Below are positions 1 to 64,000 of a DNA stretch of 64,000 bases, in pieces. Origin of the DNA: Halostagnicola kamekurae. Its GTDB lineage: Archaea; Halobacteriota; Halobacteria; Halobacteriales; Natrialbaceae. The notes under the pieces are model-generated. The model was not told where the DNA came from. It did not search any database and worked only from the letters and a program-made list of their open reading frames with translations. The number at the start of each line of letters is the position of its first letter. Position 1 is the stretch's first letter. The stretch is taken from the NCBI RefSeq assembly GCF_900116205.1, contig NZ_FOZS01000002.1, forward strand, positions 744,001 to 808,000, given 5' to 3'. Position numbers and translations under genes: made by a program.

Positions 1-1
1 C

Positions 2-91
2 TACCTCGAGCCGTCAGATGCCCCGGTGGACGAAGCCTTCGACCTCGAGGTCGTGGTCGACGCCGAGGGAGAATACGTGGACGGCCACTGA
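2..91 (+). CDS. C-terminal end of an unidentified protein (partial)
   Basis: An open frame enters from the left edge and ends with TGA at 89-91. The 29 visible residues are acidic (Asp/Glu rich, ending in Tyr-Val-Asp-Gly-His), as expected for a haloarchaeal cytosolic protein. The opposite strand gives an Arg/Pro-rich translation that does not look like protein. It converges on the amidohydrolase that ends at 159. Too little is present to name a family. Confidence 0.45.
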   Translation, partial: YLEPSDAPVDEAFDLEVVVDAEGEYVDGH

Positions 92-158
92 CGCTGCTCG
101 AGTCTCGGTCGCTGCGTCAGCCGCTTCTGCCGTTCGTTCGATTCGCTGTGCCGACTGC

Positions 159-1430
159 CTACGGCCGCTCGTGTCCGATTCGTTCGATCGCGCCGGTCAA
201 CACGTCGATGCCGTGGCCGATGCTCTCCTCGTCGACGTCGAAGGTAGCCGTGTGGTGACCGCCGGGGTGGTCGGTACCGACGCCGACGTAGCAGGCCAGC
301 CCGCCGTTTCGCTGGACTTCCCGCATCAGGAAGGTCGCGTCTTCGCTCCCGCCGAGTTCGTCTCGCTCGAGGATCGAGTCGACGCCCTTGACGCCGCCTG
401 CGGCGTCGGCGACGATCGATACGAGTTCGTCGTCGCTGTGTGCGCTCGGCGCTTCGGCCCCCGTCTCGACCTCGAGTTCGCAGTCGTGCATCTCGGCCGC
501 GGATCTGAGGACGTTTCGGGCCTTCTCGTCCATGTATCGCATCAGTTCGGTGGTCTCGCCTCTGACCTCTGCGACCAGTCTCGACTCCTCTGGGATCACG
601 TTCGCAGCGCTCCCGCCCTCGATGACGCCCGCGTTGATTCGCGTCGCACCGCCGGCGTGGCGCGGGATTCCGTACAGGTTCTGGACGGCGGTCGCGAGCG
701 CCTGATTCGCGTTTCGACCTTGTTCGGGGTGGCCGCCCGCGTGGGCCGATTCGCCAGTGAACGTCGCCTCGAGGTGGACGACGGCGAGGAACCCCTCGAC
801 GCCCGCGACGACCTCGCCGGTCGGGTGATCGAGGCCGACGTGCATCGCGAGCAGGTAGTCGACGTCGTCGATGTGCTCGCTCTTCGCCATCGACTTGCCG
901 CCGCCGACGACCTCCTCTGCGGGCTGGAAGAATACCTTGAGCGTGCCCGAGAAGTCGCTCTCTCGAATCGCCTCGAGCACCCCGATTCCGATCGTGGCGT
1001 GGGCGTCGTGCCCGCAGGCGTGCATCGCCCCCTCGTGTTCGGACCGAAACCCTTCGGCGGCGGGAACGTGTGCCGGATCGTCGGATTCCGGCCGGGGCAA
1101 CGCGTCGATGTCGACCCGAAGCCCGACCGTCGGCCCCGGACCTTGCTCGAGCACGGCGACGGCGCCCGTGTGCCCGCCCTCGAGCGACTCGAGGATCTCC
1201 TCGTCGACGTCGGAGGCCGCGGCCCGGTCGTACCACGCCGACAGTTCGTCCTCGTCGGGAAGGCCCATTCGGTGGTCGGCGGCGAGCGCGTCCGGACCGA
1301 CGTGGAGGGCCGTCAGGTCGAGCTCTGAGAGGGTCTCGACCAGACGAGCAGTGGTGTAGAACTCGCACCACGCCGGTTCTGGTTTTCGATGCAGGTCACG
1401 ACGGAGCGAAACGTGCGATCCGCTGGTCAT
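159..1430 (-). CDS. M20 family amidohydrolase (N-acyl-amino-acid / IAA-amino-acid hydrolase type)
   Basis: A 423-residue zinc-dependent amidohydrolase of peptidase family M20, probably cleaving an acyl group from N-acyl amino acids in the cytoplasm. Family marks are the metal-binding HACGHDAH motif, FFQPAEE around the catalytic glutamate, the MHVGLDHP segment, and a C-terminal GTDHPGGHH histidine cluster. The ATG at 1430 starts MTSGSHVSLRRD, where the family begins. An in-frame extension to 1658 is Arg-rich and unlike protein. The gene stands alone, with about 280 bp to the divergent gene at 1711. The exact substrate cannot be read from sequence. Confidence 0.85.
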   Translation of the reverse strand: MTSGSHVSLRRDLHRKPEPAWCEFYTTARLVETLSELDLTALHVGPDALAADHRMGLPDEDELSAWYDRAAASDVDEEILESLEGGHTGAVAVLEQGPGPTVGLRVDIDALPRPESDDPAHVPAAEGFRSEHEGAMHACGHDAHATIGIGVLEAIRESDFSGTLKVFFQPAEEVVGGGKSMAKSEHIDDVDYLLAMHVGLDHPTGEVVAGVEGFLAVVHLEATFTGESAHAGGHPEQGRNANQALATAVQNLYGIPRHAGGATRINAGVIEGGSAANVIPEESRLVAEVRGETTELMRYMDEKARNVLRSAAEMHDCELEVETGAEAPSAHSDDELVSIVADAAGGVKGVDSILERDELGGSEDATFLMREVQRNGGLACYVGVGTDHPGGHHTATFDVDEESIGHGIDVLTGAIERIGHERP

Positions 1431-1710
1431 GACTACATCTACTCGGGAACCGTCTAAACTGTGGCGACGCGCCGAAAAGCGAGAGAGGTTCCGGACGCGT
1501 GATCGGCTCGCCCCAACGACCGGAATCGAACTGAAATCGAAGCGGCGACGAACCGGCCGAACCGAAATCGGGTTCGCGGCGACCGGCCACGGTGATAGAA
1601 GCGTCGATAAATGCGATATTCGGCCCCATCGAGCCTTCAGAGCGCGAAACTCGAGCACTGGTTCCGGACCCCAAAATTAAACAATATATGAGTGTGATGA
1701 TACGGATGAA

Positions 1711-2700
1711 ATGAAGATTGACGTCGTCGAAACGCTCCATCAACCGGAGTACACCGGTGACGATAGATGCGAGCCGTGTACGATTTTGAACTTGGTCATC
1801 GCCGCCGTACTGAGTTCTCTTATCGCGCGGAAGTCGAAACTCGGCGGGGCACTCGCCCTCGGCTGTTCGATCGGCTTGATCTACCTTCGCGGCTATCTGA
1901 TTCCGGGAACCCCGACGCTGACGAAACGGTATCTCCCGCCCGAGGTCCTCCGCTGGTTCGGGAAGGACCCGGAGCCGGTCGTCGCGTCCGGACTCGGTTC
2001 GCCCGACGCGACCGCTACGATCGAAGACCCGACCCAGGAGGATCGTTCCGACGAACCGACCGAAGCGGCATCCGCTGCATCCGCGAACGCTCCTAGCGAG
2101 GAGACGCCAGCGGAGGGAGACGCCGAAACCGTCGGCCACGGATCTGAATCCGACGCCGAATCGGCCGACGGCCCCGAAGCCGGCATGGATCTCGAGACGT
2201 ACTTCATGGATGAGGAGATCCTCGAGCCGTGCGAGGAGTCGGACGACCTCTGTCTGACCGACGCGTTCGAAACGGCGTGGTTCGAGGAGATAGAACCGAT
2301 CGCGGACGGCGAGATCACCGCGGCCGACGCCGCCGCAGCGTTCGGGTTCGAGGAGGACCCCGACGAGTTCGAACTGTTGACCCGCGACGGCGTGCACACG
2401 CTCAGAGCGAACTCAAGTCGAACCGGCCAGTGGCCATCGCGTCCGGCGCTCGTCGCAGACGTCGCCGCGAGCCGGGTCTTCGAATCCTGGGTGGATGACT
2501 GGGACGCGTTCGCCCCCGCACAGAAAGGACAGCTGCTGAACAGCCTTCGGATGTTCCTCGAGACGTGTCCGACCACGGGTGGCGATATCCAGATAGGCGA
2601 GGAGGTCGTCGAATCGTGCTGTAGCTCCCACAAGGTGTTCGCGGTTACCTGCGAAGACACCGGCGAGCGCCTCTTCGAGCACCGAATCGCCGATACGTAA
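1711..2700 (+). CDS. Acidic membrane-anchored protein of unknown function
   Basis: A 329-residue protein I do not recognise. A short N-terminal part with a CEPC pair is followed by hydrophobic stretches at about residues 27-60 (ILNLVIAAVL and ALALGCSIGLIYL). A low-complexity Glu/Asp/Ala linker (about 90-160) leads to a folded-looking C-terminal half with a CCSSHKVF segment and a further cysteine near the end, possibly metal binding. The bulk is probably cytoplasmic, tethered by the N-terminus. The start codon follows an AT-rich stretch (1675-1690) that could hold the promoter. No operon partner is apparent. Confidence 0.7.
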   Translation: MKIDVVETLHQPEYTGDDRCEPCTILNLVIAAVLSSLIARKSKLGGALALGCSIGLIYLRGYLIPGTPTLTKRYLPPEVLRWFGKDPEPVVASGLGSPDATATIEDPTQEDRSDEPTEAASAASANAPSEETPAEGDAETVGHGSESDAESADGPEAGMDLETYFMDEEILEPCEESDDLCLTDAFETAWFEEIEPIADGEITAADAAAAFGFEEDPDEFELLTRDGVHTLRANSSRTGQWPSRPALVADVAASRVFESWVDDWDAFAPAQKGQLLNSLRMFLETCPTTGGDIQIGEEVVESCCSSHKVFAVTCEDTGERLFEHRIADT

Positions 2701-2911
2701 CTCGAACCAGTGATACGCTCCCCCGAACCGGTTACACCTCTCGAACCGAAGAACCGTCCCTCCACGCTGGGGTCGCTTCGCAGACGGCTCCGGATACATC
2801 GCGACGAAAAGCGGGAGTAGCGCGTCGAAACGACCTCGATCGCCGCCATCGAGTGAGTTTGTTCGGCCGCGTGCGGTCGGTGCGTAAATCGGCTCGAGAG
2901 AGTTTTTCTCT

Positions 2912-3241
2912 CTACGTTCCCATATCGTGGATCTGCTCGACTTCCGCCTCGATGTAAATCGAGTCGGGGAAGTCCTGAGAGGCGATATTTCTTGCGAGGT
3001 CGTCGTGACCGTGGATCTCGAGTTCACGCGTAAAGACCGTGTAGTTCCAGGGATCGAAGCGGCGGTCGTCGTCCGAGTGCAGTCGGGAGTGTTGGGGGAC
3101 CGAGAGCCGTTTCGGCGGGTGGGTGTGAGGACCTTTCAGCGCCGCCCCTTTTCGTTCGGCGGTTTCTTTGATATCCGAGACGAGGCCGTCGAGAGCGGCG
3201 CGGTCACCGCTTTGGAGCGTGAGGCGAGTTACGAAGGTCAT
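2912..3241 (-). CDS. uS10/mL48-family ribosomal-protein-like protein
   Basis: A 109-residue protein resembling ribosomal protein S10. It has the basic loop GPHTHPPKRLSVPQHSR, which matches the S10 segment that enters the decoding-site region (GPxPLPTRxxxxTVxRSP type), flanked by beta-alpha-beta elements. It is not the canonical S10, which in haloarchaea sits next to EF-1A. This stand-alone copy has a TFVTRLTLQSGDRAALDGLV opening and an acidic tail. It may be a ribosome-associated paralogue, but its role is not established. It is divergent from the Nudix gene at 3399, with about 157 bp between. Confidence 0.75.
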   Translation of the reverse strand: MTFVTRLTLQSGDRAALDGLVSDIKETAERKGAALKGPHTHPPKRLSVPQHSRLHSDDDRRFDPWNYTVFTRELEIHGHDDLARNIASQDFPDSIYIEAEVEQIHDMGT

Positions 3242-3398
3242 GGCTGGCGTTGTAGGTACGTCTCCGGTGGCGACCTAAAGCCTTCTGAGATGCATCGGTG
3301 GCGGCCGTCGACGCGGCCCCTCGAACGCGTCTCTGCTGTGATGTACGACGAGAAGACAGTCCGATATTCACTTAACGCCGCACCTGTTATCCTCTGTA

Positions 3399-3836
3399 AT
3401 GGCAGTCGAAGCTACGAGCGCAGGCGCGATCCTCTTCCGCGACACGCGGGGCCGGCGCGAGTATCTTCTACTCAAGAGCCGCCCGGGCGACTGGGAATTT
3501 CCCAAGGGCGGTGTCGAAGGAGACGAAGAACTTCAGCAGACGGCTATCCGCGAAGTAAAGGAAGAGGCAGGTATAGAGCAGTTCAGACTACTCGACGGCT
3601 TTCGCGAGGACTACAGCTACGTCTTCGAGGCGAACGGGACGACGATCCACAAGACCGTTCATCTCTTCATCGCGAAATCGTTCGAAGCGAGCGCGGAACT
3701 CTCGAGCGAACACCGCGACCTTCAGTGGCGCGATTACGAGCAGGCGGTAAACACCGTCACGCAGGACGGCCCGCGAGAGATCTTCGAACAGGCCCACGAC
3801 TACCTCGACGTGCTCGAGGCCGAAGACGAAATCTAA
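3399..3836 (+). CDS. Nudix hydrolase (Ap4A-hydrolase-like)
   Basis: A 145-residue single-domain Nudix protein. The Nudix box runs from G37 through E43 to R51-E-V-K-E-E-A-G-I59 and supplies the divalent-metal-binding glutamates. The FPKGG lead-in and overall size fit the asymmetric diadenosine tetraphosphatase branch, which hydrolyses nucleoside polyphosphates in the cytoplasm. Other Nudix substrates remain possible. The ATG at 3399 follows a promoter-like AT-rich region at about 3365-3385. The next gene begins 111 bp downstream. Confidence 0.85.
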   Translation: MAVEATSAGAILFRDTRGRREYLLLKSRPGDWEFPKGGVEGDEELQQTAIREVKEEAGIEQFRLLDGFREDYSYVFEANGTTIHKTVHLFIAKSFEASAELSSEHRDLQWRDYEQAVNTVTQDGPREIFEQAHDYLDVLEAEDEI

Positions 3837-3947
3837 TCGATTCTCGTCTCTGTGTGAGCGATTCGAGGAGCGACTGCTTTCTGCGAGCATCGGTTGAGGG
3901 TACTGATTGTCGAAACTCTCATTAGATGTGGTAACTCAGTTGAGGAA

Positions 3948-4313
3948 ATGCCATTCGACGAGCGAGACGGTCCCGCTGTGACGACCGGTCCCGACGAGCA
4001 GTACTGCTCGAGTTGCGGCGATGTCATCAAGAGAGAGGCCGAAATCTGTCCACACTGTGGTGTGAGACAGAAGTATCCACAGGAGAAGAATCCGGGGATC
4101 GCGGCCGTCCTCTCGGTGTTTTTCACCGGCGTCGGACAGATCTACAACGGGCAAGTCGGGAAAGGATTAGTGCTCATGCTGATCCAATTGGTCAACCTTC
4201 TGCTAGTCTTCGCACTCATCGGTATCTTCACTGGCTTCGTCGTCTGGGTCTACGCCATCTACGACGCCTACTCGGTCGCCGAGAAGATCAACCGAGGAGA
4301 GATCGAGCCGTAA
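3948..4313 (+). CDS. Zinc-ribbon plus TM2-domain membrane protein
   Basis: A 121-residue protein. An N-terminal zinc ribbon (CSSCGD then CPHCGVRQK) is followed by a TM2-like domain with two hydrophobic helices (about residues 48-70 and 74-100). The turn carries FFTGVGQIYNGQVGKG, a typical TM2 turn, and AIYDAYSVAEKIN closes the domain. The start at 3948 is preferred over 3894 because homologous architecture begins shortly before the zinc ribbon and the intervening residues look non-coding. The function of TM2 proteins is not well defined. A role linking a membrane site to a protein or nucleic-acid partner is only inference. Confidence 0.8.
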   Translation: MPFDERDGPAVTTGPDEQYCSSCGDVIKREAEICPHCGVRQKYPQEKNPGIAAVLSVFFTGVGQIYNGQVGKGLVLMLIQLVNLLLVFALIGIFTGFVVWVYAIYDAYSVAEKINRGEIEP

Positions 4314-4399
4314 TCTGGCTCGACCCCGACTCGAGGAACCGAACGCCGCTTTCAGCGAGACCACAGCACATTTCGATACCCGCTCCGTACGACAGGCCA

Positions 4400-5437
4400 G
4401 TGAGTCTCCACGGCGGTTCCGAATTCGGGTTCGAACTCGCTTGCTGTCGCTGGGCCGAACGCCGCTGGCCCCTCGAGGAGAGCGATCGCCCGGTCGTCGT
4501 CGCCCGCCAGCTCGGGACGAAGCGCCGACGGTGGGACACGATCGTCCTCGAGTGCGACCGCGAGGGGCTCAGACAACGCGCTCTCTTCGGTCCGGAGCGG
4601 CTGAACGGCGACCTGCTGCACGTCGTCCGAAACGCGCCCGCGGAGTGGGGCTACTACCGCGACGTGCTCCCCCACCCCGGCTACCCCTGGCGGTACGTCC
4701 GCGAGTCGATCCACGAAGCGGCCGACCGGGGGATCCTCGAGACCCGCCGCGACGGCAATCGCATCGAGATCCGCCGAAAGTGGGCCTACCCGGACTGGGT
4801 AGAGCGCGTCGTCGCGATCGAGAACAAACCGGATCTCGACGCCAGCGCCGCACGCACGCTCGGCCCCCAACTCGAGTACGACGTGGCGATGGGGCTCGCG
4901 GACGAGGTCTGGGTTGCGACCCGACAGACCGGCGACCGCGTCGTGCCCGCCCTGTTCGAGGATCTGCCGGTCGAAGCGGGGATCCTCTCGCTCGATCTCG
5001 ACGAGCTCGAGGTCGAGGTCGCGTGGCACCCGCGGACGCTCTCGGTCGAGAATCGGGGGACGCGAATCCTCGAGCGGCCGACCGGGAGCGGACGGGACGC
5101 GTCGGCCGCTCGATTCGAGTACGTCGACCCCGCCGAGAAGGCCGATCGCCGCCTCGCGATCGCAGAGCGCGCCTACGAGCGCGGCTGGCGCTCGTTCGCC
5201 GAGACGATGCGACCCGACTGCAAGGCGTTCGAACTGCGCTCGCAAAACCAGTTGCTCCCCTACTGCCGAGCCAAAGACTGTCTGCCGACCGCCGCGGAGT
5301 GTTCGGGGTCCTGCCCCGCCTTCGAGCCGGAGCCGCCGACCTGGCGAACCCGCGGGTGGCCGATCGAAGGCGGCCCCGGAAAGCGACTCACACGCCTGCT
5401 CGAGAAACGGCGACGGCGACGCAGGCCGGGGTTATGA
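4400..5437 (+). CDS. DUF5787 family protein, RecB/Cas4-like PD-(D/E)XK nuclease fold (predicted)
   Basis: A 345-residue protein read from a GTG at 4400, because the family begins at the GSEFGFELACC region; the in-frame extension to 4013 overlaps the previous gene. Visible nuclease-like marks are D46 in WDTIVLE, P131-D132, then E141-N-K143 (a PD-(D/E)XK pattern), and Q157-L-E-Y160, which resembles the RecB-family QxxxY motif. The C-terminal quarter holds five cysteines spaced C-x14-C-x4-C-x6-C-x3-C, reminiscent of the iron-sulfur cluster of Cas4/AddB-type nucleases. The family name is from memory. Nuclease activity is inference from these motifs. Confidence 0.75.
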   Translation: MSLHGGSEFGFELACCRWAERRWPLEESDRPVVVARQLGTKRRRWDTIVLECDREGLRQRALFGPERLNGDLLHVVRNAPAEWGYYRDVLPHPGYPWRYVRESIHEAADRGILETRRDGNRIEIRRKWAYPDWVERVVAIENKPDLDASAARTLGPQLEYDVAMGLADEVWVATRQTGDRVVPALFEDLPVEAGILSLDLDELEVEVAWHPRTLSVENRGTRILERPTGSGRDASAARFEYVDPAEKADRRLAIAERAYERGWRSFAETMRPDCKAFELRSQNQLLPYCRAKDCLPTAAECSGSCPAFEPEPPTWRTRGWPIEGGPGKRLTRLLEKRRRRRRPGL

Positions 5438-5486
5438 CGGCAGGCCGGACGACCGCGCTTGGTCCGTATTCGCGGTCGAAATAGTC

Positions 5487-5996
5487 TCAGTTCGAGTCGG
5501 AAATGGAGACTTCGAGGTCCTCGCGCTCGAGGGCGAGTCGAAACGTCGGGACCGTCCGGTACTCGACCTCGACGACGTCTTTTCGACGGAGGCTCTGGAG
5601 GGCGGAGCGAACGTCCTCGCTCTTCGGATCGACGTCGTAGGCGTCTCGAAGCTTGTGGAGGACCGAAACGACGCTTTCGGACTCCTCGTCGGGGCCGGCG
5701 AGCACCTCGACGATCTGTGCGTGGAGCTCTGGCACCCGAATTGCCGACGGCCCGCCCTCGTCGTCGGGGTCGTTGACCACGCCGGGTTCGACGTCGACCA
5801 GCTCAGCGGCTTCCGCGGTCGCGCGGATCAGGCTGTTGTCGTCGCGAAAGTAGTACTCGCCCAGTTCGTTCTCGAGGATCTGGTGTACCTCGCTCCCGCT
5901 GTCGACTCCCCACCGCTCCTGTAGCTCCGCGTTCTTCGTCGGCTGTAGCTCCACCACGTCGGCCAGTCGGTCTCGCGCCTCCTCCGAGAGCGTCAT
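5487..5996 (-). CDS. DUF5797 family protein (predicted DNA-binding)
   Basis: A 169-residue acidic protein. The N-terminal part (EEARDRLADVVELQPTKNAE then LQERWGVDSGSEVHQILENE) and the C-terminal part (VVSVLHKLRD to SALQSLRRKDVVEVEYR) both look like winged-helix units, so a transcription-related role is plausible. The family is known from haloarchaea under a DUF label. The ATG at 5996 is chosen because the frame above it is Arg/Pro-rich. It lies 101 bp downstream of the MFS gene on the same strand and converges on the DUF5787 gene. Confidence 0.75.
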   Translation of the reverse strand: MTLSEEARDRLADVVELQPTKNAELQERWGVDSGSEVHQILENELGEYYFRDDNSLIRATAEAAELVDVEPGVVNDPDDEGGPSAIRVPELHAQIVEVLAGPDEESESVVSVLHKLRDAYDVDPKSEDVRSALQSLRRKDVVEVEYRTVPTFRLALEREDLEVSISDSN

Positions 5997-6097
5997 CGTC
6001 GAATCGTAAGCGGATCCAGTACTTTTGCGTTGCGCCCTGTCGATCGCGCTGAGACCGCAAATCGAACGCTGGCGATCCGAAATCGCAGGCGGGGAGC

Positions 6098-7405
6098 TCA
6101 ACTCCCGGTTCCGGGGAGACTGGCCGCGGTCTCGAGGGTCTCCTCGACCTGTGTGAACACCAGGAGCGCGCCCAGCGTTGCGATCACCGCGCCGAAAACG
6201 AACGGCCACCGGAATCCGTACCCGATCAGGAGCCCCGACGCGAGCGGGCCGACTGCGATGCCGAAGCCGAAGGCCATCGTGAGCACCGACAGTTTCGAGC
6301 CTGACTCGCCCGCTCCGGCGAGGTCGCCGGCGAGCGCCAGCGACGGCGCAAACACCATCGCACCCGCGACGCCCTGTAACAGCCGCGCGAGGAACATCAT
6401 CTCGGAGGTGCCGATGAACCCCTGGACGAGCGTCGTCGGGATAAGAAACACCATTCCAAGAACGATGAACGGGCGACGACCGTATCGGTCGCAGGCGCGG
6501 CCGACCGGCGTCTGCAACAGCACTTGCGCGACGATGAACGCGGCGAACTGGAGGCCGAACCAGGTCGATCCCTGCCCGAGGTGGTCGTTGATCTGGGGCT
6601 GAATCGTCGCGAAGAGCCCGATCGTGGTCGCAAGAAAGAGCGTCGCGACCCCGAGAGTGAAGATCGGATCGAAGACGTTCGACCCTGAATCGTCCCACAC
6701 GTCGATCGATAGCTCCGCGCCCGCGTTCTCTCGAGTCGATTCCGGGTCGGAGATCAGGATCGTCACGAGGACATAGCTGATCGCCGCGGTGATCGCGGCG
6801 ACGAAAAACGCCGCGTCGAAGCCATCGATCGTGAACCCGGCGGGCAGAAATCCGGCGATCGACGGGACCGCGTACGGGCCGGCGTTGACGACCGCACCGG
6901 CCGCGACCGGCCCGGCACCGAACCCGACAAGTCGGAAAGTGTTGTAAACGCCCATGTTGCCGCCGCGATCGGCCGTCGTCGCGAGTTCGTTCACGAGCGC
7001 GATCGATGCCGGGACGATGAACGCGACGCTGACTCCCTGCAAGCCGCGGATGAGGACCAACAGCTGGTAAGTGTCGGCGAAGACGTACGCGACGTTGGTC
7101 ATCGCCAATCCGGCCAGACCGATCAGGATGAACGCCTTTCGCCTCCCGGTGCGGTCGGAGAGTCGCCCCGTAAACGGCTGGAAGCTGCTGTTGAGAAAGC
7201 CAAACAGCGAGAGGATTCCGCCGATTATGACCGACTCCGACAGCCCGAACGTCGCCCCGGTGACCACGTCACTGGTCACATAGAGCGGTATCACGACGAT
7301 CAGAAACGAGTTCCCGATGCCGTCGGCCATCCGAGCGAACGCGAGCGTCAGCACCCGTCGGTCGACGGCGAACGCTGCTCGAAGTCGACGAAGGGAGATC
7401 TCCAT
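6098..7405 (-). CDS. MFS transporter
   Basis: A major facilitator superfamily permease of 435 residues from the preferred start at 7405 (MEISLRRLRAAF). A start at 7489 would add 28 residues. About 12 membrane helices are visible. The family motif after helix 2 appears as GRLSDRTGRRKAF, and a second copy in the C-terminal half as GRACDRYGRRPF. The substrate is unknown; drug/multidrug-type exporters of this length are common in haloarchaea. It is divergent from the TFS gene at 7582. Confidence 0.85.
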   Translation of the reverse strand: MEISLRRLRAAFAVDRRVLTLAFARMADGIGNSFLIVVIPLYVTSDVVTGATFGLSESVIIGGILSLFGFLNSSFQPFTGRLSDRTGRRKAFILIGLAGLAMTNVAYVFADTYQLLVLIRGLQGVSVAFIVPASIALVNELATTADRGGNMGVYNTFRLVGFGAGPVAAGAVVNAGPYAVPSIAGFLPAGFTIDGFDAAFFVAAITAAISYVLVTILISDPESTRENAGAELSIDVWDDSGSNVFDPIFTLGVATLFLATTIGLFATIQPQINDHLGQGSTWFGLQFAAFIVAQVLLQTPVGRACDRYGRRPFIVLGMVFLIPTTLVQGFIGTSEMMFLARLLQGVAGAMVFAPSLALAGDLAGAGESGSKLSVLTMAFGFGIAVGPLASGLLIGYGFRWPFVFGAVIATLGALLVFTQVEETLETAASLPGTGS

Positions 7406-7581
7406 CTCTCGAGGTGTCCGTAAGCTGGCCCAATGACCATTTCGGATCGAAACCGATTTCGCGCGGTTCGTATCGTGGTCGTTCCCCATCGGCGGCTGGC
7501 ACTGCGAGTGGAATATGATCTACAGTTATCTCGCCGGCCGCTTTCTACACGCTTAAGCGAGACGAGTGACAAGCACCGTTC

Positions 7582-7890
7582 ATGGAGTTTTGCGACGAAT
7601 GCGGTTCGATGATGAAAGCCGAAGACGGGACGTGGGTCTGTGGCAGCTGTGACTTCACGAAGCCGAAAGGCGACACCGCGGACTACACCGTCACCGAAGA
7701 CCAGGAGGCGAGCGAAGTCATCGAATCCTCCGGCGAGACGTCCTTGCCCGAAACCGACGCACACTGTCCCGAGTGCGGCCACGACCGGGCGTACTGGTAC
7801 ATGAAACAGATCCGCTCCGCGGACGAGTCCGAGACGCGCTTTTTCATCTGTTCGGAGTGCGAACACAAGTGGCGAGAAGACGATAACTGA
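7582..7890 (+). CDS. tfs: Transcription factor S (TFS), RNA polymerase cleavage-stimulating factor
   Basis: A 102-residue archaeal TFIIS/RPB9-like factor. The N-terminal zinc ribbon uses CDEC and CGSC. The C-terminal zinc ribbon uses CPEC and ICSEC, with the loop RSADESETRFF carrying the Asp-Glu pair that in TFIIS/TFS enters the polymerase secondary channel and stimulates transcript cleavage. The catalytic acidic pair is intact, so this is an active-type TFS rather than an inhibitory paralogue. It starts at ATG 7582 and ends 306 bp before the next gene. Confidence 0.93.
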   Translation: MEFCDECGSMMKAEDGTWVCGSCDFTKPKGDTADYTVTEDQEASEVIESSGETSLPETDAHCPECGHDRAYWYMKQIRSADESETRFFICSECEHKWREDDN

Positions 7891-8196
7891 TCCTCGAGTC
7901 GCGTGCCCTCGCGACCGACGACCGATTCCGCGTCCGAGGAGCCGCGAGTACCCGACTCGAGGAGTGATCGCGTCGCGTGCCCCTGACGAAACGGAGCACC
8001 GTCAGGGCGGACTGGTGATCGAGGTGCGGGCCCGCCGAAGGCGGGCGACTCGCTGTTCGTCCGCAGACGGAATACGATTACTCCCTACACTGTGAGGGTC
8101 GAGCGCGAAGGACTCCCACCGTCGTCGGAGCCGCCCATCGTTATCGGAGTTACCATCATCGCCGGAGCCGTCGGCGCCAGTCGCCACCGTCTCTGA
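7891..8196. other. Intergenic stretch with two strong hairpins, no supported gene
   Basis: A 306-bp gap between convergent tfs and trmI. It holds two near-adjacent perfect inverted repeats: CCCTGACG/CGTCAGGG (arms 7981-7988 and 8000-8007) and GCCCGCC/GGCGGGC (8030-8046, three-base loop). They may end transcription of tfs or belong to a small RNA. A 61-codon minus-strand frame at 8002-8187 has no recognisable features and overlaps both repeats, so I do not call it. Confidence 0.4.
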
Positions 8197-8931
8197 CTAC
8201 TCGTTGCGGGCGATCGTGAGATAACCGGTGTGTCCGACCGGTGCCGTCGACGGTCGGGAGCCGCGCTCGTCGAAGTCCATCTCCCGTTGGATCGTCTCTC
8301 GGGTTCGAACGCTCGAGAGGCCGGCCTCTCGAGCGGCGGCGACGACGTCCCGGGTCGACTCGACGAACGGGCTGTAGACGGCGAGAAACCCGCCGTCGAC
8401 GAGCAGGTCCGGCGCGGCCGTGACGACGTCTGGCGCGTCGCCGGTATCGAGTGTCAGCACGTCGAAGAACTCCTCGCGGAGCGACTCGAGGTCGGCGGTC
8501 ACGTCTCCCGCACGAACGTCGACTTGCTCCTCGACGCCGCCGAGGACCATGTTCTCGCGTGCGACCTCGGCGAACTCCGGATCGCGTTCGTAGGTCACGA
8601 CGCGCGCACCGGCGCGGGCGAGCAGCGCCGCGAGCACGCCGGTTCCGGTTCCGGCGTCGAGCACTCGATCGCCGACCGAGACGCCCGTTTCACCGATTAC
8701 CAGCCCGATATCTCGCGGGACCATCGGCGCACCGGTCCGTTCGAAGTGATGAAACAGGTCCGGACCGCGGAGCCGCCGAACGCGAAACGCCGTTCCGAGA
8801 TGGGTCTCGAGCGTCGCTCCGGGTTCGACGTCCTCGGGGACCTCGAGCACGCCCAGGTCGGTTCCGAACTCCTCGCCGGGTTCGACGAGGTACTCGCGGT
8901 CCTCGCGAACGAGCAAGACGGGGACGGTCAC
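8197..8931 (-). CDS. trmI: tRNA (adenine-N1)-methyltransferase (TrmI family)
   Basis: A 244-residue class I SAM-dependent methyltransferase. An N-terminal beta domain is followed by the SAM-binding motif DAGTGTGVLAALLARAGARV, then ENMVLGG and the acidic strand VLTLDTGDAPDVV. The family modifies A57/A58 in the T-loop of archaeal tRNA. Its start is one base after the NAC stop codon (8933), so translation is probably coupled. The same-strand order PUA protein, NAC, TrmI forms a small translation-related cluster. Exact target adenosines are inferred from the family. Confidence 0.88.
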   Translation of the reverse strand: MTVPVLLVREDREYLVEPGEEFGTDLGVLEVPEDVEPGATLETHLGTAFRVRRLRGPDLFHHFERTGAPMVPRDIGLVIGETGVSVGDRVLDAGTGTGVLAALLARAGARVVTYERDPEFAEVARENMVLGGVEEQVDVRAGDVTADLESLREEFFDVLTLDTGDAPDVVTAAPDLLVDGGFLAVYSPFVESTRDVVAAAREAGLSSVRTRETIQREMDFDERGSRPSTAPVGHTGYLTIARNE

Positions 8932-8932
8932 G

Positions 8933-9319
8933 TCACTCGAGTTCCGCGACCGTCGCCGCGAGATCGCCGTCGTTGTCCTCGAGGGCCCGTCGGGCCTCTT
9001 CCTCGCTCGCCCCGGTCCGCGTCACGACGAGGTCGACGTCGTCTTCGTCGACGCTACTGCCCGAATCGTCGTCGCCGTCGCCCGCCTCGAGTTCGCCCGC
9101 CGAGCCGGCCGCCCGCTCGTCCGGCGTGCCGATGACCTGGTAGGTTTCCTGACCTCGAGCGTCCATCTTGGTCACTTCGGGGTCGGTAAAGACGAGATCG
9201 TGCTCCGCCGTGCGGATGATGACCTCCTCGGCGTCGATATCGTCGACATCGATCCCCATCTGTTCCATCATCTGTTCCATCTTGCGCGGATTGAGTCCGC
9301 CGCCGCCTCCTCCAAACAT
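8933..9319 (-). CDS. nac: Nascent polypeptide-associated complex protein (archaeal NAC)
   Basis: A 128-residue NAC alpha homologue, the ribosome-exit-tunnel factor that binds nascent chains as a homodimer in archaea. It begins with a Gly-rich stretch and [14 protein letters not shown], then the NAC core ([20 protein letters not shown] and the GQETYQVIG strand), an acidic linker, and a C-terminal UBA domain ([20 protein letters not shown]). It overlaps nothing but abuts trmI by one base. It follows the PUA-domain gene by 118 bp. Confidence 0.92.
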
Positions 9320-9437
9320 ACTCGTATCGTCGACACCCGCGACCTTTTACCCTGCGGTCTCGACCGTCTAGTTTCGGTGTCACGCTCGTCGAGACGCCGA
9401 CAGAAATGTGGGCGGCAAAATCAGTTCCGTGCCCGCT

Positions 9438-9932
9438 TCAGCGTGACTCGCCTGCCGGGACGCCCGATCGAACTTTTACGGCCATTCCCGTCTCGAAGTC
9501 TCGGATTCCCGCAGCGGCGAGTTCCGCGCGACCGACGGCGATCACCTCACCTCGCTCGTGGACTACGACGACCTCGTCGCCCGGTCTGATTCCCTCACCG
9601 ACCTCGAGGACGAACTTCGCGAACACGTTCTTCCCGTCGCGGACGAACGGTTCGCTCTCGTCGTCGACGACGACGCGGTAGGCCGGCGACTCGAGCGCGG
9701 AAACGAGCCGCCGCCCGCCCTCGACGCCGAGGGTGAATCGGCCGTCGGTCCCGAACGAGACGATTCGGCCCGCGTCAGAAAGCACCTGTTGGGGCCGCCC
9801 CGAAGCGGTTCGCTTGATCGTCTGGGACGCGTCCGCCGGAAACAGCGCCTCGCCGGCGTCCGCGCCGAACTGGTAGTCGGCTACCGTCCGGAGGTTCTCG
9901 ATCCCGGTTCGCCCGTCGGTTCGCTCGCTCAT
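9438..9932 (-). CDS. PUA domain protein (archaeosine transglycosylase C-terminal-like)
   Basis: A 164-residue protein. The N-terminal part (ENLRTVADYQFGADAGEALF) resembles the C-terminal region of archaeosine tRNA-guanine transglycosylases. The rest is a PUA RNA-binding domain with the RVVVDDESEPFVRDGKNVFAK and GDEVVVVHERGEVIAVGRAE segments. It probably binds or modifies tRNA or rRNA; a catalytic domain is absent. The start at 9932 (MSERTDGR) is preferred, since the extension to 10139 overlaps the divergent small gene's promoter. It heads the cluster with NAC and TrmI. Confidence 0.82.
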   Translation of the reverse strand: MSERTDGRTGIENLRTVADYQFGADAGEALFPADASQTIKRTASGRPQQVLSDAGRIVSFGTDGRFTLGVEGGRRLVSALESPAYRVVVDDESEPFVRDGKNVFAKFVLEVGEGIRPGDEVVVVHERGEVIAVGRAELAAAGIRDFETGMAVKVRSGVPAGESR

Positions 9933-10083
9933 TGGTTCCCGTCGTGGCCCCGCGCTCGAAAGGGTGTCGAAGCGCCCGCACGCCGGGATGTCTCCCGACC
10001 GCCGAAACGAATTTCGCACCGAAAATCGGCCGCGTCGGAAGATAGTGAATGTTATAAAAGACCGCCCACGAGTACACGTATCG

Positions 10084-10269
10084 ATGAACGTCACGCAGAT
10101 CGGTCTCGGATTCGCCTTACTGGGCGTCAGCACCCTCACGCTCGCCGGACCGACCTTTCTCGACTCGAGCGCTGCCGGATACGCGGTCCCGGTCGTCGCG
10201 GCCGCCCTCGCGGCGGGAGCGCTCGTGGTCGGCGTCGTTCGAGCCGACCCCGACGCGCGCGCTTACTGA
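10084..10269 (+). CDS. Small two-helix membrane protein
   Basis: A 61-residue hydrophobic protein. It has two predicted membrane helices (about residues 5-24 and 33-53), separated by a short DSSAAG turn and ending with a charged tail. A TATA-like element (TTATAAAAG, 10053-10061) lies about 25 bp before ATG 10084, which fits a leaderless transcript and decides the start over 9964. The function is unknown. It is divergent from the PUA gene. Confidence 0.65.
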   Translation: MNVTQIGLGFALLGVSTLTLAGPTFLDSSAAGYAVPVVAAALAAGALVVGVVRADPDARAY

Positions 10270-10506
10270 GCCGCTCGAGTCGCTTTTTTGACTCCGTTTC
10301 CGGTGTTTTCAGCCCGTCTCGAGCAGGTATGATTCGCTCGAGTTCTCGAGAGCGGTCGCCTCGCTCGGGACTTACGAAAAATCCGAGGCGAAAGCCTCGC
10401 GCTTCAGCGCGGGGATGAAGCCGACCAACAGTATTCAACCGCCGTCGATGGTGCCAACGGGGTTCCAACGCAATTATTAAGCTGTCCGACTAAGATAGTA
10501 TACATA

Positions 10507-12158
<1,652 letters not shown>

Positions 12159-12164
12159 CAGAAC

Positions 12165-12209
12165 CCCCAACGGAGGAATCCTCGCGCTTCAGCGCGGGGA
12201 GGATGTCAA
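12165..12209 (+). repeat. Right-end hairpin of the IS element, probable 3' part of the TnpB guide RNA (omega RNA)
   Basis: Downstream of the tnpB stop, ATCCTC/GAGGAT arms enclose GCGC-TTCA-GCGC, giving a strong stem-loop just before the TCAA end. In characterised IS200/IS605 elements the guide RNA scaffold comes from the tnpB 3' end and right end, and the guide reads outward past the boundary. Here that guide would begin at 12210 and read into the NYN gene. The structure is seen; the RNA role is inferred from the family. Confidence 0.5.
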
Positions 12210-12703
12210 AGCAGGAACGTTTCGTGGCGTTCGCCGAGGTCGAGGAACGTATCTGCCGCGTCGATGAGGTCTTCTGACGTCGAGGATTCGAACGCCATCA
12301 CTTCCACGCGGACGCCCTCGTGCCGGAGGTGCGAACAGAGCCGGGAGAAGTCACCGTCGCCGGTACAGAGGACGAGCGTGTCGATGTGGTTCGCGAGCGT
12401 CACCGCGTCGAGGCTCATTCCGACGTCCCAGTCGGCTTTTTTCGTACCGTCGGAAAAGCGCTTGATGTCCTTGATCTTCGTCTCGAAGCCGATGTCGACG
12501 AGCGCGTCGAAAAACGACTCCTCTTCCGGCGAATCCGCGCGGATCACGTAGGCGATGGCGCGCGTCAGCTGTCTGTCTTGGACCGCCTTCTCGAGCAGCG
12601 ACGAGTAGTCGATGTTACGGCTGTGCATGCTCTGGGCCGTATGATAGAGGTTCTGGGCGTCGACGAGGACGGCGACGCGCTGACCCGGATGAATATCTGT
12701 CAC
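12206..12703 (-). CDS. NYN domain protein (LabA/DUF88-like PIN-fold)
   Basis: A 165-residue NYN (PIN-like ribonuclease fold) protein. The acidic residues expected for metal binding are visible in VAVLVDAQNLYH, KADWDVGMSLDAV and LCTGDGDFSRLC. The family is thought to process or degrade RNA. The TGA stop (complement of 12206-12208) lies within the TCAA terminus of the IS element, so the insertion appears to have kept or rebuilt the stop without removing recognisable protein. It starts at ATG 12703, 84 bp from the HtpX gene, which is upstream on the same strand. Confidence 0.88.
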   Translation of the reverse strand: MTDIHPGQRVAVLVDAQNLYHTAQSMHSRNIDYSSLLEKAVQDRQLTRAIAYVIRADSPEEESFFDALVDIGFETKIKDIKRFSDGTKKADWDVGMSLDAVTLANHIDTLVLCTGDGDFSRLCSHLRHEGVRVEVMAFESSTSEDLIDAADTFLDLGERHETFLL

Positions 12704-12787
12704 ACTCGCGTCTCTGTTGGGAACACGTAAAAAAATCGCGTCGTGGCAGTCGAATCGATCGAAAGTCGCCGGCGTCGACGGCAGAAA

Positions 12788-13612
12788 TTAGCTTCGGAGC
12801 TTCTGGATGCGCTTTTCCGTCGGCGGGTGGGTTGAGAAGATTTTTTGCAAAATGCTCCTGTCGGCGTTGAGGATACAGAGCGCGCTCATGCTGTCGTCCA
12901 GTTCCGACTCTCGCCCCTGTGCGCCGTTAGATATCTTCTCGAGCGCCCGCGCGAGCGGATCGCCGCTGCCGATCGCCTGTCGCGCGTCGTCGTCGGCGAC
13001 GTACTCGCGATATCGCGAGATAGCGAGCACGAAGATCATGACGAGCATGTTCGCGATGTTCGAGATGATCATCGCGACGAAGAAGCTCCCCGGGTTTCGC
13101 TCGCCGCCGGACATGTACGCGATCGCCGCGACCCAGCCGACCATCGAACCGATCGACTGACCGACGACCATCGTGATCACGTCTCGGTTTTTGATGTGTG
13201 CGAGTTCGTGAGCGATGACGCCCTCGAGTTCGTCGCGCTCGAGGAGCTGCATCAGTTCGGTCGAAACGCAGACGACGCCGGCACCCTTTCGGCCGACGGC
13301 GAACGCGTTGGGAACGCCCATATTCATGACCATCAGTTTGGGTTTGTCGATCCCCATATCGCGCGAGAGCGACTCGGTCATCTGATGGACTTGCTGATAC
13401 TGCCCCTCTTCGGGCATCTCTTCTGCGCCCCTGAGCGCCGACCACTTCCCGAGTTTGTACTGGATCGCCGGGAGGACGATAATACCAAGCGGGAGAACGA
13501 CCAGTAGCGGAATGGAGAAAAATAGGCTAGCGAAAACCGCTGCGACGGTGTAAAAAGCAAACAGGATGCTTCCCACGACCGCCATCCGTACTTGCAGTCC
13601 GAAGTCTGTCAT
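12788..13612 (-). CDS. htpX: HtpX-like membrane zinc metalloprotease (M48)
   Basis: A 274-residue M48 peptidase. Two N-terminal membrane helices (about residues 8-55) are followed by the cytoplasmic-facing protease domain with H135-E-L-A-H139. A second hydrophobic pair (about 147-195) precedes EYVADDDA, whose glutamate is the third zinc ligand. HtpX degrades misfolded membrane proteins. The ATG at 13612 (MTDFGLQVRM) is preferred. The frame stays open to 13861, but that part is Arg/Pro/Ser rich and crosses the probable promoter. Confidence 0.9.
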   Translation of the reverse strand: MTDFGLQVRMAVVGSILFAFYTVAAVFASLFFSIPLLVVLPLGIIVLPAIQYKLGKWSALRGAEEMPEEGQYQQVHQMTESLSRDMGIDKPKLMVMNMGVPNAFAVGRKGAGVVCVSTELMQLLERDELEGVIAHELAHIKNRDVITMVVGQSIGSMVGWVAAIAYMSGGERNPGSFFVAMIISNIANMLVMIFVLAISRYREYVADDDARQAIGSGDPLARALEKISNGAQGRESELDDSMSALCILNADRSILQKIFSTHPPTEKRIQKLRS

Positions 13613-13944
13613 GCCTTGCTGTAGGTAAGCCGAAGGTATAAGTTCCGCGAAATATGCTGGTAGCAGTTCGCACACAAGCGGAAGTAGAGAGAAAATCCAC
13701 AACGGATAAGTTCGTCCGCTGTGATGGCTCGGATATGCGTCGCACCGCTCACGCCTCGGTACGCCCGATCGTGAGCGGCGCGAAATCTCGTTTTCCGAAA
13801 AAACGGGCCTGAAAGGGCTCGAGGCGGGGTGACGTCCCGTCTCGGGTGCGCCCCAGATCACTCCGGCCAGTCGCGACGCCGGCTCCGTGCAGAATCATTA
13901 CATCCAAGTAGCCGACCGCCGACCAACACACCAATAGAATACCT
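13613..13944. promoter_or_regulatory. Divergent promoter region between htpX and dapA
   Basis: 332 bp separate the two divergent start codons. A TATA-like sequence (plus-strand ATAGAATACCTATG region, 13933-13946) abuts the dapA start. On the minus strand an AT-richer patch near 13630-13660 could drive htpX. The htpX reading frame continues open through most of this region but lacks coding character. No RNA gene or repeat was seen. Confidence 0.3.
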
Positions 13945-14874
13945 ATGACGGACGATATCGACTTCACGGGCGTCTTCCCGGCGATGTGTACGCCCTTCGA
14001 CGAGGACGAGCGAATCGACTTCGAAACCTTACAGACCGACGCACAGCGACTCGAGCGCGCGGGCGTCGACGGGCTCGTCCCCGTCGGCTCGACCGGCGAA
14101 TCCGCGACGCTGACCCACGAAGAACACGTTCAGGTCGTCGAGGCGGTCATCGACGCCGTCTCCGACGTGCCGGTCATCGCGGGCAGCGGTTCGAACAACA
14201 CCCGCGAGGCGCTCGAGCTCTCCGAACGAGCCGCCGACGCGGGCGCTGACGGCCTACTCCTGATCTCGCCGTACTACAACAAGCCCGAGCAGCGCGGCCT
14301 GATCGAGCACTATCGAACGATCGCGGACGCCGTCGACGTGCCACAGATAGTCTACAACGTGCCCTCGCGAACGGGCCGATCCATCGAGCCCGACACGGCT
14401 GTCGAACTCGCGAGCCACGAGAACATCGCGGGCTACAAGGCCGCCAGCGGCGACCTCGGCCTGATCGGCGAGATCGCCGAGCGGACGACCGGCGAGGACT
14501 TCGCCGTCCTCTCGGGCGACGATGCACTCACGCTGCCGATGCTCTCGGTCGGCGCGACGGGCGCGATCAGCGTCACCGCCAACGTCGAACCCGAGCGAAC
14601 CTGCGCGATGGTCGGTGCCGCGCTCGACGGCGACTACGCGCGCGCTCGAGAACTCCACCACGAACTCGGGCCGCTGTTTCGGGAACTGTTCGTCGAGACC
14701 AACCCGATCCCGGTCAAGGAGGCCATGCAGATCCGCGGCTACGGCCCGGCCCGCATGCGCCCGCCACTGTCCCGACTGGCCGAGGAATATCGTGACGACC
14801 TCGAGGCGGTCCTCGCCGATCTCGAGGACGGCTCCGCCGCGGTCGCCAACGCCGGACCGGAGGGTGATCGATGA
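13945..14874 (+). CDS. dapA: 4-hydroxy-tetrahydrodipicolinate synthase
   Basis: A 309-residue class I aldolase that condenses pyruvate with aspartate semialdehyde, the first committed step to diaminopimelate and lysine. The Schiff-base lysine is K165 in GYKAASGDLG and the proton-relay tyrosine is Y137 in VYNVPSRTG. The PVGSTGES substrate loop is intact. The length is close to the usual 290-300, with a slightly longer acidic C-terminus. Its stop overlaps the dapB ATG by four bases, so the two are translationally coupled at the head of the dap cluster. Confidence 0.95.
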   Translation: MTDDIDFTGVFPAMCTPFDEDERIDFETLQTDAQRLERAGVDGLVPVGSTGESATLTHEEHVQVVEAVIDAVSDVPVIAGSGSNNTREALELSERAADAGADGLLLISPYYNKPEQRGLIEHYRTIADAVDVPQIVYNVPSRTGRSIEPDTAVELASHENIAGYKAASGDLGLIGEIAERTTGEDFAVLSGDDALTLPMLSVGATGAISVTANVEPERTCAMVGAALDGDYARARELHHELGPLFRELFVETNPIPVKEAMQIRGYGPARMRPPLSRLAEEYRDDLEAVLADLEDGSAAVANAGPEGDR

Positions 14875-15638
14875 CGGTGCGGGTCGGCGTCACCGGAGCC
14901 ACCGGCCGAATGGGCGCGGAAGTGATCGCCGCGGTCGCCGACCGCGACGACGTCGAGGTCGCCTTCGCGGTCAACCGCGATCCGGACGGCGAGGACGTAA
15001 GCGGCGTTTCCGTCGAGTCCGCCGACGCGTTCGAGGAGCTCCTCGCCGAGCGCGAACCGGCGGCCGTGATCGACTTCACCGGGCCCGAATCCGCGCTCGA
15101 GTACGCGCGAGCCTGCGCAGACGCGGGCGTCGCGTTCGTCACTGGAACGACGGGGTTCGAGGACGACGAACTCGAGGCGCTCGAGGAAGTCGGCGAGACG
15201 ATTCCGCTCTTGCGCGCGCCGAACTTCGCCCGCGGCGTGCAGGCGCTCGTGAACGTCGTCGGCGACGCAGTGCAGGATCTGGCGGGCTACGACGTGGAAC
15301 TGGTCGAAACCCACCACAACGCGAAACGCGACGCTCCGAGCGGGACCGCGAATCGACTGCTCTCCGAGATCGAGGCCAACGGGGACTTTTCGGGGCGCAA
15401 ACACGGCCGCGAGGGATTCGACCCGCGCGAGGAGGATGAGATCGGCGTCCACGTCCTTCGGGCGGGCGACGTGACCGGCGAGCACGAGATCGTCATCGCG
15501 GACAACCACGAGGAGGTTCGGCTGACCCACAGAGCCGAGGACCGGGGCGTTTTCGCCGCCGGCGCGGTCGATTCGGCGGTGTGGCTCTCCGGGCGCGACC
15601 CCGGAAGCTACGACTTCGCGGACGTGCTGGCCGACTGA
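14871..15638 (+). CDS. dapB: 4-hydroxy-tetrahydrodipicolinate reductase
   Basis: A 255-residue NAD(P)H-dependent reductase, the second step after DapA. The Rossmann motif GVTGATGRMG is at residues 6-15. The DapB signature is intact (ELVETHHNAKRDAPSGTA), with the His and Lys used in catalysis. Length matches the family. The start overlaps dapA by four bases and dapD follows after 103 bp. Confidence 0.95.
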   Translation: MTVRVGVTGATGRMGAEVIAAVADRDDVEVAFAVNRDPDGEDVSGVSVESADAFEELLAEREPAAVIDFTGPESALEYARACADAGVAFVTGTTGFEDDELEALEEVGETIPLLRAPNFARGVQALVNVVGDAVQDLAGYDVELVETHHNAKRDAPSGTANRLLSEIEANGDFSGRKHGREGFDPREEDEIGVHVLRAGDVTGEHEIVIADNHEEVRLTHRAEDRGVFAAGAVDSAVWLSGRDPGSYDFADVLAD

Positions 15639-15741
15639 ACGGGCTCGCGTCGTCGGCCCACGGAGCCGGTCGCGTGCTACCCTACTGAGCCGGCGCGAAT
15701 GGATGGAATTTTAGCCCTGCACGCGCCATCCCCGGACAGCT

Positions 15742-16578
15742 ATGAGTGCGCTCGAGACCGAGATCGACGAACTGTGGGAGCGAAAGCAACGCGGCGAGGT
15801 CGACGCGCAGTCGGCCGGCGAGGACGAACGTTCGACGCTCGAGGCCTTTCTCTCGGCGCTCGAAGAGGGGGAGATCCGCGCCGCCGAAAAGCGCGGCGAC
15901 GAGTGGGAGGCCAACGAGTGGGTTAAACAGGGAATTCTACTGAACTTCGGCCTGCGCGAGAACGCAGCCTTCGAGTACGGCGGCGTCGAGCACTACGACG
16001 TCCTCCCGCTGCGCGAGACCGAGGACCTGGGCGAGCGTGGCACCCGCAACACGCCCGACGGGACGACCATCCGCCGCGGTGCCTACCTCGGCGAGGACTG
16101 CATCATGATGAGCCCGAGTTTCGTCAACATCGGGGCCCACGTCGGCGACGGCGCGCTCGTCGACTCCTGTGACACCGTCGGCTCGTGCGCCCAGATCGGC
16201 GAGAACGTCAAACTCGGCGCGAACACCCTCATCGGCGGCGTGCTCGAGCCCGTCGAGAGCGCGCCGGTCATCGTCGAGGACGGCGTCTCGCTCGGTGCCG
16301 GCTGTCGCGTCACGAGCGGATTCGTCGTCGGCGAAAACAGCGTCGTCGGCGAGAACACGCTCCTGACGCCACGAATCCCCGTCTACGACCTCGTCGAGGA
16401 GGAAGTCCTGTACGGCGAACTGCCCGCCGAGCGACGCGCGTTCACGCGGTTCGTCGAATCCTCGGTCAGCGACCACGACCTCTTCGAGGGCGGCGCGTAC
16501 AAACCCGCCGTCGTCGCGACCGATCTCGAGACTGAGACGCTCGAGGCGACCGAGCGCGAGGACGCGCTGCGAGAATAG
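15742..16578 (+). CDS. dapD: 2,3,4,5-tetrahydropyridine-2,6-dicarboxylate N-succinyltransferase
   Basis: A 278-residue left-handed beta-helix acyltransferase that succinylates tetrahydrodipicolinate. Hexapeptide repeats are visible from about residue 110 (IGAHVGDGALVDSCDTVGSCAQIGENV, described here by its repeats I-G-x-x-V-G, then VKLGANTLIGG and GENSVVGENTLL). The NIGAHVGDGALVDS and EPVESAPVIVEDGV segments are typical. Presence of DapD means the organism uses the succinylase route, consistent with dapE downstream. A TATA-like TTTTAG (15711-15716) is about 25 bp before the ATG. Confidence 0.93.
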   Translation: MSALETEIDELWERKQRGEVDAQSAGEDERSTLEAFLSALEEGEIRAAEKRGDEWEANEWVKQGILLNFGLRENAAFEYGGVEHYDVLPLRETEDLGERGTRNTPDGTTIRRGAYLGEDCIMMSPSFVNIGAHVGDGALVDSCDTVGSCAQIGENVKLGANTLIGGVLEPVESAPVIVEDGVSLGAGCRVTSGFVVGENSVVGENTLLTPRIPVYDLVEEEVLYGELPAERRAFTRFVESSVSDHDLFEGGAYKPAVVATDLETETLEATEREDALRE

Positions 16579-16637
16579 CGACGCATCGTCCGACCGTTCG
16601 TTTGACCGAGAGTTCGGTGTGGCTGTGTATCCGGTAA

Positions 16638-16978
16638 TCAGTGTCGCTCGAGACCGATATACGCACCGAGCTGTCTGGCGACGTTGGCGATGAGGGGTTC
16701 TTTTAGCGTGCCGAGTTCACGATCGATTCGAGTCGCGTCGACTGATGCGACCGCCCACGGAAGAATCGAACTGTCTTTCGGGAGGCCGCCATCGATGATA
16801 TCGTCGTCGTCGATCGGAACGCGTTCGTCGTACCACGTTTTCGTCGAGAGCGTGAGTCAATGTATTGCTCGCCGTGAAAGGGCGTCTCGTCCGTACCGAT
16901 TACCAGCCAGGGCCGGCTTGCACCGTCGCCCTTGAACGGATCGTCCGCGAGTACGATGGTCCCTCGATCGAGAGTCAT
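16638..16978 (-). pseudogene. Frameshifted MazF/PemK-like toxin gene
   Basis: Read from ATG 16978, the first frame gives MTLDRGTIVLADDPFKGDG and SRPWLVIGTDETPFHGEQYI, typical of PemK/MazF endoribonuclease toxins. It then turns Arg/Ser rich. The sensible continuation lies in another frame: LTLSTKTWYDERVPIDDDDI through ILPWAVASVDATRI and PLIANVARQLGAYIGLERH to a stop at 16638-16640. Restoring one base near 16857-16861 (ATTGACTC read as ATTGCACTC) joins both into a 113-residue protein. The toxin is therefore probably inactive. Its ATG overlaps the stop of the upstream winged-helix gene. Confidence 0.8.
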
Positions 16979-17325
16979 TCGTTCGATCGCTCACTCGCTT
17001 CGACCCACTCCTCGCGATCCTCTTCGCCGTAGAGTTCGTCGAATCGCTGGACCGTCCGGTGGAACTGGTGGGCGCGACGAAGGCGTTCCGTGTCGTCCGT
17101 AATCGCCCAGTACGAGCCCTTGTGTCGGACGAGATCCTGTTCCTTCAGTCGATTGAGGACCGCCGAGATCGAGTTTTCGTTGACATTCGCTCGTTCGGCG
17201 ACCGTCGATGCCTTCCACGCCTTGTCTCTGTTCTCGTAGAGAAATCGAAGCACTCGTTCGGCGTTGCTCGGCTCCTCGAGTTCCGCGGAGGTGCGTTCTT
17301 CGAAATCCTCGATATCGATCGACAT
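16975..17325 (-). CDS. Winged-helix (MarR-like) regulator, probable antitoxin
   Basis: A 116-residue protein with a clear winged-helix domain (SNAERVLRFLYENRDKAWKA, TVAERANVNENSISAVLNRL, QDLVRHKGSYWAI) and a C-terminal helical tail that could wrap a toxin. It overlaps the MazF-like reading frame by four bases (ATGA, 16975-16978), the usual layout of a toxin-antitoxin operon with the antitoxin first. The start at 17325 (MSIDIEDFEER) is preferred over 17352. It would repress its own promoter if it behaves like other antitoxins. It is intact although the toxin is broken. Confidence 0.78.
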   Translation of the reverse strand: MSIDIEDFEERTSAELEEPSNAERVLRFLYENRDKAWKASTVAERANVNENSISAVLNRLKEQDLVRHKGSYWAITDDTERLRRAHQFHRTVQRFDELYGEEDREEWVEASERSNE

Positions 17326-17596
17326 ACGGGAACCAACGAACCGAATCATCAAGAGTGTATTCGAAATATTACTGATACGGGATGTAGGATCGTATTCTCG
17401 TATCTACTGTATCCACATTATTTGCTAGCCGAGACGAGTGAGGTGACGATGAGTCGACGAGAGATGGATAGAACCTCCTGCGACACTGAACCCGGTAGAG
17501 TGGTGAGAGACGGTATCGGTTCGAGTGAGTCGACTCGCTTCCCGACGAGCGGACGAACCCAAACGCTTGAATCCTCCCGGTCACTTCCAGTGGACA

Positions 17597-18844
17597 ATGA
17601 GTGATTTCGCGGACTCGCCGGCCGTTCGCCGGCTCGACGACTGGGACCGCGAGCGACTCGAGTCGCTCGCCGCCGAGTACGACACACCGCTTTACGTGAT
17701 GGATCTCGATCGCGTGAAGGAGAACTACGCCCGGTTTTCGACCGCGTTTCCGGACGCCCACGTGATGTACGCGGCGAAAGCACACACCGGGAAGGCGGTG
17801 CTCGAGGCGGTTCTCGAGGTCGGCGGGACCATCGAGTGTGCGGCCTGGGGCGAGCTCCAGCGATCGATCGACGCCGGTGCGGACCCGAACGAACTGCAGT
17901 ACACCGCCGTCAACCCGCCGGATCACGACCTCGACTACGCGACCGACCTCGCCGCGGATAATCCGGGGCTGACGATCACCATCGGCGCGATGGACACGCT
18001 CGAGCGCCTCGCAGAGCGCGGCTACGACGGGCGAATCGCCATTCGGATCAATCCCGGCATCGGAACGGGCCACCACGAGAAGGTCGCGACCGGCGCGGAC
18101 GCGAAGTTCGGCATCCCCTACGAGCGCGTCCCGGAAGTCGCCGATCGCGTGCGCGAGGACTTCGACCTCGTCGGCCTCCACGCCCACGCCGGCAGCGGCG
18201 TCCTGACCGACGGCCTCGAGGACCACTGTCGCGCCATTTCCCGCATCGGCGAGATGGCTCGCCGAGTAGGCGACGAGGACCTCGAGTTCGTCGACGTCGG
18301 GGGCGGCTACGGCGTTCCCTACCGCGAGGACGACGAGCCGCTGGATCTCGAGAAGACCTCGAACATGGTCCGCGAGGCGGTCGGCGACCTCGACGCCCGG
18401 CTCAAGCTCGAACCGGGCCGCTACGTCGTCGCCGACGCGGGCCTGATCCTCTCGGAAGTGAACACGATCAAGGAAGCGCCGGACACGACCGTGGTCGGCA
18501 TCGACGCTAGTCTCGCAACCCTGATTCGGCCCGCGATGTTCGGCTCCTACCATCCTATGCTGAACGTCAGCGCGCCCGAACGCGAGGCCCACGAGGTTAC
18601 CGTCGGCGGGCCGGTCTGTACCAGCGCGGACGTCTTCGCCCACGACCGACCCATCGCCCGCCCCGAGCGCGGCGACGTCGTCGCGATCGGCAACGCGGGG
18701 TCATACGGTTACGAACTCGCCAGCCAGTTCCACTCTCAGCCACGGCCGGCGGAAGTGGCACTCGAGGACGGCGACGCGCGTGTCGTCCGCCGCCGGGAAA
18801 CGCTCGCGGACGTAACGCGCGTCGAGCGCGAGTCGGGACAGTAA
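17597..18844 (+). CDS. lysA: Diaminopimelate decarboxylase
   Basis: A 415-residue PLP-dependent fold-III decarboxylase that makes lysine from meso-diaminopimelate. The PLP lysine lies in VMYAAKAHTGKA (K60-61 region). Other family marks are LHAHAGSG, VDVGGGYGVPY (phosphate-binding glycines), LEPGRYVVADAG and the C-terminal GNAGSYGYELASQF. The ATG at 17597 is chosen; the frame opens earlier at 17525 without coding character. It is separated from dapD by the inverted toxin-antitoxin remnant and abuts dapE (one base between). Confidence 0.93.
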   Translation: MSDFADSPAVRRLDDWDRERLESLAAEYDTPLYVMDLDRVKENYARFSTAFPDAHVMYAAKAHTGKAVLEAVLEVGGTIECAAWGELQRSIDAGADPNELQYTAVNPPDHDLDYATDLAADNPGLTITIGAMDTLERLAERGYDGRIAIRINPGIGTGHHEKVATGADAKFGIPYERVPEVADRVREDFDLVGLHAHAGSGVLTDGLEDHCRAISRIGEMARRVGDEDLEFVDVGGGYGVPYREDDEPLDLEKTSNMVREAVGDLDARLKLEPGRYVVADAGLILSEVNTIKEAPDTTVVGIDASLATLIRPAMFGSYHPMLNVSAPEREAHEVTVGGPVCTSADVFAHDRPIARPERGDVVAIGNAGSYGYELASQFHSQPRPAEVALEDGDARVVRRRETLADVTRVERESGQ

Positions 18845-18845
18845 G

Positions 18846-19958
18846 ATGGGCTTCGATATCGCGCAGTTCCACGCCGACGCGGTCCGGACGCCCTCCCACG
18901 AGGACGTTTCGGAGATGCGGGACTTGCTCCGTGAGACGCTTCGCGACGCCGGGCCCGAGCCGACGGTGGACGAGTATGGAAACGTCCTCGCCAGCCGAGG
19001 CGCCGGCGCACAGGGAGCGGCCGACGGAACGGACGCCTCCGGTCCGCACATCGTCTTGAACACGCACATCGACACCGTCGCCCCCCACGTTCCCTACGAA
19101 CGCGACGGCGACATCGTCTGCGGGCGCGGAGCCTGTGACGCGAAGGGACCGCTCGCCGCCCTGCTGGCGGCGTTCCTCGGGGTCGAACCGACCGCCGGGA
19201 CGCTCACGCTCGCGATCACCACCGACGAAGAGACGTTGATGACCGGCGGGGCGGGGCTACGGGAAACGTTACCCCCATCCGTGGACGGCTTCATCGTCGG
19301 CGAACCGACGGACCTCGACGTGTGTATCGCCGCCCGCGGCCAGTTCGAAGGGACGGTCACCCTCGAGGGCGAGAGCGGCCACGCGGCGAAGGTTCCCGCC
19401 GACCGAAACGCGATATTCGGCCTCGAGACCGTCTTCGAGGCGCTTCGAAGCTACGACGACGAGGCCGGACCGGGCGCGGACGCCACGCTCGGGGAGCCGA
19501 AACTGACGGCGACCATGCTCGAGGCCGGCGAGGCACCGAATCGCGTTCCGGACCGGTGCCGACTCACGTTCGACCGGCGGAGCGTCCCGCCGGAGACGAG
19601 CGAATCGTTCCGTACGGATCTCGAGGCGTTTCTCGACGACCGCGTTCCGGACGCGCTCGAGGTCTCCGTCGATCTCGTCCGGCCCGATACGCCGTTCCCG
19701 AAGGCGTTCGTCACGGACGAGGACGACGCACTCGTTGGGAGCCTCCGTGAGGCGAGCGGCGGCGACGTACGGCCGTTCGGCGCGGCGACCGAAGCCGGGT
19801 TCTTCGCCGCCGACGCGCCGACGGTCGTCTTCGGCCCGGGCGTCCTCGAGGACGAGGAAGGTGGCGTCGCCCACGCCGAACGAGAGTACGTTCGGCTGAC
19901 CGACATCGAGCGAGCGGCGGCGGCGGTCCGCGAGACGCTCGAGCAGTTCGTCGGCTGA
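18846..19958 (+). CDS. dapE: M20 peptidase, probable succinyl-diaminopimelate desuccinylase
   Basis: A 370-residue M20 zinc hydrolase. Metal ligands are visible in NTHIDTVAP (His and Asp), CGRGACDAKG (bridging Asp), TTDEETL (catalytic Glu plus ligand), VGEPTD and the late VAHAEREYV histidine. The central dimerisation domain (ARGQFEGTVTLEGESGHAAK) is intact. Sitting directly after lysA and with dapD in the same cluster, it most likely removes succinate from N-succinyl-LL-diaminopimelate. Other M20 substrates cannot be excluded from sequence alone. Confidence 0.88.
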   Translation: MGFDIAQFHADAVRTPSHEDVSEMRDLLRETLRDAGPEPTVDEYGNVLASRGAGAQGAADGTDASGPHIVLNTHIDTVAPHVPYERDGDIVCGRGACDAKGPLAALLAAFLGVEPTAGTLTLAITTDEETLMTGGAGLRETLPPSVDGFIVGEPTDLDVCIAARGQFEGTVTLEGESGHAAKVPADRNAIFGLETVFEALRSYDDEAGPGADATLGEPKLTATMLEAGEAPNRVPDRCRLTFDRRSVPPETSESFRTDLEAFLDDRVPDALEVSVDLVRPDTPFPKAFVTDEDDALVGSLREASGGDVRPFGAATEAGFFAADAPTVVFGPGVLEDEEGGVAHAEREYVRLTDIERAAAAVRETLEQFVG

Positions 19959-20054
19959 TCGACCCGAGGCGCTCGAAGAAGAGTTCGGACGACTTAGCAG
20001 CGGATTCTGCAACGGCCCGTAACCCTATTAGTTCCACGCGAGTACTCGAGTCGT

Positions 20055-20282
20055 ATGGGACGGTACGGAAAACTCGATTATCCCCACCTGACGAAAGCCG
20101 GGTTCCTTCTCGGCCTTGGATTGCTCATTATCGGTGTCGGCGGCGAGTTCGTCGGTCAGACGTACTTCGGCGGTCTCCCCGCCTGGGAGGATACGCTGCT
20201 GTATGCCCTCTCGATCGTCGGCCTCCTCGTCGGCTTCTTCTCGCCGTTCGTGTTCGGTATCTTCCTCCCGCTCACTGAGTAG
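20055..20282 (+). CDS. Small two-helix membrane protein
   Basis: A 75-residue protein. A charged N-terminus (MGRYGKLDYPHLTKAG) is followed by two hydrophobic segments (about residues 16-35 and 47-71) around a Gly/Trp-containing loop. Small proteins with this opening occur in haloarchaea but I know no function. A TATA-like CCTATTAG (20024-20031) is about 25 bp before the start, which supports the ATG and a leaderless transcript. Confidence 0.7.
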   Translation: MGRYGKLDYPHLTKAGFLLGLGLLIIGVGGEFVGQTYFGGLPAWEDTLLYALSIVGLLVGFFSPFVFGIFLPLTE

Positions 20283-20613
20283 AGGCACCTGACTGTTTTC
20301 GACGGATCGGTACCGGTTGGATGAATACGTCTTCGAGCGGTGCCTGTGTATTTCGATATCCTGTCTCTACGATCGCGGCCTGATATCCTGTGCCTGCGGC
20401 CTGTGACTCGATATCTTTGGTCCCGCGACGCACACTCACGAAACGCCTTTACGAACTGACTGACTAGTCAGTTACTATGTGGGAATTGAAACATCGACGC
20501 CGGCCGAGGGAATCGGATCGACCGCTCGAACGGACTTCCCTCCCCGATCGTACCGACGCGTTCTCCCGCTCGAGAGCCCTGCCCGCGGATAGTCGCCGAT
20601 CGTCGGGTGGAAG
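20283..20613. promoter_or_regulatory. Intergenic region with TetR-style operator palindrome upstream of the MATE gene
   Basis: A 331-bp gap without a convincing gene. It contains an inverted repeat with arms AACTGAC (20454-20460) and GTCAGTT (20467-20473) around TGACTA. The inner part (ACTGACTAGTCAGT) is a perfect 14-base palindrome, the shape commonly bound by TetR/AcrR repressors. A 46-codon frame from ATG 20477 is Arg/Ser rich and unrecognised. No TetR gene is adjacent. Confidence 0.5.
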
Positions 20614-22083
20614 ATGAGCGCGACCGGGGAAGATCGATCCGTCGACGTGACCAACGGAGAGCTGTTGAAGCCGATCGTCTTTCTCGCGATTCCACTCGTG
20701 TTGACGCAGCTACTGCAGGTCGCGTACAACATCGCGGATACGTTCTGGGTTGGTCGCGTCGGCTCCGACGCCGTCGCCGCCATCTCCTTTGCGTTTCCGA
20801 TCATCTTTCTGGTCATCAGTATTGGCGGCGGCTTTACGGTCGCCGGCACCATCCTGATCTCCCAGCACAAGGGCGCGAACAACGACGAGCGGGTCGATCA
20901 CGTCGTCGGGCAGACGATGTCGTTCGTGTTGCTCGTCTCGCTGCTCGCCTCGATCGTCGGCTACGTCTTCGCGCCGCAGTTGCTCACGCTCGTCGGTGCC
21001 GAGGCCGGGAGCGCGGTCCACGGGATGGCCGTCGAGTACACGCGAGCTTGGTTCGTTGGGACGGTCACCGTCTTCGCGTTCTTCATGTTTCAGGCGCTGT
21101 TGCGCGGGTGGGGCGACACGCGAACGCCGCTTTACCTGATGACCGTCAGCGTCGTCCTCAACGTCGTCCTCGACCCGTTCCTCATCCTCGGGTTCGAAAA
21201 CAATCCGCTGTTCGGCGCGCTCGGATTAGGGGCTCTCGAGTCGTCGCTGTACTCGCTGACCGGCTTCACCGGTCTCGGCGTCGAGGGTGCGGCGATCGCG
21301 ACGGTATTTAGCCGCGCGGTCGGCGCGTTCGTGGGCCTGTGGTTGCTGTTCTCCGGAGAGCTCGGGATCAAACCGTCGCTCTCGCAGTTTCGCTTACAAC
21401 TCGAGTCCGTCACGAAGCTCGTCCGACTCGGAATCCCCGCGGGGATCGAACAGAGCACTCGAGCCCTCGGGATTACGGTCTTGACGGCGTTGGTCGCAAT
21501 CGCCGGTTCGGACGCCGTCGCGGCCTTCGGCGTCGGCAGTCGCGTCTACGCAATATTCACCCTCCTCTCGCTGGGAATCGCACAGGCGACCGAGGTCGTC
21601 GTCGGGCAGAACCTCGGCGCACAGCAGTCCGATCGCGCCCGCAACGGCGTCCTGTTGAACGCCGGGATCATCGGCGGAGCGTTCGCGGCGATGAGCGTTG
21701 CCGTCTACGCGTTCGCACCGGAGATAATCGGCGTCTTCCTGACCGGCGAGGAGTCGGCGACGGTGATCGACATGGGTGCCGAGTTCCTCACGATCGTCGG
21801 TCCGACGTTCGCCTTCCTCGGGGTGTTCCAGATCCTGATGGGGGCGTTCCGCGGCAGCGGGAGCACCCGGATCGCCATGGCGTTCTCGATCCTCTCGCTG
21901 TGGATCATCCAGGTCCCGGTCGCCTACGGACTCATCCAGTGGGGTGGGTTCGGCGAAACCGGCGTCTGGTACGCGATGGCGATCTCGAACGTCGTGAGCG
22001 TCGTCGTCGCGGGCCTCTGGTTCTTCCGAGGCACCTGGACGAGCGGCGTCGTCGACACGCCCGCGTCGCCGACCGCAGACTGA
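20614..22083 (+). CDS. MATE family efflux transporter
   Basis: A 489-residue multidrug and toxic compound extrusion transporter with about 12 membrane helices in two similar halves. LLKPIVFLAIPLVLTQLLQV and YNIADTFWVGRVGSDAVAAI open the N-terminal half, as is standard for MATE. KLVRLGIPAGIEQSTRALGI opens the C-terminal half. It probably exports cationic compounds using Na+ or H+. The upstream palindrome suggests control by a TetR-type repressor encoded elsewhere. Confidence 0.9.
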   Translation: MSATGEDRSVDVTNGELLKPIVFLAIPLVLTQLLQVAYNIADTFWVGRVGSDAVAAISFAFPIIFLVISIGGGFTVAGTILISQHKGANNDERVDHVVGQTMSFVLLVSLLASIVGYVFAPQLLTLVGAEAGSAVHGMAVEYTRAWFVGTVTVFAFFMFQALLRGWGDTRTPLYLMTVSVVLNVVLDPFLILGFENNPLFGALGLGALESSLYSLTGFTGLGVEGAAIATVFSRAVGAFVGLWLLFSGELGIKPSLSQFRLQLESVTKLVRLGIPAGIEQSTRALGITVLTALVAIAGSDAVAAFGVGSRVYAIFTLLSLGIAQATEVVVGQNLGAQQSDRARNGVLLNAGIIGGAFAAMSVAVYAFAPEIIGVFLTGEESATVIDMGAEFLTIVGPTFAFLGVFQILMGAFRGSGSTRIAMAFSILSLWIIQVPVAYGLIQWGGFGETGVWYAMAISNVVSVVVAGLWFFRGTWTSGVVDTPASPTAD

Positions 22084-22156
22084 TCTCGACTACACGTTTC
22101 GAGGAACGTTTCTCGCTGCCGGACTCCGTTGACCGACGACTCGTCTCGAGTCGCGA

Positions 22157-23545
22157 TTATTCGGGAACGTCGTCGACCAGATCGTCGGCGATGCCGGTGT
22201 ACCCTGCCGGCGTCAACGCATGCAGTTCCTCGCGGACATCTTCGTCGATATCGAGGTCGTCGAACAGTTCTCTGAAGTCCGCGATCGAAACGTCCTTGCC
22301 CCGGGTGACGGCCTTGACCCGCTCGTAGGCATCCGCCTGTCCCTCTCGTCTGAGAATCGTCTGGACCGCCTCGCCGATGATTTCGGGGGTCGACTCGAGT
22401 TCGTCGCGCATGACCTGCTCGTTGGGGACGACCTTCGAGAGGCCCGCAGCGGACTTCTTGTAGCCGATGAGACAGTGTGCGAGCGCGGCACCGATGTTCC
22501 GTTTGACCGTCGAATCCGACAGGTCCCGCTGGAGCCTCGAGGTCGTGACGTACTCGGCGAGGAAGGTCAGATCCGAGTTGGCCTTCGAGAGGTTGCCCTC
22601 GCTGTTCTCGAAGTCGATCGGGTTGACCTTGTGGGGCATCGTCGAAGAGCCGGTTTCGCCTTCGACGGCCTCCTGGCCGAGGTAGCGATCGGAGACGTAG
22701 AGCCACATGTCCCGATCGAGGTCGAGCAATACGTCGTTGACGCCGCGGAAGGCGTCGAACAGCGCCGAGAGGTCGTCGCAGGGGTTAACCTGCGTCGTGA
22801 GCGGTTCGAACTCGAGGCCGAGGTCGGTGACGAACGCCTCGGCGAAGGACTGCCAGTCGACGTCCGGGTACGCCGCGACGTGGGCGGCGTAGGTGCCGCT
22901 CGCACCGCCGAGTTTCCCCCGGAGTTCGTCGGTCGCGTCGCGAACGCGAGCCGTCGTTCGACCGAGACGGGCCGCATAGACGGCCAGTTCCTTCCCGAAG
23001 GTGGTCGGCGTTGCGGGCTGGCCGTGCGTTCGCGCGAGCATCGGCAGGTCCCGGTGTTCGCGGGCCATCTCCGCGAGCGTGTCTTGCAGTTCGTACAGTT
23101 CGCCCAACAGCACGTCCTCGACGGCGTCCCGGACGAGCAGACGATGGGCGAGGTTGTTCACGTCCTCGCTCGTGAGTCCGAAGTGGATCCACGCGGAAGC
23201 GTCGCTGTCTGCGGGCAGGTTGTGACGGATGAAGTACTCGACCGCCTTCACGTCGTGGTTCGTGGCCTCGAACTCTTCGTAGCCCTCGGTCTCGAGGGTC
23301 TTGATCAACCGCGCGTCCTCCTCGGCGAAGTGGTTGTACAGCCCCGAGAGCTGGGTGCGCTCGTCGGTGTCTAACTCGAGCGGCGTCGCCTCGCAGTCGG
23401 CGAGCGCGATCAGATACTCCACTTCGACGCGGACGCGGGCGCGCATGAGCGCGGCTTCGCTGGCGTACGGCGACAGCGGTGCGGTGCGGCCGCCGTACCG
23501 GCCGTCGAGCGGGGAGACGGCGTACAGCGCGTGAGTGTCGGTCAT
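22157..23545 (-). CDS. purB: Adenylosuccinate lyase
   Basis: A 462-residue fumarase/aspartase-superfamily enzyme acting twice in purine synthesis: SAICAR to AICAR, and adenylosuccinate to AMP. The superfamily signature is present (GSSTMPHKVNPIDFENSEGN). The catalytic His region (ARTHGQPATPTTFGKE) and SAWIHFGLTSEDVNN are intact. The ATG at 23545 (MTDTHALYAVSPLDGRYGG) is the family start; the open frame beyond it to 24028 is antisense to purH. It is divergent from the PurN/PurH fusion, with 168 bp of shared promoter region. Confidence 0.95.
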   Translation of the reverse strand: MTDTHALYAVSPLDGRYGGRTAPLSPYASEAALMRARVRVEVEYLIALADCEATPLELDTDERTQLSGLYNHFAEEDARLIKTLETEGYEEFEATNHDVKAVEYFIRHNLPADSDASAWIHFGLTSEDVNNLAHRLLVRDAVEDVLLGELYELQDTLAEMAREHRDLPMLARTHGQPATPTTFGKELAVYAARLGRTTARVRDATDELRGKLGGASGTYAAHVAAYPDVDWQSFAEAFVTDLGLEFEPLTTQVNPCDDLSALFDAFRGVNDVLLDLDRDMWLYVSDRYLGQEAVEGETGSSTMPHKVNPIDFENSEGNLSKANSDLTFLAEYVTTSRLQRDLSDSTVKRNIGAALAHCLIGYKKSAAGLSKVVPNEQVMRDELESTPEIIGEAVQTILRREGQADAYERVKAVTRGKDVSIADFRELFDDLDIDEDVREELHALTPAGYTGIADDLVDDVPE

Positions 23546-23713
23546 GCTCGAGCATCCTCCAGCGCGGTCCAAAAGCGTATCGAAACTGGAGGCCACGAGC
23601 GTGCATACTGTCCGGGATACTTCGGTTCGTGACGAGTATCTATATCCATGTTCGTGTATATTGTGCCGTTCGAGACCGCAATCACTTTCCCGTTTGCGAG
23701 CGCGGGTTCGAGT

Positions 23714-25351
23714 ATGATCCGAATCGCCGGGATGGCCGGCAACCGCGGGCGCAACCTGCTCAACATCACCGATCGCGCGCCGGGCGGCGCGGAACTGTCC
23801 GTCGTCCTCACCACTAGCGAGGACGCCCCAGTACGCGAAGGCGCAGCCGAACGCGAGATTCCCACCGAGGTCGTCCCGCTCGAGGACGGGATGAGCCGAA
23901 CCGACCACGAGGAGGCCGTCCTCGAGGCGCTTGCCGACTACGAGTTCGACCTGGTCTGTCTCGACGGCTACATGCGTATACTGACGGATACGTTCCTCGA
24001 TGCGGTTCCGACCACGCTGAACGTCCATCCCTCGCTGCTACCGTCGTTCCCCGGCACGGATGCCTGGGGCGACGCGCTCGAGGCCGGCGTCTCGACGACC
24101 GGGTGTACGGTCCACGTCGTCACCGACGCGACTGACGACGAGGGCAACGTCGTCGAGAGCGAGGTCGACGCTGGCCCCATCGTGACCCAGGAGCCGATCC
24201 CGGTCTACGAGGGTGACGACGAGGATTCGCTCTCCGACCGGGTGCTCTACGAGGGCGAGTTCCGGGCGTACCCGCGGGCGGTGAAGTGGTTCGCCGAGGA
24301 CGCGGTCGCGGTCGACGAAGACGGCGGGACGGTTTCCGTCGGCGAGGACGTGGCGACCACCCCCGGAGACGACCACGACGGCCTGCCGGGTCGCCGCCTC
24401 GTCTCGAACGATCGGCTCGAGACGCTTCGATACGGGGAGAACCCCCATCAGGACGCCGCGGTCTACACCGACTACACCTGCGAGGAAGCCTCGGTCGTCC
24501 ACGCCGAGCAGTTGAACGAGGGAGCCAAAGCGCTCTCGTACAACAACTACAACGACGCCGACGGCGCGCTCAATCTGATCAAGGAGTTCGACGAGCCGGC
24601 CGCCGCGGTGATCAAACACACGAATCCCGCGGGCTGTGCGACCGCGGATTCGCTCGCCGAGGCCTACGAGAAGGCCCTATCGACGGACCCGATGAGCGCG
24701 TTCGGCGGCATCGTCGCGCTCAACCGCGAGTGCGACGCCGAGACCGCAGCACAGGTCATCGACTCGTTCAAGGAGGTCGTCGTCGCGCCGGGTTACAGCG
24801 AGGACGCCCTCGAGATTCTCTTCGAGAAGGACAACCTGCGCGTGTTGGACGTTGGCGAACTCGGCGAGCGAACCGAGCGCTTCACCGAAAAGCCGCTCGT
24901 CGGCGGTCGGCTCGTTCAGGAACGCGACCGACAGTCGATCTCGGTCGACGACCTCGAGGTCGTCACCGAGCGCGAGCCGACCGACGAGGAGCTCGAGTCG
25001 ATGATCTTCGGCTGGCAGACGCTCAAACACGTCAAGTCGAACGGAATCCTGTTCACCGAGGGGACCGAGACGGTCGGCGTCGGCATGGGACAGGTCTCGC
25101 GCGTCGACGCGGTACGACTCGCGGCGATGAAAGCCGACGAACACGCGGAGGGTAAGGACACCGAAGGAGCCGTGATGGCTTCGGACGCGTTCTTCCCGTT
25201 CCCGGACGGCATCGAAGAAGCCGCGTCAGCCGGCATCGAAGCCGTCGTCCAGCCCGGCGGGTCGGTCAACGACGAGGACGTGATCGCGGCCGCGGACGAA
25301 CACGACATCGCAATGGCGTTTACGGGGAAGCGGAGTTTTCGGCATGACTGA
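23714..25351 (+). CDS. purH: PurN-like formyltransferase fused to AICAR formyltransferase
   Basis: A 545-residue two-domain protein. Residues about 1-190 are a PurN-type formyltransferase (LNVHPSLLPSFPGTDAW and GCTVHVVTDATDDEGNVV, with the catalytic Asn, His and Asp). Residues about 230-545 are an AICAR transformylase domain (LRYGENPHQDAAVYTD, LSYNNYNDADGAL, KHTNPAGCA, DAFFPFPDG). The IMP cyclohydrolase half of bacterial PurH is absent; archaea commonly use PurO for that step. The start at 23714 fits PurN. It probably carries out one or both folate-dependent formylations of purine synthesis. Confidence 0.9.
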   Translation: MIRIAGMAGNRGRNLLNITDRAPGGAELSVVLTTSEDAPVREGAAEREIPTEVVPLEDGMSRTDHEEAVLEALADYEFDLVCLDGYMRILTDTFLDAVPTTLNVHPSLLPSFPGTDAWGDALEAGVSTTGCTVHVVTDATDDEGNVVESEVDAGPIVTQEPIPVYEGDDEDSLSDRVLYEGEFRAYPRAVKWFAEDAVAVDEDGGTVSVGEDVATTPGDDHDGLPGRRLVSNDRLETLRYGENPHQDAAVYTDYTCEEASVVHAEQLNEGAKALSYNNYNDADGALNLIKEFDEPAAAVIKHTNPAGCATADSLAEAYEKALSTDPMSAFGGIVALNRECDAETAAQVIDSFKEVVVAPGYSEDALEILFEKDNLRVLDVGELGERTERFTEKPLVGGRLVQERDRQSISVDDLEVVTEREPTDEELESMIFGWQTLKHVKSNGILFTEGTETVGVGMGQVSRVDAVRLAAMKADEHAEGKDTEGAVMASDAFFPFPDGIEEAASAGIEAVVQPGGSVNDEDVIAAADEHDIAMAFTGKRSFRHD

Positions 25352-25560
25352 GCGGTAGCGAAGGAATGCCGAAAGCTCGGAAGACGAGCGGAGCGAGTCT
25401 TCTGTTGTTTTCGGTATGACTGAGCAATAGGAGCTGAGTTATCGAGGTTGTGCGTCGCGACCGAGTTGTCGGGACTGCGCGTAGCGACGAAGTTATAGGG
25501 CTGTTATCGCGACAGAGTCGTGGGTGCTGAGTTGCCGCGACGAAGTCAGGCGATCCCGTT
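25335..25560. repeat. Duplicated purH 3' end plus degenerate 25-28 bp tandem repeats, with terminator-like hairpin
   Basis: The 24 bases around the purH stop (25335-25358) recur with three changes at 25407-25430. Between them GAAGAC/GTCTTC arms (about 25380-25402) form a hairpin followed by a T-rich tract, a likely terminator. From 25435 to about 25550 at least four imperfect units of 25-28 bases follow, each beginning GAGTT/AAGTT-like and ending in GCGAC (unit ends at 25461, 25488, 25513, 25541). No gene is apparent here. Confidence 0.5.
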
Positions 25561-25634
25561 CGGCCGTCTCTCGTAGCTCAAACGCTCGTTTCAGCTTGGG
25601 AAGGTGCTATGTGTCACTGCCCTAATCGGTGCAT

Positions 25635-26369
25635 ATGGATCGACGACGACTCCTCGCAGCGACGGCCGCTGGATTGACCGCGACTACCGCAGGCTGCCTC
25701 GGCAGCGCCATGACTGGCGACGAGGGCCAATCCGGCGACGACGCCGACTCGAGCGGGCGCGAAATCGAAGTCAGGGCGGCCGGCGAAGTCGAAACGGAAC
25801 CGGACGAAGCCGTAGTGAGCGTCGGCATCGAAGCGACGGGCGACAGCGCGGCGGCGGTCAGAGACGAACTGGCGACGCGAGCCGAAACGCTTCGAGAGAC
25901 CTTCGACGACCTCGAGATTCCGGACGATCGCGTCGAGTCCGGGCGGTACGAGGTTCGAACCCGCTACGAAGAGTCGGGGTACGTCGGAACCCACCAGTTC
26001 CAGGTCGAAATCGACGACGTCGACCGCGTCGGTGAGATTATCGACGCGTCGGTCGAGGCCGGTGCCGACGACGTCGGGAGGGTGAGCTTCGAGTTGAGCG
26101 ACGAGCGACGGGCAGAGATGCGCGACGAGGCGATCGACCACGCGCTCGAGAACGCCGACGACGAAGCCGCCCACATCGCCGACAATCGGGGCGTGGAACT
26201 CACCGGAACGAAGTCGGTCTCGACGAGCAACGTCGACGTGCAACCGGTCCAGTACGAAACGAGTGCGGACGCCAGCGGATCGAGCGGGTCTGGTGCACCG
26301 AGTACCGACATCGACTCCGGGCCGGTCAGCGTTCGCGCGAGCGCGACGGTCGTCTACTCCTTCGAGTAG
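25635..26369 (+). CDS. SIMPL-domain (DUF541) lipoprotein
   Basis: A 244-residue exported protein. The N-terminus MDRRRLLAATAAGLTATTAGC has a Tat-type Arg motif and a lipobox ending in Cys21, so it is probably a lipid-anchored extracellular protein. The rest is one SIMPL domain (VEVRAAGEVETEP-like first strand, EAVVSVGIEATG, AETLRETFDDLEIP, and YETSADA near the end). SIMPL proteins form barrel-shaped oligomers; their role in archaea is unknown. An Asp/Ser/Gly-rich linker follows the lipobox. It starts at the second ATG (25635). Confidence 0.85.
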   Translation: MDRRRLLAATAAGLTATTAGCLGSAMTGDEGQSGDDADSSGREIEVRAAGEVETEPDEAVVSVGIEATGDSAAAVRDELATRAETLRETFDDLEIPDDRVESGRYEVRTRYEESGYVGTHQFQVEIDDVDRVGEIIDASVEAGADDVGRVSFELSDERRAEMRDEAIDHALENADDEAAHIADNRGVELTGTKSVSTSNVDVQPVQYETSADASGSSGSGAPSTDIDSGPVSVRASATVVYSFE

Positions 26370-26461
26370 GCGCGCTACTCGTTTCCGTAGGATCGAGGCT
26401 ACTCGACGAATTACTTCAGGAAAACGAACGAAAACGACTCAGTTGCGACGCGACGATCCGA

Positions 26462-27535
26462 TCAGTCGTCGGCCGGGACCGCTCGAGCGGACTGTTCGCC
26501 CATCGCGAGCACGTCGTCGAAGAAGCCGAGGGAGTCCTGCGGGCCGGGGTTGGCTTCGGGGTGGTACTGACGGGTGAGGATGTCGTACTCGACCCCGTCG
26601 AGGCCTTCCGGCGTGTCGTCGTTGACGTTGATCTGGGAAACCTCGAGGTGTTCGCCCGGTTCCGCGACGGTGTAGCCGTGGTTCTGGGTCGTCATGAGCA
26701 CCTGCTTGGACTCGAGGTCGAGCACGGGCTGGTTGACGCCGCGGTGGCCGAAGTCCATCTTCTCGGTCGAGCCGCCGAGCGCGCGGGCGACGACCTGCTG
26801 GCCGAGACAGATGCCCGCGACGGGCGTGTCTTCGACGAACGCCTCGACGAGCGCGATCGCCTGCTCGAAGTTCGCGGGATCACCCGGCCCGTTCGAGATG
26901 AACAGGACGTCGGGGTCGATCGCCTCGACCTCGGCGACCGTCGCGTCGTGGGGCAGGACGTGGACCGTCGCGTCTCGCTCGAGCAGCGAGGAGACGATCG
27001 AGCCCTTCGCGCCGCAGTCGACGAGCGCGACCGTCTCGCCGTCGTTGTCCTCGCCGTGAACGGTGGCGTCGTCGACGCTTACCTGCTCGCCGATCTCCGT
27101 GTGTTCGCTCATGCCCTTGCAGGCCTCGAGTTCCTCGAGTGCGTCCTCGGGAGTGACGTCCTCGCCGACGGCGATACCGCACTTCATCGCGCCGCCGTCT
27201 CGGATGTCGGTGACGACCTCGCGCGTGTCGATGTGGTCGAGTGCGGGGACACCCTCGCTCTCGAGCCACTCGGCGACGTCCTCGGTGAGTTCCCGCGCGA
27301 GGACCGCACGCGGGTGGACGCGATCGGACTCGAAGCGTTCCTCTCGGACGCCGTAGTTACCGATCAGTGGGTACGAAAAGGTCAGCACCTGTTCCTCGTA
27401 GGAGGGATCGGTGAGACTCTCTTCGTATCCCGAGTACGCTGTCGTGAAAACCAATTCCCCACGAGCGGTTCCCGAAGCACGACCACGGCCCTCGATCACG
27501 TGGCCACCTTCCAGTGCTACGTAGGCTGCTGTCAT
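26462..27535 (-). CDS. carA: Carbamoyl-phosphate synthase small (glutaminase) subunit
   Basis: A 357-residue class I glutamine amidotransferase subunit that supplies ammonia to CarB for arginine and pyrimidine synthesis. The nucleophile elbow is GICLGQQVVARALGG; FGHRGVNQPV and the C-terminal HPEANPGPQDS (catalytic His and Glu) are present. The N-terminal domain (GHVIEGRGRASGTARGELVF, YEESLTDPSYEEQVL) is complete. carB is not in the window. It is divergent from an Lrp-family gene; a palindrome between them may control both. Confidence 0.95.
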   Translation of the reverse strand: MTAAYVALEGGHVIEGRGRASGTARGELVFTTAYSGYEESLTDPSYEEQVLTFSYPLIGNYGVREERFESDRVHPRAVLARELTEDVAEWLESEGVPALDHIDTREVVTDIRDGGAMKCGIAVGEDVTPEDALEELEACKGMSEHTEIGEQVSVDDATVHGEDNDGETVALVDCGAKGSIVSSLLERDATVHVLPHDATVAEVEAIDPDVLFISNGPGDPANFEQAIALVEAFVEDTPVAGICLGQQVVARALGGSTEKMDFGHRGVNQPVLDLESKQVLMTTQNHGYTVAEPGEHLEVSQINVNDDTPEGLDGVEYDILTRQYHPEANPGPQDSLGFFDDVLAMGEQSARAVPADD

Positions 27536-27586
27536 TACGAACTACGTATTTGTGCCACCATCATAAGTGTTGTCTTCGAAGCTGAG

Positions 27587-27601
27587 TTACGAAATTCGTA
27601 A
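27587..27601. promoter_or_regulatory. Palindrome TTACGAA-A-TTCGTAA between carA and the Lrp gene
   Basis: A perfect inverted repeat with 7-base arms and a one-base centre lies in the 99-bp divergent intergenic region. A matching half-site TTACGAA occurs at 27535-27541, overlapping the carA start. Lrp/AsnC proteins often bind palindromes next to their own gene, so this may be the operator for the neighbouring regulator. The sequence is seen; the binding is inference. Confidence 0.5.
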
Positions 27602-27634
27602 TCGGTAAGTGTGAGTCGACCGAAGCTCTCGTCC

Positions 27635-28048
27635 ATGGACGAGTTGGACCGGCGAATCCTGAACGTCCTCCGGTGGGACGCCCGGACGCCCTACACCGAG
27701 ATAGCCGACGAGGTGGGTACCAGCGAGGGAACGGTTCGCAACCGCGTCGAGCGCATGATGGACGAGGAGATCATCGAGCGGTTTACGATCTCGACGCGGA
27801 CCGGGAACGTAAAGGCGATGATAGAAGTCAGCGTCGCGGTCGACGTCGACACGGCGAACGTCTCCGATCGCATGGCCGAGTGGGAGGAAGTCGACTTCGT
27901 CTGGCAGGTGTCGGGCGAGCAGGACATCGTGCTCGTCGTCGACGCGGCGGACACGCGAGGGGTCAACGAACTCATCACGAACGCGCGCGAGCAAGACGAG
28001 GTCGTAAGCACGAAGACGCGGCTCATTCTCGACGAAGAACTCGGGTGA
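27635..28048 (+). CDS. Lrp/AsnC family transcriptional regulator
   Basis: A 137-residue Lrp/AsnC protein. An N-terminal HTH (LDRRILNVLRWDARTPYTEI, ADEVGTSEGTVRNRVERM) is joined to a C-terminal RAM ligand-binding domain (VKAMIEVSVAVD, EVDFVWQVSGEQDIVLVVDA). Such proteins assemble as dimers and octamers and respond to amino acids. Next to carA, an amino-acid or nitrogen signal controlling carbamoyl phosphate supply is plausible. The ATG at 27635 is preferred over the upstream GTG at 27611. Confidence 0.9.
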   Translation: MDELDRRILNVLRWDARTPYTEIADEVGTSEGTVRNRVERMMDEEIIERFTISTRTGNVKAMIEVSVAVDVDTANVSDRMAEWEEVDFVWQVSGEQDIVLVVDAADTRGVNELITNAREQDEVVSTKTRLILDEELG

Positions 28049-28096
28049 TATCGCAGCGGCGGAGACGGCTCACACCAAGACGCCCCACACCGCGAG

Positions 28097-30814
28097 CTAG
28101 TCGGCGTCCCCGGTCGCCGCTCCGGCGATGCTCGAGTCGATTTCGCCCGCCGTCCCGGAGCGGTTTCGAAGCGAGAGCCCGACGAGTAGCCCCAGTCCGA
28201 CGAGTCGAAGCGGGAACGTTATCGCGAAGATCGTCAGGAACGACGGTATTCCGGCCAGTCCCAACAGCGCCTCGACGACCAGCAAGAGCAGTTCGGGGAC
28301 CATCAGGAGGATAGAGGCGAGCGAGTAGAGCCCGCGGGCGGTCGGACCGACCGGGGAGTACTGGTAGCCGATGATCGTGGCCCCGAGGGCGTAGACGCCG
28401 AGGAACATCCCGAGCACGGGGACCACGACGCTCGGGAGGAAAAAGCCGGGGTCGACCACGTCCGACCAGCCGATGACGCCCCACCCGGACGTCTGGTCGC
28501 GTAACAGGAGGATCCCCGGCGAGAAGACGAACGCGAACGGAACGAGGATCTTGTTAAGCGACAGCAAGAACGCGGTCGTCGCGGTCTTGAACTCGTCGGC
28601 TTTCGCCACGCCCGCGCCGGCGAACGCGGCGACCGCGACCGGCGGCGTCACGTCCGCCATCAGGCCGAAGTAGAGGATGTAGAGGTGGACCGCCAGGATC
28701 GCGATGCCCGTCCCGCGAGCGATCGGCGTCTCGAGCATCGCGACGAGGATGATGTACATGACCGTCGTCGGCATCCCCATGCCGAAGATGATCGCCGCGA
28801 CGCCGGTGAGGACGAGCAATAGCAACATCGAATCCCCGCTGACGGAGCTGATGAGCGCGGCCAGGTTCGGCCCGAGCCCTGAGATGCTGATAACGCCGGG
28901 GATAACGCCCGCGGCGGCGACGGCGATGACGACGGTCGTCGCCGTTCGAGCCCCCGATTCCATCGATTTGAGCACGAACCCGCCAAAGCGGTACCACGCC
29001 TTGCTCGCGAGCGCCGGCCGATCGAGAACCTGCGTACTCCGCTGTATCGTCGTCTCGACCGAATCGTCGAGCTCGAGAAGTGGGGAATCAATACCGGGGC
29101 GGGCCAGCATGACGGCGACGCTGATGAGGATCGTAATCGTGCCCAGATCAGCCGCAGCGGCGGTGGCCGCACTTCCGAGCGAGAGCGCCCCGCCGGCAGA
29201 CTGACCGGTAGCGACGGCGCCGAGCGCCTCGAGAACGCCGCCGCCGTAGACCGCGAACGCGCCGAATTGAACCAGCGAGAGTGCGGCGATTCCGCCGAAC
29301 AGCGGGAGCCGAGTCCGCTCGTCGTACGCGGTCAGGGCCGCGATGAGCGCGACGACGGCGACGATGGTGTACCAGCCGGCCCGGTTGATCGACAGGCGGG
29401 CGACGATCAGGAAGTACAACAGGAGCGCAAGCGGGGCCAGGTAGAACCACCCGCTTCGGACGTGCGATCGCAGGTCCGGAAGCTGCTCTCGCGGGAGACC
29501 GCCGATTCCAGCCCGCATCGCTTCGAAGTGGACCATCACCCACATCCCGAAGAAGAAGGCGATGGCGGGCAGCGTCGCGGCGATGATTACGTCCGGGTAC
29601 GGCGTCCCCGTGAACTCGACGATGAGGAATGCGGCCGCGCCCATCACCGGCGGGAGCATCTGTCCGCCCGAGGACGCAGCGGACTCGACCGCGCCCGAGA
29701 ACGACGGCGTGTACCCCGACCGTTTCATCAACGGGATCGTGAACGCGCCGGTCGTCACCGTGTTCGCGATCGACGACCCGGAGAGCATCCCCATGAAGCC
29801 ACTCGAGACGGTGCTGGCCTTCGCGGGCCCGCCCTTTCGAGTGCCGGTCAGCGAGTACGCCAGATCGATGAACCACTTGCCGGCGCCGCTCATCTCGAGG
29901 AACGCGCCGAACAGGATGAAGATGTAGATGAAGCGAACGCTGACGGTGACGGGCGTGGAGAACACCCCCGCCTCGACGGTGTACCACAGGTTGTAGACGA
30001 TCTCGGTCCAGGTTTCGGGCTGGACCGACAGCGCGCCGACCACCGAATCTCGCGGGACGAAGTGGCCCCACTTGGCGTAGACGATGAAAAAGCCGACCAG
30101 CGACATCAGGATGAAGCCGAGGGTCCGACGCGTCGCCTCGAGCACCAACAACAGCCCGAGCACGCCGAGAAGGTACGCGTAGGACACCCCGTCGATCGGG
30201 ATCCCAGCCGCGGCGACGACGGTGACGACGGGCTCGAGGATCGGATACACCTCCTGAACCGGCCGTGTCGGCCGGAACCGCTGGAACGCGATCGTCTGGA
30301 TTTCTTCGAACTCCGTGAGAATGTAGAGGGCGGGCAACACCGAGAGCACGGCCAGACAGCAATCGACCGGGGTGATCCGGTTCATATCGGTGTCGACGAC
30401 CGCCCAGCGAACGCCGTCGCCGAGCCGTTCGACGAGACGCGTCGCCGCGGCGTCAGCGCCGAATCTGTCACGCGTCGCCGGCTCGAGGCGCGCGAGACGT
30501 CGCGAGACGAACCCGTCCCCGCGCGTCGTCGGGAACAACAGAAACGCCAGCACGAGCGCGAACGTGACGTGGATCGCGTTGACTTGGAGTTGCTGGAGCG
30601 ACGTGAGCTGGTACTCGCCGACGACCGGAAGCGTCACAGCGATCTCGTAACTTCGGGCGGCGAGCCACAGCTGAAACGCCGAGAAGGAAATCCCGACGAG
30701 GGCGACGAGGATCACCGCGATCCCCTGGAGGGTTCGACGGCGTTCGACTTCCTGTATGATCTCCGCCTGTTCTTCGTCCGAGAGCGATTCCGATTCGTCG
30801 GTGTCTGTACTCAT
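28097..30814 (-). CDS. TAXI-type TRAP transporter, fused membrane subunit (4TM/12TM)
   Basis: A 905-residue integral membrane protein combining the small and large TRAP permease subunits. About four helices in the N-terminal half (from residue 30, QGIAVILVALVGISFSAFQL) precede the large DctM-like part. That part contains SSIANTVTTGAFTIPLMKR, SAASSGGQMLPPVMGAAAFL and GMGMPTTVMYII, which are typical TRAP motifs. It imports a carboxylate-like substrate using an ion gradient, working with the TAXI binding protein upstream. DUF1850 lies between the two. All three genes are co-oriented and probably one operon. Confidence 0.9.
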   Translation of the reverse strand: MSTDTDESESLSDEEQAEIIQEVERRRTLQGIAVILVALVGISFSAFQLWLAARSYEIAVTLPVVGEYQLTSLQQLQVNAIHVTFALVLAFLLFPTTRGDGFVSRRLARLEPATRDRFGADAAATRLVERLGDGVRWAVVDTDMNRITPVDCCLAVLSVLPALYILTEFEEIQTIAFQRFRPTRPVQEVYPILEPVVTVVAAAGIPIDGVSYAYLLGVLGLLLVLEATRRTLGFILMSLVGFFIVYAKWGHFVPRDSVVGALSVQPETWTEIVYNLWYTVEAGVFSTPVTVSVRFIYIFILFGAFLEMSGAGKWFIDLAYSLTGTRKGGPAKASTVSSGFMGMLSGSSIANTVTTGAFTIPLMKRSGYTPSFSGAVESAASSGGQMLPPVMGAAAFLIVEFTGTPYPDVIIAATLPAIAFFFGMWVMVHFEAMRAGIGGLPREQLPDLRSHVRSGWFYLAPLALLLYFLIVARLSINRAGWYTIVAVVALIAALTAYDERTRLPLFGGIAALSLVQFGAFAVYGGGVLEALGAVATGQSAGGALSLGSAATAAAADLGTITILISVAVMLARPGIDSPLLELDDSVETTIQRSTQVLDRPALASKAWYRFGGFVLKSMESGARTATTVVIAVAAAGVIPGVISISGLGPNLAALISSVSGDSMLLLLVLTGVAAIIFGMGMPTTVMYIILVAMLETPIARGTGIAILAVHLYILYFGLMADVTPPVAVAAFAGAGVAKADEFKTATTAFLLSLNKILVPFAFVFSPGILLLRDQTSGWGVIGWSDVVDPGFFLPSVVVPVLGMFLGVYALGATIIGYQYSPVGPTARGLYSLASILLMVPELLLLVVEALLGLAGIPSFLTIFAITFPLRLVGLGLLVGLSLRNRSGTAGEIDSSIAGAATGDAD

Positions 30815-30823
30815 AGTTGCTAT

Positions 30824-31423
30824 CTACGCCGCGTTCAATTCGGCTATCGTGGGGCCATCCACCGCCGACGGCCGGTGAGCGGGCGTCTCGAGAGCTGGTT
30901 CATATAGCGATGCATGTGGGCGATCAATCGAAGCGAGTACTCCCGAAATTCGGTCGCCGATGGTGCGGTCCTCAACCGTGATACGAACGGGGCCGTCGGA
31001 TCGCTCGACCAGATCGTACCGCTCACCGTCGACGACGAGTTCGTGTCCCGCGATCGATCCGGGGACGACGGGGAGCGTCTCGTAGGATCTGTTCGGACTG
31101 ACGACGAACCCCTCGTCTGTCAGCTCGATATCCGCGTCGGAGGGCAACCCGGCCCCGTGAGAGCGAAACACCATCCGATCGGTTCGAAGTTCGGCGTCGT
31201 CGACGACGTACACGTCCTGAACCGCCGTCTTCTCGACGCTGTGGGTGTACGCGAGCGTGACGTTCTCGCCGTCTTCGACCGGCGTCTCGAGGATCATCTC
31301 GCCGGTGTCGGCGTCCGTGACGACGAGCGTCTTCGAGGGCGACGCGGAGACGACGAGCGCCGCCGTCGAGACGAGTATCGCGAGAACGACGAGCGCGACG
31401 AGGGTTCGACGAAGCGTGTGCAT
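30824..31423 (-). CDS. DUF1850 family protein
   Basis: A 199-residue protein with an N-terminal membrane anchor or signal (about residues 5-28). The DUF1850 core follows: TYSVEKTAVQD-like segment (here AYTHSVEKTAVQDVYVVDDA), then VFRSHGAGLPSD and a C-terminal strand-rich part. DUF1850 genes are known to sit beside TAXI TRAP transporters, as here (9 bp before the permease start). The job is unknown; an accessory extracytoplasmic role is inference. The start at 31423 (MHTLRRTLVAL) places the hydrophobic segment at the N-terminus. Confidence 0.8.
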   Translation of the reverse strand: MHTLRRTLVALVVLAILVSTAALVVSASPSKTLVVTDADTGEMILETPVEDGENVTLAYTHSVEKTAVQDVYVVDDAELRTDRMVFRSHGAGLPSDADIELTDEGFVVSPNRSYETLPVVPGSIAGHELVVDGERYDLVERSDGPVRITVEDRTIGDRISGVLASIDRPHASLYEPALETPAHRPSAVDGPTIAELNAA

Positions 31424-31540
31424 GATCGAGGCAGTTCGTTGTGTGTTCGTTCGCGCGTTTCGTCGGTCGCTACCGCAGTGAAGATCGCCGATCATCACTA
31501 CGACGGTTTCAGGTGTGATCCGATGGAGCGGGCGCTCGAA

Positions 31541-32560
31541 TCACTCGAAGTACCGCTGTGCGCCCGGATGGAGGTCGATCGGCATCGCGTCCTGTGCCGA
31601 ATCGACGTCGATGAAGTCCGATTTCTGGCCGATGTCGCCCGTGTTGTCGAATATGGCGGTGGTGACTTCCTCGACGATGCCCGTGTCGACGCCCTCGTGG
31701 GTGGCGATCATCGCCTGGACCGAGACCGTGTGGACGTCCTCGTCGATCCCGTCGTAGGTGCCGGCGGGAACCACGTCGCTCGCGAACCACTCCGCCTCGG
31801 ATTGAATCTCCTCGTTGAGGTCCGCGGAGAGTTCGATCAGCGAGATGTCGTCGGTCGTCGCGAGTTCCTCGACCGAGCCGACCGGCCAGCCGCCAACGAC
31901 GAACGAGGCGTCGACGTCACCGTCTCGAAGCTGATCGGCCGCCGTCGCGAAGTTCGTGTTCTGCTCGTCGAAATCGCCACTCCCGATACCGGCGGTCTCG
32001 AGTATCTGGAGGGCGTTGACCTGAGTTCCGCTGCCCAGGTCGCCGGTGTTGACCGACGCACCCTCGAGGTCGCTGATGCTTTCGACGCCGGAGTCCGCCT
32101 GCGTGACGACGTGTATCGTTTCGGGGTACAACGTCGCGACGCCGCGAATGTTCGAGACCGCCTGCCCCTCGAATTCGTCGATGCCCGTCCCGGTCGCAGC
32201 GAAGTGTGCGATGTCGTTCTGGATCAGCGCGAAGTGGGCGTCTTCGCGGCTCAAACTCCCGACGTTTTCGACGCTCGCGCCAGTCGATTGGACCTGCAGT
32301 CCGTGCGGCGTGTGTTCTTCGACGATCGATTTGAAGTCACCCGAGAGCGGGTAGTACGTTCCGCTCGTACCGCCCGCGTGCCAGGAGAGGATCTGACCGT
32401 CCGCGTCCGGATTGGCTTCGCCGATGTCTCCGCCGCCGTCGCCGCCCTCTTGATTGTCTTCTTGCTCTTGGGCGTCTTCACCGATGCAACCGGCGAACGC
32501 CGCGATTCCAGTCGTGCCGCTGGCCGCGATGAACGCCCGACGTCTGATACGTGGACCCAT
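31541..32560 (-). CDS. TAXI family TRAP transporter solute-binding lipoprotein
   Basis: A 339-residue exported binding protein. The N-terminus MGPRIRRRAFIAASGTTGIA followed by AFAGC gives a Tat-like signal with lipobox cysteine, then an acidic Glu/Gly linker. The TAXI fold is marked by LSWHAGGTSGTYYPLSGDF, the VQSTGASVENVGSL strand-loop, DAHFALIQNDIAHFA and GDLGSGTQVNALQIL. It delivers its ligand to the fused permease downstream. The start at 32560 is chosen for the signal; the frame is open further upstream without sense. The ligand is not predictable. Confidence 0.9.
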   Translation of the reverse strand: MGPRIRRRAFIAASGTTGIAAFAGCIGEDAQEQEDNQEGGDGGGDIGEANPDADGQILSWHAGGTSGTYYPLSGDFKSIVEEHTPHGLQVQSTGASVENVGSLSREDAHFALIQNDIAHFAATGTGIDEFEGQAVSNIRGVATLYPETIHVVTQADSGVESISDLEGASVNTGDLGSGTQVNALQILETAGIGSGDFDEQNTNFATAADQLRDGDVDASFVVGGWPVGSVEELATTDDISLIELSADLNEEIQSEAEWFASDVVPAGTYDGIDEDVHTVSVQAMIATHEGVDTGIVEEVTTAIFDNTGDIGQKSDFIDVDSAQDAMPIDLHPGAQRYFE

Positions 32561-32757
32561 GGAGCAGACGTACAACGGGAGACCGTGATGGTTATTTGCA
32601 ACACCAATTTCTATAGCCGACAGATACGGACGCGTAATACGGTCATATGCGCCCACGAAATTGATCGATCGAAACCGTCTCGAGACCGCGAAGACAGGAA
32701 TTTCAGGCGAATTGTCCGAATTCATCGAAGCGTACCGGAGGCGAAATCCGCCCGTAC

Positions 32758-34488
32758 TCACGCCGGTCGGGCTTTGCCGACGAACGACGAGGGGACCGAC
32801 TCGTCAGACTCGTAGAACCGGCTCCGAGCGGCGAGTCCCATCCGCACGCGTCGTTCTCCGTCGTCGATGCCGTGCGGATCGTCGACGTGGTGAGTCCTGG
32901 CGACCGTGAACGTCCGTTCACGCTCGGTATCGTTGTTCTGCAGGCGGATTCGGTCGCCGACCGATACGGGCAGATCTGTGAGGAAGGATTCTTCGATCGA
33001 ACACGCCTCCGCGTCGTTGAGGATCTCCCACTCGAGCTGGGCCGGTCGCACTTCCAGCAGTGCCCACGGATCCGGATCGTACCCGCGAACGGCCGAATCG
33101 AATCTCGTCGGAACGTTGTCGCCGGGTTCGTAGAACCGCTCTCGAGCGTTCGCTCCGATTCTGACGGCCCGTGCCCCACCCTCGTCGTGAGTGCGGGCGA
33201 CGTGGTACGGGCGGACCTGGTCGTTCACGTCGTTCCGTACGAGGAGGGTTCCGCCGACATCGACGGGGAGCCGCTCGAGAAAGCGGCCGTCGACCGAACA
33301 CGCGACCGCGTCGTTGAGGATCTCCCAGTCGATCATGGCCGTCGACACCGACGCGTCCACCCACTGATCCATCGGGACGTCCGTCGGCGGGAGGTCCGTG
33401 TTGTACCGCTCGCCCCGTTCGGGGATGTCCTCGGCGAGCGCCGGATCGATCTCGAACAGCGACCCGTCCGCCGTGGCCTCGATCAAGCGCGTCACGATGG
33501 CGAACTCGTTTCGAATTCGCCGTCCGAGCGCCTCCTGACCCATGTGCCCGCGCGTCTCGAGTAGCATACAGGCGACGCCCGCGACGCCGTGGCTGTTTCG
33601 CGCGATGCCGAGTTGGTTTCCGCCCGGATAGCTGGTGACCGTCGCGTTACCGAAGCGGTCCGCCTCCTCGAACGCCGCCCGACAGAGTCGTTTCCCGAGC
33701 CGTCTCGTCTCGTCCGGGACGTCCTCGTGGGTCGGCCAGTACACCGAGTTCGAGACGATGTCGCCGTCGTCGGTCCTGTAGGTGAGTTGGTTGTGCATAT
33801 CGACCATCCAGAGCGGGTCGAGCTCCTCGACGACGTCGACGATCGCCTGCGCCTCGGGAACCGGGTTCTCCGGGTACTCCTCGGGACGATTCTGATACAG
33901 TTCGCTTTCGGTCCAGTCGAACCAGTGGTACCGATTTATATCCCAGCCGATCCCCGCCTGCGAGTAGGCGGTGTAGAGTCCCTCGTCGGGATCGCGAAAC
34001 GGCGCGTCCTCGTCGACGTTGAACCGTGTAAACACGTCGGGCTCGCCCCCGTCGGGGTTGGCCCGCACGACGGCGTGAACGGTCACTTCCTCGAGCGCCT
34101 GGAGCAGCGGACCGCCGTGGCCGTACTCCGCGGAGAGCCGTTTCAACAGTCTGAGGAGCGTTTCGGTTCCGGTCGGCTCGTGACCGTGTTGCTGGCTACA
34201 GAGCAGTACGTCGATGTCGCCTTTTCCGGCGCTGGCCATCGGAATCGAACGTCCCTGATTGGACGTGCCGATGGAACGAATCGAGATCGAGCCGAGCGTC
34301 CGTTCCTCGAGCCAACGAAGCTCGTCCATCAACTCCTCGTAGTCGTGAAACGCCTCGAGCGACTCCTCGTCGTCGGGCCACGACCGGCCGAACGTCATGT
34401 CCTCGGGCGACGCTTCACCGATCGTTGACGCGAGCGATCCGCCGACCGCTGCCGTACCGAGCCATGCGAGTGCAGTTCGTCGTCGCAT
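32758..34488 (-). CDS. Secreted M14 zinc carboxypeptidase with two C-terminal repeat domains
   Basis: A 576-residue protein. The N-terminus MRRRTALAWLGTAAVGGSLA resembles a Tat signal. The M14 catalytic domain (about residues 45-340) shows zinc ligands H101-x-x-E104 in QQHGHEPTG and a later His in WMVDMHNQ, plus the catalytic Glu in CMLLETRGHMGQ. The last 190 residues are two similar copies of about 85 residues. Each runs from WEILNDAxAC through a LPVxVG turn and VARTH to ARxRFYE and VP. Probably an extracellular peptidase; the repeats may bind substrate or surface. Confidence 0.85.
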   Translation of the reverse strand: MRRRTALAWLGTAAVGGSLASTIGEASPEDMTFGRSWPDDEESLEAFHDYEELMDELRWLEERTLGSISIRSIGTSNQGRSIPMASAGKGDIDVLLCSQQHGHEPTGTETLLRLLKRLSAEYGHGGPLLQALEEVTVHAVVRANPDGGEPDVFTRFNVDEDAPFRDPDEGLYTAYSQAGIGWDINRYHWFDWTESELYQNRPEEYPENPVPEAQAIVDVVEELDPLWMVDMHNQLTYRTDDGDIVSNSVYWPTHEDVPDETRRLGKRLCRAAFEEADRFGNATVTSYPGGNQLGIARNSHGVAGVACMLLETRGHMGQEALGRRIRNEFAIVTRLIEATADGSLFEIDPALAEDIPERGERYNTDLPPTDVPMDQWVDASVSTAMIDWEILNDAVACSVDGRFLERLPVDVGGTLLVRNDVNDQVRPYHVARTHDEGGARAVRIGANARERFYEPGDNVPTRFDSAVRGYDPDPWALLEVRPAQLEWEILNDAEACSIEESFLTDLPVSVGDRIRLQNNDTERERTFTVARTHHVDDPHGIDDGERRVRMGLAARSRFYESDESVPSSFVGKARPA

Positions 34489-34712
34489 GTATGAGAGGGA
34501 CACCCATAGACGGGTTAAAACCCGTATCTTTTTCACATTATGATAAACTATATATCTAGAATATTATCTCCGGTGGCAGGAGATTTTTCTACCATCTCCG
34601 TGAGTTATACACGGTGAAAGCGCGACACCACCGATTCGAGAGGGGGGAGTGGGGCGGTGCCGGAGCGGAAGCGGTTTCATCGCCGAGCGGGAACGTCTAG
34701 TAACTGAACTCG
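34489..34712. promoter_or_regulatory. AT-rich divergent region with inverted repeats upstream of the M14 gene
   Basis: An inverted repeat ACGGGTT-AA-AACCCGT (34510-34525) lies 22-37 bp before the M14 start. That is where the TATA box of a leaderless haloarchaeal gene should be, so it may be an operator. A second repeat ATCTCC/GGAGAT (34566-34571 and 34579-34584) is followed by a T-run on the plus strand. The patch 34530-34570 is unusually AT-rich for this genome. Confidence 0.4.
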
Positions 34713-35945
34713 ATGAGTCGTCTGCTATCGATCCGTCGTGAAGCGAGCGAGCTCTGGGCGGGAGGCACCGGCAAATCGTTGATCGCCATCGCGCTCGGAT
34801 GGGGACTGCTAAACGGAACTCGAATGATCTACCCGGTGTTGCTCCCGGATTTTAGCGACGAGTTCGGACTGACGCATACGACCGCCGGATTGCTCGTCAC
34901 CGTCGTCTGGCTCTGCTATGCGATCGGCCAGTTGCCGGGTGGCGTTCTCGCCGACCGATTCGGAGAACGAACGATGCTGACCGCAAGCGTCTCGCTCGTC
35001 GTCGCGGGCGTCGGTCTCGTCCTCCTCGCGCCGACAGCACTCGCGCTCTTCGCCGCGACCGGCGCTGTCGGTCTCGGGCTCTCGCAGTACCCGATTGCGC
35101 GAATCACGATCCTCTCGAGGCTCTATCCGGATCGAATCGGGCGCGCACTCGGCGTGACTATGGCGTCGGGAGACATCGGACAGACGATTCTTCCTCCGAT
35201 CGCGAGCGTCCTCGCGGTCGGCTTCGCTTGGCACCTCGGTCTCGGGTTCGTCCTCCCCGTCTTGTGTCTCACCGCGGGCGTCATTTGGGTGACGCTGCCC
35301 AACCGCCAGTTCGAGAGTCAGAACGACGAGGAGGCCTCGCACGAGTACGCCAGCTACGTCGATTACGTCCTGTACCTCCTGGGAGAACTGCTCCAGCGGA
35401 AGTTCCTCGTCGTCGGGGTGATCCTGTTCCTGTTCATCTTCGTCTTGCAAACGTTTTCGGCGTTCTATCCCACGTATCTGGTCGATCAGAAAGGGCTCTC
35501 GAAGACGGCCGCGGGCACGCTGTTCGGGCTGTTTTTCGCGGTCGGCGTCGTCGCCAAACCAGCCGCCGGCGTGGCGTACGATACGATCGGCCTCCGTAAG
35601 TCCCTGCCCATCGTCTTGGCCGGTTCGATCGCCGGACTCGCCCTTCTGCCAACGGTCGAGGGGTTCTGGACGCTGGCCGGCGTGACCGTTCTCGTCAGCA
35701 CGATGCTCGGATCGGGCGCGATCACGCAGTCGTACCTCGCCGAAGCGATTCCGGCGGACATACAGGGGACTGGGCTGGGGCTCGTCCGCTCGAGCGCCGC
35801 GATGTTGGGCGCGACGGGACCCGTGCTCTTCGGTTTCGTCGCCGAGAACGGCTATTTCGACGAGGGGTACGTGCTCCTGGCGGGGATCGTCGGACTGAGC
35901 ACGCTCCTGACGGTGTTGATGCCTCGAGCACAGGCGGGAGAGTGA
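34713..35945 (+). CDS. MFS transporter
   Basis: A 410-residue major facilitator with about 12 helices. The loop-2/3 motif is GVLADRFGERTML and the corresponding C-half motif is GVAYDTIGLRKSL. The first helix has WGLLNGTRMIYPVLLPDF, as in MFS members that handle small organic anions, but the substrate cannot be assigned. The gene stands alone between the M14 gene (divergent) and aglM (52 bp downstream, own promoter likely). Confidence 0.85.
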   Translation: MSRLLSIRREASELWAGGTGKSLIAIALGWGLLNGTRMIYPVLLPDFSDEFGLTHTTAGLLVTVVWLCYAIGQLPGGVLADRFGERTMLTASVSLVVAGVGLVLLAPTALALFAATGAVGLGLSQYPIARITILSRLYPDRIGRALGVTMASGDIGQTILPPIASVLAVGFAWHLGLGFVLPVLCLTAGVIWVTLPNRQFESQNDEEASHEYASYVDYVLYLLGELLQRKFLVVGVILFLFIFVLQTFSAFYPTYLVDQKGLSKTAAGTLFGLFFAVGVVAKPAAGVAYDTIGLRKSLPIVLAGSIAGLALLPTVEGFWTLAGVTVLVSTMLGSGAITQSYLAEAIPADIQGTGLGLVRSSAAMLGATGPVLFGFVAENGYFDEGYVLLAGIVGLSTLLTVLMPRAQAGE

Positions 35946-35996
35946 CAGTCCGGTGAACCCAAAAGTGACTAACGTTCACCGGTCGTTCGCACACGC

Positions 35997-37286
35997 ATGC
36001 AGATCTCTATCATCGGAAGCGGCTACGTCGGGACGACGATCGCCGCCTGTCTCGCGGACGTCGGTCACGACGTAATCAACGTCGAAATCGACGAGGATAT
36101 CGTCGAGTCGATCAACGCCGGCACCGCGCCGATCCACGAACCGGGGTTACAGGAGCGAATCGCGGAACACGCCGGCTCGCGACTCCGAGCGACGACCGAC
36201 TACGACGCGGTCCGTGAAACCGACGTGACCTTCCTCTGTCTCCCGACGCCCCAGGCCGACGACGGCAGCCTCGATCTGGCCGTCATGGAGGCCGGCGCCG
36301 AATCGCTCGGCGAGGCGCTCGCCGAGAAATCCGACGACCACCTCGTCGTCGTCAAGAGCACGGTCCTCCCGGGTACCACCGAGGAGGTCGTCGCGCCCAC
36401 CGTCGTCGACGCGGCCGATTCGGGCGCTGATGAGCGAATCTCCTTCGCGATGAACCCCGAATTCCTCCGTATGAGTACCGCCGTCACCGACTTCCTCGAG
36501 CCGGACAAGGTCGTGTTCGGAACTGCCAATGACGCCGCCACGGCGACGCTTCGGGAGGTCTACGCGCCGATCCTCGAGCGCGAGGAGACCGACCTGGTCG
36601 AGACGGATATCCGCGAGGCAGAGCTCATCAAGTACGCGAACAACGCCTTCCTCGCCTCGAAGATCTCGCTGGTCAACGAACTCGGAAACGTCGCGAAGGA
36701 GTACGGCGCGGACGCCTACGAGGTCCTCGAGGCGGTCGGTCTCGACGACCGGATCTCCAAGCGGTTCATGCGCTCGGGTCTGGGCTGGGGCGGCTCCTGT
36801 TTCCCCAAGGATGTCAACGCGCTTCGGGCGGGCGCGCGCGAACAGGGATACGAACCCGAACTGCTCGACGCCGTCGTCGCCGTCAACGACCGACAGCCGC
36901 GTCGACTCGTCGACGCGCTCGCAGAGCACGTCCCCCTCGAGGGTGCGCGGATCGCCGTCCTCGGGCTGTCGTTCAAACCGAACACGGACGACATCCGCAA
37001 GTCCAGGTCGCTCGACGTCATCGATCACCTCCGCGCCGCCGGTGCGGCCGTCGTCGCCTACGACCCGGTCGCGATGGACAACGTGCGAGAGCGGTATCCG
37101 GACCTCGAGTACGCCGACACCGCCGAATCGGCGCTCGAGGGAGCGGACGGCGCCGTCCTCGCGACGGACTGGGACGGGTTCGACGACCTCTCGTTCGACG
37201 GCATGGCTCGGCGGGTCGTCGTCGACGGTCGACGGATCGACATCGACGCGGACGAACTCGAGGTCTACGACGGCCTGACCTGGTAG
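35997..37286 (+). CDS. aglM: UDP-glucose 6-dehydrogenase (AglM-like)
   Basis: A 429-residue UDP-glucose/GDP-mannose dehydrogenase that oxidises a nucleotide sugar to its uronic acid. The NAD site is IIGSGYVGTTIAACLADVGH. MNPEFLRM and the catalytic cysteine motif GWGGSCFPKD are present. The C-terminal UDP-binding domain begins at VLGLSFKPNTDDIRKSR. In Haloferax the related AglM supplies glucuronic acid for S-layer N-glycans. The aglJ-like gene downstream supports that role. The exact nucleotide sugar is inferred. Confidence 0.9.
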   Translation: MQISIIGSGYVGTTIAACLADVGHDVINVEIDEDIVESINAGTAPIHEPGLQERIAEHAGSRLRATTDYDAVRETDVTFLCLPTPQADDGSLDLAVMEAGAESLGEALAEKSDDHLVVVKSTVLPGTTEEVVAPTVVDAADSGADERISFAMNPEFLRMSTAVTDFLEPDKVVFGTANDAATATLREVYAPILEREETDLVETDIREAELIKYANNAFLASKISLVNELGNVAKEYGADAYEVLEAVGLDDRISKRFMRSGLGWGGSCFPKDVNALRAGAREQGYEPELLDAVVAVNDRQPRRLVDALAEHVPLEGARIAVLGLSFKPNTDDIRKSRSLDVIDHLRAAGAAVVAYDPVAMDNVRERYPDLEYADTAESALEGADGAVLATDWDGFDDLSFDGMARRVVVDGRRIDIDADELEVYDGLTW

Positions 37287-37490
37287 TCGTGTCGCTCGAA
37301 CGCGTTCCCCGACGCTGGCGGTTGGCGTCGACCCGCGATCGGTCTCGAGCGCCCCACGCGTTCGTACACCGCTCGGGAAGCGTTCAGCGGCCGACCAGTA
37401 CGCTTTTGCGCTCCCGGCAGGGACGTGATGGCGATGGCAAACGATGGCGCTCGCGCGGATCCGGTCGCTCGCGGCGACGAGGTGGGAGCC

Positions 37491-38438
37491 ATGAATGAAC
37501 GAGACCGCGATATCTCGCCCGAGGAGGTCTGTATCCTCATCCCGACGCTCAACGAAGCCGCGACTGTCGGCGACGTGATCGACGGGTTTCGGGCACACGG
37601 CTACACGAACGTGCTCGTCGCCGACGGAGATTCGGACGACGCCACCCGCGAGATCGCGAGCGAACGAGGTGCTCGCGTCCACGTCCAGACCGGATCCGGG
37701 AAGGGACAGGCCCTGCGCGAAGCCGTCGCACACGTCGACGTACCGTACGTACTGATGCTCGACGGCGACGGCACGTACGACCCGGCAGACGCCGACCGGA
37801 TGCTCGAGCCGCTGGCGGATGGGTACGATCACGTCATCGGGAACCGATTCGCCGACATGGACGACGACGCCATGAAGGCGCTGAACGGGTTCGGAAACCG
37901 GATGATAAACCGGGCGTTCGCGTTCATCCACGGCGCGGAGTACGAGGATATCCTCTCGGGCTACCGAGCGTTTACCGTCGATTCGTTCGAGCGTTTCTCG
38001 CTCGACTCGGACGGCTTTACGATCGAGACCGAACTTGCCGTCGAGTGTGTCAAACACAACGTCGAGACAGCGGTCGTTCCGGTCAGTTACAGCGCCCGCC
38101 CGGAGGATTCGGAGACGAACCTCCATCCCGTTCGCGATGGTGGCACGATCATCCTCGCACTGTATTCGCTCGCGAAGACGAGCAATCCGCTGTTTTACTT
38201 CGGAAGCCTGGGTGCTGGCGGGATCGTGTCCGGTGGGCTGCTCGCAGTGTACGTCCTCATAGAGTGGCTCTGGTACGGAATCGGCCACGAAATCCTCGCA
38301 ATGGTTTCGGCCGCCGGCATCTTACTCGGCGTGCAGCTGCTCATGTTCGGCGTGCTCTCGGATATGATCGTCACGCTCCACCGCGAACAGCGAAATCACC
38401 TAGAGCAGATCACGCGCGAGGCGAACCGAGAAGACTGA
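37491..38438 (+). CDS. aglJ: Dolichol-phosphate glycosyltransferase AglJ (family 2)
   Basis: A 315-residue GT2 glycosyltransferase that in Haloferax adds the first hexose to dolichol phosphate in the N-glycan pathway. Marks are VCILIPTLNEAATVGDVIDG, the metal-binding LMLDGDGTYDP, NRFADM and SGYRAFT. Two C-terminal helices follow (about 240-300, NPLFYFGSLGAGGIVSGG and GILLGVQLLMFGVLSDMIV). The ATG at 37491 has a purine-rich GAGGTGGGAG ahead of it and fits the family. Starts at 37425-37437 would add an unlikely leader. Act at the cytoplasmic membrane face. Confidence 0.88.
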   Translation: MNERDRDISPEEVCILIPTLNEAATVGDVIDGFRAHGYTNVLVADGDSDDATREIASERGARVHVQTGSGKGQALREAVAHVDVPYVLMLDGDGTYDPADADRMLEPLADGYDHVIGNRFADMDDDAMKALNGFGNRMINRAFAFIHGAEYEDILSGYRAFTVDSFERFSLDSDGFTIETELAVECVKHNVETAVVPVSYSARPEDSETNLHPVRDGGTIILALYSLAKTSNPLFYFGSLGAGGIVSGGLLAVYVLIEWLWYGIGHEILAMVSAAGILLGVQLLMFGVLSDMIVTLHREQRNHLEQITREANRED

Positions 38439-38461
38439 AAGCGAGGCCCAGATATACCCCC

Positions 38462-38791
38462 TCAAAACGGGAGCAGTGATCGCATCTGCTGGACGACCCC
38501 GCCCGAGTGCTCCTGCCGGTAGGTCTCGAAGACCGGATGCAACGCGTTGAGCAGTTGCTGGCGCGACTCGAAGTGAGACTGTTCGACGTCCTCGAGAATG
38601 ACACCGAGTGCGACCTCGTTCCCCTGGACGTCGTAGGGGATCTGTTCGTGGCCAAGTGCAGCCGCGACGCCGTCTTCCGTCGCCGGAAACGAGAGGTCGG
38701 ATTGCCGCAGCCGCGCATCGACAGCAGCGATACCGAACTCCACGGATTCCGGGTCGTTATCGTCGTTGTTCGATGGTGGCCGGACTCCCAT
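38462..38791 (-). CDS. DUF5789-like small protein
   Basis: A 109-residue acidic protein. The central part (LSFPATEDGVAAALGHEQIP, YDVQGNEVALGVILEDVEQS, RQQLLNALHPVF) resembles the haloarchaeal DUF5789 pattern of a YPATKxEL-like start and a short helical end. No catalytic residues are evident. It converges on aglJ with only 23 bp between stops. The function is unknown; the family label is from memory of similar sequences. Confidence 0.65.
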   Translation of the reverse strand: MGVRPPSNNDDNDPESVEFGIAAVDARLRQSDLSFPATEDGVAAALGHEQIPYDVQGNEVALGVILEDVEQSHFESRQQLLNALHPVFETYRQEHSGGVVQQMRSLLPF

Positions 38792-38958
38792 ACACCCCTC
38801 TTGGCAGGCGGGGATAAAAATGGGTGTGGATACTGTCGTCCCATTAGCACCAGCGAGACGGCCCGTCTCGAGTTCGGCCGACGACCAACTACGGGATTTT
38901 CGCGGTGTCGCCGCACCGCGGCGACACGTCTTTGGGGCTTCCGGCGAAGGGTTCAGAC

Positions 38959-39168
38959 ATGACCGAGTACACCACCGTCTCGATCCCGAAGGAACTGGCA
39001 GACCGCGTCGACGAAACGATCGAGGGCACCAGCTTCCAGAGCACCAGCGACCTCGTTCGGTTCCTGCTGCGAAGTATCGTCATCCAGCACCAGCAGGCCG
39101 ACCAACTCACCGAGGCCGAATTCGAGGAGATCACCGAGCAGCTCAAAGGGCTCGGCTACCTCGAGTGA
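38959..39168 (+). CDS. Ribbon-helix-helix (CopG/Arc) DNA-binding protein
   Basis: A 69-residue RHH protein. The beta strand is TEYTTVSIPKEL, then helix A (ADRVDETIEG), the turn TSFQSTSD and helix B (LVRFLLRSIVIQHQ), followed by an acidic helical tail. It should form a dimer that binds DNA with the paired strand. A TATA-like patch lies in the 168-bp divergent region upstream. No partner toxin is adjacent, so it is more likely a stand-alone regulator. The start at 38959 is decided by the strand. Confidence 0.85.
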   Translation: MTEYTTVSIPKELADRVDETIEGTSFQSTSDLVRFLLRSIVIQHQQADQLTEAEFEEITEQLKGLGYLE

Positions 39169-39184
39169 GAACCGCCAAAACGGC

Positions 39185-39622
39185 TCAGTCGAGAACCGAC
39201 TCACTCGAGAGCGATTCGGCTGGCGGCTCTGCATCGATGATCTCGAGTGGCAGGCGCTCGCCGCGGCGAGTGAACGCGCCGAACGAATCGTCGGCGTCGG
39301 TCCAGGGCGGCACCGCCACGAAGATGATCTGTGCGAGGTCGTCCCGTCTTGTCACCGCGAGTTCGCGAACCGGATGCGAGTTGAACCGCCCCTGCGACTG
39401 TCGGGCCGGCGTCGAGAGGTCGACGCCGAAGACGGCGTTGACGGAATCGCCGACGTGCGGTAACACGAAGTCGGTGAACACGGGCGTCTCGGGCGGTAAT
39501 CCCTCACCGCCGCGAAGCTCGCCGGCTGGCGTGACCGACACGCCGGTCGACACGCCGTTCGGATCAGCGTCGCGGGCGAGATCCAGCAGGATGTCGACCA
39601 GTCCGCGCGTGATGTAGACCAC
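39185..39622 (-). CDS. JAB1/MPN-like protein with degenerate metal motif
   Basis: A 145-residue protein. Residues 79-94 read G-R-F-N81-S-H83-P84, then six residues, T91, two residues, D94. This matches the JAMM pattern H-S-H-P-x6-S-x2-D in spacing, but the first His is Asn and the Ser is Thr. The preceding strand has VNAVFGVDLSTP, as in MPN folds. I see no clear upstream catalytic Glu. It may be an inactive scaffold of the deubiquitinase-like (SAMP-related) fold. The family assignment is inference from spacing. Confidence 0.6.
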   Translation of the reverse strand: MVYITRGLVDILLDLARDADPNGVSTGVSVTPAGELRGGEGLPPETPVFTDFVLPHVGDSVNAVFGVDLSTPARQSQGRFNSHPVRELAVTRRDDLAQIIFVAVPPWTDADDSFGAFTRRGERLPLEIIDAEPPAESLSSESVLD

Positions 39623-39692
39623 GCGGGCAGCTACGGGCGGCGGCTAATTAGCTGTATCCCCGGCCGAATCGGATATCGTTCGAAAATTCGAC

Positions 39693-40376
39693 TCATATCG
39701 GGAGCTGTTCTCCGACTATCCGACCGTACAGCCACGGCATTCGTCGTCGCGAGCCCGCGAGCGCGTCCGCGAGCGCTTCGCCTGCGTCCTCGAGTACGCC
39801 CGATCCGTGTCCGACGAGTACCCGATCCGGTTCGAACCCACCGAGTTGCTCGCGCGGGGGAATCGCCCGAAGCGCCGGGTGGACGCCGAGGCGTTCGCCG
39901 CGGGCCAGAAAGTACGACGAACCGCCGACCGACTCCGGGACGATCAGCGTCCCGTCCGCGGGATCGTACAGCGCGACTTCTTGCCAGAACCGACTCTTTC
40001 GCACCACGTGGGCCTCGAGGCCGGTATCCGCGAGTTCGGCACCGAACCGAACGATCGGCGCGTCGAGATCCTCGGCGACACCGTCGAACCAGTCGGGGAG
40101 GTAGACCTCGACGTCGTGTCGGTTCGCCACTGCTGTCGCGTCGCGTTTGTGGCGATCGAGCAGCGTGACTACGCCGGCGACTGTGCCGAACTCCGCGAGC
40201 AACTCGTCGACTCCGTCGGCGTCGACGGGATCGATGACCCAGACCTCGCCGTCGATCTCGAGGGCGTGGCTCGCGCGGCGCATTCGCTCGTCGGGGTGGG
40301 CGATCCACCCGATGCCGCCGTCGAACCGGTCGATGACCTCGAAGTCGGCCGCTCGTTCGTCGACACGGGATGTCAT
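39693..40376 (-). CDS. Metallo-beta-lactamase-fold-like protein with reduced metal motif
   Basis: A 227-residue protein resembling haloarchaeal MBL-fold hydrolases. Present are the core strands HALEIDGEVWVIDPVDADGV, GVVTLLDRHKRDATAVAN where HxHxDH is expected (only DRHKRD here), LIVPESVGGSSYFLARGERL and the terminal VLVGHGSGVLEDAG. The loss of two His in the first motif suggests one metal or none. The start at 40376 (MTSRVDERA) is chosen because the frame above it is antisense to the VOC gene. Function unknown. Confidence 0.7.
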   Translation of the reverse strand: MTSRVDERAADFEVIDRFDGGIGWIAHPDERMRRASHALEIDGEVWVIDPVDADGVDELLAEFGTVAGVVTLLDRHKRDATAVANRHDVEVYLPDWFDGVAEDLDAPIVRFGAELADTGLEAHVVRKSRFWQEVALYDPADGTLIVPESVGGSSYFLARGERLGVHPALRAIPPREQLGGFEPDRVLVGHGSGVLEDAGEALADALAGSRRRMPWLYGRIVGEQLPI

Positions 40377-40475
40377 ACCGTCCCGTACGGCCGGCGTGCA
40401 GTTAAATGAACGAGATGCGGAACCCTCCCGGAGAGCGGCGACGCCACTATGCGACTGGCGCGCGTAGGAACGCCC

Positions 40476-41222
40476 ATGTTGACCGGCCTCGCCTGGCTCG
40501 GACTCGAGGCGAAATCGCTCGCTCGCGCGCGGGAGTTCTATGAGGGGACCCTCTCGATGACCCTCCGGCGCGAGCGCGAAGACGAACTCGCGTTCGAAGC
40601 CGGCGAAAGCGACCTCCTGATTCGTCGGCCCACGACGACTCCGCGCGGCGGGCTTCACACCCACTACGCGCTGTCCATTCCCGCCAACGCCTACGACGAC
40701 TGGTGGGATCGACTCGCTGACGACCACGACCTCGAGGAGGCCGAATTCGGGTCGTCGAAGTCCCTGTACCTCGACGATCCGGACGGCAACTGCGTCGAAC
40801 TCGGCCAATCGGCCGTCGACGGTCCGGGCGTCGACGGCATCTTCGAAGTCGTCCTCGAGGTCGAATCGCTCGAGCGCGCGGAGTCGCTGTACGCCGAGTT
40901 GGGGTTCGAGACCGTCGATCGCGGCGACCGGCGACCGCGGGTCCGAATGGACGGCCCGGTCGCCCTCGAACTGTGGGAACCGCACCTCGGCATCGCGGAC
41001 GCCCGCGGCGGCGTCCACGTCGATCTCGGATTCTACGCCACGGATCCGACCGCCGCGGCGACGGCGATTGCCGACCGCGTCGATCCTCTCCAGCGGTCAG
41101 GTGACAGCCTCGAGTCGGCCAATGACACTCTCGAGTCACTCGACGGCGGAAACCCGGAGACGACTGTCGTTCGTGACCCAGATGGGCACCACCTCACGTT
41201 CGTCTCGAGTGCGGACGCGTGA
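40476..41222 (+). CDS. VOC family protein (glyoxalase/dioxygenase superfamily), two domains
   Basis: A 248-residue protein with two VOC (beta-alpha-beta-beta-beta) modules, about residues 1-115 and 120-245. GLAWLGLEAKSLARAREFYE and DDPDGNCVELGQ mark the first; IFEVVLEVESLERAESLYAE and VVRDPDGHHLTFVS the second. Such proteins bind one divalent metal and act on small molecules (lactoylglutathione, extradiol or antibiotic substrates). The reaction is not predictable. The start at 40476 (MLTGLAWLGLE) fits the first strand. Confidence 0.83.
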   Translation: MLTGLAWLGLEAKSLARAREFYEGTLSMTLRREREDELAFEAGESDLLIRRPTTTPRGGLHTHYALSIPANAYDDWWDRLADDHDLEEAEFGSSKSLYLDDPDGNCVELGQSAVDGPGVDGIFEVVLEVESLERAESLYAELGFETVDRGDRRPRVRMDGPVALELWEPHLGIADARGGVHVDLGFYATDPTAAATAIADRVDPLQRSGDSLESANDTLESLDGGNPETTVVRDPDGHHLTFVSSADA

Positions 41223-41329
41223 GATTCGTTCGAAGGGACGTGGTAGCTTCGAAGGTCTGGATCGCACTAAGTGAACGCGGTAACTCGAAGAAACTGAAGG
41301 ATGTGAGAACACTCTCGAGAAGAGTCGAT

Positions 41330-42316
41330 CTAGACGGTCGGGCCGGCGTTCGGTCCGAGGTCGTCCTCTAGCCGCTCGAAGGTCTGTGCGATATCCGAGA
41401 TCTGTGACGACTGCGTTTGCACCTCGTCGGCAATCTCTCGGGTCTCGTCGACGATCCGTTCGGCGCTCTCGACCGTGCGCTCGGCCATGCTCGCGACTTC
41501 CTCCGTGCTCGCCGCCTGCTGGTCGGTCGCGTCCGCGACCTGGGCGATTCCCTCCGAAACTTCGTCGACGGTTTCGTGAATCTCCTCGAGGACATCGATG
41601 GCCGTCTCGACCGACTCGATACCCTCTTCGATGCGTTCGTTGTTCGAACCGAGGTTCTCGACGGCCGTCCCCGTGTTCGCCTGGACGTCATCGATCATTC
41701 CCTCGATTTCGGTGGCGCGGCGCTGTGAGTCCTCAGCCAGCGACTTCACCTCCGAGGCGACGACGCCGAATCGGTCGCCGCTTGCGTCTGCACCCGCGGC
41801 CTCGATCGAAGCGTTGATCGCCAGGATATTCGTCTGGTCGGCGATGTCGTTGATGACTTCGACCACCTTGTCGATCTCCTCGACGCTTCGCCGGATCGCC
41901 GTGACGTCTTCTGTTACCACGTCCGCGGCAGCTCGAATGTCTTCCATGGCCTTCGAGAGCTCAGCCGCGGACTCCTGGCCGGTCTCGGCGAGGTCCTGGG
42001 CCTTCTCGCTCGCGGCTGCGACCTCCTCGGAGGAGGAGGCGATTTCCTCGACCGACGCCGAGAGGTTCGACGCCTCGCTTGCGACCTCCATGTTCGCATC
42101 GTACTGTGCCGTCGCCTCGTCGTGAATCTCCTCGAGTCGATCGCCGATTTCGGCCGTACTCCGGTTCAATCGACCGATCGCGGATTCGATCTCCGTCGCG
42201 GCTTCGTGTTCGATGTTCGAATCGATGTCCGTTTCATCGACCGCGTCGATGTCGGTATCTAAATCTTCGGTAAGATCACCTGCGTCGGGGGTATCGTCGT
42301 GTGTGTCGAACGACAT
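41330..42316 (-). CDS. Soluble methyl-accepting chemotaxis transducer
   Basis: A 328-residue protein with no membrane segment. An acidic N-terminal region (1-45) precedes a long coiled-coil signalling domain. Its conserved hairpin tip, which contacts CheA/CheW, is VVEVINDIADQTNILAINAS then IEAAGADASGDRFGVVASEV. Heptads with Glu/Gln pairs (SSSEEVAAASEKAQ and ATDQQAASTEEVAS) are likely methylation sites. No recognised sensor domain is present, so the input may come from the short N-terminus or a partner. Confidence 0.9.
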   Translation of the reverse strand: MSFDTHDDTPDAGDLTEDLDTDIDAVDETDIDSNIEHEAATEIESAIGRLNRSTAEIGDRLEEIHDEATAQYDANMEVASEASNLSASVEEIASSSEEVAAASEKAQDLAETGQESAAELSKAMEDIRAAADVVTEDVTAIRRSVEEIDKVVEVINDIADQTNILAINASIEAAGADASGDRFGVVASEVKSLAEDSQRRATEIEGMIDDVQANTGTAVENLGSNNERIEEGIESVETAIDVLEEIHETVDEVSEGIAQVADATDQQAASTEEVASMAERTVESAERIVDETREIADEVQTQSSQISDIAQTFERLEDDLGPNAGPTV

Positions 42317-42472
42317 TCAACTACGTAGAGCGTTCGACGTAATAAGTACGTTCTGGCGGATTACCAAAATAACCCTTCAGATAGTGATTGGATTACATAT
42401 TTCGGGTCTGGGACACGAATGGTATCCGGTGATCGGGACCCCTCTCATCGGAGAAAAAGACGCTGGCGGTGC

Positions 42473-42766
42473 TCACTCGAGCCGGCTCGTGTCGACGTCG
42501 ATTCCGGGCGGGGTCACGATCAAGAATCCGCGGAAGTGAACCAGATTTCCGCCCGACTCCTTGACGTTTCGCGCGAACCCCGAGGCGAGTTCGTTGATGT
42601 TGCCCTCGCCGCGGAGTACGAGCACGTTACCGTTCGAAATCGCTTCGACCCAGGTCTCGGGGTCGGTCGTGCCGTCGAGTACGCCCAGGACGATGCTTCC
42701 CTCGAGGTCGAACTCCTCGTCCATGTGGTCCTCGACCGCCATCAGGTCGAGATCGAAATCGCTCAT
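42473..42766 (-). CDS. DUF5779 family protein
   Basis: A 97-residue acidic protein of a small family I know from haloarchaea. The whole length matches the remembered pattern: FDLDLMAVEDHMDEEFDLEG, IVLGVLDGTTDPETWVEAI, NINELASGFARNVKESGGNL, VHFRGFLIVTPPGIDVDTSRL. It looks like a compact alpha/beta fold without obvious catalytic residues. No function is known. It is a single gene with about 190 bp to the ferritin-like gene. Confidence 0.82.
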   Translation of the reverse strand: MSDFDLDLMAVEDHMDEEFDLEGSIVLGVLDGTTDPETWVEAISNGNVLVLRGEGNINELASGFARNVKESGGNLVHFRGFLIVTPPGIDVDTSRLE

Positions 42767-42958
42767 GTGGTCTGGGTCGAAGCGCGACGAGAAAAACGTT
42801 CCCCCGCCGAAAGTCTCTCGGCGAGCGAACGGTACGCTCCGTAAAGCTGTGGCGGGTGCCGAAATCGGCGACGGCGATCGCTCACAATCGAAACGACGCG
42901 TCGGTTATGGAAACGCCACGTCGATGGTGAAAACGGCGAGTCCACTACCGAACCGGTC

Positions 42959-43414
42959 TCAGTCCATCGGGAACTCCTTCTCGAACCCGCGGAACTCCGA
43001 TCGGTGGGCTTCCTCGTCGGACAGAATCGTCACGGCGACGTCTTCTGTCACCGGGTCGTTGGCAGACTGGGCCGCCTCGAGCAGCGACCGATACGTCTCG
43101 ATGGCGTCGTCTTCGGCCTCGAGTACGCCGTCGATGACCGACTGGACGTTCGTCGTGTCCGCCGGCGGCTGGAGCGACGACTGCTGGGCCTCGAACTGCT
43201 CGGAGCCGGGCGGCGACTGATCGAGTTGCTTGAGCCGCTGGCCGAGCAGTCGTGCGTGCTCGAGTTCCTCGTCGACGTCCTCCTCGAGGCTGGCTTTGAC
43301 CTCCTCGGCGTGGACGCCGTCGAGCACGATGGCGTTGGTCAGGTAGTTCATCACCGTCTCGAGTTCGTCGAGGTACGCGTCCGTGAGCAGGGCTGTGACT
43401 TCGTCGGATGACAT
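42959..43414 (-). CDS. Ferritin-like / rubrerythrin-type four-helix protein
   Basis: A 151-residue helical protein. Iron-ligand patterns of ferritin-like proteins are visible as E18 in DELETVMNYL, E-E-L-E-H-A around residue 51-54 (DVDEELEHARLL), E in VLEAEDDAIETY and D-E-E-A-H in ILSDEEAHRSEF. Together they give two ExxH-type sets, enough for a di-iron site. It probably stores iron or detoxifies peroxide. The ATG at 43414 is preferred, with a TATA-like element (complement of ACTAAAA, about 43440) upstream. Confidence 0.82.
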   Translation of the reverse strand: MSSDEVTALLTDAYLDELETVMNYLTNAIVLDGVHAEEVKASLEEDVDEELEHARLLGQRLKQLDQSPPGSEQFEAQQSSLQPPADTTNVQSVIDGVLEAEDDAIETYRSLLEAAQSANDPVTEDVAVTILSDEEAHRSEFRGFEKEFPMD

Positions 43415-44082
43415 TGCGGAGGGGGCTACCACGAGCGACACTAAAATGCTGACACGCTCGCGGACCCACGAACCAGTCGCGCGTACCCACCGGCCGTGAG
43501 GCGACGAGCGGAAACGGCCCCACGTGATACGAATCATCCACAACCGCTCGGCGAGCCGGATTCGGCAGTGGGGCTCCTCGAAACAAACGAGGCGGTGGTC
43601 GGCCCTCGAGTCGTTCCCCAGGTTCTCGCACTCGAGGGAAACTCGAGTGATCCTGCGAATCGCAGCGCGTCGAGCGGTGCGGAACTCACCGGAACGGACG
43701 CGATCGATAACATAGGCAGAATAGATAGTGTAATAATCTCTCAAGAGATAGGTTCGAAACTGTATCCGGGAGAAAGCGTACTATCGTTCGATTTCTCCCC
43801 GTCGAGACGGGCGTTATTGGCCGAACGTTAATTCCGGGACCGCGCGCGAGCGGCGGCGTGATCGATTCGGCGTTCACTCGCCGTAATTTACCCCGTTCTC
43901 GAGGATGGGACGCCAGAGTCAGCACAGAAGTTCGGTATGATCTAAGGACGTAGTGATGCATATTAGGTCGTTGATGTCCCGCGATTTTTGACGAATTTCG
44001 GAATTGATCGTTTGGGGCAGACGGCGGAGAAGGAGTGACAGCGGTAGTTTTATATACGTCGTCGCACGTCGAATTGGATACA
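43415..44082. other. 668-bp region without a supported gene, hairpins and leuA promoter
   Basis: No convincing protein is encoded on either strand. Perfect inverted repeats include CACTCGAG-GGAAA-CTCGAGTG (43629-43649), immediately followed by CTGCG-AAT-CGCAG (about 43653-43665), and ATCTCT-CA-AGAGAT (43736-43749). An AT-rich patch (43715-43745) resembles a promoter reading right. Plus-strand frame 43496-43831 has weak coding character. A small RNA or a lost gene is possible. Confidence 0.35.
44047..44056 (+). promoter_or_regulatory. TATA box of leuA
   Basis: TTTTATATAC at 44047-44056 is an excellent archaeal TATA box, and ATG 44083 lies about 27-30 bp downstream, the normal distance for a leaderless haloarchaeal transcript. 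This fixes the intended leuA start at 44083 and therefore supports the frameshift interpretation. Confidence 0.7.
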
Positions 44083-45313
44083 ATGTCTTCACCAGACAAC
44101 GGCTCTGATACCAGTCAGGGCGGTCGAGTTCTTCCAGGGCACGTTAGATTCCACTGAAGAAATCGAAACTGCTCGAGTCTTCGATACGACGCTCCGGGAT
44201 GGCGAACAGTCCCCTGGAACGTCGTTCTCTTACGACGACAAGCGCCAGATCGCCTCGATCTTGGACGAGATGGGCACCCACGTAATCGAAGCTGGGTTCC
44301 CCGTCAACTCCGACGCGGAGTTCGAGGCAGTCCGGGATATTGCTTCGGCAACCAACACGACGACCTGCGGGTTAGCCCGCGTCGTCGATGCGGATATCGA
44401 AGCGGCGTTAGATTCCGGCGTCGAGATGGTTCACGTCTTCGTGAGCACGAGCGACGTCCAGATCGAAGATTCGATGCACGCCACACGAGACCAGGTCGTA
44501 CAGAACGCAGTCGAGTCGGTCGAGCGCGTCGTCGACGCGGGAGCAACCTGTATGTTCTCCCCGATGGACGCGACGAGAACCGACGAGGCGTTCCTGATAG
44601 ACGTGATCGAAGCGGTCACCGAGGCGGGAACCGACTGGATCAACATCCCCGACACCTGCGGCGTCGCCACGCCCGGCCGATTCCAGGCGATGATCGAGAA
44701 GGTATGTGCACACACCGACGCGCGCGTCGACGTCCACACCCACGACGACTTCGGGTTGGCGACCGCGAACGCGATCGCCGGCATCGAAGCCGGCGCCGAT
44801 CAGGCCCAGGTATCGGTCAACTCCATCGGCGAGCGGGCGGGCAACGCCGCCTACGAGGAGTTCGTCATGTCCGTCGAATCCCTCTACCAGGTCGATACCG
44901 GTATCGACACTACGCGGATCACGGAGCTCTCCGACATCGTCGAGGACAAAAGCGGCATGGAGACGCCGGGCAACAAGCCCGTCGTCGGCGACAACGCCTT
45001 CTCTCACGAGAGCGGCATCCACGCCGCGGGCGTGATCGAAAACTCCGACACGTTCGAACCGGGCGTCATGACCCCCGAGATGGTCGGAGCCGAACGCAAA
45101 CTGGTCATGGGCAAACACACCGGCACGCACTCCGTCCGCGAGCGCCTGCACGAACGCGGGTTCGATCCCACCGACGAGCAGGTTCGCGCGGTCACCCGAC
45201 GGGTCAAAGACTACGGCGCCGAAAAGCGCCGCGTCACCGTCAGCGACTTAGAGCGCTTCGCCGAGGAGGCCGACGTCGAGCGCACACAGGAAAGAGAGGA
45301 GGTGCGCGCCTAG
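44083..45313 (+). CDS. leuA: 2-isopropylmalate synthase, frameshifted near the 5' end
   Basis: A LeuA/homocitrate-synthase family enzyme condensing acetyl-CoA with 2-oxoisovalerate. From ATG 44083 the first frame (MSSPDNGSDTSQGGRV) stops at 44157. The enzyme continues in the frame of 44126 onward (VEFFQGTLDSTEEIETARVF, then DTTLRDGEQSPGTSFSYDDK). No ATG, GTG or TTG precedes the catalytic LRDGEQ motif in that frame. Adding back one GTCGA unit at 44123-44128 joins the parts into 411 residues. The rest is intact, with metal-binding HTHDD and SNGIHAAG-like HESGIHAAG. Recent mutation, recoding or a sequencing error are all possible. Confidence 0.88.
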
Positions 45314-45421
45314 GGATGTTCTCCCCGTTTGCAAGCGTTCTCGAGCACCGGCTACGCCACCAGACCGACTCGAGTGAAACGCACAAGAGTTATGATAGTC
45401 GAAGGTGCAATACTCGAGGTA
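45314..45421 (+). promoter_or_regulatory. Promoter of the ilv-leu operon
   Basis: Between leuA and the short leader ORF lies a TATA-like AGTTATGATA (45389-45398), 24-33 bp before ATG 45422. It fits transcription starting at or next to that ATG. leuA ends at 45313 and has its own promoter, so the ilvB-to-leuD genes probably form a separate unit beginning here. Confidence 0.5.
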
Positions 45422-45502
45422 ATGAGATCACGCCCACAGCGGTCGGCCGACGCGGCCGAGACCGGCGTGTTCGCTCCGTTCGCTATTGTAGGGGCCGTCT
45501 AG
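45422..45502 (+). CDS. Putative leader peptide of the ilvB operon
   Basis: A 26-codon ORF, ATG 45422 to TAG 45502, at the predicted transcript start. It reads MRSRPQRSADAAETG then VFAPFAIVGAV, ending with Ile, Val and Val codons. The last codons and the stop overlap a stem-loop. The layout resembles a bacterial-style leader for branched-chain amino acid control, placed 114 bp before ilvB. Translation and regulation are inference; ORF, promoter spacing and hairpin are seen. Confidence 0.5.
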   Translation: MRSRPQRSADAAETGVFAPFAIVGAV

Positions 45503-45507
45503 CCCCT
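45490..45507 (+). promoter_or_regulatory. Hairpin overlapping the ilvB leader stop codon
   Basis: AGGGGC (45490-45495), loop CGTCTA, GCCCCT (45502-45507): a perfect six-pair GC-rich stem whose loop contains the first two bases of the leader TAG stop. A ribosome stalled on the terminal Ile/Val codons would cover the left arm. No T-run follows, so it is not a classical terminator. Confidence 0.5.
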
Positions 45508-45616
45508 CACACACCTCCTTCTCGTTCCGGCCTCGCATCGATCACCAGCCACCAGTCAGCCAGCAGATACCACAGCACATGACAACTGATCGCCACCAAA
45601 CGGCGGGAGGATTCCA

Positions 45617-47431
45617 ATGAGCGAACGCGCGACCTCGGTCACGTCACCGACCGACACGGACGAACCAGGGGAACAGCACGCGGACGAATCGACGGCGTCG
45701 GACGCGTCGACGCCAACGGCGGACGGAGAAACCGAGAAAGCGCCCGTCACGACGGGCGCGCAGTCGGTCATCCGGGCCCTCGAGAACGCGGGCGTCGAGT
45801 ACGCATTCGGCGTGCAAGGCGGCGCGATCATGCCCGTCTACGACGCGCTGTACGATTCGGACATCTACCACGTGACGATGGCCCACGAACAGGGGGCCGC
45901 CCACGCGGCCGACGCCTACGGCATCGTCTCGGGCGAACCGGGCATCTGCCTGGCGACCTCGGGGCCGGGGGCGACGAACCTCGTCACGGGGATCGCGGAC
46001 GCCGACATGGATTCGGATCCGATGCTCGCGCTAACCGGACAGGTCGCGCGAGATTTCGTCGGCAACGACGCGTTTCAGGAGACCGATACGACCGGCGTCA
46101 CGACGCCGGTGACCAAGGACAACACGTTCGCGAGCGATCCGGACACGGTCGGCTCGGACGTGAGCGAAGCGTTCGCGCTCGCACGCGAGGGCCGACCGGG
46201 ACCGACACTGGTCGACCTCCCGAAGGACGTCTCGAACGCGGACACCGACTGCGAGCCCGACGAACCGACGGTTCCGGACACCTACGAGGTTCAGGAGCGC
46301 GCCGATCCCGAAATCGTCGAACAGGCCGCGCGACGGATCGAGAACTCGAGCAAACCCGCCCTGCTACTCGGCGGCGGCGTCATCAAGGGCGAGGCCAGCG
46401 AGGCCTGCCGCGAGTTCGCGATCGAACACGAGATCCCGGTCATCACGACGATGCCCGGCATCGGTTCGTTCCCGGAGGATCACGAACTGTCGATGGAGAT
46501 GGCCGGCATGCACGGCACCGGCTACGCCAACATGGCGATCACCCACTGTGACACCTTAATCGGCATCGGAACGCGCTTCGACGACCGCCTGACCGGCGGC
46601 ATCGAGACGTTCGCGCCCGACGCCGAACTGATCCACGTCGACATCGATCCGGCGGAGATCTCGAAGAACATCCATGCAGACTATCCGCTGATCGGCGACG
46701 CCGAGACGGTCGTCACGCAACTGGCCGAGGAGATGGAGTCCTCGCCACAGGCGACGAAGTGGCGGGCCCAGTGTCAGCAGTGGAAGTCCGACTACTCGAT
46801 GGCCTACGACGCTCCCGAAGACAGGCCGATCCAGCCGGAGTTCGTCGTCGAAGCCCTAGACGAGGCGACCAGCGATCGAGCGGTCGTGACCACCGGCGTC
46901 GGCCAACACCAGATGTGGGCCTGCCAGTACTGGACGTTCACCGAGCCGCGCACGTGGGTCTCGAGTCACGGGCTGGGCGCGATGGGCTACGGCCTGCCCT
47001 CGGCGATCGGCGCGCGCATCGCCGCCGACGACGACCAGGAGGTCGTCTGCATCGACGGCGACGGCTCGTTCCTGATGACGCTGCAGGGCCTCTCTGTCGC
47101 GGTTCGGGAGAACCTCGACATCACCGTCGTCGTGCTCAACAACGAGTACATCGGCATGGTTCGACAGTGGCAGGACGCCTTCTTCGAGGGTCGTCACTCC
47201 GCTTCCGAGTACAATTGGATGCCCGAGTTCGACAAACTCGCCGAGGCCTTCGGCGCGAGAGGGTTCCGGATCGACGAGTACGACGAGGTCCCAGACACCA
47301 TCGAGGAGGCGCTTTCCTACGACGGGCCGTCCGTTATCGACGCGCATATCGATCCGCAGGCGAACGTCTACCCGATGGTGCCAAGCGGCGGCGACAACGG
47401 CCAGTTCGCGCTGGCGGAGGACCAGCTATGA
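45617..47431 (+). CDS. ilvB: Acetolactate synthase large subunit
   Basis: A 604-residue ThDP enzyme making acetolactate or acetohydroxybutyrate, the first common step of valine, leucine and isoleucine synthesis. After a 45-residue acidic N-terminus come ALENAGVEYAFGVQGGAIMP, the catalytic Glu in MAHEQGAAHAADAYG, the FAD-linked middle domain, and the ThDP motif GDGSFLMTLQGL ... VVVLNNEYIGMVRQWQ. The ATG at 45617 follows a GGCGGGAGGATT stretch that may act as ribosome-binding site. It overlaps ilvN by four bases. Confidence 0.95.
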   Translation: MSERATSVTSPTDTDEPGEQHADESTASDASTPTADGETEKAPVTTGAQSVIRALENAGVEYAFGVQGGAIMPVYDALYDSDIYHVTMAHEQGAAHAADAYGIVSGEPGICLATSGPGATNLVTGIADADMDSDPMLALTGQVARDFVGNDAFQETDTTGVTTPVTKDNTFASDPDTVGSDVSEAFALAREGRPGPTLVDLPKDVSNADTDCEPDEPTVPDTYEVQERADPEIVEQAARRIENSSKPALLLGGGVIKGEASEACREFAIEHEIPVITTMPGIGSFPEDHELSMEMAGMHGTGYANMAITHCDTLIGIGTRFDDRLTGGIETFAPDAELIHVDIDPAEISKNIHADYPLIGDAETVVTQLAEEMESSPQATKWRAQCQQWKSDYSMAYDAPEDRPIQPEFVVEALDEATSDRAVVTTGVGQHQMWACQYWTFTEPRTWVSSHGLGAMGYGLPSAIGARIAADDDQEVVCIDGDGSFLMTLQGLSVAVRENLDITVVVLNNEYIGMVRQWQDAFFEGRHSASEYNWMPEFDKLAEAFGARGFRIDEYDEVPDTIEEALSYDGPSVIDAHIDPQANVYPMVPSGGDNGQFALAEDQL

Positions 47432-48084
47432 CCGGCGGACTCGACGGCCCGGCCCCCGAGGAACGCCCGACGCCGACGGGACGGCGGACCGCACAGGGGA
47501 TCCGCGTCGATCCCGAAGTGGAGGCCGAACACGAACCGCGCCGAACCGTGATCTCGGCGCTCGTCGAGCACGAACCCGGCGTGCTCTCGGACGTCTCGGG
47601 GCTGTTCTCGAGACGGCAGTTCAACATCGAGAGCCTGACCGTCGGCCCCACCGACGACGAGGACCGAGCGCGGATCACCCTCGTCGTTGAGGAACCCGAC
47701 CCCGGCATCGAACAGATCAAGAAACAACTCCGGAAGCTCGTTCCGGTCGTCTCGGTTCGCGAACTCGAGCCGGACGCGATGCGGCGCGAACTCGCGCTCG
47801 TGAAGGTCAACGCGATGCGTCCCGATCAGGTCGCCGCAGTCGCGGAGATGTACGGCGCCACGACCGTCGACGCCTCGCCCGAGACGGCGACCGTCGAGAT
47901 CACCGGTAGCGATCAGAAGATCGACGCGGCGATCGAGGCGTTCAGCCAGTTCGGGATCCGCGAGATCTCCCGAACCGGAACGACGGCGTTGGCGCGGGGG
48001 ACGACCGATACCGCTCGCGAGACGCCGCCGGAGGAATCGGCACAGCAAACGAACCCGCAACAACCACACGCAGACGATGACTGA
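47428..48084 (+). CDS. ilvN: Acetolactate synthase small (regulatory) subunit
   Basis: A 218-residue regulatory subunit carrying valine feedback control. The ACT domain is [20 protein letters not shown] then [16 protein letters not shown], and the second part ([20 protein letters not shown]) matches the ALS small-subunit C-terminal domain. The extensions at both ends are acidic and probably disordered. The ATG at 47428 overlaps the ilvB stop, and the stop lies eight bases inside ilvC, so the three genes are tightly coupled. Confidence 0.93.
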
Positions 48085-49120
48085 CGAATTCACCACCGAA
48101 ATCCACTACGAAGAAGACGTAGATGAATCGCACCTCGCAAATTCCACCGTCGCCGTACTCGGCTACGGCAGCCAGGGTCACGCCCACGCGCTGAACCTCC
48201 ACGAGAGCGGCGTCGACGTGATCGTCGGCCTTCGCGAGAACTCCTCCTCGAGAGAGCCGGCACGCGCGGAAGGACTCGAGGTCGCGACCGCCGCCGAGGC
48301 GGCGAAGCAGGCCGACATCGTGTCCGTGCTGGTCCCCGATACGGTCCAGCCGGCCGTCTACGAGGAGATCGAACCGCACCTCGAAGAGGGCGACACGCTC
48401 CAGTTCGCTCACGGCTTTAACATCCACTACAACCAGATCCGGCCGCCCGAACACGTCGACGTGACGATGATCGCGCCCAAATCGCCGGGCCACCTGGTGC
48501 GGCGCAACTACGAGCGCGGCGAGGGAACCCCCGGACTGCTCGCGGTCTATCAGGACACGACCGGCGACGCGAAGGAACGCGCGCTCGCGTACGCGAAGGG
48601 GATCGGTTGCGCTCGAGCGGGCGTCGTCGAAACGACGTTCCGCGAAGAGACCGAAACCGACCTCTTCGGCGAGCAGGCCGTCCTCTGTGGCGGGATCGCC
48701 GAGCTGATCAAGGTCGGCTACGAGACGCTCGTCGACGCCGGCTACAGCGAGGAGATGGCCTACTTCGAGTGCATGAACGAGATGAAACTCATCGTCGACC
48801 TGATGTACGAGGGCGGCCTCGGCGCGATGTGGGACTCGGTTTCGGACACCGCCGAGTACGGCGGGCTCACCCGCGGCGACGAGATCATCGACGACAACGT
48901 TCGCGCCAACATGGACGAAGTGCTCGAGCAGGTCCAAAACGGCGAGTTCGCGACCGAGTGGGTCGCGGAGAATCAGGCCAACCGGCCGGTATACACGCAG
49001 CTGAACCAGGCCGAGAAGGACCACGAGATCGAGGAGGTCGGCGAGCGGCTTCGCGCCCTCTTCGCGTGGGAAGGCGAGGGAGAAGACGAGGACGAGAAAA
49101 CGCGCGTTCAGGCGGACTGA
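48077..49120 (+). CDS. ilvC: Ketol-acid reductoisomerase (class I)
   Basis: A 347-residue Mg2+- and NAD(P)H-dependent enzyme that isomerises and reduces acetolactate. The dinucleotide site is [20 protein letters not shown] and the following loop [12 protein letters not shown] suggests NADPH use by its Ser/Arg content. The metal-binding domain has [11 protein letters not shown] and [17 protein letters not shown]. The length is that of short class I enzymes. It overlaps ilvN by eight bases. Confidence 0.95.
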
Positions 49121-49158
49121 TCGACGAACGAACACAGCTCGAGAACGAACGAATACAG

Positions 49159-49497
49159 ATGACACGAGAGACAGAACCGACGGCACCCGATACCGGTACG
49201 TCGGCGGAGTCGGCGTCGGGTTCAGGGGAGAGTATGGCTGAAATCAGCCACACCAACCCCTACACCGACGAATCGACTGGACAGCTGTTCAGTCGCGGCC
49301 CCGTCGTCGCTGCCGATGGCGGCGAGGCAGACGCCGTCGAATCGACAGACGACCGACCGGAGCGAGCGGCGACGGACGAGCGGACGATGCGAACCGTCAG
49401 TCACACGCCACCGACCGAAGCGACGGAGACGAACCGAACGAATCGGGTCTTCGAACGGGGGCGCGTACGAACCGACGGGATCGAGGACGACAGATGA
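49159..49497 (+). CDS. Small acidic protein of unknown function between ilvC and leuC
   Basis: A 112-residue protein I do not recognise. It is polar and probably disordered, with Glu/Thr/Ser-rich ends and two motif-like stretches: HTNPYTDESTGQLFSRGPVV and SHTPPTEATETNRTNRVFER. Both contain a SHT(N/P)P-then-F-R pattern, which suggests an internal duplication. Its TGA overlaps the leuC ATG (ATGA 49494-49497), so it is translated with the operon. A role as chaperone, regulator or scaffold of the leu/ilv enzymes is only speculation. Confidence 0.65.
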   Translation: MTRETEPTAPDTGTSAESASGSGESMAEISHTNPYTDESTGQLFSRGPVVAADGGEADAVESTDDRPERAATDERTMRTVSHTPPTEATETNRTNRVFERGRVRTDGIEDDR

Positions 49498-50915
49498 GCG
49501 AGGGAACACTCTACGACAAGGTGTGGGATCGGCACAAAGTTACGACGCTTCCGACCGGGCAGGATCAACTGTTCGTCGGACTGCATCTCATTCACGAGGT
49601 CACCAGTCCGCAGGCGTTCGGCATGCTCGAGGAACGCGACCTCGAGGTCGCCTACCCCGAACTGACTCACGCGACGGTCGATCACATCGTTCCGACAGCC
49701 GATCAGTCTCGGCCCTACGCCGAGGACTCGGCCGAGGAGATGATGTCCGAACTCGAGCAGAACGTCCGCGAGGCGGGCATCGAGTTTTCGGACCCGACGA
49801 CGGGCGATCAGGGGATCGTCCACGTCATCGGGCCGGAGCAGGGACTCACCCAGCCCGGCAAGACCATCGTCTGCGGGGACTCCCATACGAGCACCCACGG
49901 CGCGTTCGGCGCGCTGGCGTTCGGTATCGGGACCTCGCAGATCCGCGACGTCCTCGCGACGGGGACCATCGCGATGGAGAAACAGAAGGTTCGAAAGATC
50001 GAGATCACCGGCGAGCTCGACGACGGCGTGGAGGCCAAAGATGTCATCCTCGAGATCATCAGCCGGCTGGGCACCGAAGGCGGCGTCGGCTACGTCTACG
50101 AGTACGCCGGCGAAGCCATCGAGAGTCTCGGCATGGAAGGTCGGATGTCGATCTGTAACATGTCCATCGAGGGCGGCGCTCGAGCGGGCTACGTAAACCC
50201 CGACGAGACCACCTACGAGTGGCTCGAGGAGACCGACTACTTCCAGGAGAATCCCGAGAAGTTCGAAGAGCTGAAACCCTACTGGGACTCGATCGCGAGC
50301 GACGACGACGCCGAGTACGACGACGTCGTCACCATCGACGGCTCGGAGCTCGAGCCGGTCGTCACCTGGGGGACGACCCCCGGCCAGGGAATCGGCGTTA
50401 CCGATCCGATCCCGGCACCGGAGGACCTCCCCGCAGACAAGGAAGACACCGCGCGACGCGCCCAGGAACACATGCGAGTCGAACCCGGCGAGACGATGGA
50501 AGGCTACGACATCGACGTCGCCTTCCTCGGCTCGTGTACCAACGCCCGACTGCCCGACCTCCGACGCGGTGCCGAGATCGTCGAGGGTCGACAGGTCGAC
50601 GACGACGTTCGCGCGCTCGTCGTCCCCGGCAGTCAGCGCGTCCAGGAAACGGCGGAGAAAGAGGGCCTCAAGGACATCTACGAGGAAGCCGGCTTCGAGT
50701 GGCGAAACGCCGGCTGTTCGATGTGTCTGGGCATGAACGAAGACCAACTCGAGGGTGACGAGGCCTGTGCCTCCTCTTCGAACCGGAACTTCGTCGGCCG
50801 GCAGGGAAGCAAGGACGGGCGCACCGTCCTCATGAACCCGCGGATGGTCGCCGCGGCGGCGATCACCGGCGAGGTCACTGACGTGCGCGAATTGAAGGAG
50901 GTGTCGACCGCATGA
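49494..50915 (+). CDS. leuC: 3-isopropylmalate dehydratase large subunit
   Basis: A 473-residue aconitase-superfamily protein converting 2- to 3-isopropylmalate with LeuD. The three [4Fe-4S] cysteines are in LGSCTNARLPDL and NAGCSMCLGMN. GDSHTSTHGAFGALAFGIGT, the family signature, is intact. An acidic insertion (about residues 250-280) is typical of haloarchaeal proteins. It begins in a four-base overlap with the small gene before it and ends in a four-base overlap with leuD. Confidence 0.95.
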   Translation: MSEGTLYDKVWDRHKVTTLPTGQDQLFVGLHLIHEVTSPQAFGMLEERDLEVAYPELTHATVDHIVPTADQSRPYAEDSAEEMMSELEQNVREAGIEFSDPTTGDQGIVHVIGPEQGLTQPGKTIVCGDSHTSTHGAFGALAFGIGTSQIRDVLATGTIAMEKQKVRKIEITGELDDGVEAKDVILEIISRLGTEGGVGYVYEYAGEAIESLGMEGRMSICNMSIEGGARAGYVNPDETTYEWLEETDYFQENPEKFEELKPYWDSIASDDDAEYDDVVTIDGSELEPVVTWGTTPGQGIGVTDPIPAPEDLPADKEDTARRAQEHMRVEPGETMEGYDIDVAFLGSCTNARLPDLRRGAEIVEGRQVDDDVRALVVPGSQRVQETAEKEGLKDIYEEAGFEWRNAGCSMCLGMNEDQLEGDEACASSSNRNFVGRQGSKDGRTVLMNPRMVAAAAITGEVTDVRELKEVSTA

Positions 50916-51541
50916 GCGACGATGTCGAAATTCCGGAGGTCAAGTACGCCTCCGGATCCGGCGTCCCGATTCAGGGCAACGACATCGACACCGACCAGAT
51001 CATCCCCGCGCGGTTCATGAAGGTCGTCACCTTCGACGGACTGGGCGAGTTCGCGTTCTTCGACCTGCGCTTCGACGAGGACGACAACCAGAAAGATCAC
51101 CCGTTCAACGAGCAGCGCTACCAGGACTCGTCGGTGATGGTCGTAAACAGCAACTTCGGCTGTGGCTCCTCGAGAGAGCACGCGCCCCAGGCGCTGATGC
51201 GCTGGGGGATCGACGCGATCATCGGCGAGAGCTTCGCCGAGATTTTCGCGGGCAACTGTCTGGCGCTCGGCATTCCGACCGTCACCGCGGACACCGAGAC
51301 GATCCAGGAGCTGCAGGCCTGGGTCGACGATAACCCCGACGGAGAGATCGAAGTCGACGTCGAAGCGGAGACGGTAACCTACGGTGACGAGACGATCGAC
51401 GTCACCGTCGACGACGCCCAGCGGAAGGCGCTGGTCGACGGCATCTGGGACACGACGGCGCTGATGAAGTCGAACGCCGGTGAAGTCCAGAAGAAGGCGG
51501 AGGAACTGCCCTACGTCGACGATTCGGCCATCTCGTCGTAG
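50912..51541 (+). CDS. leuD: 3-isopropylmalate dehydratase small subunit
   Basis: A 209-residue swivel-domain subunit that completes the LeuCD active site. GNDIDTDQIIPARFMK and NFGCGSSREHAPQALMRWGI are the family motifs. The C-terminal VNFGDETIDV-like strands are followed by a 20-residue acidic tail. The start overlaps the leuC stop. leuB follows after 158 bp. Confidence 0.94.
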   Translation: MSDDVEIPEVKYASGSGVPIQGNDIDTDQIIPARFMKVVTFDGLGEFAFFDLRFDEDDNQKDHPFNEQRYQDSSVMVVNSNFGCGSSREHAPQALMRWGIDAIIGESFAEIFAGNCLALGIPTVTADTETIQELQAWVDDNPDGEIEVDVEAETVTYGDETIDVTVDDAQRKALVDGIWDTTALMKSNAGEVQKKAEELPYVDDSAISS

Positions 51542-51699
51542 AGCCGGCGTTTCGAGTTCATCGCTGATTTTTCGGCCGCTCGGTTCCGTCTCGAGCGGCG
51601 CCCGCGTCCAGCAGCGACGTGCTCTGGATACCGTCGTCTCGATTCCGCAGCCATCGCGGTATCGACACGCTCATTTCGGTCCTCTCGAGATGGAAAAGC

Positions 51700-52680
51700 A
51701 TGACTCACGAGATCGCTGTCATCCCCGGCGACGGAATTGGCCAGGAAGTAACTCCTGCGGCAGTCGAGGTGCTCGAGGCCCTCGAGATCGACTTCGAATT
51801 CCGCGAGGCGGACGCGGGCGACCGCGTCAAGGAGGTCACGGGCGAAGCGCTGCCCGAGGAAACGTACGAACTCGCGGCCTCGGCGGACGCGACGCTGTTC
51901 GGCGCGGCCGGCGAGACGGCCGCGGACGTAATTCTCCCGCTTCGGGATGCGGTCGACTCGTTCGTGAACATCCGCCCGGCGAAAGCCTACCCCGGAATTG
52001 ACGCCGTGCGCCCGGAGACGGATCTGGTTTTCCTCCGGGAAAACACCGAAGGCGTCTACGCCGGCCACGAGGATCGGCTCTCGGAGGACGTCGCGACGCT
52101 GACGCGGGTCGTCACGCAGTCGGCCTCGAGAGACCTCGGCGAGTTCGCCTGCGAGTACGTTGAAGACGGCGACCACGACGGCTTTACGATCGCCCACAAG
52201 GCGAACGTCATGCGCGAGACCGACGGCGTCTTCCGGGACACGATTCAGTCGGTCGCCGACGAGCATGGCGTCGAGACCGACGAGGTGCTGATGGACGCGT
52301 TCGCGACGAAGGTCTGTCTCGATCCTGAGCAGTTCGACGTCGTCGTCTGTCCGAACCTCGCGGGCGACGTGCTCTCGGATCTGGCCGCGGGGCTAGTCGG
52401 CGGCCTCGGATTGCTCCCCTCGGCCAACGTCGGCCCGGAGCGCGGGCTATTCGAACCCGTTCACGGAACCGCACCGGACATCGCGGGCGAGGGAATCGCG
52501 AACCCGGCCGCGACGATCATCTCAGCCGCAATGTTGCTCGAGTACCTCGGCCACGACGAGGAGGCTGAGAGGGTTCAGAACGCGGTCGAGACGACCCTCG
52601 AGAACGGCCCGCGAACGGCCGACCTCGGCGGCGACGCCTCGACGGAGGACGTGACGGCGGCGATCATCGATACCCTGTAA
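51700..52680 (+). CDS. leuB: 3-isopropylmalate dehydrogenase
   Basis: A 326-residue NAD-dependent beta-decarboxylating dehydrogenase, the last specific leucine step before transamination. Marks are [20 protein letters not shown], the substrate arginine region [12 protein letters not shown], the catalytic Lys in [16 protein letters not shown], and the metal-binding Asp in the DEVLMDAFA and [20 protein letters not shown] segments. The start at 51700 ([10 protein letters not shown]) is the family start. Isocitrate or homoisocitrate use cannot be ruled out, but the operon context favours LeuB. Confidence 0.92.
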
Positions 52681-52799
52681 GTCCGCGTCCAGCAGTTTTT
52701 CTTCTAAGTTCCGAGAACTTCTCGAGAAGGTTCGCGCGTGAGGACAGGTTTCGGTTCGCTCGAGGTCCCCCTCACCGAACGGTTCGAGAACGCAGCGAT

Positions 52800-53612
52800 T
52801 CAGACGATATCCAACGCGTCGCGATCCGCACCGGCGAGTTCGACCAGCGCGTCGGCCTCGAGCAGGTGACACTCGCCCGGGATCACGAGGAGGTGAAGCG
52901 GGTCGCCGAACTCGCGAGTCGCGAGCTCGGTCATCGTTCCGGCCTCGACGAGCGGATCGGGGCTTCCCGCTCGAGCCACGGCGACGCCGACGAGGTCGGG
53001 ATACTCTTCGGCGAGCAACTCGGCACCGATATCGGCGGTCATGTACTCGGCTACCGCCTCGTCGGTGTCGACGCGCTCGAGTGCGGCCTCGTTGTCGACT
53101 TTGATGTCCAGGTAGACGACGGTGTGGCTACCCGCTTCGCGGTTCGCGTCGATCGTGTTCGTGACGCTCGCCGGGAGGCCGTCGGCCCCGTGGGCGTAGG
53201 GAAACGGCAGCGTGGTCGCGGTTCCGAAACGATAGTTCTGGAGCCCGGTCAGGGCGCTCGTGGCCGTCTGGGCCGTTACGCCGTGGATAACCCGCGTCTC
53301 GATTCCCCGATCGTGTGCGCGCAGCCGGAGATCGACGTGGGTCGTCGAGATCATCGTATCGCCCGCGGTCAGGAAGGCGACCGATTCGGTTTCGGCGGCC
53401 TCGAGTATCTCCTCGGGGCGTTGCTCGACGCCCGCGCGGTCGCGGACGTCGATCGAGACGTCGTGGTAGTCCTCGAGGTCCTCGACGGTCGCGCCCAGGA
53501 GCGCGCTGGTGTAAAACTCCGCGAAGACGCGGTCGGCGTCCCGAAGCGCCGCCCGCCCCTCGACGGTGATCGAGCGCTCGTCGTAGAGACCGAGACCGAT
53601 GAAGCTGAGCAT
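52800..53612 (-). CDS. dph5: Diphthine synthase
   Basis: A 270-residue SAM-dependent methyltransferase that methylates the diphthamide precursor on the histidine of elongation factor 2. It starts MLSFIGLGLYDERSITVEG, the family opening. FLTAGDTMISTTHVDLRLRA, VIHGVTAQTATSALTGLQNY and FPYAHGADGLPASV follow in the order expected for Dph5. The length matches the family. It is convergent with leuB. Confidence 0.94.
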   Translation of the reverse strand: MLSFIGLGLYDERSITVEGRAALRDADRVFAEFYTSALLGATVEDLEDYHDVSIDVRDRAGVEQRPEEILEAAETESVAFLTAGDTMISTTHVDLRLRAHDRGIETRVIHGVTAQTATSALTGLQNYRFGTATTLPFPYAHGADGLPASVTNTIDANREAGSHTVVYLDIKVDNEAALERVDTDEAVAEYMTADIGAELLAEEYPDLVGVAVARAGSPDPLVEAGTMTELATREFGDPLHLLVIPGECHLLEADALVELAGADRDALDIV

Positions 53613-53758
53613 GATCGGTGTTCTCGCGGCTGAAGGGAGAAGGTTTCGAGTCGCGTGTCCGCCCTCGAAGACTGGTGGCGCTCGCGTTCGACGCAGCGAT
53701 CGGGGTCGAGCAATGAGCGGAACCGAGTAGCGATCGGCGAGTAGTCTCCATCGAGCGG

Positions 53759-54208
53759 TCACAGCGAGATGTGCGACGTCGAGTCCGGACCGCCGTCGTC
53801 GTCGATACCGCCCTCGTGGGCGAACGTCGCGTCGTCGTCGGTGAGAAATATCGTCCCGTCGGAGTGGACCGTGATGTCGACCCCTGGCAGCGTCGTGTCG
53901 GCCGCCTCGCCGTTGTCGCAGTAGCCCGAACAGGAATCGAACAGCGAGCCGTGGCGCGGGCAGATGATCTGTCCGTCTCGCATCGGGACGCCCTGGCCCG
54001 TATCGAAGCGCTGGGCTTCGTGCGTACAGCGGTTGATCCACGCCTCGACGCTGTCGTCAGCCCCAGACTGACCACTTGAGGAGTTCTCCTCGGCGCTGTC
54101 TTCGCAGGGGACGAGGATCACCTCTTCTTTCTCGCCGTGTCGATCCCTAATCGTAAACAGCCACGACCCTTCCTCGTGGACCGTCTCGGCGGTCGTGAGT
54201 CGTTCCAT
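53759..54208 (-). CDS. Rieske [2Fe-2S] domain protein
   Basis: A 149-residue stand-alone Rieske ferredoxin. Cluster ligands are C61-T-H63 and C83-P-R-H86; C93 and C97 follow the second site, close to where a stabilising disulfide can form. No membrane segment is present, so it is soluble. It may deliver electrons to an oxygenase or act in nitrite/sulfite-type redox chemistry; no partner is adjacent. The start at 54208 is preferred to 54286 because the added residues lie over the promoter of the divergent trm5 gene. Confidence 0.85.
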   Translation of the reverse strand: MERLTTAETVHEEGSWLFTIRDRHGEKEEVILVPCEDSAEENSSSGQSGADDSVEAWINRCTHEAQRFDTGQGVPMRDGQIICPRHGSLFDSCSGYCDNGEAADTTLPGVDITVHSDGTIFLTDDDATFAHEGGIDDDGGPDSTSHISL

Positions 54209-54335
54209 ACGGCCGGCTACGACGGCAGCTCCAAAACAGTTCGCGAAGCGGCAGTGTTCGGTTCCAAAAGCGGGTCCGGTCTCCACTCGAGGCGCGAAAC
54301 GTCACCGTTACGGTAGCCCGGAGGCGAGTTGCGGT

Positions 54336-55316
54336 ATGGAAGTGCCGTGTGTCCGCGTGCCCAGCGAGGCGGGTGAGCAGACGCGCCAGACGCTCGCGGA
54401 CGCGGACCTGATCGACGACGAGTACGAGATTTCCGTCGAGGATGGCGTGCTCTATATTCCGGTCACCGAGACTACTGGGGTTCCCGCGGATCTGGACGTC
54501 GTTTCTCGAGCGGTTCCCGAACGGGAGACACAGACGCGACCGGCGGACCTGTTGGGCTTCGAGCCGTCCTACGAACGGCTCGGAACCGCTGCCCTGCTCG
54601 ACGAGGACGACGACGAGCGAGCGAGGGAGATCGCGCGTGCGATCGCCGAATCGGAACTGCCCCTCGAGACGGTTCTCAACAAAGCCTCGAAGGTCAAAGG
54701 CGAGACGCGGACCCGCGACTGGGAGGTTCTCGAGGGCGAGGGGACCGAGACGGTCCACCGCGAGTACGGCGCGACCTTCGAACTCGACCTCGCCGAGGTG
54801 TACTTCTCGCCGCGGCTGGCGACCGAACGCCACCGCGTCGCAGAGCAGGTCTCGTCGGGTGAGCAGGCTTTCGACATGTTCGCCGGCGTCGGCCCCTTCG
54901 TCGTCCCGTTCGCGAAATGCGGTGCAACTTGCGTCGGCGTCGACATCAACGAGACGGCAATCGAGTATCTGCGCGAAAACGCCAGGAAGAACGGCGTCGA
55001 GGATCGTATTACCGGAATTTGCGGGGACGTCCGCGCCGTCGCGCCGGAGTACGAGGACTGGGCCGACCGACTCGTAATGAACCTCCCCCACAGCGCCGAT
55101 GAGTTCCTCGAGTCCGCAGTCCAGGTCGCGGGCGATGAGTGCGTGATCCACTACTACGACATCCAGCACGAAGACGATCCGTTCGGCCCCGGGGAGCGAT
55201 CGGTTCGAGAGGTCGCCGAGCCGGAGTACTCCGTCACTGTCGAACAGCAGCAGGTAGTCCGTTCCTATGCGCCCCACGAACTCAACGTCTGTCTCGACGT
55301 ACGCCTCGAGCGGTGA
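54336..55316 (+). CDS. trm5: tRNA (guanine37-N1)-methyltransferase Trm5
   Basis: A 326-residue class I methyltransferase making m1G37, which protects the reading frame. Domains visible are an N-terminal part (to about 110), a D2 region with LETVLNKASKVKGETRTRDW, and the catalytic domain with DMFAGVGPFVVPFAKCGATC, GVDINETAIEYLRENARKNG and the NLPHSADEFL motif. The length is typical of archaeal Trm5b. The frame opens earlier at 54195, but MEVPCVRVPSEAG is the natural start. It is divergent from the Rieske gene. Confidence 0.92.
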   Translation: MEVPCVRVPSEAGEQTRQTLADADLIDDEYEISVEDGVLYIPVTETTGVPADLDVVSRAVPERETQTRPADLLGFEPSYERLGTAALLDEDDDERAREIARAIAESELPLETVLNKASKVKGETRTRDWEVLEGEGTETVHREYGATFELDLAEVYFSPRLATERHRVAEQVSSGEQAFDMFAGVGPFVVPFAKCGATCVGVDINETAIEYLRENARKNGVEDRITGICGDVRAVAPEYEDWADRLVMNLPHSADEFLESAVQVAGDECVIHYYDIQHEDDPFGPGERSVREVAEPEYSVTVEQQQVVRSYAPHELNVCLDVRLER

Positions 55317-55415
55317 TCCTCCGCGCCGGTGCCGCGCGAATTCACCATCCAACGGGGCGGTCTCGATTCGCAACCCTTATGGCCCGTTTCGAACCTACGT
55401 AGTGATGTCGACCGC

Positions 55416-55489
55416 GCCGGTGTAGCTCAGACTGGCAGAGCGAATCCTTCGTAAGGATTAGGTCGAGGGTTCAAATCCCTCCACCGGCT
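55416..55489 (+). tRNA. tRNA-Thr (anticodon CGU)
   Basis: The 7-bp acceptor GCCGGTG/CACCGGC closes a complete cloverleaf. The D arm is GCTC...GAGC. The anticodon stem AATCC/GGATT has loop TTCGTAA, giving anticodon CGT (reads ACG). The T arm is GAGGG-TTCAAAT-CCCTC. The discriminator base is T at 55489, as usual for archaeal threonine tRNA. No intron is seen and CCA is not encoded. A TATA-like CCCTTATGG lies about 40 bp upstream. Confidence 0.95.
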
Positions 55490-55658
55490 TCCCTTCTGCG
55501 ATACATCCATCCAAGGAGCCACACGAGCCGGGAGAGGGATTTGAAGGAGAGAAGACACAACAATGATTTTGGCTCGCAAATTGGCTTCTGTGGATAGCTG
55601 TCGTTCAGACGTTCGGCCGTCCGAGAAGACCCAACCTCGGTCCGGGTGAGGGCGCTTC

Positions 55659-56372
55659 TCAGCCGTAGGTCTCGACTAGGTACGTATCGAGGTCGGCGAC
55701 CAGTTCCGGATCCGAACTCCAGAAGCCGGTGTAGGTGCCGTCGTCGTCCTCTCGAGCGAGCAACGCAGACGAGTCGAACGACTCCCCGCCATCCTCGTAG
55801 ACCAGAAACCAGAACGTGCCGATTTCCTCGGTCGTTTCGGCGTGAATCGTCGGTGACGAGTCGACCGGTGCGGTCCAGTCGGCCCGAGCATAGACGTGGA
55901 TATCGAGCGCCGTCTCGCGAGCGAGTCGGTCGTAGACGGGAAGTTGGTCCTCGTAGGCGGCGAAGTCCTGAAAGCCGACCCGAAGCGTTCCGCGACCGGC
56001 GTGCCAGGCTCGATGTTCGATGTCGCGCGCGGTCGCCAGAAGTTGGCGACGGGTGAGCGCCGATATCGAGGTGTTCTCGAGTACCTCGAGCAACTGTCGG
56101 TACGCGCTCCCGACGAACTGTTCCGCCCAGGGGTGGGCGATCGGCGGCTCGAGGAACTGGCGGGCCGTGGCGAGGTCGACGGACGCGCGAAAGTCGCCGT
56201 CCTCGAGAACGACGAGGAAGCCGCCACTGGCGGCCGCTGGAAGCGACCGGTACGTGGCGGTGGTGGTTCCCCGCTCGAAGTGCTCGGCCAGTTCCGGAAG
56301 CGGTTCGGGGGCGTAGAGTTCGACCGTTCGAGTCGTCTCTTCGACGCGCTCGAGGAAGGAAGCGAGCGTCAT
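55659..56372 (-). CDS. DICT sensory domain protein
   Basis: A 237-residue protein matching the DICT domain, a small sensor module often linked to signalling proteins: MTLASFLERVEETTRTVELY, GGFLVVLEDGDFRASVDLA, RDIEHRAWHAGRGTLRVGFQ, FAAYEDQLPVYDRLA, IHVYARADW and GTFWFLVYEDGG. It has no membrane segment. A winged-helix gene and a membrane protein gene precede it on the same strand with short gaps (61 and 108 bp), a likely signalling unit. The signal is unknown. Confidence 0.82.
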   Translation of the reverse strand: MTLASFLERVEETTRTVELYAPEPLPELAEHFERGTTTATYRSLPAAASGGFLVVLEDGDFRASVDLATARQFLEPPIAHPWAEQFVGSAYRQLLEVLENTSISALTRRQLLATARDIEHRAWHAGRGTLRVGFQDFAAYEDQLPVYDRLARETALDIHVYARADWTAPVDSSPTIHAETTEEIGTFWFLVYEDGGESFDSSALLAREDDDGTYTGFWSSDPELVADLDTYLVETYG

Positions 56373-56433
56373 CGAACTCGAACGGCGTGGGATCTGCGCA
56401 CCGACCAGCGGAATGTAGTGGGAAAAGACATCC

Positions 56434-56796
56434 TCACGACCCCGTTTCTTCGGTGCAGGCACGTTCGACGAACGGCCGAATCGCTTCGAAACGCGCCGAG
56501 GGCGAGACGGTCGTCCCCTCGTACTCGATCAGGCCCGATTCGACGAGCAGCGGCACGTGTCGATGCTGCAGGTCCGCAAACGTCCCGTCCCGGTCGCTCC
56601 TGTCGCCCGTTTCTCCGGAGTCGGCTTTCACCCAGCCGGTCACGACAGTGGCGAGGTCGCGGACGGAGACGCGGTCGTGCTCGAGCAGAAAGTAGAGGAC
56701 GTATCGCCGGGTTCTATTCTGGAGCGCCTCGAACGCGGCATCGACGCAGCCCGGGTCGAGCGGAGAACGGTCGGAATCCCGTGTCTGGTCGTCCAT
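56434..56796 (-). CDS. Winged-helix protein (DUF7344-type)
   Basis: A 120-residue protein with a winged helix: CVDAAFEALQNRTRRYVLYF, LLEHDRVSVRDLATVVTGWV, and LQHRHVPLLVESGLIEYEGT. The RRYVLYFL motif is typical of the haloarchaeal DUF7344 HTH group. It lies just upstream of the DICT gene on the same strand, so it may be the output regulator of that sensor. The start at 56796 is preferred; 56808 is four codons further upstream. Confidence 0.78.
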   Translation of the reverse strand: MDDQTRDSDRSPLDPGCVDAAFEALQNRTRRYVLYFLLEHDRVSVRDLATVVTGWVKADSGETGDRSDRDGTFADLQHRHVPLLVESGLIEYEGTTVSPSARFEAIRPFVERACTEETGS

Positions 56797-56904
56797 CGTT
56801 CTCGTCACGTGGTGTCACCTCGCATAGTGTTCACTCTTTGGCTTGCAGAAGTTCGGCTTTCCCGTCCGGTCGTGCGGTCGGCGCGACCGTGGTACGAATC
56901 GCCG

Positions 56905-57456
56905 TCACTCCTCGAGCGGCGACTCGGCCGGTCGCTGATAGACGTCCATCGTCGCGGCGAAGACGGTACCCAGAACGACGCCGAACAACACGTGACCGAG
57001 AAGACTCTGGAGGGCGGTTCCCGGGAATTCGGAGGCGGCTTCGCCGCCGACCGGTCCCGCAAACGCCGGCAACACGATCACCGGAATAATCGCCCAGACA
57101 GTCAGCCCGAAGGCGAATCCCGCGCCGACGATTCGCAGCGCGACGCCGGCCTCCGAGAGCGCGTCCGTCTCGGGATCCGTCCGGAGGACTCCGAGCACCA
57201 GTTCCCGAGTGATGATGTAACCGAAGACGACGCCCAGAATCGCGCCGTGGACGATGTGGATTCCCCAGCCGACGACCCCGCCTGCTTCGAGACCGTAAAA
57301 GGCGGGGATCGACACCTGCACGATCTCGGGATCGAACAGCCACATGACGAGCCCGAACGCCGCGGCGCCGATCGCTCCTCCAAGGACGCCTGCGACTGGC
57401 CACCCGATTCGACTCTCGATGCCGTACGTGGATTCCTCGTTCGGTTCGGTGCTCAT
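56905..57456 (-). CDS. Multi-helix membrane protein of unknown function
   Basis: A 183-residue hydrophobic protein with about four to five membrane helices (residues about 22-43, 55-80, 108-135, 150-172). Small polar segments between include FYGLEAGGVVGWGIHIVHGA with a membrane-embedded histidine pair. The first residues are acidic. It precedes the winged-helix and DICT genes on the same strand. Function not recognised. Confidence 0.72.
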   Translation of the reverse strand: MSTEPNEESTYGIESRIGWPVAGVLGGAIGAAAFGLVMWLFDPEIVQVSIPAFYGLEAGGVVGWGIHIVHGAILGVVFGYIITRELVLGVLRTDPETDALSEAGVALRIVGAGFAFGLTVWAIIPVIVLPAFAGPVGGEAASEFPGTALQSLLGHVLFGVVLGTVFAATMDVYQRPAESPLEE

Positions 57457-57577
57457 GACACCTCCCATACCACGAACTGATGCAAAAGGGTTCGTCCGGG
57501 CCGACCGGCTCTGATGGCGGAGGACTACCTGGCCGAAACGAGGACCTTAGTGTCTCGGCGCTCGAGTCGGGACAACC

Positions 57578-58282
57578 GTGGAACTCGAGCTACTGGGCTG
57601 GCCGCCGGACGGGCCGAAACTACGACTGGATCACGAGCGATTTAGCTACGCCGGGAAGTTCGTGATGACGAATACGGGGAAGGCAGTCGCTCGAGCGGAC
57701 GACGGTCGAACCGACGCTCGAGCGACGGGAAACGACGGCGAGAAAACGGACGATCGCGCTCGAGCCTCAGAGTCAGTCGCTCGAGCGGTGGATTCGGATG
57801 GCCGGGCCCCGGACTACGATGACGACGTGCTCGCGGCGGCGTCGTTCAACGAGGATCGAACGGACGCCGAGACGCTCTGGATCCGGTACGTGACCGTGGC
57901 AAAACCCCGTCGGGGAAACGGGATCGGCCCGAAGTTGCTCGCGTTCGTCCGCGATCGGGCGACAGACCGTGGATACGCTCGCGTCCGAATCGCCGTCAAC
58001 AACCCCTTCGCGTACGAAGCGCTGTACCGGGCCGGCTTCGCGTTTACCGGCGAAACGACTGGATTGGCTGAACTCGTCCTCGAACACTCGCCAGCGGAGG
58101 ATCGTCCGACGTCGGTGTCGGCGAGCGACGAGTCGGGTATCGAGACGCGAATCGAAGACGAGACACCAGTCGACGAAAGCGAGCGGAGAGACGCCGCCCG
58201 GTATCGGGACGGACTCGAGCGATTTCGCGAGCGCGAGCTCTCCGATCCCGAGGAGGAGTTCCTCTCTGAGCGACTCGACTGA
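57578..58282 (+). CDS. GNAT family N-acetyltransferase with an internal 30-residue insertion
   Basis: A 234-residue GNAT protein starting with GTG at 57578 (VELELLGWPPDGPKLRLDHE). The acetyl-CoA motif is VTVAKPRRGNGIGPKLLAFV, followed by AVNNPFAYEALYRAGFAFTG. Between KFVMTNTGKAVAR and the DDDVLAAASFNED strand sits a polar insert (about residues 38-85), bounded at DNA level by two copies of a 15-base direct repeat exactly 90 bp apart. The C-terminal 50 residues are charged and helical. The substrate is unknown. Confidence 0.82.
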   Translation: MELELLGWPPDGPKLRLDHERFSYAGKFVMTNTGKAVARADDGRTDARATGNDGEKTDDRARASESVARAVDSDGRAPDYDDDVLAAASFNEDRTDAETLWIRYVTVAKPRRGNGIGPKLLAFVRDRATDRGYARVRIAVNNPFAYEALYRAGFAFTGETTGLAELVLEHSPAEDRPTSVSASDESGIETRIEDETPVDESERRDAARYRDGLERFRERELSDPEEEFLSERLD

Positions 58283-58383
58283 GTCGGCAGTCGACTGAAC
58301 CGACAGTTAGAACGAGCGTCCAGACCGGCTGTTCGGGGAACTGAAACCCAACGATTCTAACCGTCGCGTCCCAAGAAAGGGTA

Positions 58384-59361
58384 ATGGGAAACGCAGCGCT
58401 TCGGGACATCGCCGTCATCGACGACATTCCGTTCACCGATATCGAGGGCGTCGTCGCGGTCGACGCCCACAACTGGCTGTACCGGTATCTGACGACGACG
58501 GTCAAGTGGACCTCGAGCGAGAAGTACACGACGACCGACGGTGTCGAGGTCGCGAACCTGCTCGGGATCGTCCAGGGCGTGCCGAAGTTCTTCGAGAACG
58601 ACATCGTCCCGGTGATGGTCTTCGACGGCGGCCCCTCGGAGCTCAAATCCGACGAGATCGAATCGCGGCGGGATCAGCGCCAGACCTACGAGGAGCAACT
58701 CGAGGTCGCCCGCGAGGAGGGCGATCAGGTCGCGATCGCCCAACTCGAGTCGCGAACGCAGCGGCTCACCGAGACGATCCAGAAGACGAGTCGCGAACTC
58801 TTCGACCTGCTCGACGTTCCCGTCGTCGAAGCGCCGGCCGAAGGCGAAGCGCAGGCGGCCCACATGGTTCGCCGCGGCGACGCCGACTACGTGGGCTCCG
58901 AGGACTACGACGCGCTGTTGTTCGGCGCGCCGCTGACGCTTCGGCAACTGACCAGCAAGGGCGACCCGGAGCTGATGGATCTCCAGGCGACGCTCGACCA
59001 TCACGAACTGACTCTCGAGCAGTTAATCGACGTCGCGATTCTCATCGGGACCGACTTCAACGAGGGCGTCGACGGGATCGGCCCGAAGACGGCTCTCGAC
59101 GCGATCGGCGACCACGGCGACCTGTGGGGCGTCCTCGAAGCGCGCGGAGAGAGTATCGAGTACGGCGACCGGGTCCGCCAGCTGTTTCGCGACCCGAACG
59201 TCACCGACGACTACGAGTTCGAAACGACTCTCGAGCCGGACCTCGAGGCCGCTCGAGCGTACGTCGTCGACGAGTGGGGCGTCGATGGCGGCGAAGTCGA
59301 ACGCGGCTTCGAACGGATCGAAGAGAGCGCAGTCCAGTCCGGGTTAGACCGCTGGATGTGA
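58384..59361 (+). CDS. fen1: Flap endonuclease 1
   Basis: A 325-residue XPG/FEN1 nuclease that removes 5' flaps in replication and repair. Active-site acids are in [53 protein letters not shown] and [13 protein letters not shown] (helix-hairpin-helix follows). The last eight residues, QSGLDRWM (318-325), form a PIP-box-like tail for PCNA. The ATG at 58384 is the family start ([10 protein letters not shown]). Complete and probably essential. Confidence 0.94.
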
Positions 59362-59834
59362 GGCCATACGGAAGGCGAAGCAAACCCCTCGTTCGGCGAT
59401 ATCGGACCTAATACAGCAACGGAACGAGTTTTACTAACGGACCTCGAGAAAACACTATGAGTCGACGGCGAGTTATGTAATTTTTCTGCCACAGTCGAAC
59501 CGAACGGGGGTTGTGGATCAGAAAAACGCGCCACCGTCGTCGTGTTTGACAGGCGTTTCATCTGGAGAGAAAATCTAAAACCGCCGTACAGCAGTCCGGT
59601 AACGAGATATTTCGGCGTGTCCTGGAAGTCACGATAATAAATAAAACGTGTCGAGAGTTGGATTTGATCCAGCAGAAACATCGGTTCGTATTGGATGACT
59701 GTATCCGGGTGTAAGTGGTTTCGATCCGTGGTAAACTATCAGTCACTACCATCCAGTTTCATCACGGTGAAGACATTTATACGAAATCCGTTCTTACTCG
59801 TTGATCTCTGACCATTCCGTCAACCGATCGAAAC
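59362..59834. other. 473-bp AT-richer region, promoter of the zinc-finger/wHTH pair, no gene seen
   Basis: Both strands are closed by frequent stops and no RNA motif was recognised. Base composition is clearly more AT-rich than the surroundings, especially 59455-59700. A TATA-like ATTTATAC (59774-59781) sits about 55 bp before ATG 59835 and probably drives the two genes that follow. Confidence 0.4.
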
Positions 59835-60176
59835 ATGAACTGTGTACGATGTGGCAACGATGCTGGATACAATCGACTGGTGGCCGAGCTATACAGTGGG
59901 GCCGAAATCGGGGGGTTGTGTATGAACTGCGAGAAAGAACACTACGGGGAGTGTCTCTCCTACGTCTCTCGGAACGAGCCGCGACAGTGTGCCTTCTGCG
60001 AACGGGACGGACACTTCGCGCTTCCGCGATGGGTCCCGTCGCTCGAACAGTCCGGCGAGAAAGTTGTCTCGTCGGTCTCGCTCGAGGAAACGGACGCCGC
60101 GGTCAAACTGTGTGACGAACACGTCCAACCAGTGGTGAACGAACCGACGACCGACAAACACCTCATCACACGATGA
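59835..60176 (+). CDS. Cysteine-rich (multi zinc-finger) protein of unknown function
   Basis: A 113-residue protein with at least four Cys pairs: MNCVRCGNDAG, LCMNCEKEH, QCAFCERDGHFALP and a later LCDEHV. It probably binds two or more zinc ions. An aromatic/basic strip (HFALPRWVPSLEQ) could bind nucleic acid or protein. Its stop overlaps the start of a winged-helix gene (ATGA, 60173-60176), so the two are co-translated. The AT-rich flank suggests an accessory origin. I do not recognise the family. Confidence 0.72.
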   Translation: MNCVRCGNDAGYNRLVAELYSGAEIGGLCMNCEKEHYGECLSYVSRNEPRQCAFCERDGHFALPRWVPSLEQSGEKVVSSVSLEETDAAVKLCDEHVQPVVNEPTTDKHLITR

Positions 60177-60466
60177 CGATCCCGCTGCGAACGCACGCCT
60201 CCTGGATGTCGAAGAACGACGATCGAATCCTCGAGTATCTCGCCCACCACGGACCACAGCGTGCACTCGAACTCCGTTCGGCGCTGGCCGACCGAAGCGC
60301 GGCGCTCGATTTCCGGCCGATGTACCTCCAGAAGCGACTCGAGATCCTAACCGATGCGGGACTGGTTTCGTACGACGGCCTCAAGTACGACGTCTCCTCG
60401 CGCGGGCGGGCATACCTCGCCGGCGAGTTCGATGCGAGTACGCTCTCCCGACGCCGCTCGAGTTGA
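60173..60466 (+). CDS. Winged-helix DNA-binding protein (PhiH1-repressor-like)
   Basis: A 97-residue small HTH protein: DDRILEYLAHHGPQRALELR, DFRPMYLQKRLEILTDAGLV and YDVSSRGRAYLAGEFDAS make a winged helix of the type seen in haloarchaeal phage PhiH1 repressor-like proteins. It is coupled to the zinc-finger gene by a four-base overlap. It could regulate this pair or a nearby provirus gene; no provirus genes are visible here. Confidence 0.78.
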   Translation: MTIPLRTHASWMSKNDDRILEYLAHHGPQRALELRSALADRSAALDFRPMYLQKRLEILTDAGLVSYDGLKYDVSSRGRAYLAGEFDASTLSRRRSS

Positions 60467-60591
60467 GGGCGGGAGACGGCGTCCGAAACGAGGACGGACG
60501 CGATGGACGTCGGCTCCGCTTTCGACGGCCGTGATTCTGTCCCGTACCCGACGCAGTCGTGTCGTCCGATGAAACGTCGTCCGGTGGACCG

Positions 60592-60852
60592 TCACTCCAA
60601 TCGGCGAACGATGACGAACCCGTTTCCGTAGACGGTGATCCCGAATCCCTCGTAGGCGAACCAGATGTGATTGGTCTCGCGCCGCGATCGCGGCGAACGG
60701 GGTTCGAATATCGACTCGAGGCTATCCGAGTCGACCACGGTGTGAATCGACTCGAGCGAATCGGGCGACCGGTCGGATAAGTCCGCGACGGTCGTGACGA
60801 TTTCGACGGCGAGCGACCCGTGTTCGTCTCGGTCGTACTGGAAGAACGTCAT
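60592..60852 (-). CDS. HalOD1 output domain protein
   Basis: An 86-residue protein consisting almost entirely of the halobacterial output domain 1. Its usual pattern is visible as LAVEIVTTVADLSDRSPDSL, ESIHTVVDSDSLESIFEP and FAYEGFGITVYGNGFVIVRR. HalOD1 occurs as the output of response regulators and alone, as here. The stand-alone form may be an adaptor in signalling. It converges on the winged-helix gene at 60466. Confidence 0.82.
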   Translation of the reverse strand: MTFFQYDRDEHGSLAVEIVTTVADLSDRSPDSLESIHTVVDSDSLESIFEPRSPRSRRETNHIWFAYEGFGITVYGNGFVIVRRLE

Positions 60853-60939
60853 TGGCGCGCCCGGCGGCGATGCGTTATCGGAGTGTGCTCTCTTGATGCG
60901 GTCATGTGATCAGTTCCCCTCAGTTGAACGTCTTCAACA

Positions 60940-60988
60940 CTGACAGGGATCACAGTCTATACCGGGCGATAGTATAAATCCCTGTCAG
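60940..60988. repeat. 49-bp inverted repeat with 11-bp perfect arms
   Basis: CTGACAGGGAT (60940-60950) and ATCCCTGTCAG (60978-60988) are exact inverted copies. The 27-base interior has a second, weaker TATAC/GTATA pairing, so the whole can fold into one long hairpin. It lies in a region without genes. It could be a small non-autonomous element, a terminator or an operator. There is no T-run. Confidence 0.5.
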
Positions 60989-61352
60989 ACAATTTTCGTA
61001 AATATGTACGACGAAAATAATCTAGCGAGTATCACCGCCGCGTAATCGCGTCTCCCACTAGTGTCTTACGTGTCGCCATCCTGTGGTTCGGGTCGTATTC
61101 AGCGGCTCATCGGCGTTTGATGCCACCGTCGTGGGGTTCTCCGCGTCCGATTCGAGTTCGATGTCGACGCTGTGGACTGTTTCCGGCGGTCTCGATCCGG
61201 TCTCCGTTCGGCCCGCTCGAAGCTGTCATACTTGTATGTGATCCTCGCGTGGGGGGTTGTTCCCTTGACGAGTACCATCGGCCGATACCCAACGCGTCCG
61301 GTTGAAAACGAGTCAGCGCCGTCGCTCGAGGGCATGTGAATAGCGTATGAAT
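60989..61352. other. Region downstream of the SRP RNA without a supported gene
   Basis: 364 bp between the 49-bp repeat and the SRP RNA 3' end. An ATG on the minus strand at 61278 opens MVLVKGTTPHARITYKYDSF, which looks protein-like for about 24 residues. It then becomes Arg-rich, while a second frame further on (ETGSRPPETVHSVDIELESD) again looks protein-like. This may be a decayed small gene; support is weak. Confidence 0.3.
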
Positions 61353-61660
61353 GTGGACGGCCACGGTTGCCCGGCGTTCCGGCCGGGGGAGTCCCGGTTG
61401 CCTCCTCCACCCCGCGACCCGTCGAGCGACAGGTGTCCGGCGGTCCACTGCTCGCTTCCGCGCCTGATGGGCTGTCGCCGGTTAGCCACGGTGGGACGTC
61501 CCTGCGGACGGCCAGCGTGGCCCGCTGTCCCCGGCGGACGAGGCTTCTCTGTTGGCTCCCGGGGCCCCGGTCGGTCTGACCGGACGCCCGTGGGGATCGG
61601 CCCCCGCTAAAGACCATAGTGCGGGTATCGAGCAGGGCCTAACTGCCCGACCTAGTCCAC
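61353..61660 (-). ncRNA. ffs: Signal recognition particle RNA (7S RNA)
   Basis: About 308 nt on the minus strand, the usual archaeal SRP RNA size. The diagnostic helix-8 hairpin is present (61447-61468): ATCAGG-CGC-GGAA-GCG-AGCAGT, with the conserved GGAA tetraloop and the asymmetric AGCAG side. The ends pair to form helix 1: 5' GTGGAC...GGTC (from 61660) with 3' GGCC-GTCCAC (to 61353), which fixes the borders to within a few bases. TTAAG (complement of 61681-61685) serves as TATA-like element 21-25 bp upstream. The RNA scaffolds SRP19 and SRP54 for membrane targeting. Confidence 0.92.
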
Positions 61661-61730
61661 TTTCACCTAGTCTCCGTTGGCTTAAGGACCTTTCGTTCCC
61701 CGAATCCGCTTTCTCTCCTCGAGCCCACGT

Positions 61731-63479
61731 TCACGCCGAGGTGTAGCGCTCGAGGAAGTCCGCAACTTCAGTCTGCGAGCCGGCGATGACGACGGCATCG
61801 CTACCCGCGAGTGATCGATCCCGCACGTCGGTTCTGAGGTGGCCGTCGACCTCGAGCCCGACGACCGAACAGCCGGTCTGGTCTCGGATCGTCTCGAGTT
61901 CGTCGCGCCCGAACGTCTCGGTCGCTATATCCGACGTTTCGACGCGGGCTATCGACACTCGTTCCCCCAGAACCATCGTTTCGCGGTCGAACACCCTGAG
62001 CAAGATCATCCGACCGACGACGTTGGGGAGACTGAGCACGTCGTTGGCACCGGCCGTCCGGAGGCGGCTCACGCTGGCTTCTCGATCGCTCGCGACGATG
62101 ATCTCCAGTTCGTCGGCGAGCGACCGCGCGACGAGCGTCGCCAGTATCGCGTCGTCGTCGTTGTCGAGCGCGATCAACAGCGTCTTGGCCTCGGCGATGT
62201 CGGCCGCAGTGAGCGTTTCGACTGTCGTCGCGTCACCGACGACGTCGACGAACTGTCCGTCCTCGCGATCGACGAGGGTCGTCTCTATGCCGACCCGCTC
62301 GAGCGTCCCCATCGCGGTTCGGCCGACGATACCCGCTCCGACGATCACGACCGGCCCGCGACCACTTTCGTAGCGGTACCTGTTCGAGCCGACGATCGGT
62401 TCGACGGCGTCGAGATCACCTTCGTTGCCGACGACGAGCAGCGTCGTGTTCTCGTCGGCGTGAACCGTCGGCGGGAGCGACGTGAGGAAATCACCGCGAA
62501 CCCAGACACCGAGAACCGTGACGCCGTGTCGCTCGAGGCGACGAGCGGCGTCGAGGGTCTCGTCGTACAGTTGCCCGTCGGGACCGATCGGGAGTTCGGC
62601 CACCTCGAGTTCGCCCGCGGGGTATCTGCTCCCCTCGTCCGTGAGGATGTCTTCGGACAGCTCGATCACGTTTCGAACCTTGTCGCCGAGCGACTTTCCG
62701 AGCCGGTGTTTCGGCGAGAGAACCTCGTCGGCGCCCGCGTATCGAAGGTACTGCGCTCTGGACGGATCGGTGACGAGTGCGAGCACCGTCGCATCGACGT
62801 CGCGTTCGTCACACGCGAGCACGACCCGGATGTACTGGTGTTCCGTCGCGTCGACCAGAATCGTACTCGCCGTCTCGATCTGTGCAGCCTCGAGCGTCTC
62901 CTCGGACGACGGGTCGCCGTAGAGCACCGCGTATCCTCGCTCGTCGAGCGCCAGCGCGCGACTCGAGGATTGCTCGATGATCACGTACGGCGTTCGACTC
63001 GAGTTGAGTTCCTCGACGAGGACCCGCGAGAGTTCGGTGTACCCGACGATGATGACGTGATCCTGCAGATCCCCGATTCGTTCCGGCGGCGTGGGTTCGG
63101 CTATCTCCGCGACCCACGGAACGACGAACACCGGGAAGGCGACGAAGATGTACGCGATACCGGTTAGCTGTATGAGGACGATAAGTGCCGTCATCTGGAG
63201 CGATTCCCAGGGCGCGTCCTGTCCGTAGCCGGTGGTCGTCATCGACTGAACCACGATCTCGAACGCGCGATACCAGTTCCGCGGGTCGTCCTCGAACGCG
63301 GCCATTCCCCAACGGTACACGACGGTGTAGAGAATTACCAACAGCAGTAGCGACCCCACGTAGAGCTCGATCCGCCGTCGCAAACTGAGCACGCTCACCC
63401 ACCCTGCGCCGGTTCGTCGCCAGTATCGCGTCGTGTCGAATCCATTCGATCCGCAGCGGTCTTCACCGCGGACGGTCAT
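61731..63479 (-). CDS. Potassium channel / TrkA-type protein with two RCK units
   Basis: A 582-residue protein. An N-terminal two-helix pore (about residues 38-120) carries the selectivity filter TTTGYGQD (81-88). A first RCK-N domain follows (HVIIVGYTELSRVLVEELN), then a TrkA-C-like part (LEVAELPIGPDGQLYDETLD), a second RCK-N (VVIVGAGIVGRTAMGTLERV) and a final TrkA-C. It is a K+ channel gated by ligand or nucleotide binding. The ATG at 63479 is uncertain, since internal starts nearer the first helix are possible. It starts downstream of the divergent DUF5798 gene. Confidence 0.88.
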   Translation of the reverse strand: MTVRGEDRCGSNGFDTTRYWRRTGAGWVSVLSLRRRIELYVGSLLLLVILYTVVYRWGMAAFEDDPRNWYRAFEIVVQSMTTTGYGQDAPWESLQMTALIVLIQLTGIAYIFVAFPVFVVPWVAEIAEPTPPERIGDLQDHVIIVGYTELSRVLVEELNSSRTPYVIIEQSSSRALALDERGYAVLYGDPSSEETLEAAQIETASTILVDATEHQYIRVVLACDERDVDATVLALVTDPSRAQYLRYAGADEVLSPKHRLGKSLGDKVRNVIELSEDILTDEGSRYPAGELEVAELPIGPDGQLYDETLDAARRLERHGVTVLGVWVRGDFLTSLPPTVHADENTTLLVVGNEGDLDAVEPIVGSNRYRYESGRGPVVIVGAGIVGRTAMGTLERVGIETTLVDREDGQFVDVVGDATTVETLTAADIAEAKTLLIALDNDDDAILATLVARSLADELEIIVASDREASVSRLRTAGANDVLSLPNVVGRMILLRVFDRETMVLGERVSIARVETSDIATETFGRDELETIRDQTGCSVVGLEVDGHLRTDVRDRSLAGSDAVVIAGSQTEVADFLERYTSA

Positions 63480-63594
63480 CGTTCTTGGCGGTGAACTCGC
63501 GCGGGGTACTCACCGGCTCTCACCGACGAGATTTTTCGTCGAGACGCGCTCGCGGAGGAAAAGACCTACTAGGCGGACGCCCGAAAGAGTTGGT

Positions 63595-63936
63595 ATGGGA
63601 CTCGGAAGCACTGCGAAGAAGGTCCAGACGATCTCGGACATGGCCGAAAAGATGTACAAACAGGTCCAACAAATTCAGCAGCGGATCATCAACCTCGAGG
63701 AGGAAGTCGATGACACCCACGCCACCACCGAAGAGTTAGATCGACAGCTCACCGAACAGCGGGAATTGCTGCTCGCGATCGCCGAAGAGCAGGGGATCGA
63801 CGGCGAGGCGATCCTGGCCGACGCTGCGGGCGACAACGCGGCGGCCGATTCCGAGACGGACGCCGACTCCGGGACGGATGCCGAGCAAGCGGCGTCCGCG
63901 TCGTCCGACGGATCCGCGACCGCAACCGAACAGTAA
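63595..63936 (+). CDS. DUF5798 family protein (coiled coil)
   Basis: A 113-residue protein. A short start (MGLGSTAKKVQTISDMAEKM) is followed by a coiled coil (about residues 18-65, YKQVQQIQQRIINLEEEVDD), then an acidic, Ala/Asp/Ser-rich and probably disordered tail. The family is known from haloarchaea by a DUF name only. The ATG at 63595 follows GAGTTGGT and fits the family; the open frame further upstream overlaps the channel gene. The last 64 bases of the window hold nothing I can call. Confidence 0.8.
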   Translation: MGLGSTAKKVQTISDMAEKMYKQVQQIQQRIINLEEEVDDTHATTEELDRQLTEQRELLLAIAEEQGIDGEAILADAAGDNAAADSETDADSGTDAEQAASASSDGSATATEQ

Positions 63937-64000
63937 CGAATCGATCCGCTGCACTCCCGGAACGCTCAGTTGGCAGGGTGTTCAGTCGATCAGGCTTCCA

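Follow-up and report, generated by a model that had tools for sequence, protein, structure and literature searches.

The ilvBNC operon of haloarchaea is probably controlled by a ribosome-sensing, attenuator-like leader that couples its expression to how fully tRNA-Ile and tRNA-Val are charged. We base this proposal on comparative sequence analysis of a small element that lies ahead of ilvB in a window of 64,000 nt from Halostagnicola kamekurae (Natrialbaceae; NZ_FOZS01000002.1, assembly GCF_900116205.1, positions 744,001-808,000 of the forward strand), together with its counterparts in other Halobacteria and similar arrangements ahead of several tRNA-ligase genes.

The leader and its genomic setting

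The gene order in the window is leuA, the leader, ilvB-ilvN-ilvC and then leuC-leuD-leuB. The first gene of the operon, ilvB (45617-47431, plus strand), encodes the acetolactate synthase large subunit (TIGR00118 above cut-off), and the profile models for ilvN, ilvC, leuC and leuD likewise exceed their own cut-offs, with a weaker match for leuB. A first-pass annotation of this DNA had described a TATA-like element, a 26-codon open reading frame (ORF) with terminal Ile, Val and Val codons, a perfect six-pair hairpin overlapping the stop codon of that ORF, and an ilvB start 114 nt further on, all of which agree exactly with the sequence. It had also placed the ORF at the predicted transcript start, a start deduced from the spacing between TATA-like element and ATG.

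Specifically, the TATA-like element TTATGATA (45390-45397, plus strand) is located 32 nt 5' of the ATG at 45422, and the leader ORF (45422-45502, plus strand; 26 codons and UAG, probably on a leaderless mRNA) encodes MRSRPQRSADAAETGVFAPFAIVGAV, with the C-terminal end Phe-Ala-Ile-Val-Gly-Ala-Val-stop (FAIVGAV). The codons ATT (Ile, 45485-45487) and GTA (Val, 45488-45490), which we regard as the candidate control codons given their conservation in relatives, adjoin the 5' arm of the hairpin AGGGGC-CGUCUA-GCCCCU (45490-45507, plus strand). Its 5' arm (AGGGGC, 45490-45495) and 3' arm (GCCCCT, 45502-45507) enclose the loop CGTCTA, such that the A of GTA at 45490 is the first base of the stem and the leader UAG (45500-45502) falls in the loop and 3' arm. 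The ilvB ATG at 45617 follows 114 nt beyond this stop. By energy alone the isolated stem is modestly unusual (-13 kcal/mol, z = -2.8, with 2 of 200 shuffles equally good), but we judge the element not to be a chance occurrence because it is conserved across the class. The window's own genome carries eight ATHGTAGGGG sites, and a leader is found only at the ilvB site.

The neighbouring gene leuA (44099-45313) displays a peculiarity of its own. No in-frame ATG, GTG or TTG precedes its catalytic RDGEQ motif, and a leaderless ATG opens a 24-codon ORF (MSSPDNGSDTSQGGRVLPGHVRFH followed by a stop, 44083-44157) that overlaps LeuA in a +1 relation. This overlap is present in 60 of 61 distinct haloarchaeal loci, and its conservation suggests that leuA is expressed by a +1 frameshift or from a non-AUG start. 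The leuA start problem has been flagged in about 16 genomes, with speculation about slippage under leucine scarcity (PMC8305020). The conserved 0-frame CTT at the overlap may simply follow from the coding of EFF in LeuA.

Conservation of frame, codons and hairpin among Halobacteria

A covariance model of the element matches 367 of 392 Halobacteria genomes, representing 78 of 86 genera, and the exact sequence pattern is present in 295 of the 392. Among the matches listed, nearly all of the leader-like copies examined lie between leuA and ilvB. Twenty genomes that lack a covariance-model match were checked; ilvB is present in all 20 and a diverged leader in at least 11, with ends such as AVVGAR, VVVGAV, PIVGPA, GIIGIIGIIGAPQ and several IVGV or IVGA forms. 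Matches outside Halobacteria (five genomes, E 0.001-0.008) are taken to be chance, because one is a copy of the motif that is not a leader and the remaining four are motif-free. In a sample of relatives comprising 94 distinct regions upstream of ilvB (protein identity 65-100%), a short ATG-initiated ORF ending IVGA, IVGAx or IVGV occurs in 91 and the pattern AT[TCA]GTAGGGG in 92.

A stray leader of the ilvB type (ending LIVGV, with hairpin) was observed away from ilvB in genome G216 (locus L111, minus strand, about 1500-1600), where it precedes a small gene ending HTPPHEAPGANRVFERGNEGRR. The window holds a small ORF related to this gene (HTPPTEATETNRTNRVFERG) at about 49155-49497, in the interval from ilvC to leuC.

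Several features indicate that the frame of the leader matters. With an ATG required within 110 nt, the leader frame is ATG-open through the motif in 91 of 92 relatives, compared with 0 and 9 for the other two frames. Among 88 non-redundant loci, the leader ATG and the motif are separated by 42 to 114 nt, always a multiple of three, and in nearly all of them a TATA-like element starts near -32 (range about -29 to -36) relative to the leader ATG. Spacing in multiples of three from an ATG that is independently set by the TATA-like element fits a leaderless transcript under selection for frame. From this conservation of frame we infer that the leader, like the ORFs of attenuators that carry codons for the regulated amino acid, is translated, and the TATA spacing would place the transcription start at or next to the leader ATG. 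The body of the encoded peptide is unconserved in relatives and has no GC3 bias, which argues that what matters is probably not the peptide product itself. Ile accounts for 0.6% of residues in the body and is concentrated at the end.

The choice of control codons is similarly restricted. Among 92 relatives the Ile codon is ATT in 84, ATC in 7 and ATA in 1, with no other codon, and the Val codon is GTA in all 92. In the same ilvB genes GTA makes up 0.5% of Val codons and ATT 6.4% of Ile codons. Pairing is no explanation for the retention of GTA, since the codon is kept even where the outer pairs are unformed; pairing of its outer bases is limited to a fraction of copies (20% and 57% at two positions for ilvB, and 5% and 10% for valS). 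Diverged copies of the leader carry VV or II in place of Ile-Val. The base 5' of ATT is almost always T, whatever amino acid is encoded, and this preference, like the strong nucleotide-level conservation in general, might be expected if an RNA-binding protein or a small RNA recognised UAUUGUAGGGG and the hairpin, with the ORF being incidental. We consider such recognition very unlikely, given that frame and start are conserved, that the Ile codon changes only synonymously or with a switch to VV or II, and that cognate codons recur at valS, thrS and pheS as described below.

The hairpin is the second constant component. GGGG:CCCC pairing is present in all 116 copies, with loops of 3-8 nt, and the stop codon is confined to three positions, +2, +5 or +17 nt after GGGG (34, 70 and 12 copies), which places it within the hairpin in 104 of the 116 copies and just beyond it in the others. 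Formal covariation is weak because the GGGG/CCCC stem core is almost invariant. Compensated changes are nevertheless seen: the inner pair changes from C-G to U-A, and in one ilvB leader and three valS leaders the fourth pair is C-G instead of G-C. In other families the stem is extended to UGUAGGGG/CCCCUACA.

In some families the element forms a near-perfect inverted repeat, TGTAGGGGN(3-8)CCCCTACA, and could thus be imagined as a DNA operator that binds a transcription factor within the transcribed leader. A dimeric factor should favour half-sites at a fixed spacing, but here the half-sites stand 3-8 nt apart, conservation extends much further on the 5' side than on the 3' side, the element always keeps to the frame of an ATG-open ORF that includes it, and thrS and pheS are preceded by the same layout with different sequences, all of which makes an operator highly improbable. 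We consider exceedingly improbable the proposal that an IVGA nascent peptide arrests the ribosome in response to a free amino acid, in the manner of TnaC or ErmCL. Although the C-terminal IVG[AV] is the sole conserved part of the peptide, arrest peptides hold their motif at a fixed distance from the stop, whereas IVG is here followed by the stop at 2, 3 or 7 codons with no other change and an unconserved body, and the leaders of thrS and pheS share the layout without a peptide motif in common.

Downstream of the hairpin, about 20 nt are strongly G-poor, with a mean G content of 7.6% in the first 18 nt compared with 17-21% beyond; in the window this pyrimidine/AC-rich tract spans 45507-45530 (plus strand). 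A U-tract directly 3' of the hairpin is not conserved (T runs of at least 4 in 15% of leaders versus 10% after shuffling). A second, T-containing element with the consensus GMAYCGNTTTCNGA lies 25-37 nt past the hairpin in about 60% of loci (a score of 10/12 or better in 53 of 88 relatives, compared with 0.5 expected after shuffling), and the window carries a degenerate copy with an eroded T-run (45535-45548, plus strand). No common structure other than the stop hairpin was detected by RNAalifold on 43 and 45 leaders, and no competing partner strand was found, since GGGG occurs downstream in 0 of 88 leaders and CCCC upstream without excess.

The first-pass annotation had suggested that ribosome position sets the folding of the downstream RNA, and had proposed comparing the peptide end and stem among haloarchaea. 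That comparison turned out favourably, in that the ORF, the Ile-Val codons, the stem and the leaderless promoter are kept nearly wherever ilvB occurs. The suggestion itself was too broad: the stem at the stop is conserved, but an alternative partner or other downstream structure is not. A candidate pairing of CCUCC in the window with GGAGG before ilvB was likewise dropped, as it is not conserved and Shine-Dalgarno (SD) sequences are not used in H. volcanii 5'-UTRs.

Matching leaders at tRNA-ligase genes

Within the same family, leaders with cognate codons also precede valS, thrS and pheS, and a Trp-rich leader precedes trpS, which strengthens the translation-linked reading of the ilvB leader. 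The valS leaders were first flagged by secondary matches of the ilvB covariance model in the search of the phylum, approximately 180 nt upstream of valS. An ORF ending VFVG[AP]x or a close variant (VFVGA, for example) is present in 19 of 20 upstream regions, with a TATA-like element mostly near -30 and a GTA that sits directly on GGGGC..GCCCC or GGGCC..GGCCC, and such leaders also occur outside Natrialbaceae (L357, L366). The thrS gene was chosen without prior hint, and here the leader MVGVRFTGAFARF or a close variant is found in 22 of 30 loci, in each of which its single Thr codon is ACA (22 of 22; 3% usage), with an adjoining GGGC..GCCC hairpin in most.

We examined pheS on the prompt of a published H. 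volcanii uORF table (PMC4983044) and found a leader ending GFGFFFAR in 22 of 30 loci. In most of these the hairpin begins immediately 3' of the last Phe codon and holds the stop in its loop, and its arms change together (GCCCGG/CCGGGC, CCCGCG/CGCGGG, CCCCGG/CCGGGG). Table 2 of that publication gives transcribed uORFs of 26 and 23 aa in the long 5'-UTRs of pheS and a trpS, but ilvB, valS and thrS are absent from the table, and the accompanying section makes no mention of cognate codons, a hairpin or conservation (PMC4983044). At trpS a Trp-rich leader is present in 13 of 30 loci (divergent paralogues included) without an abutting hairpin. The thrS and pheS leaders repeat the layout found at ilvB with no common peptide motif, and all four tRNA-ligase leaders are present in the window's own genome (L178, L263, L333, L404). 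No clear leader was seen upstream of ileS. Because some of the tRNA-ligase genes were chosen on expectation, the number of positives is not an unbiased rate.

Additional conserved elements accompany these genes. About 30-90 nt past the stop of the pheS leader (L158-L187) there is another hairpin (CGGUGGA..CCGCGAGC..GCUCGCGG..CGAAACCG), longer than the first and interrupted by an internal loop. Its arms vary in concert from species to species, and it is possibly a further regulatory RNA. Most valS loci (L333-L357) carry a near-invariant CCCGTTTCGACGGATGTATTGT..CGACCAG, a mini-hairpin with a UUCG loop, 3' of the leader hairpin. At L363 and L364 (genomes G177 and G326) an acetolactate-synthase-like gene follows a leader that ends in PVFVGAA and has the same hairpin; this leader uses Val-Phe-Val like valS rather than Ile-Val. 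At trpC no leader was seen, and in many loci (L218-L246) the start is instead overlapped by a conserved TGTACA palindrome, TTGTACAT..ATGTACAA. This palindrome resembles the TGTACA box of TrpY, an archaeal repressor, and the trp genes therefore seem to be under DNA-level control.

A candidate mechanism and its relation to known systems

Ribosome-mediated transcription attenuation is familiar from the trp, his, ilvGMEDA and pheST leaders of enterobacteria. In these, too, a short ORF carrying codons for the amino acid under control stands next to a GC hairpin, ahead of the corresponding biosynthetic or tRNA-ligase gene. The haloarchaeal leader differs in being archaeal and leaderless, in having control codons that touch the 5' arm, and in having one conserved hairpin that contains the leader stop, rather than mutually exclusive antiterminator and terminator hairpins or a hairpin with an immediate U-tract. 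Lacking an antiterminator partner, it is not a classical trp-type switch.

Bacterial ilvB uORFs have also been described (PMC10272879, PMC11857589), and these too are upstream of ilvB and rich in branched-chain amino-acid codons, whereas only one or two control codons are constant in the haloarchaeal leader; for Corynebacterium, an ilvBNC attenuator with three hairpins is described (PMC11857589). By their descriptions, the ilvB-II and ilvB-OMG RNA motifs are set apart by taxa and structure. T-box riboswitches control aminoacyl-tRNA ligase and amino-acid genes by tRNA charging as well, but they bind tRNA directly without translation, and the conserved ORF in haloarchaea points to the ribosome as the sensor. 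A cmscan search of Rfam at E values up to 5 returned only chance matches for the ilvB leader, none near the gathering score, and no match at the pheS, thrS, trpS and valS loci. Within the open full-text literature, outside which most subscription journals fall, we found general statements on archaeal coupling and no archaeal leader-peptide attenuator.

We propose that transcription would begin at or next to the leader ATG, as the TATA spacing implies, and that the first ribosome would load directly on the leaderless mRNA. It would then meet the conserved Ile-Val codons, including the rare GTA, that abut the 5' arm of the small GC hairpin. If charged tRNA is sufficient, the ribosome should reach the stop inside the hairpin and leave, allowing the hairpin to form. 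If Ile or Val is scarce, the geometry predicts a stall with the 5' arm in the ribosome footprint and the hairpin blocked; a ribosome whose A site holds ATT or GTA should span about a dozen bases 3' of it and thus mask the whole 5' arm. As there is no alternative partner strand, a ribosome at the stop would also block the hairpin, such that the switch would have to work by timing or dwell.

The least certain step is the last, in which the hairpin, serving as a putative terminator, and the G-poor tract would lower read-through into ilvB and starvation would turn the operon on. The output would most likely be pausing and premature termination, possibly aided by the archaeal termination factor FttA/aCPSF1. 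We favour termination because the transcription machinery of H. volcanii co-purifies with that of translation (PMC8576121) and because a hairpin alone terminated 59% of transcripts in an H. volcanii reporter (PMC7237163). A less likely alternative is that the same sensor has another output, with the hairpin or the post-termination ribosome governing ilvB re-initiation or mRNA stability. The transcript and ORF architecture is equally compatible with such an output, no U-tract terminator follows the hairpin, and a stop inside the hairpin could govern ribosome recycling. However, ilvB lies at a long and variable distance (about 50 to 250 nt or more), no pairing with the ilvB start region is conserved, and sequestration of an SD sequence is unlikely because H. 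volcanii does without SD in its 5'-UTRs (PMC3986360).

Leader-peptide attenuation is textbook bacterial biology and requires coupled transcription and translation together with a termination decision, and archaeal RNA polymerase and its termination factors resemble the eukaryotic ones. We put at about even the chances that haloarchaea possess a class-wide, multi-gene set of one-hairpin, codon-abutting leaders on leaderless mRNAs (ilvBNC, valS, thrS, pheS and perhaps trpS) that read tRNA charging via the ribosome and act on archaeal RNA polymerase, constituting attenuation without an antiterminator. If true, archaea also use leader-peptide attenuation, and archaeal transcription-translation coupling would become testable with a simple reporter. 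The arrangement would also supply a search rule for more leaders, namely a leaderless ORF in which a cognate codon directly adjoins a GC hairpin.
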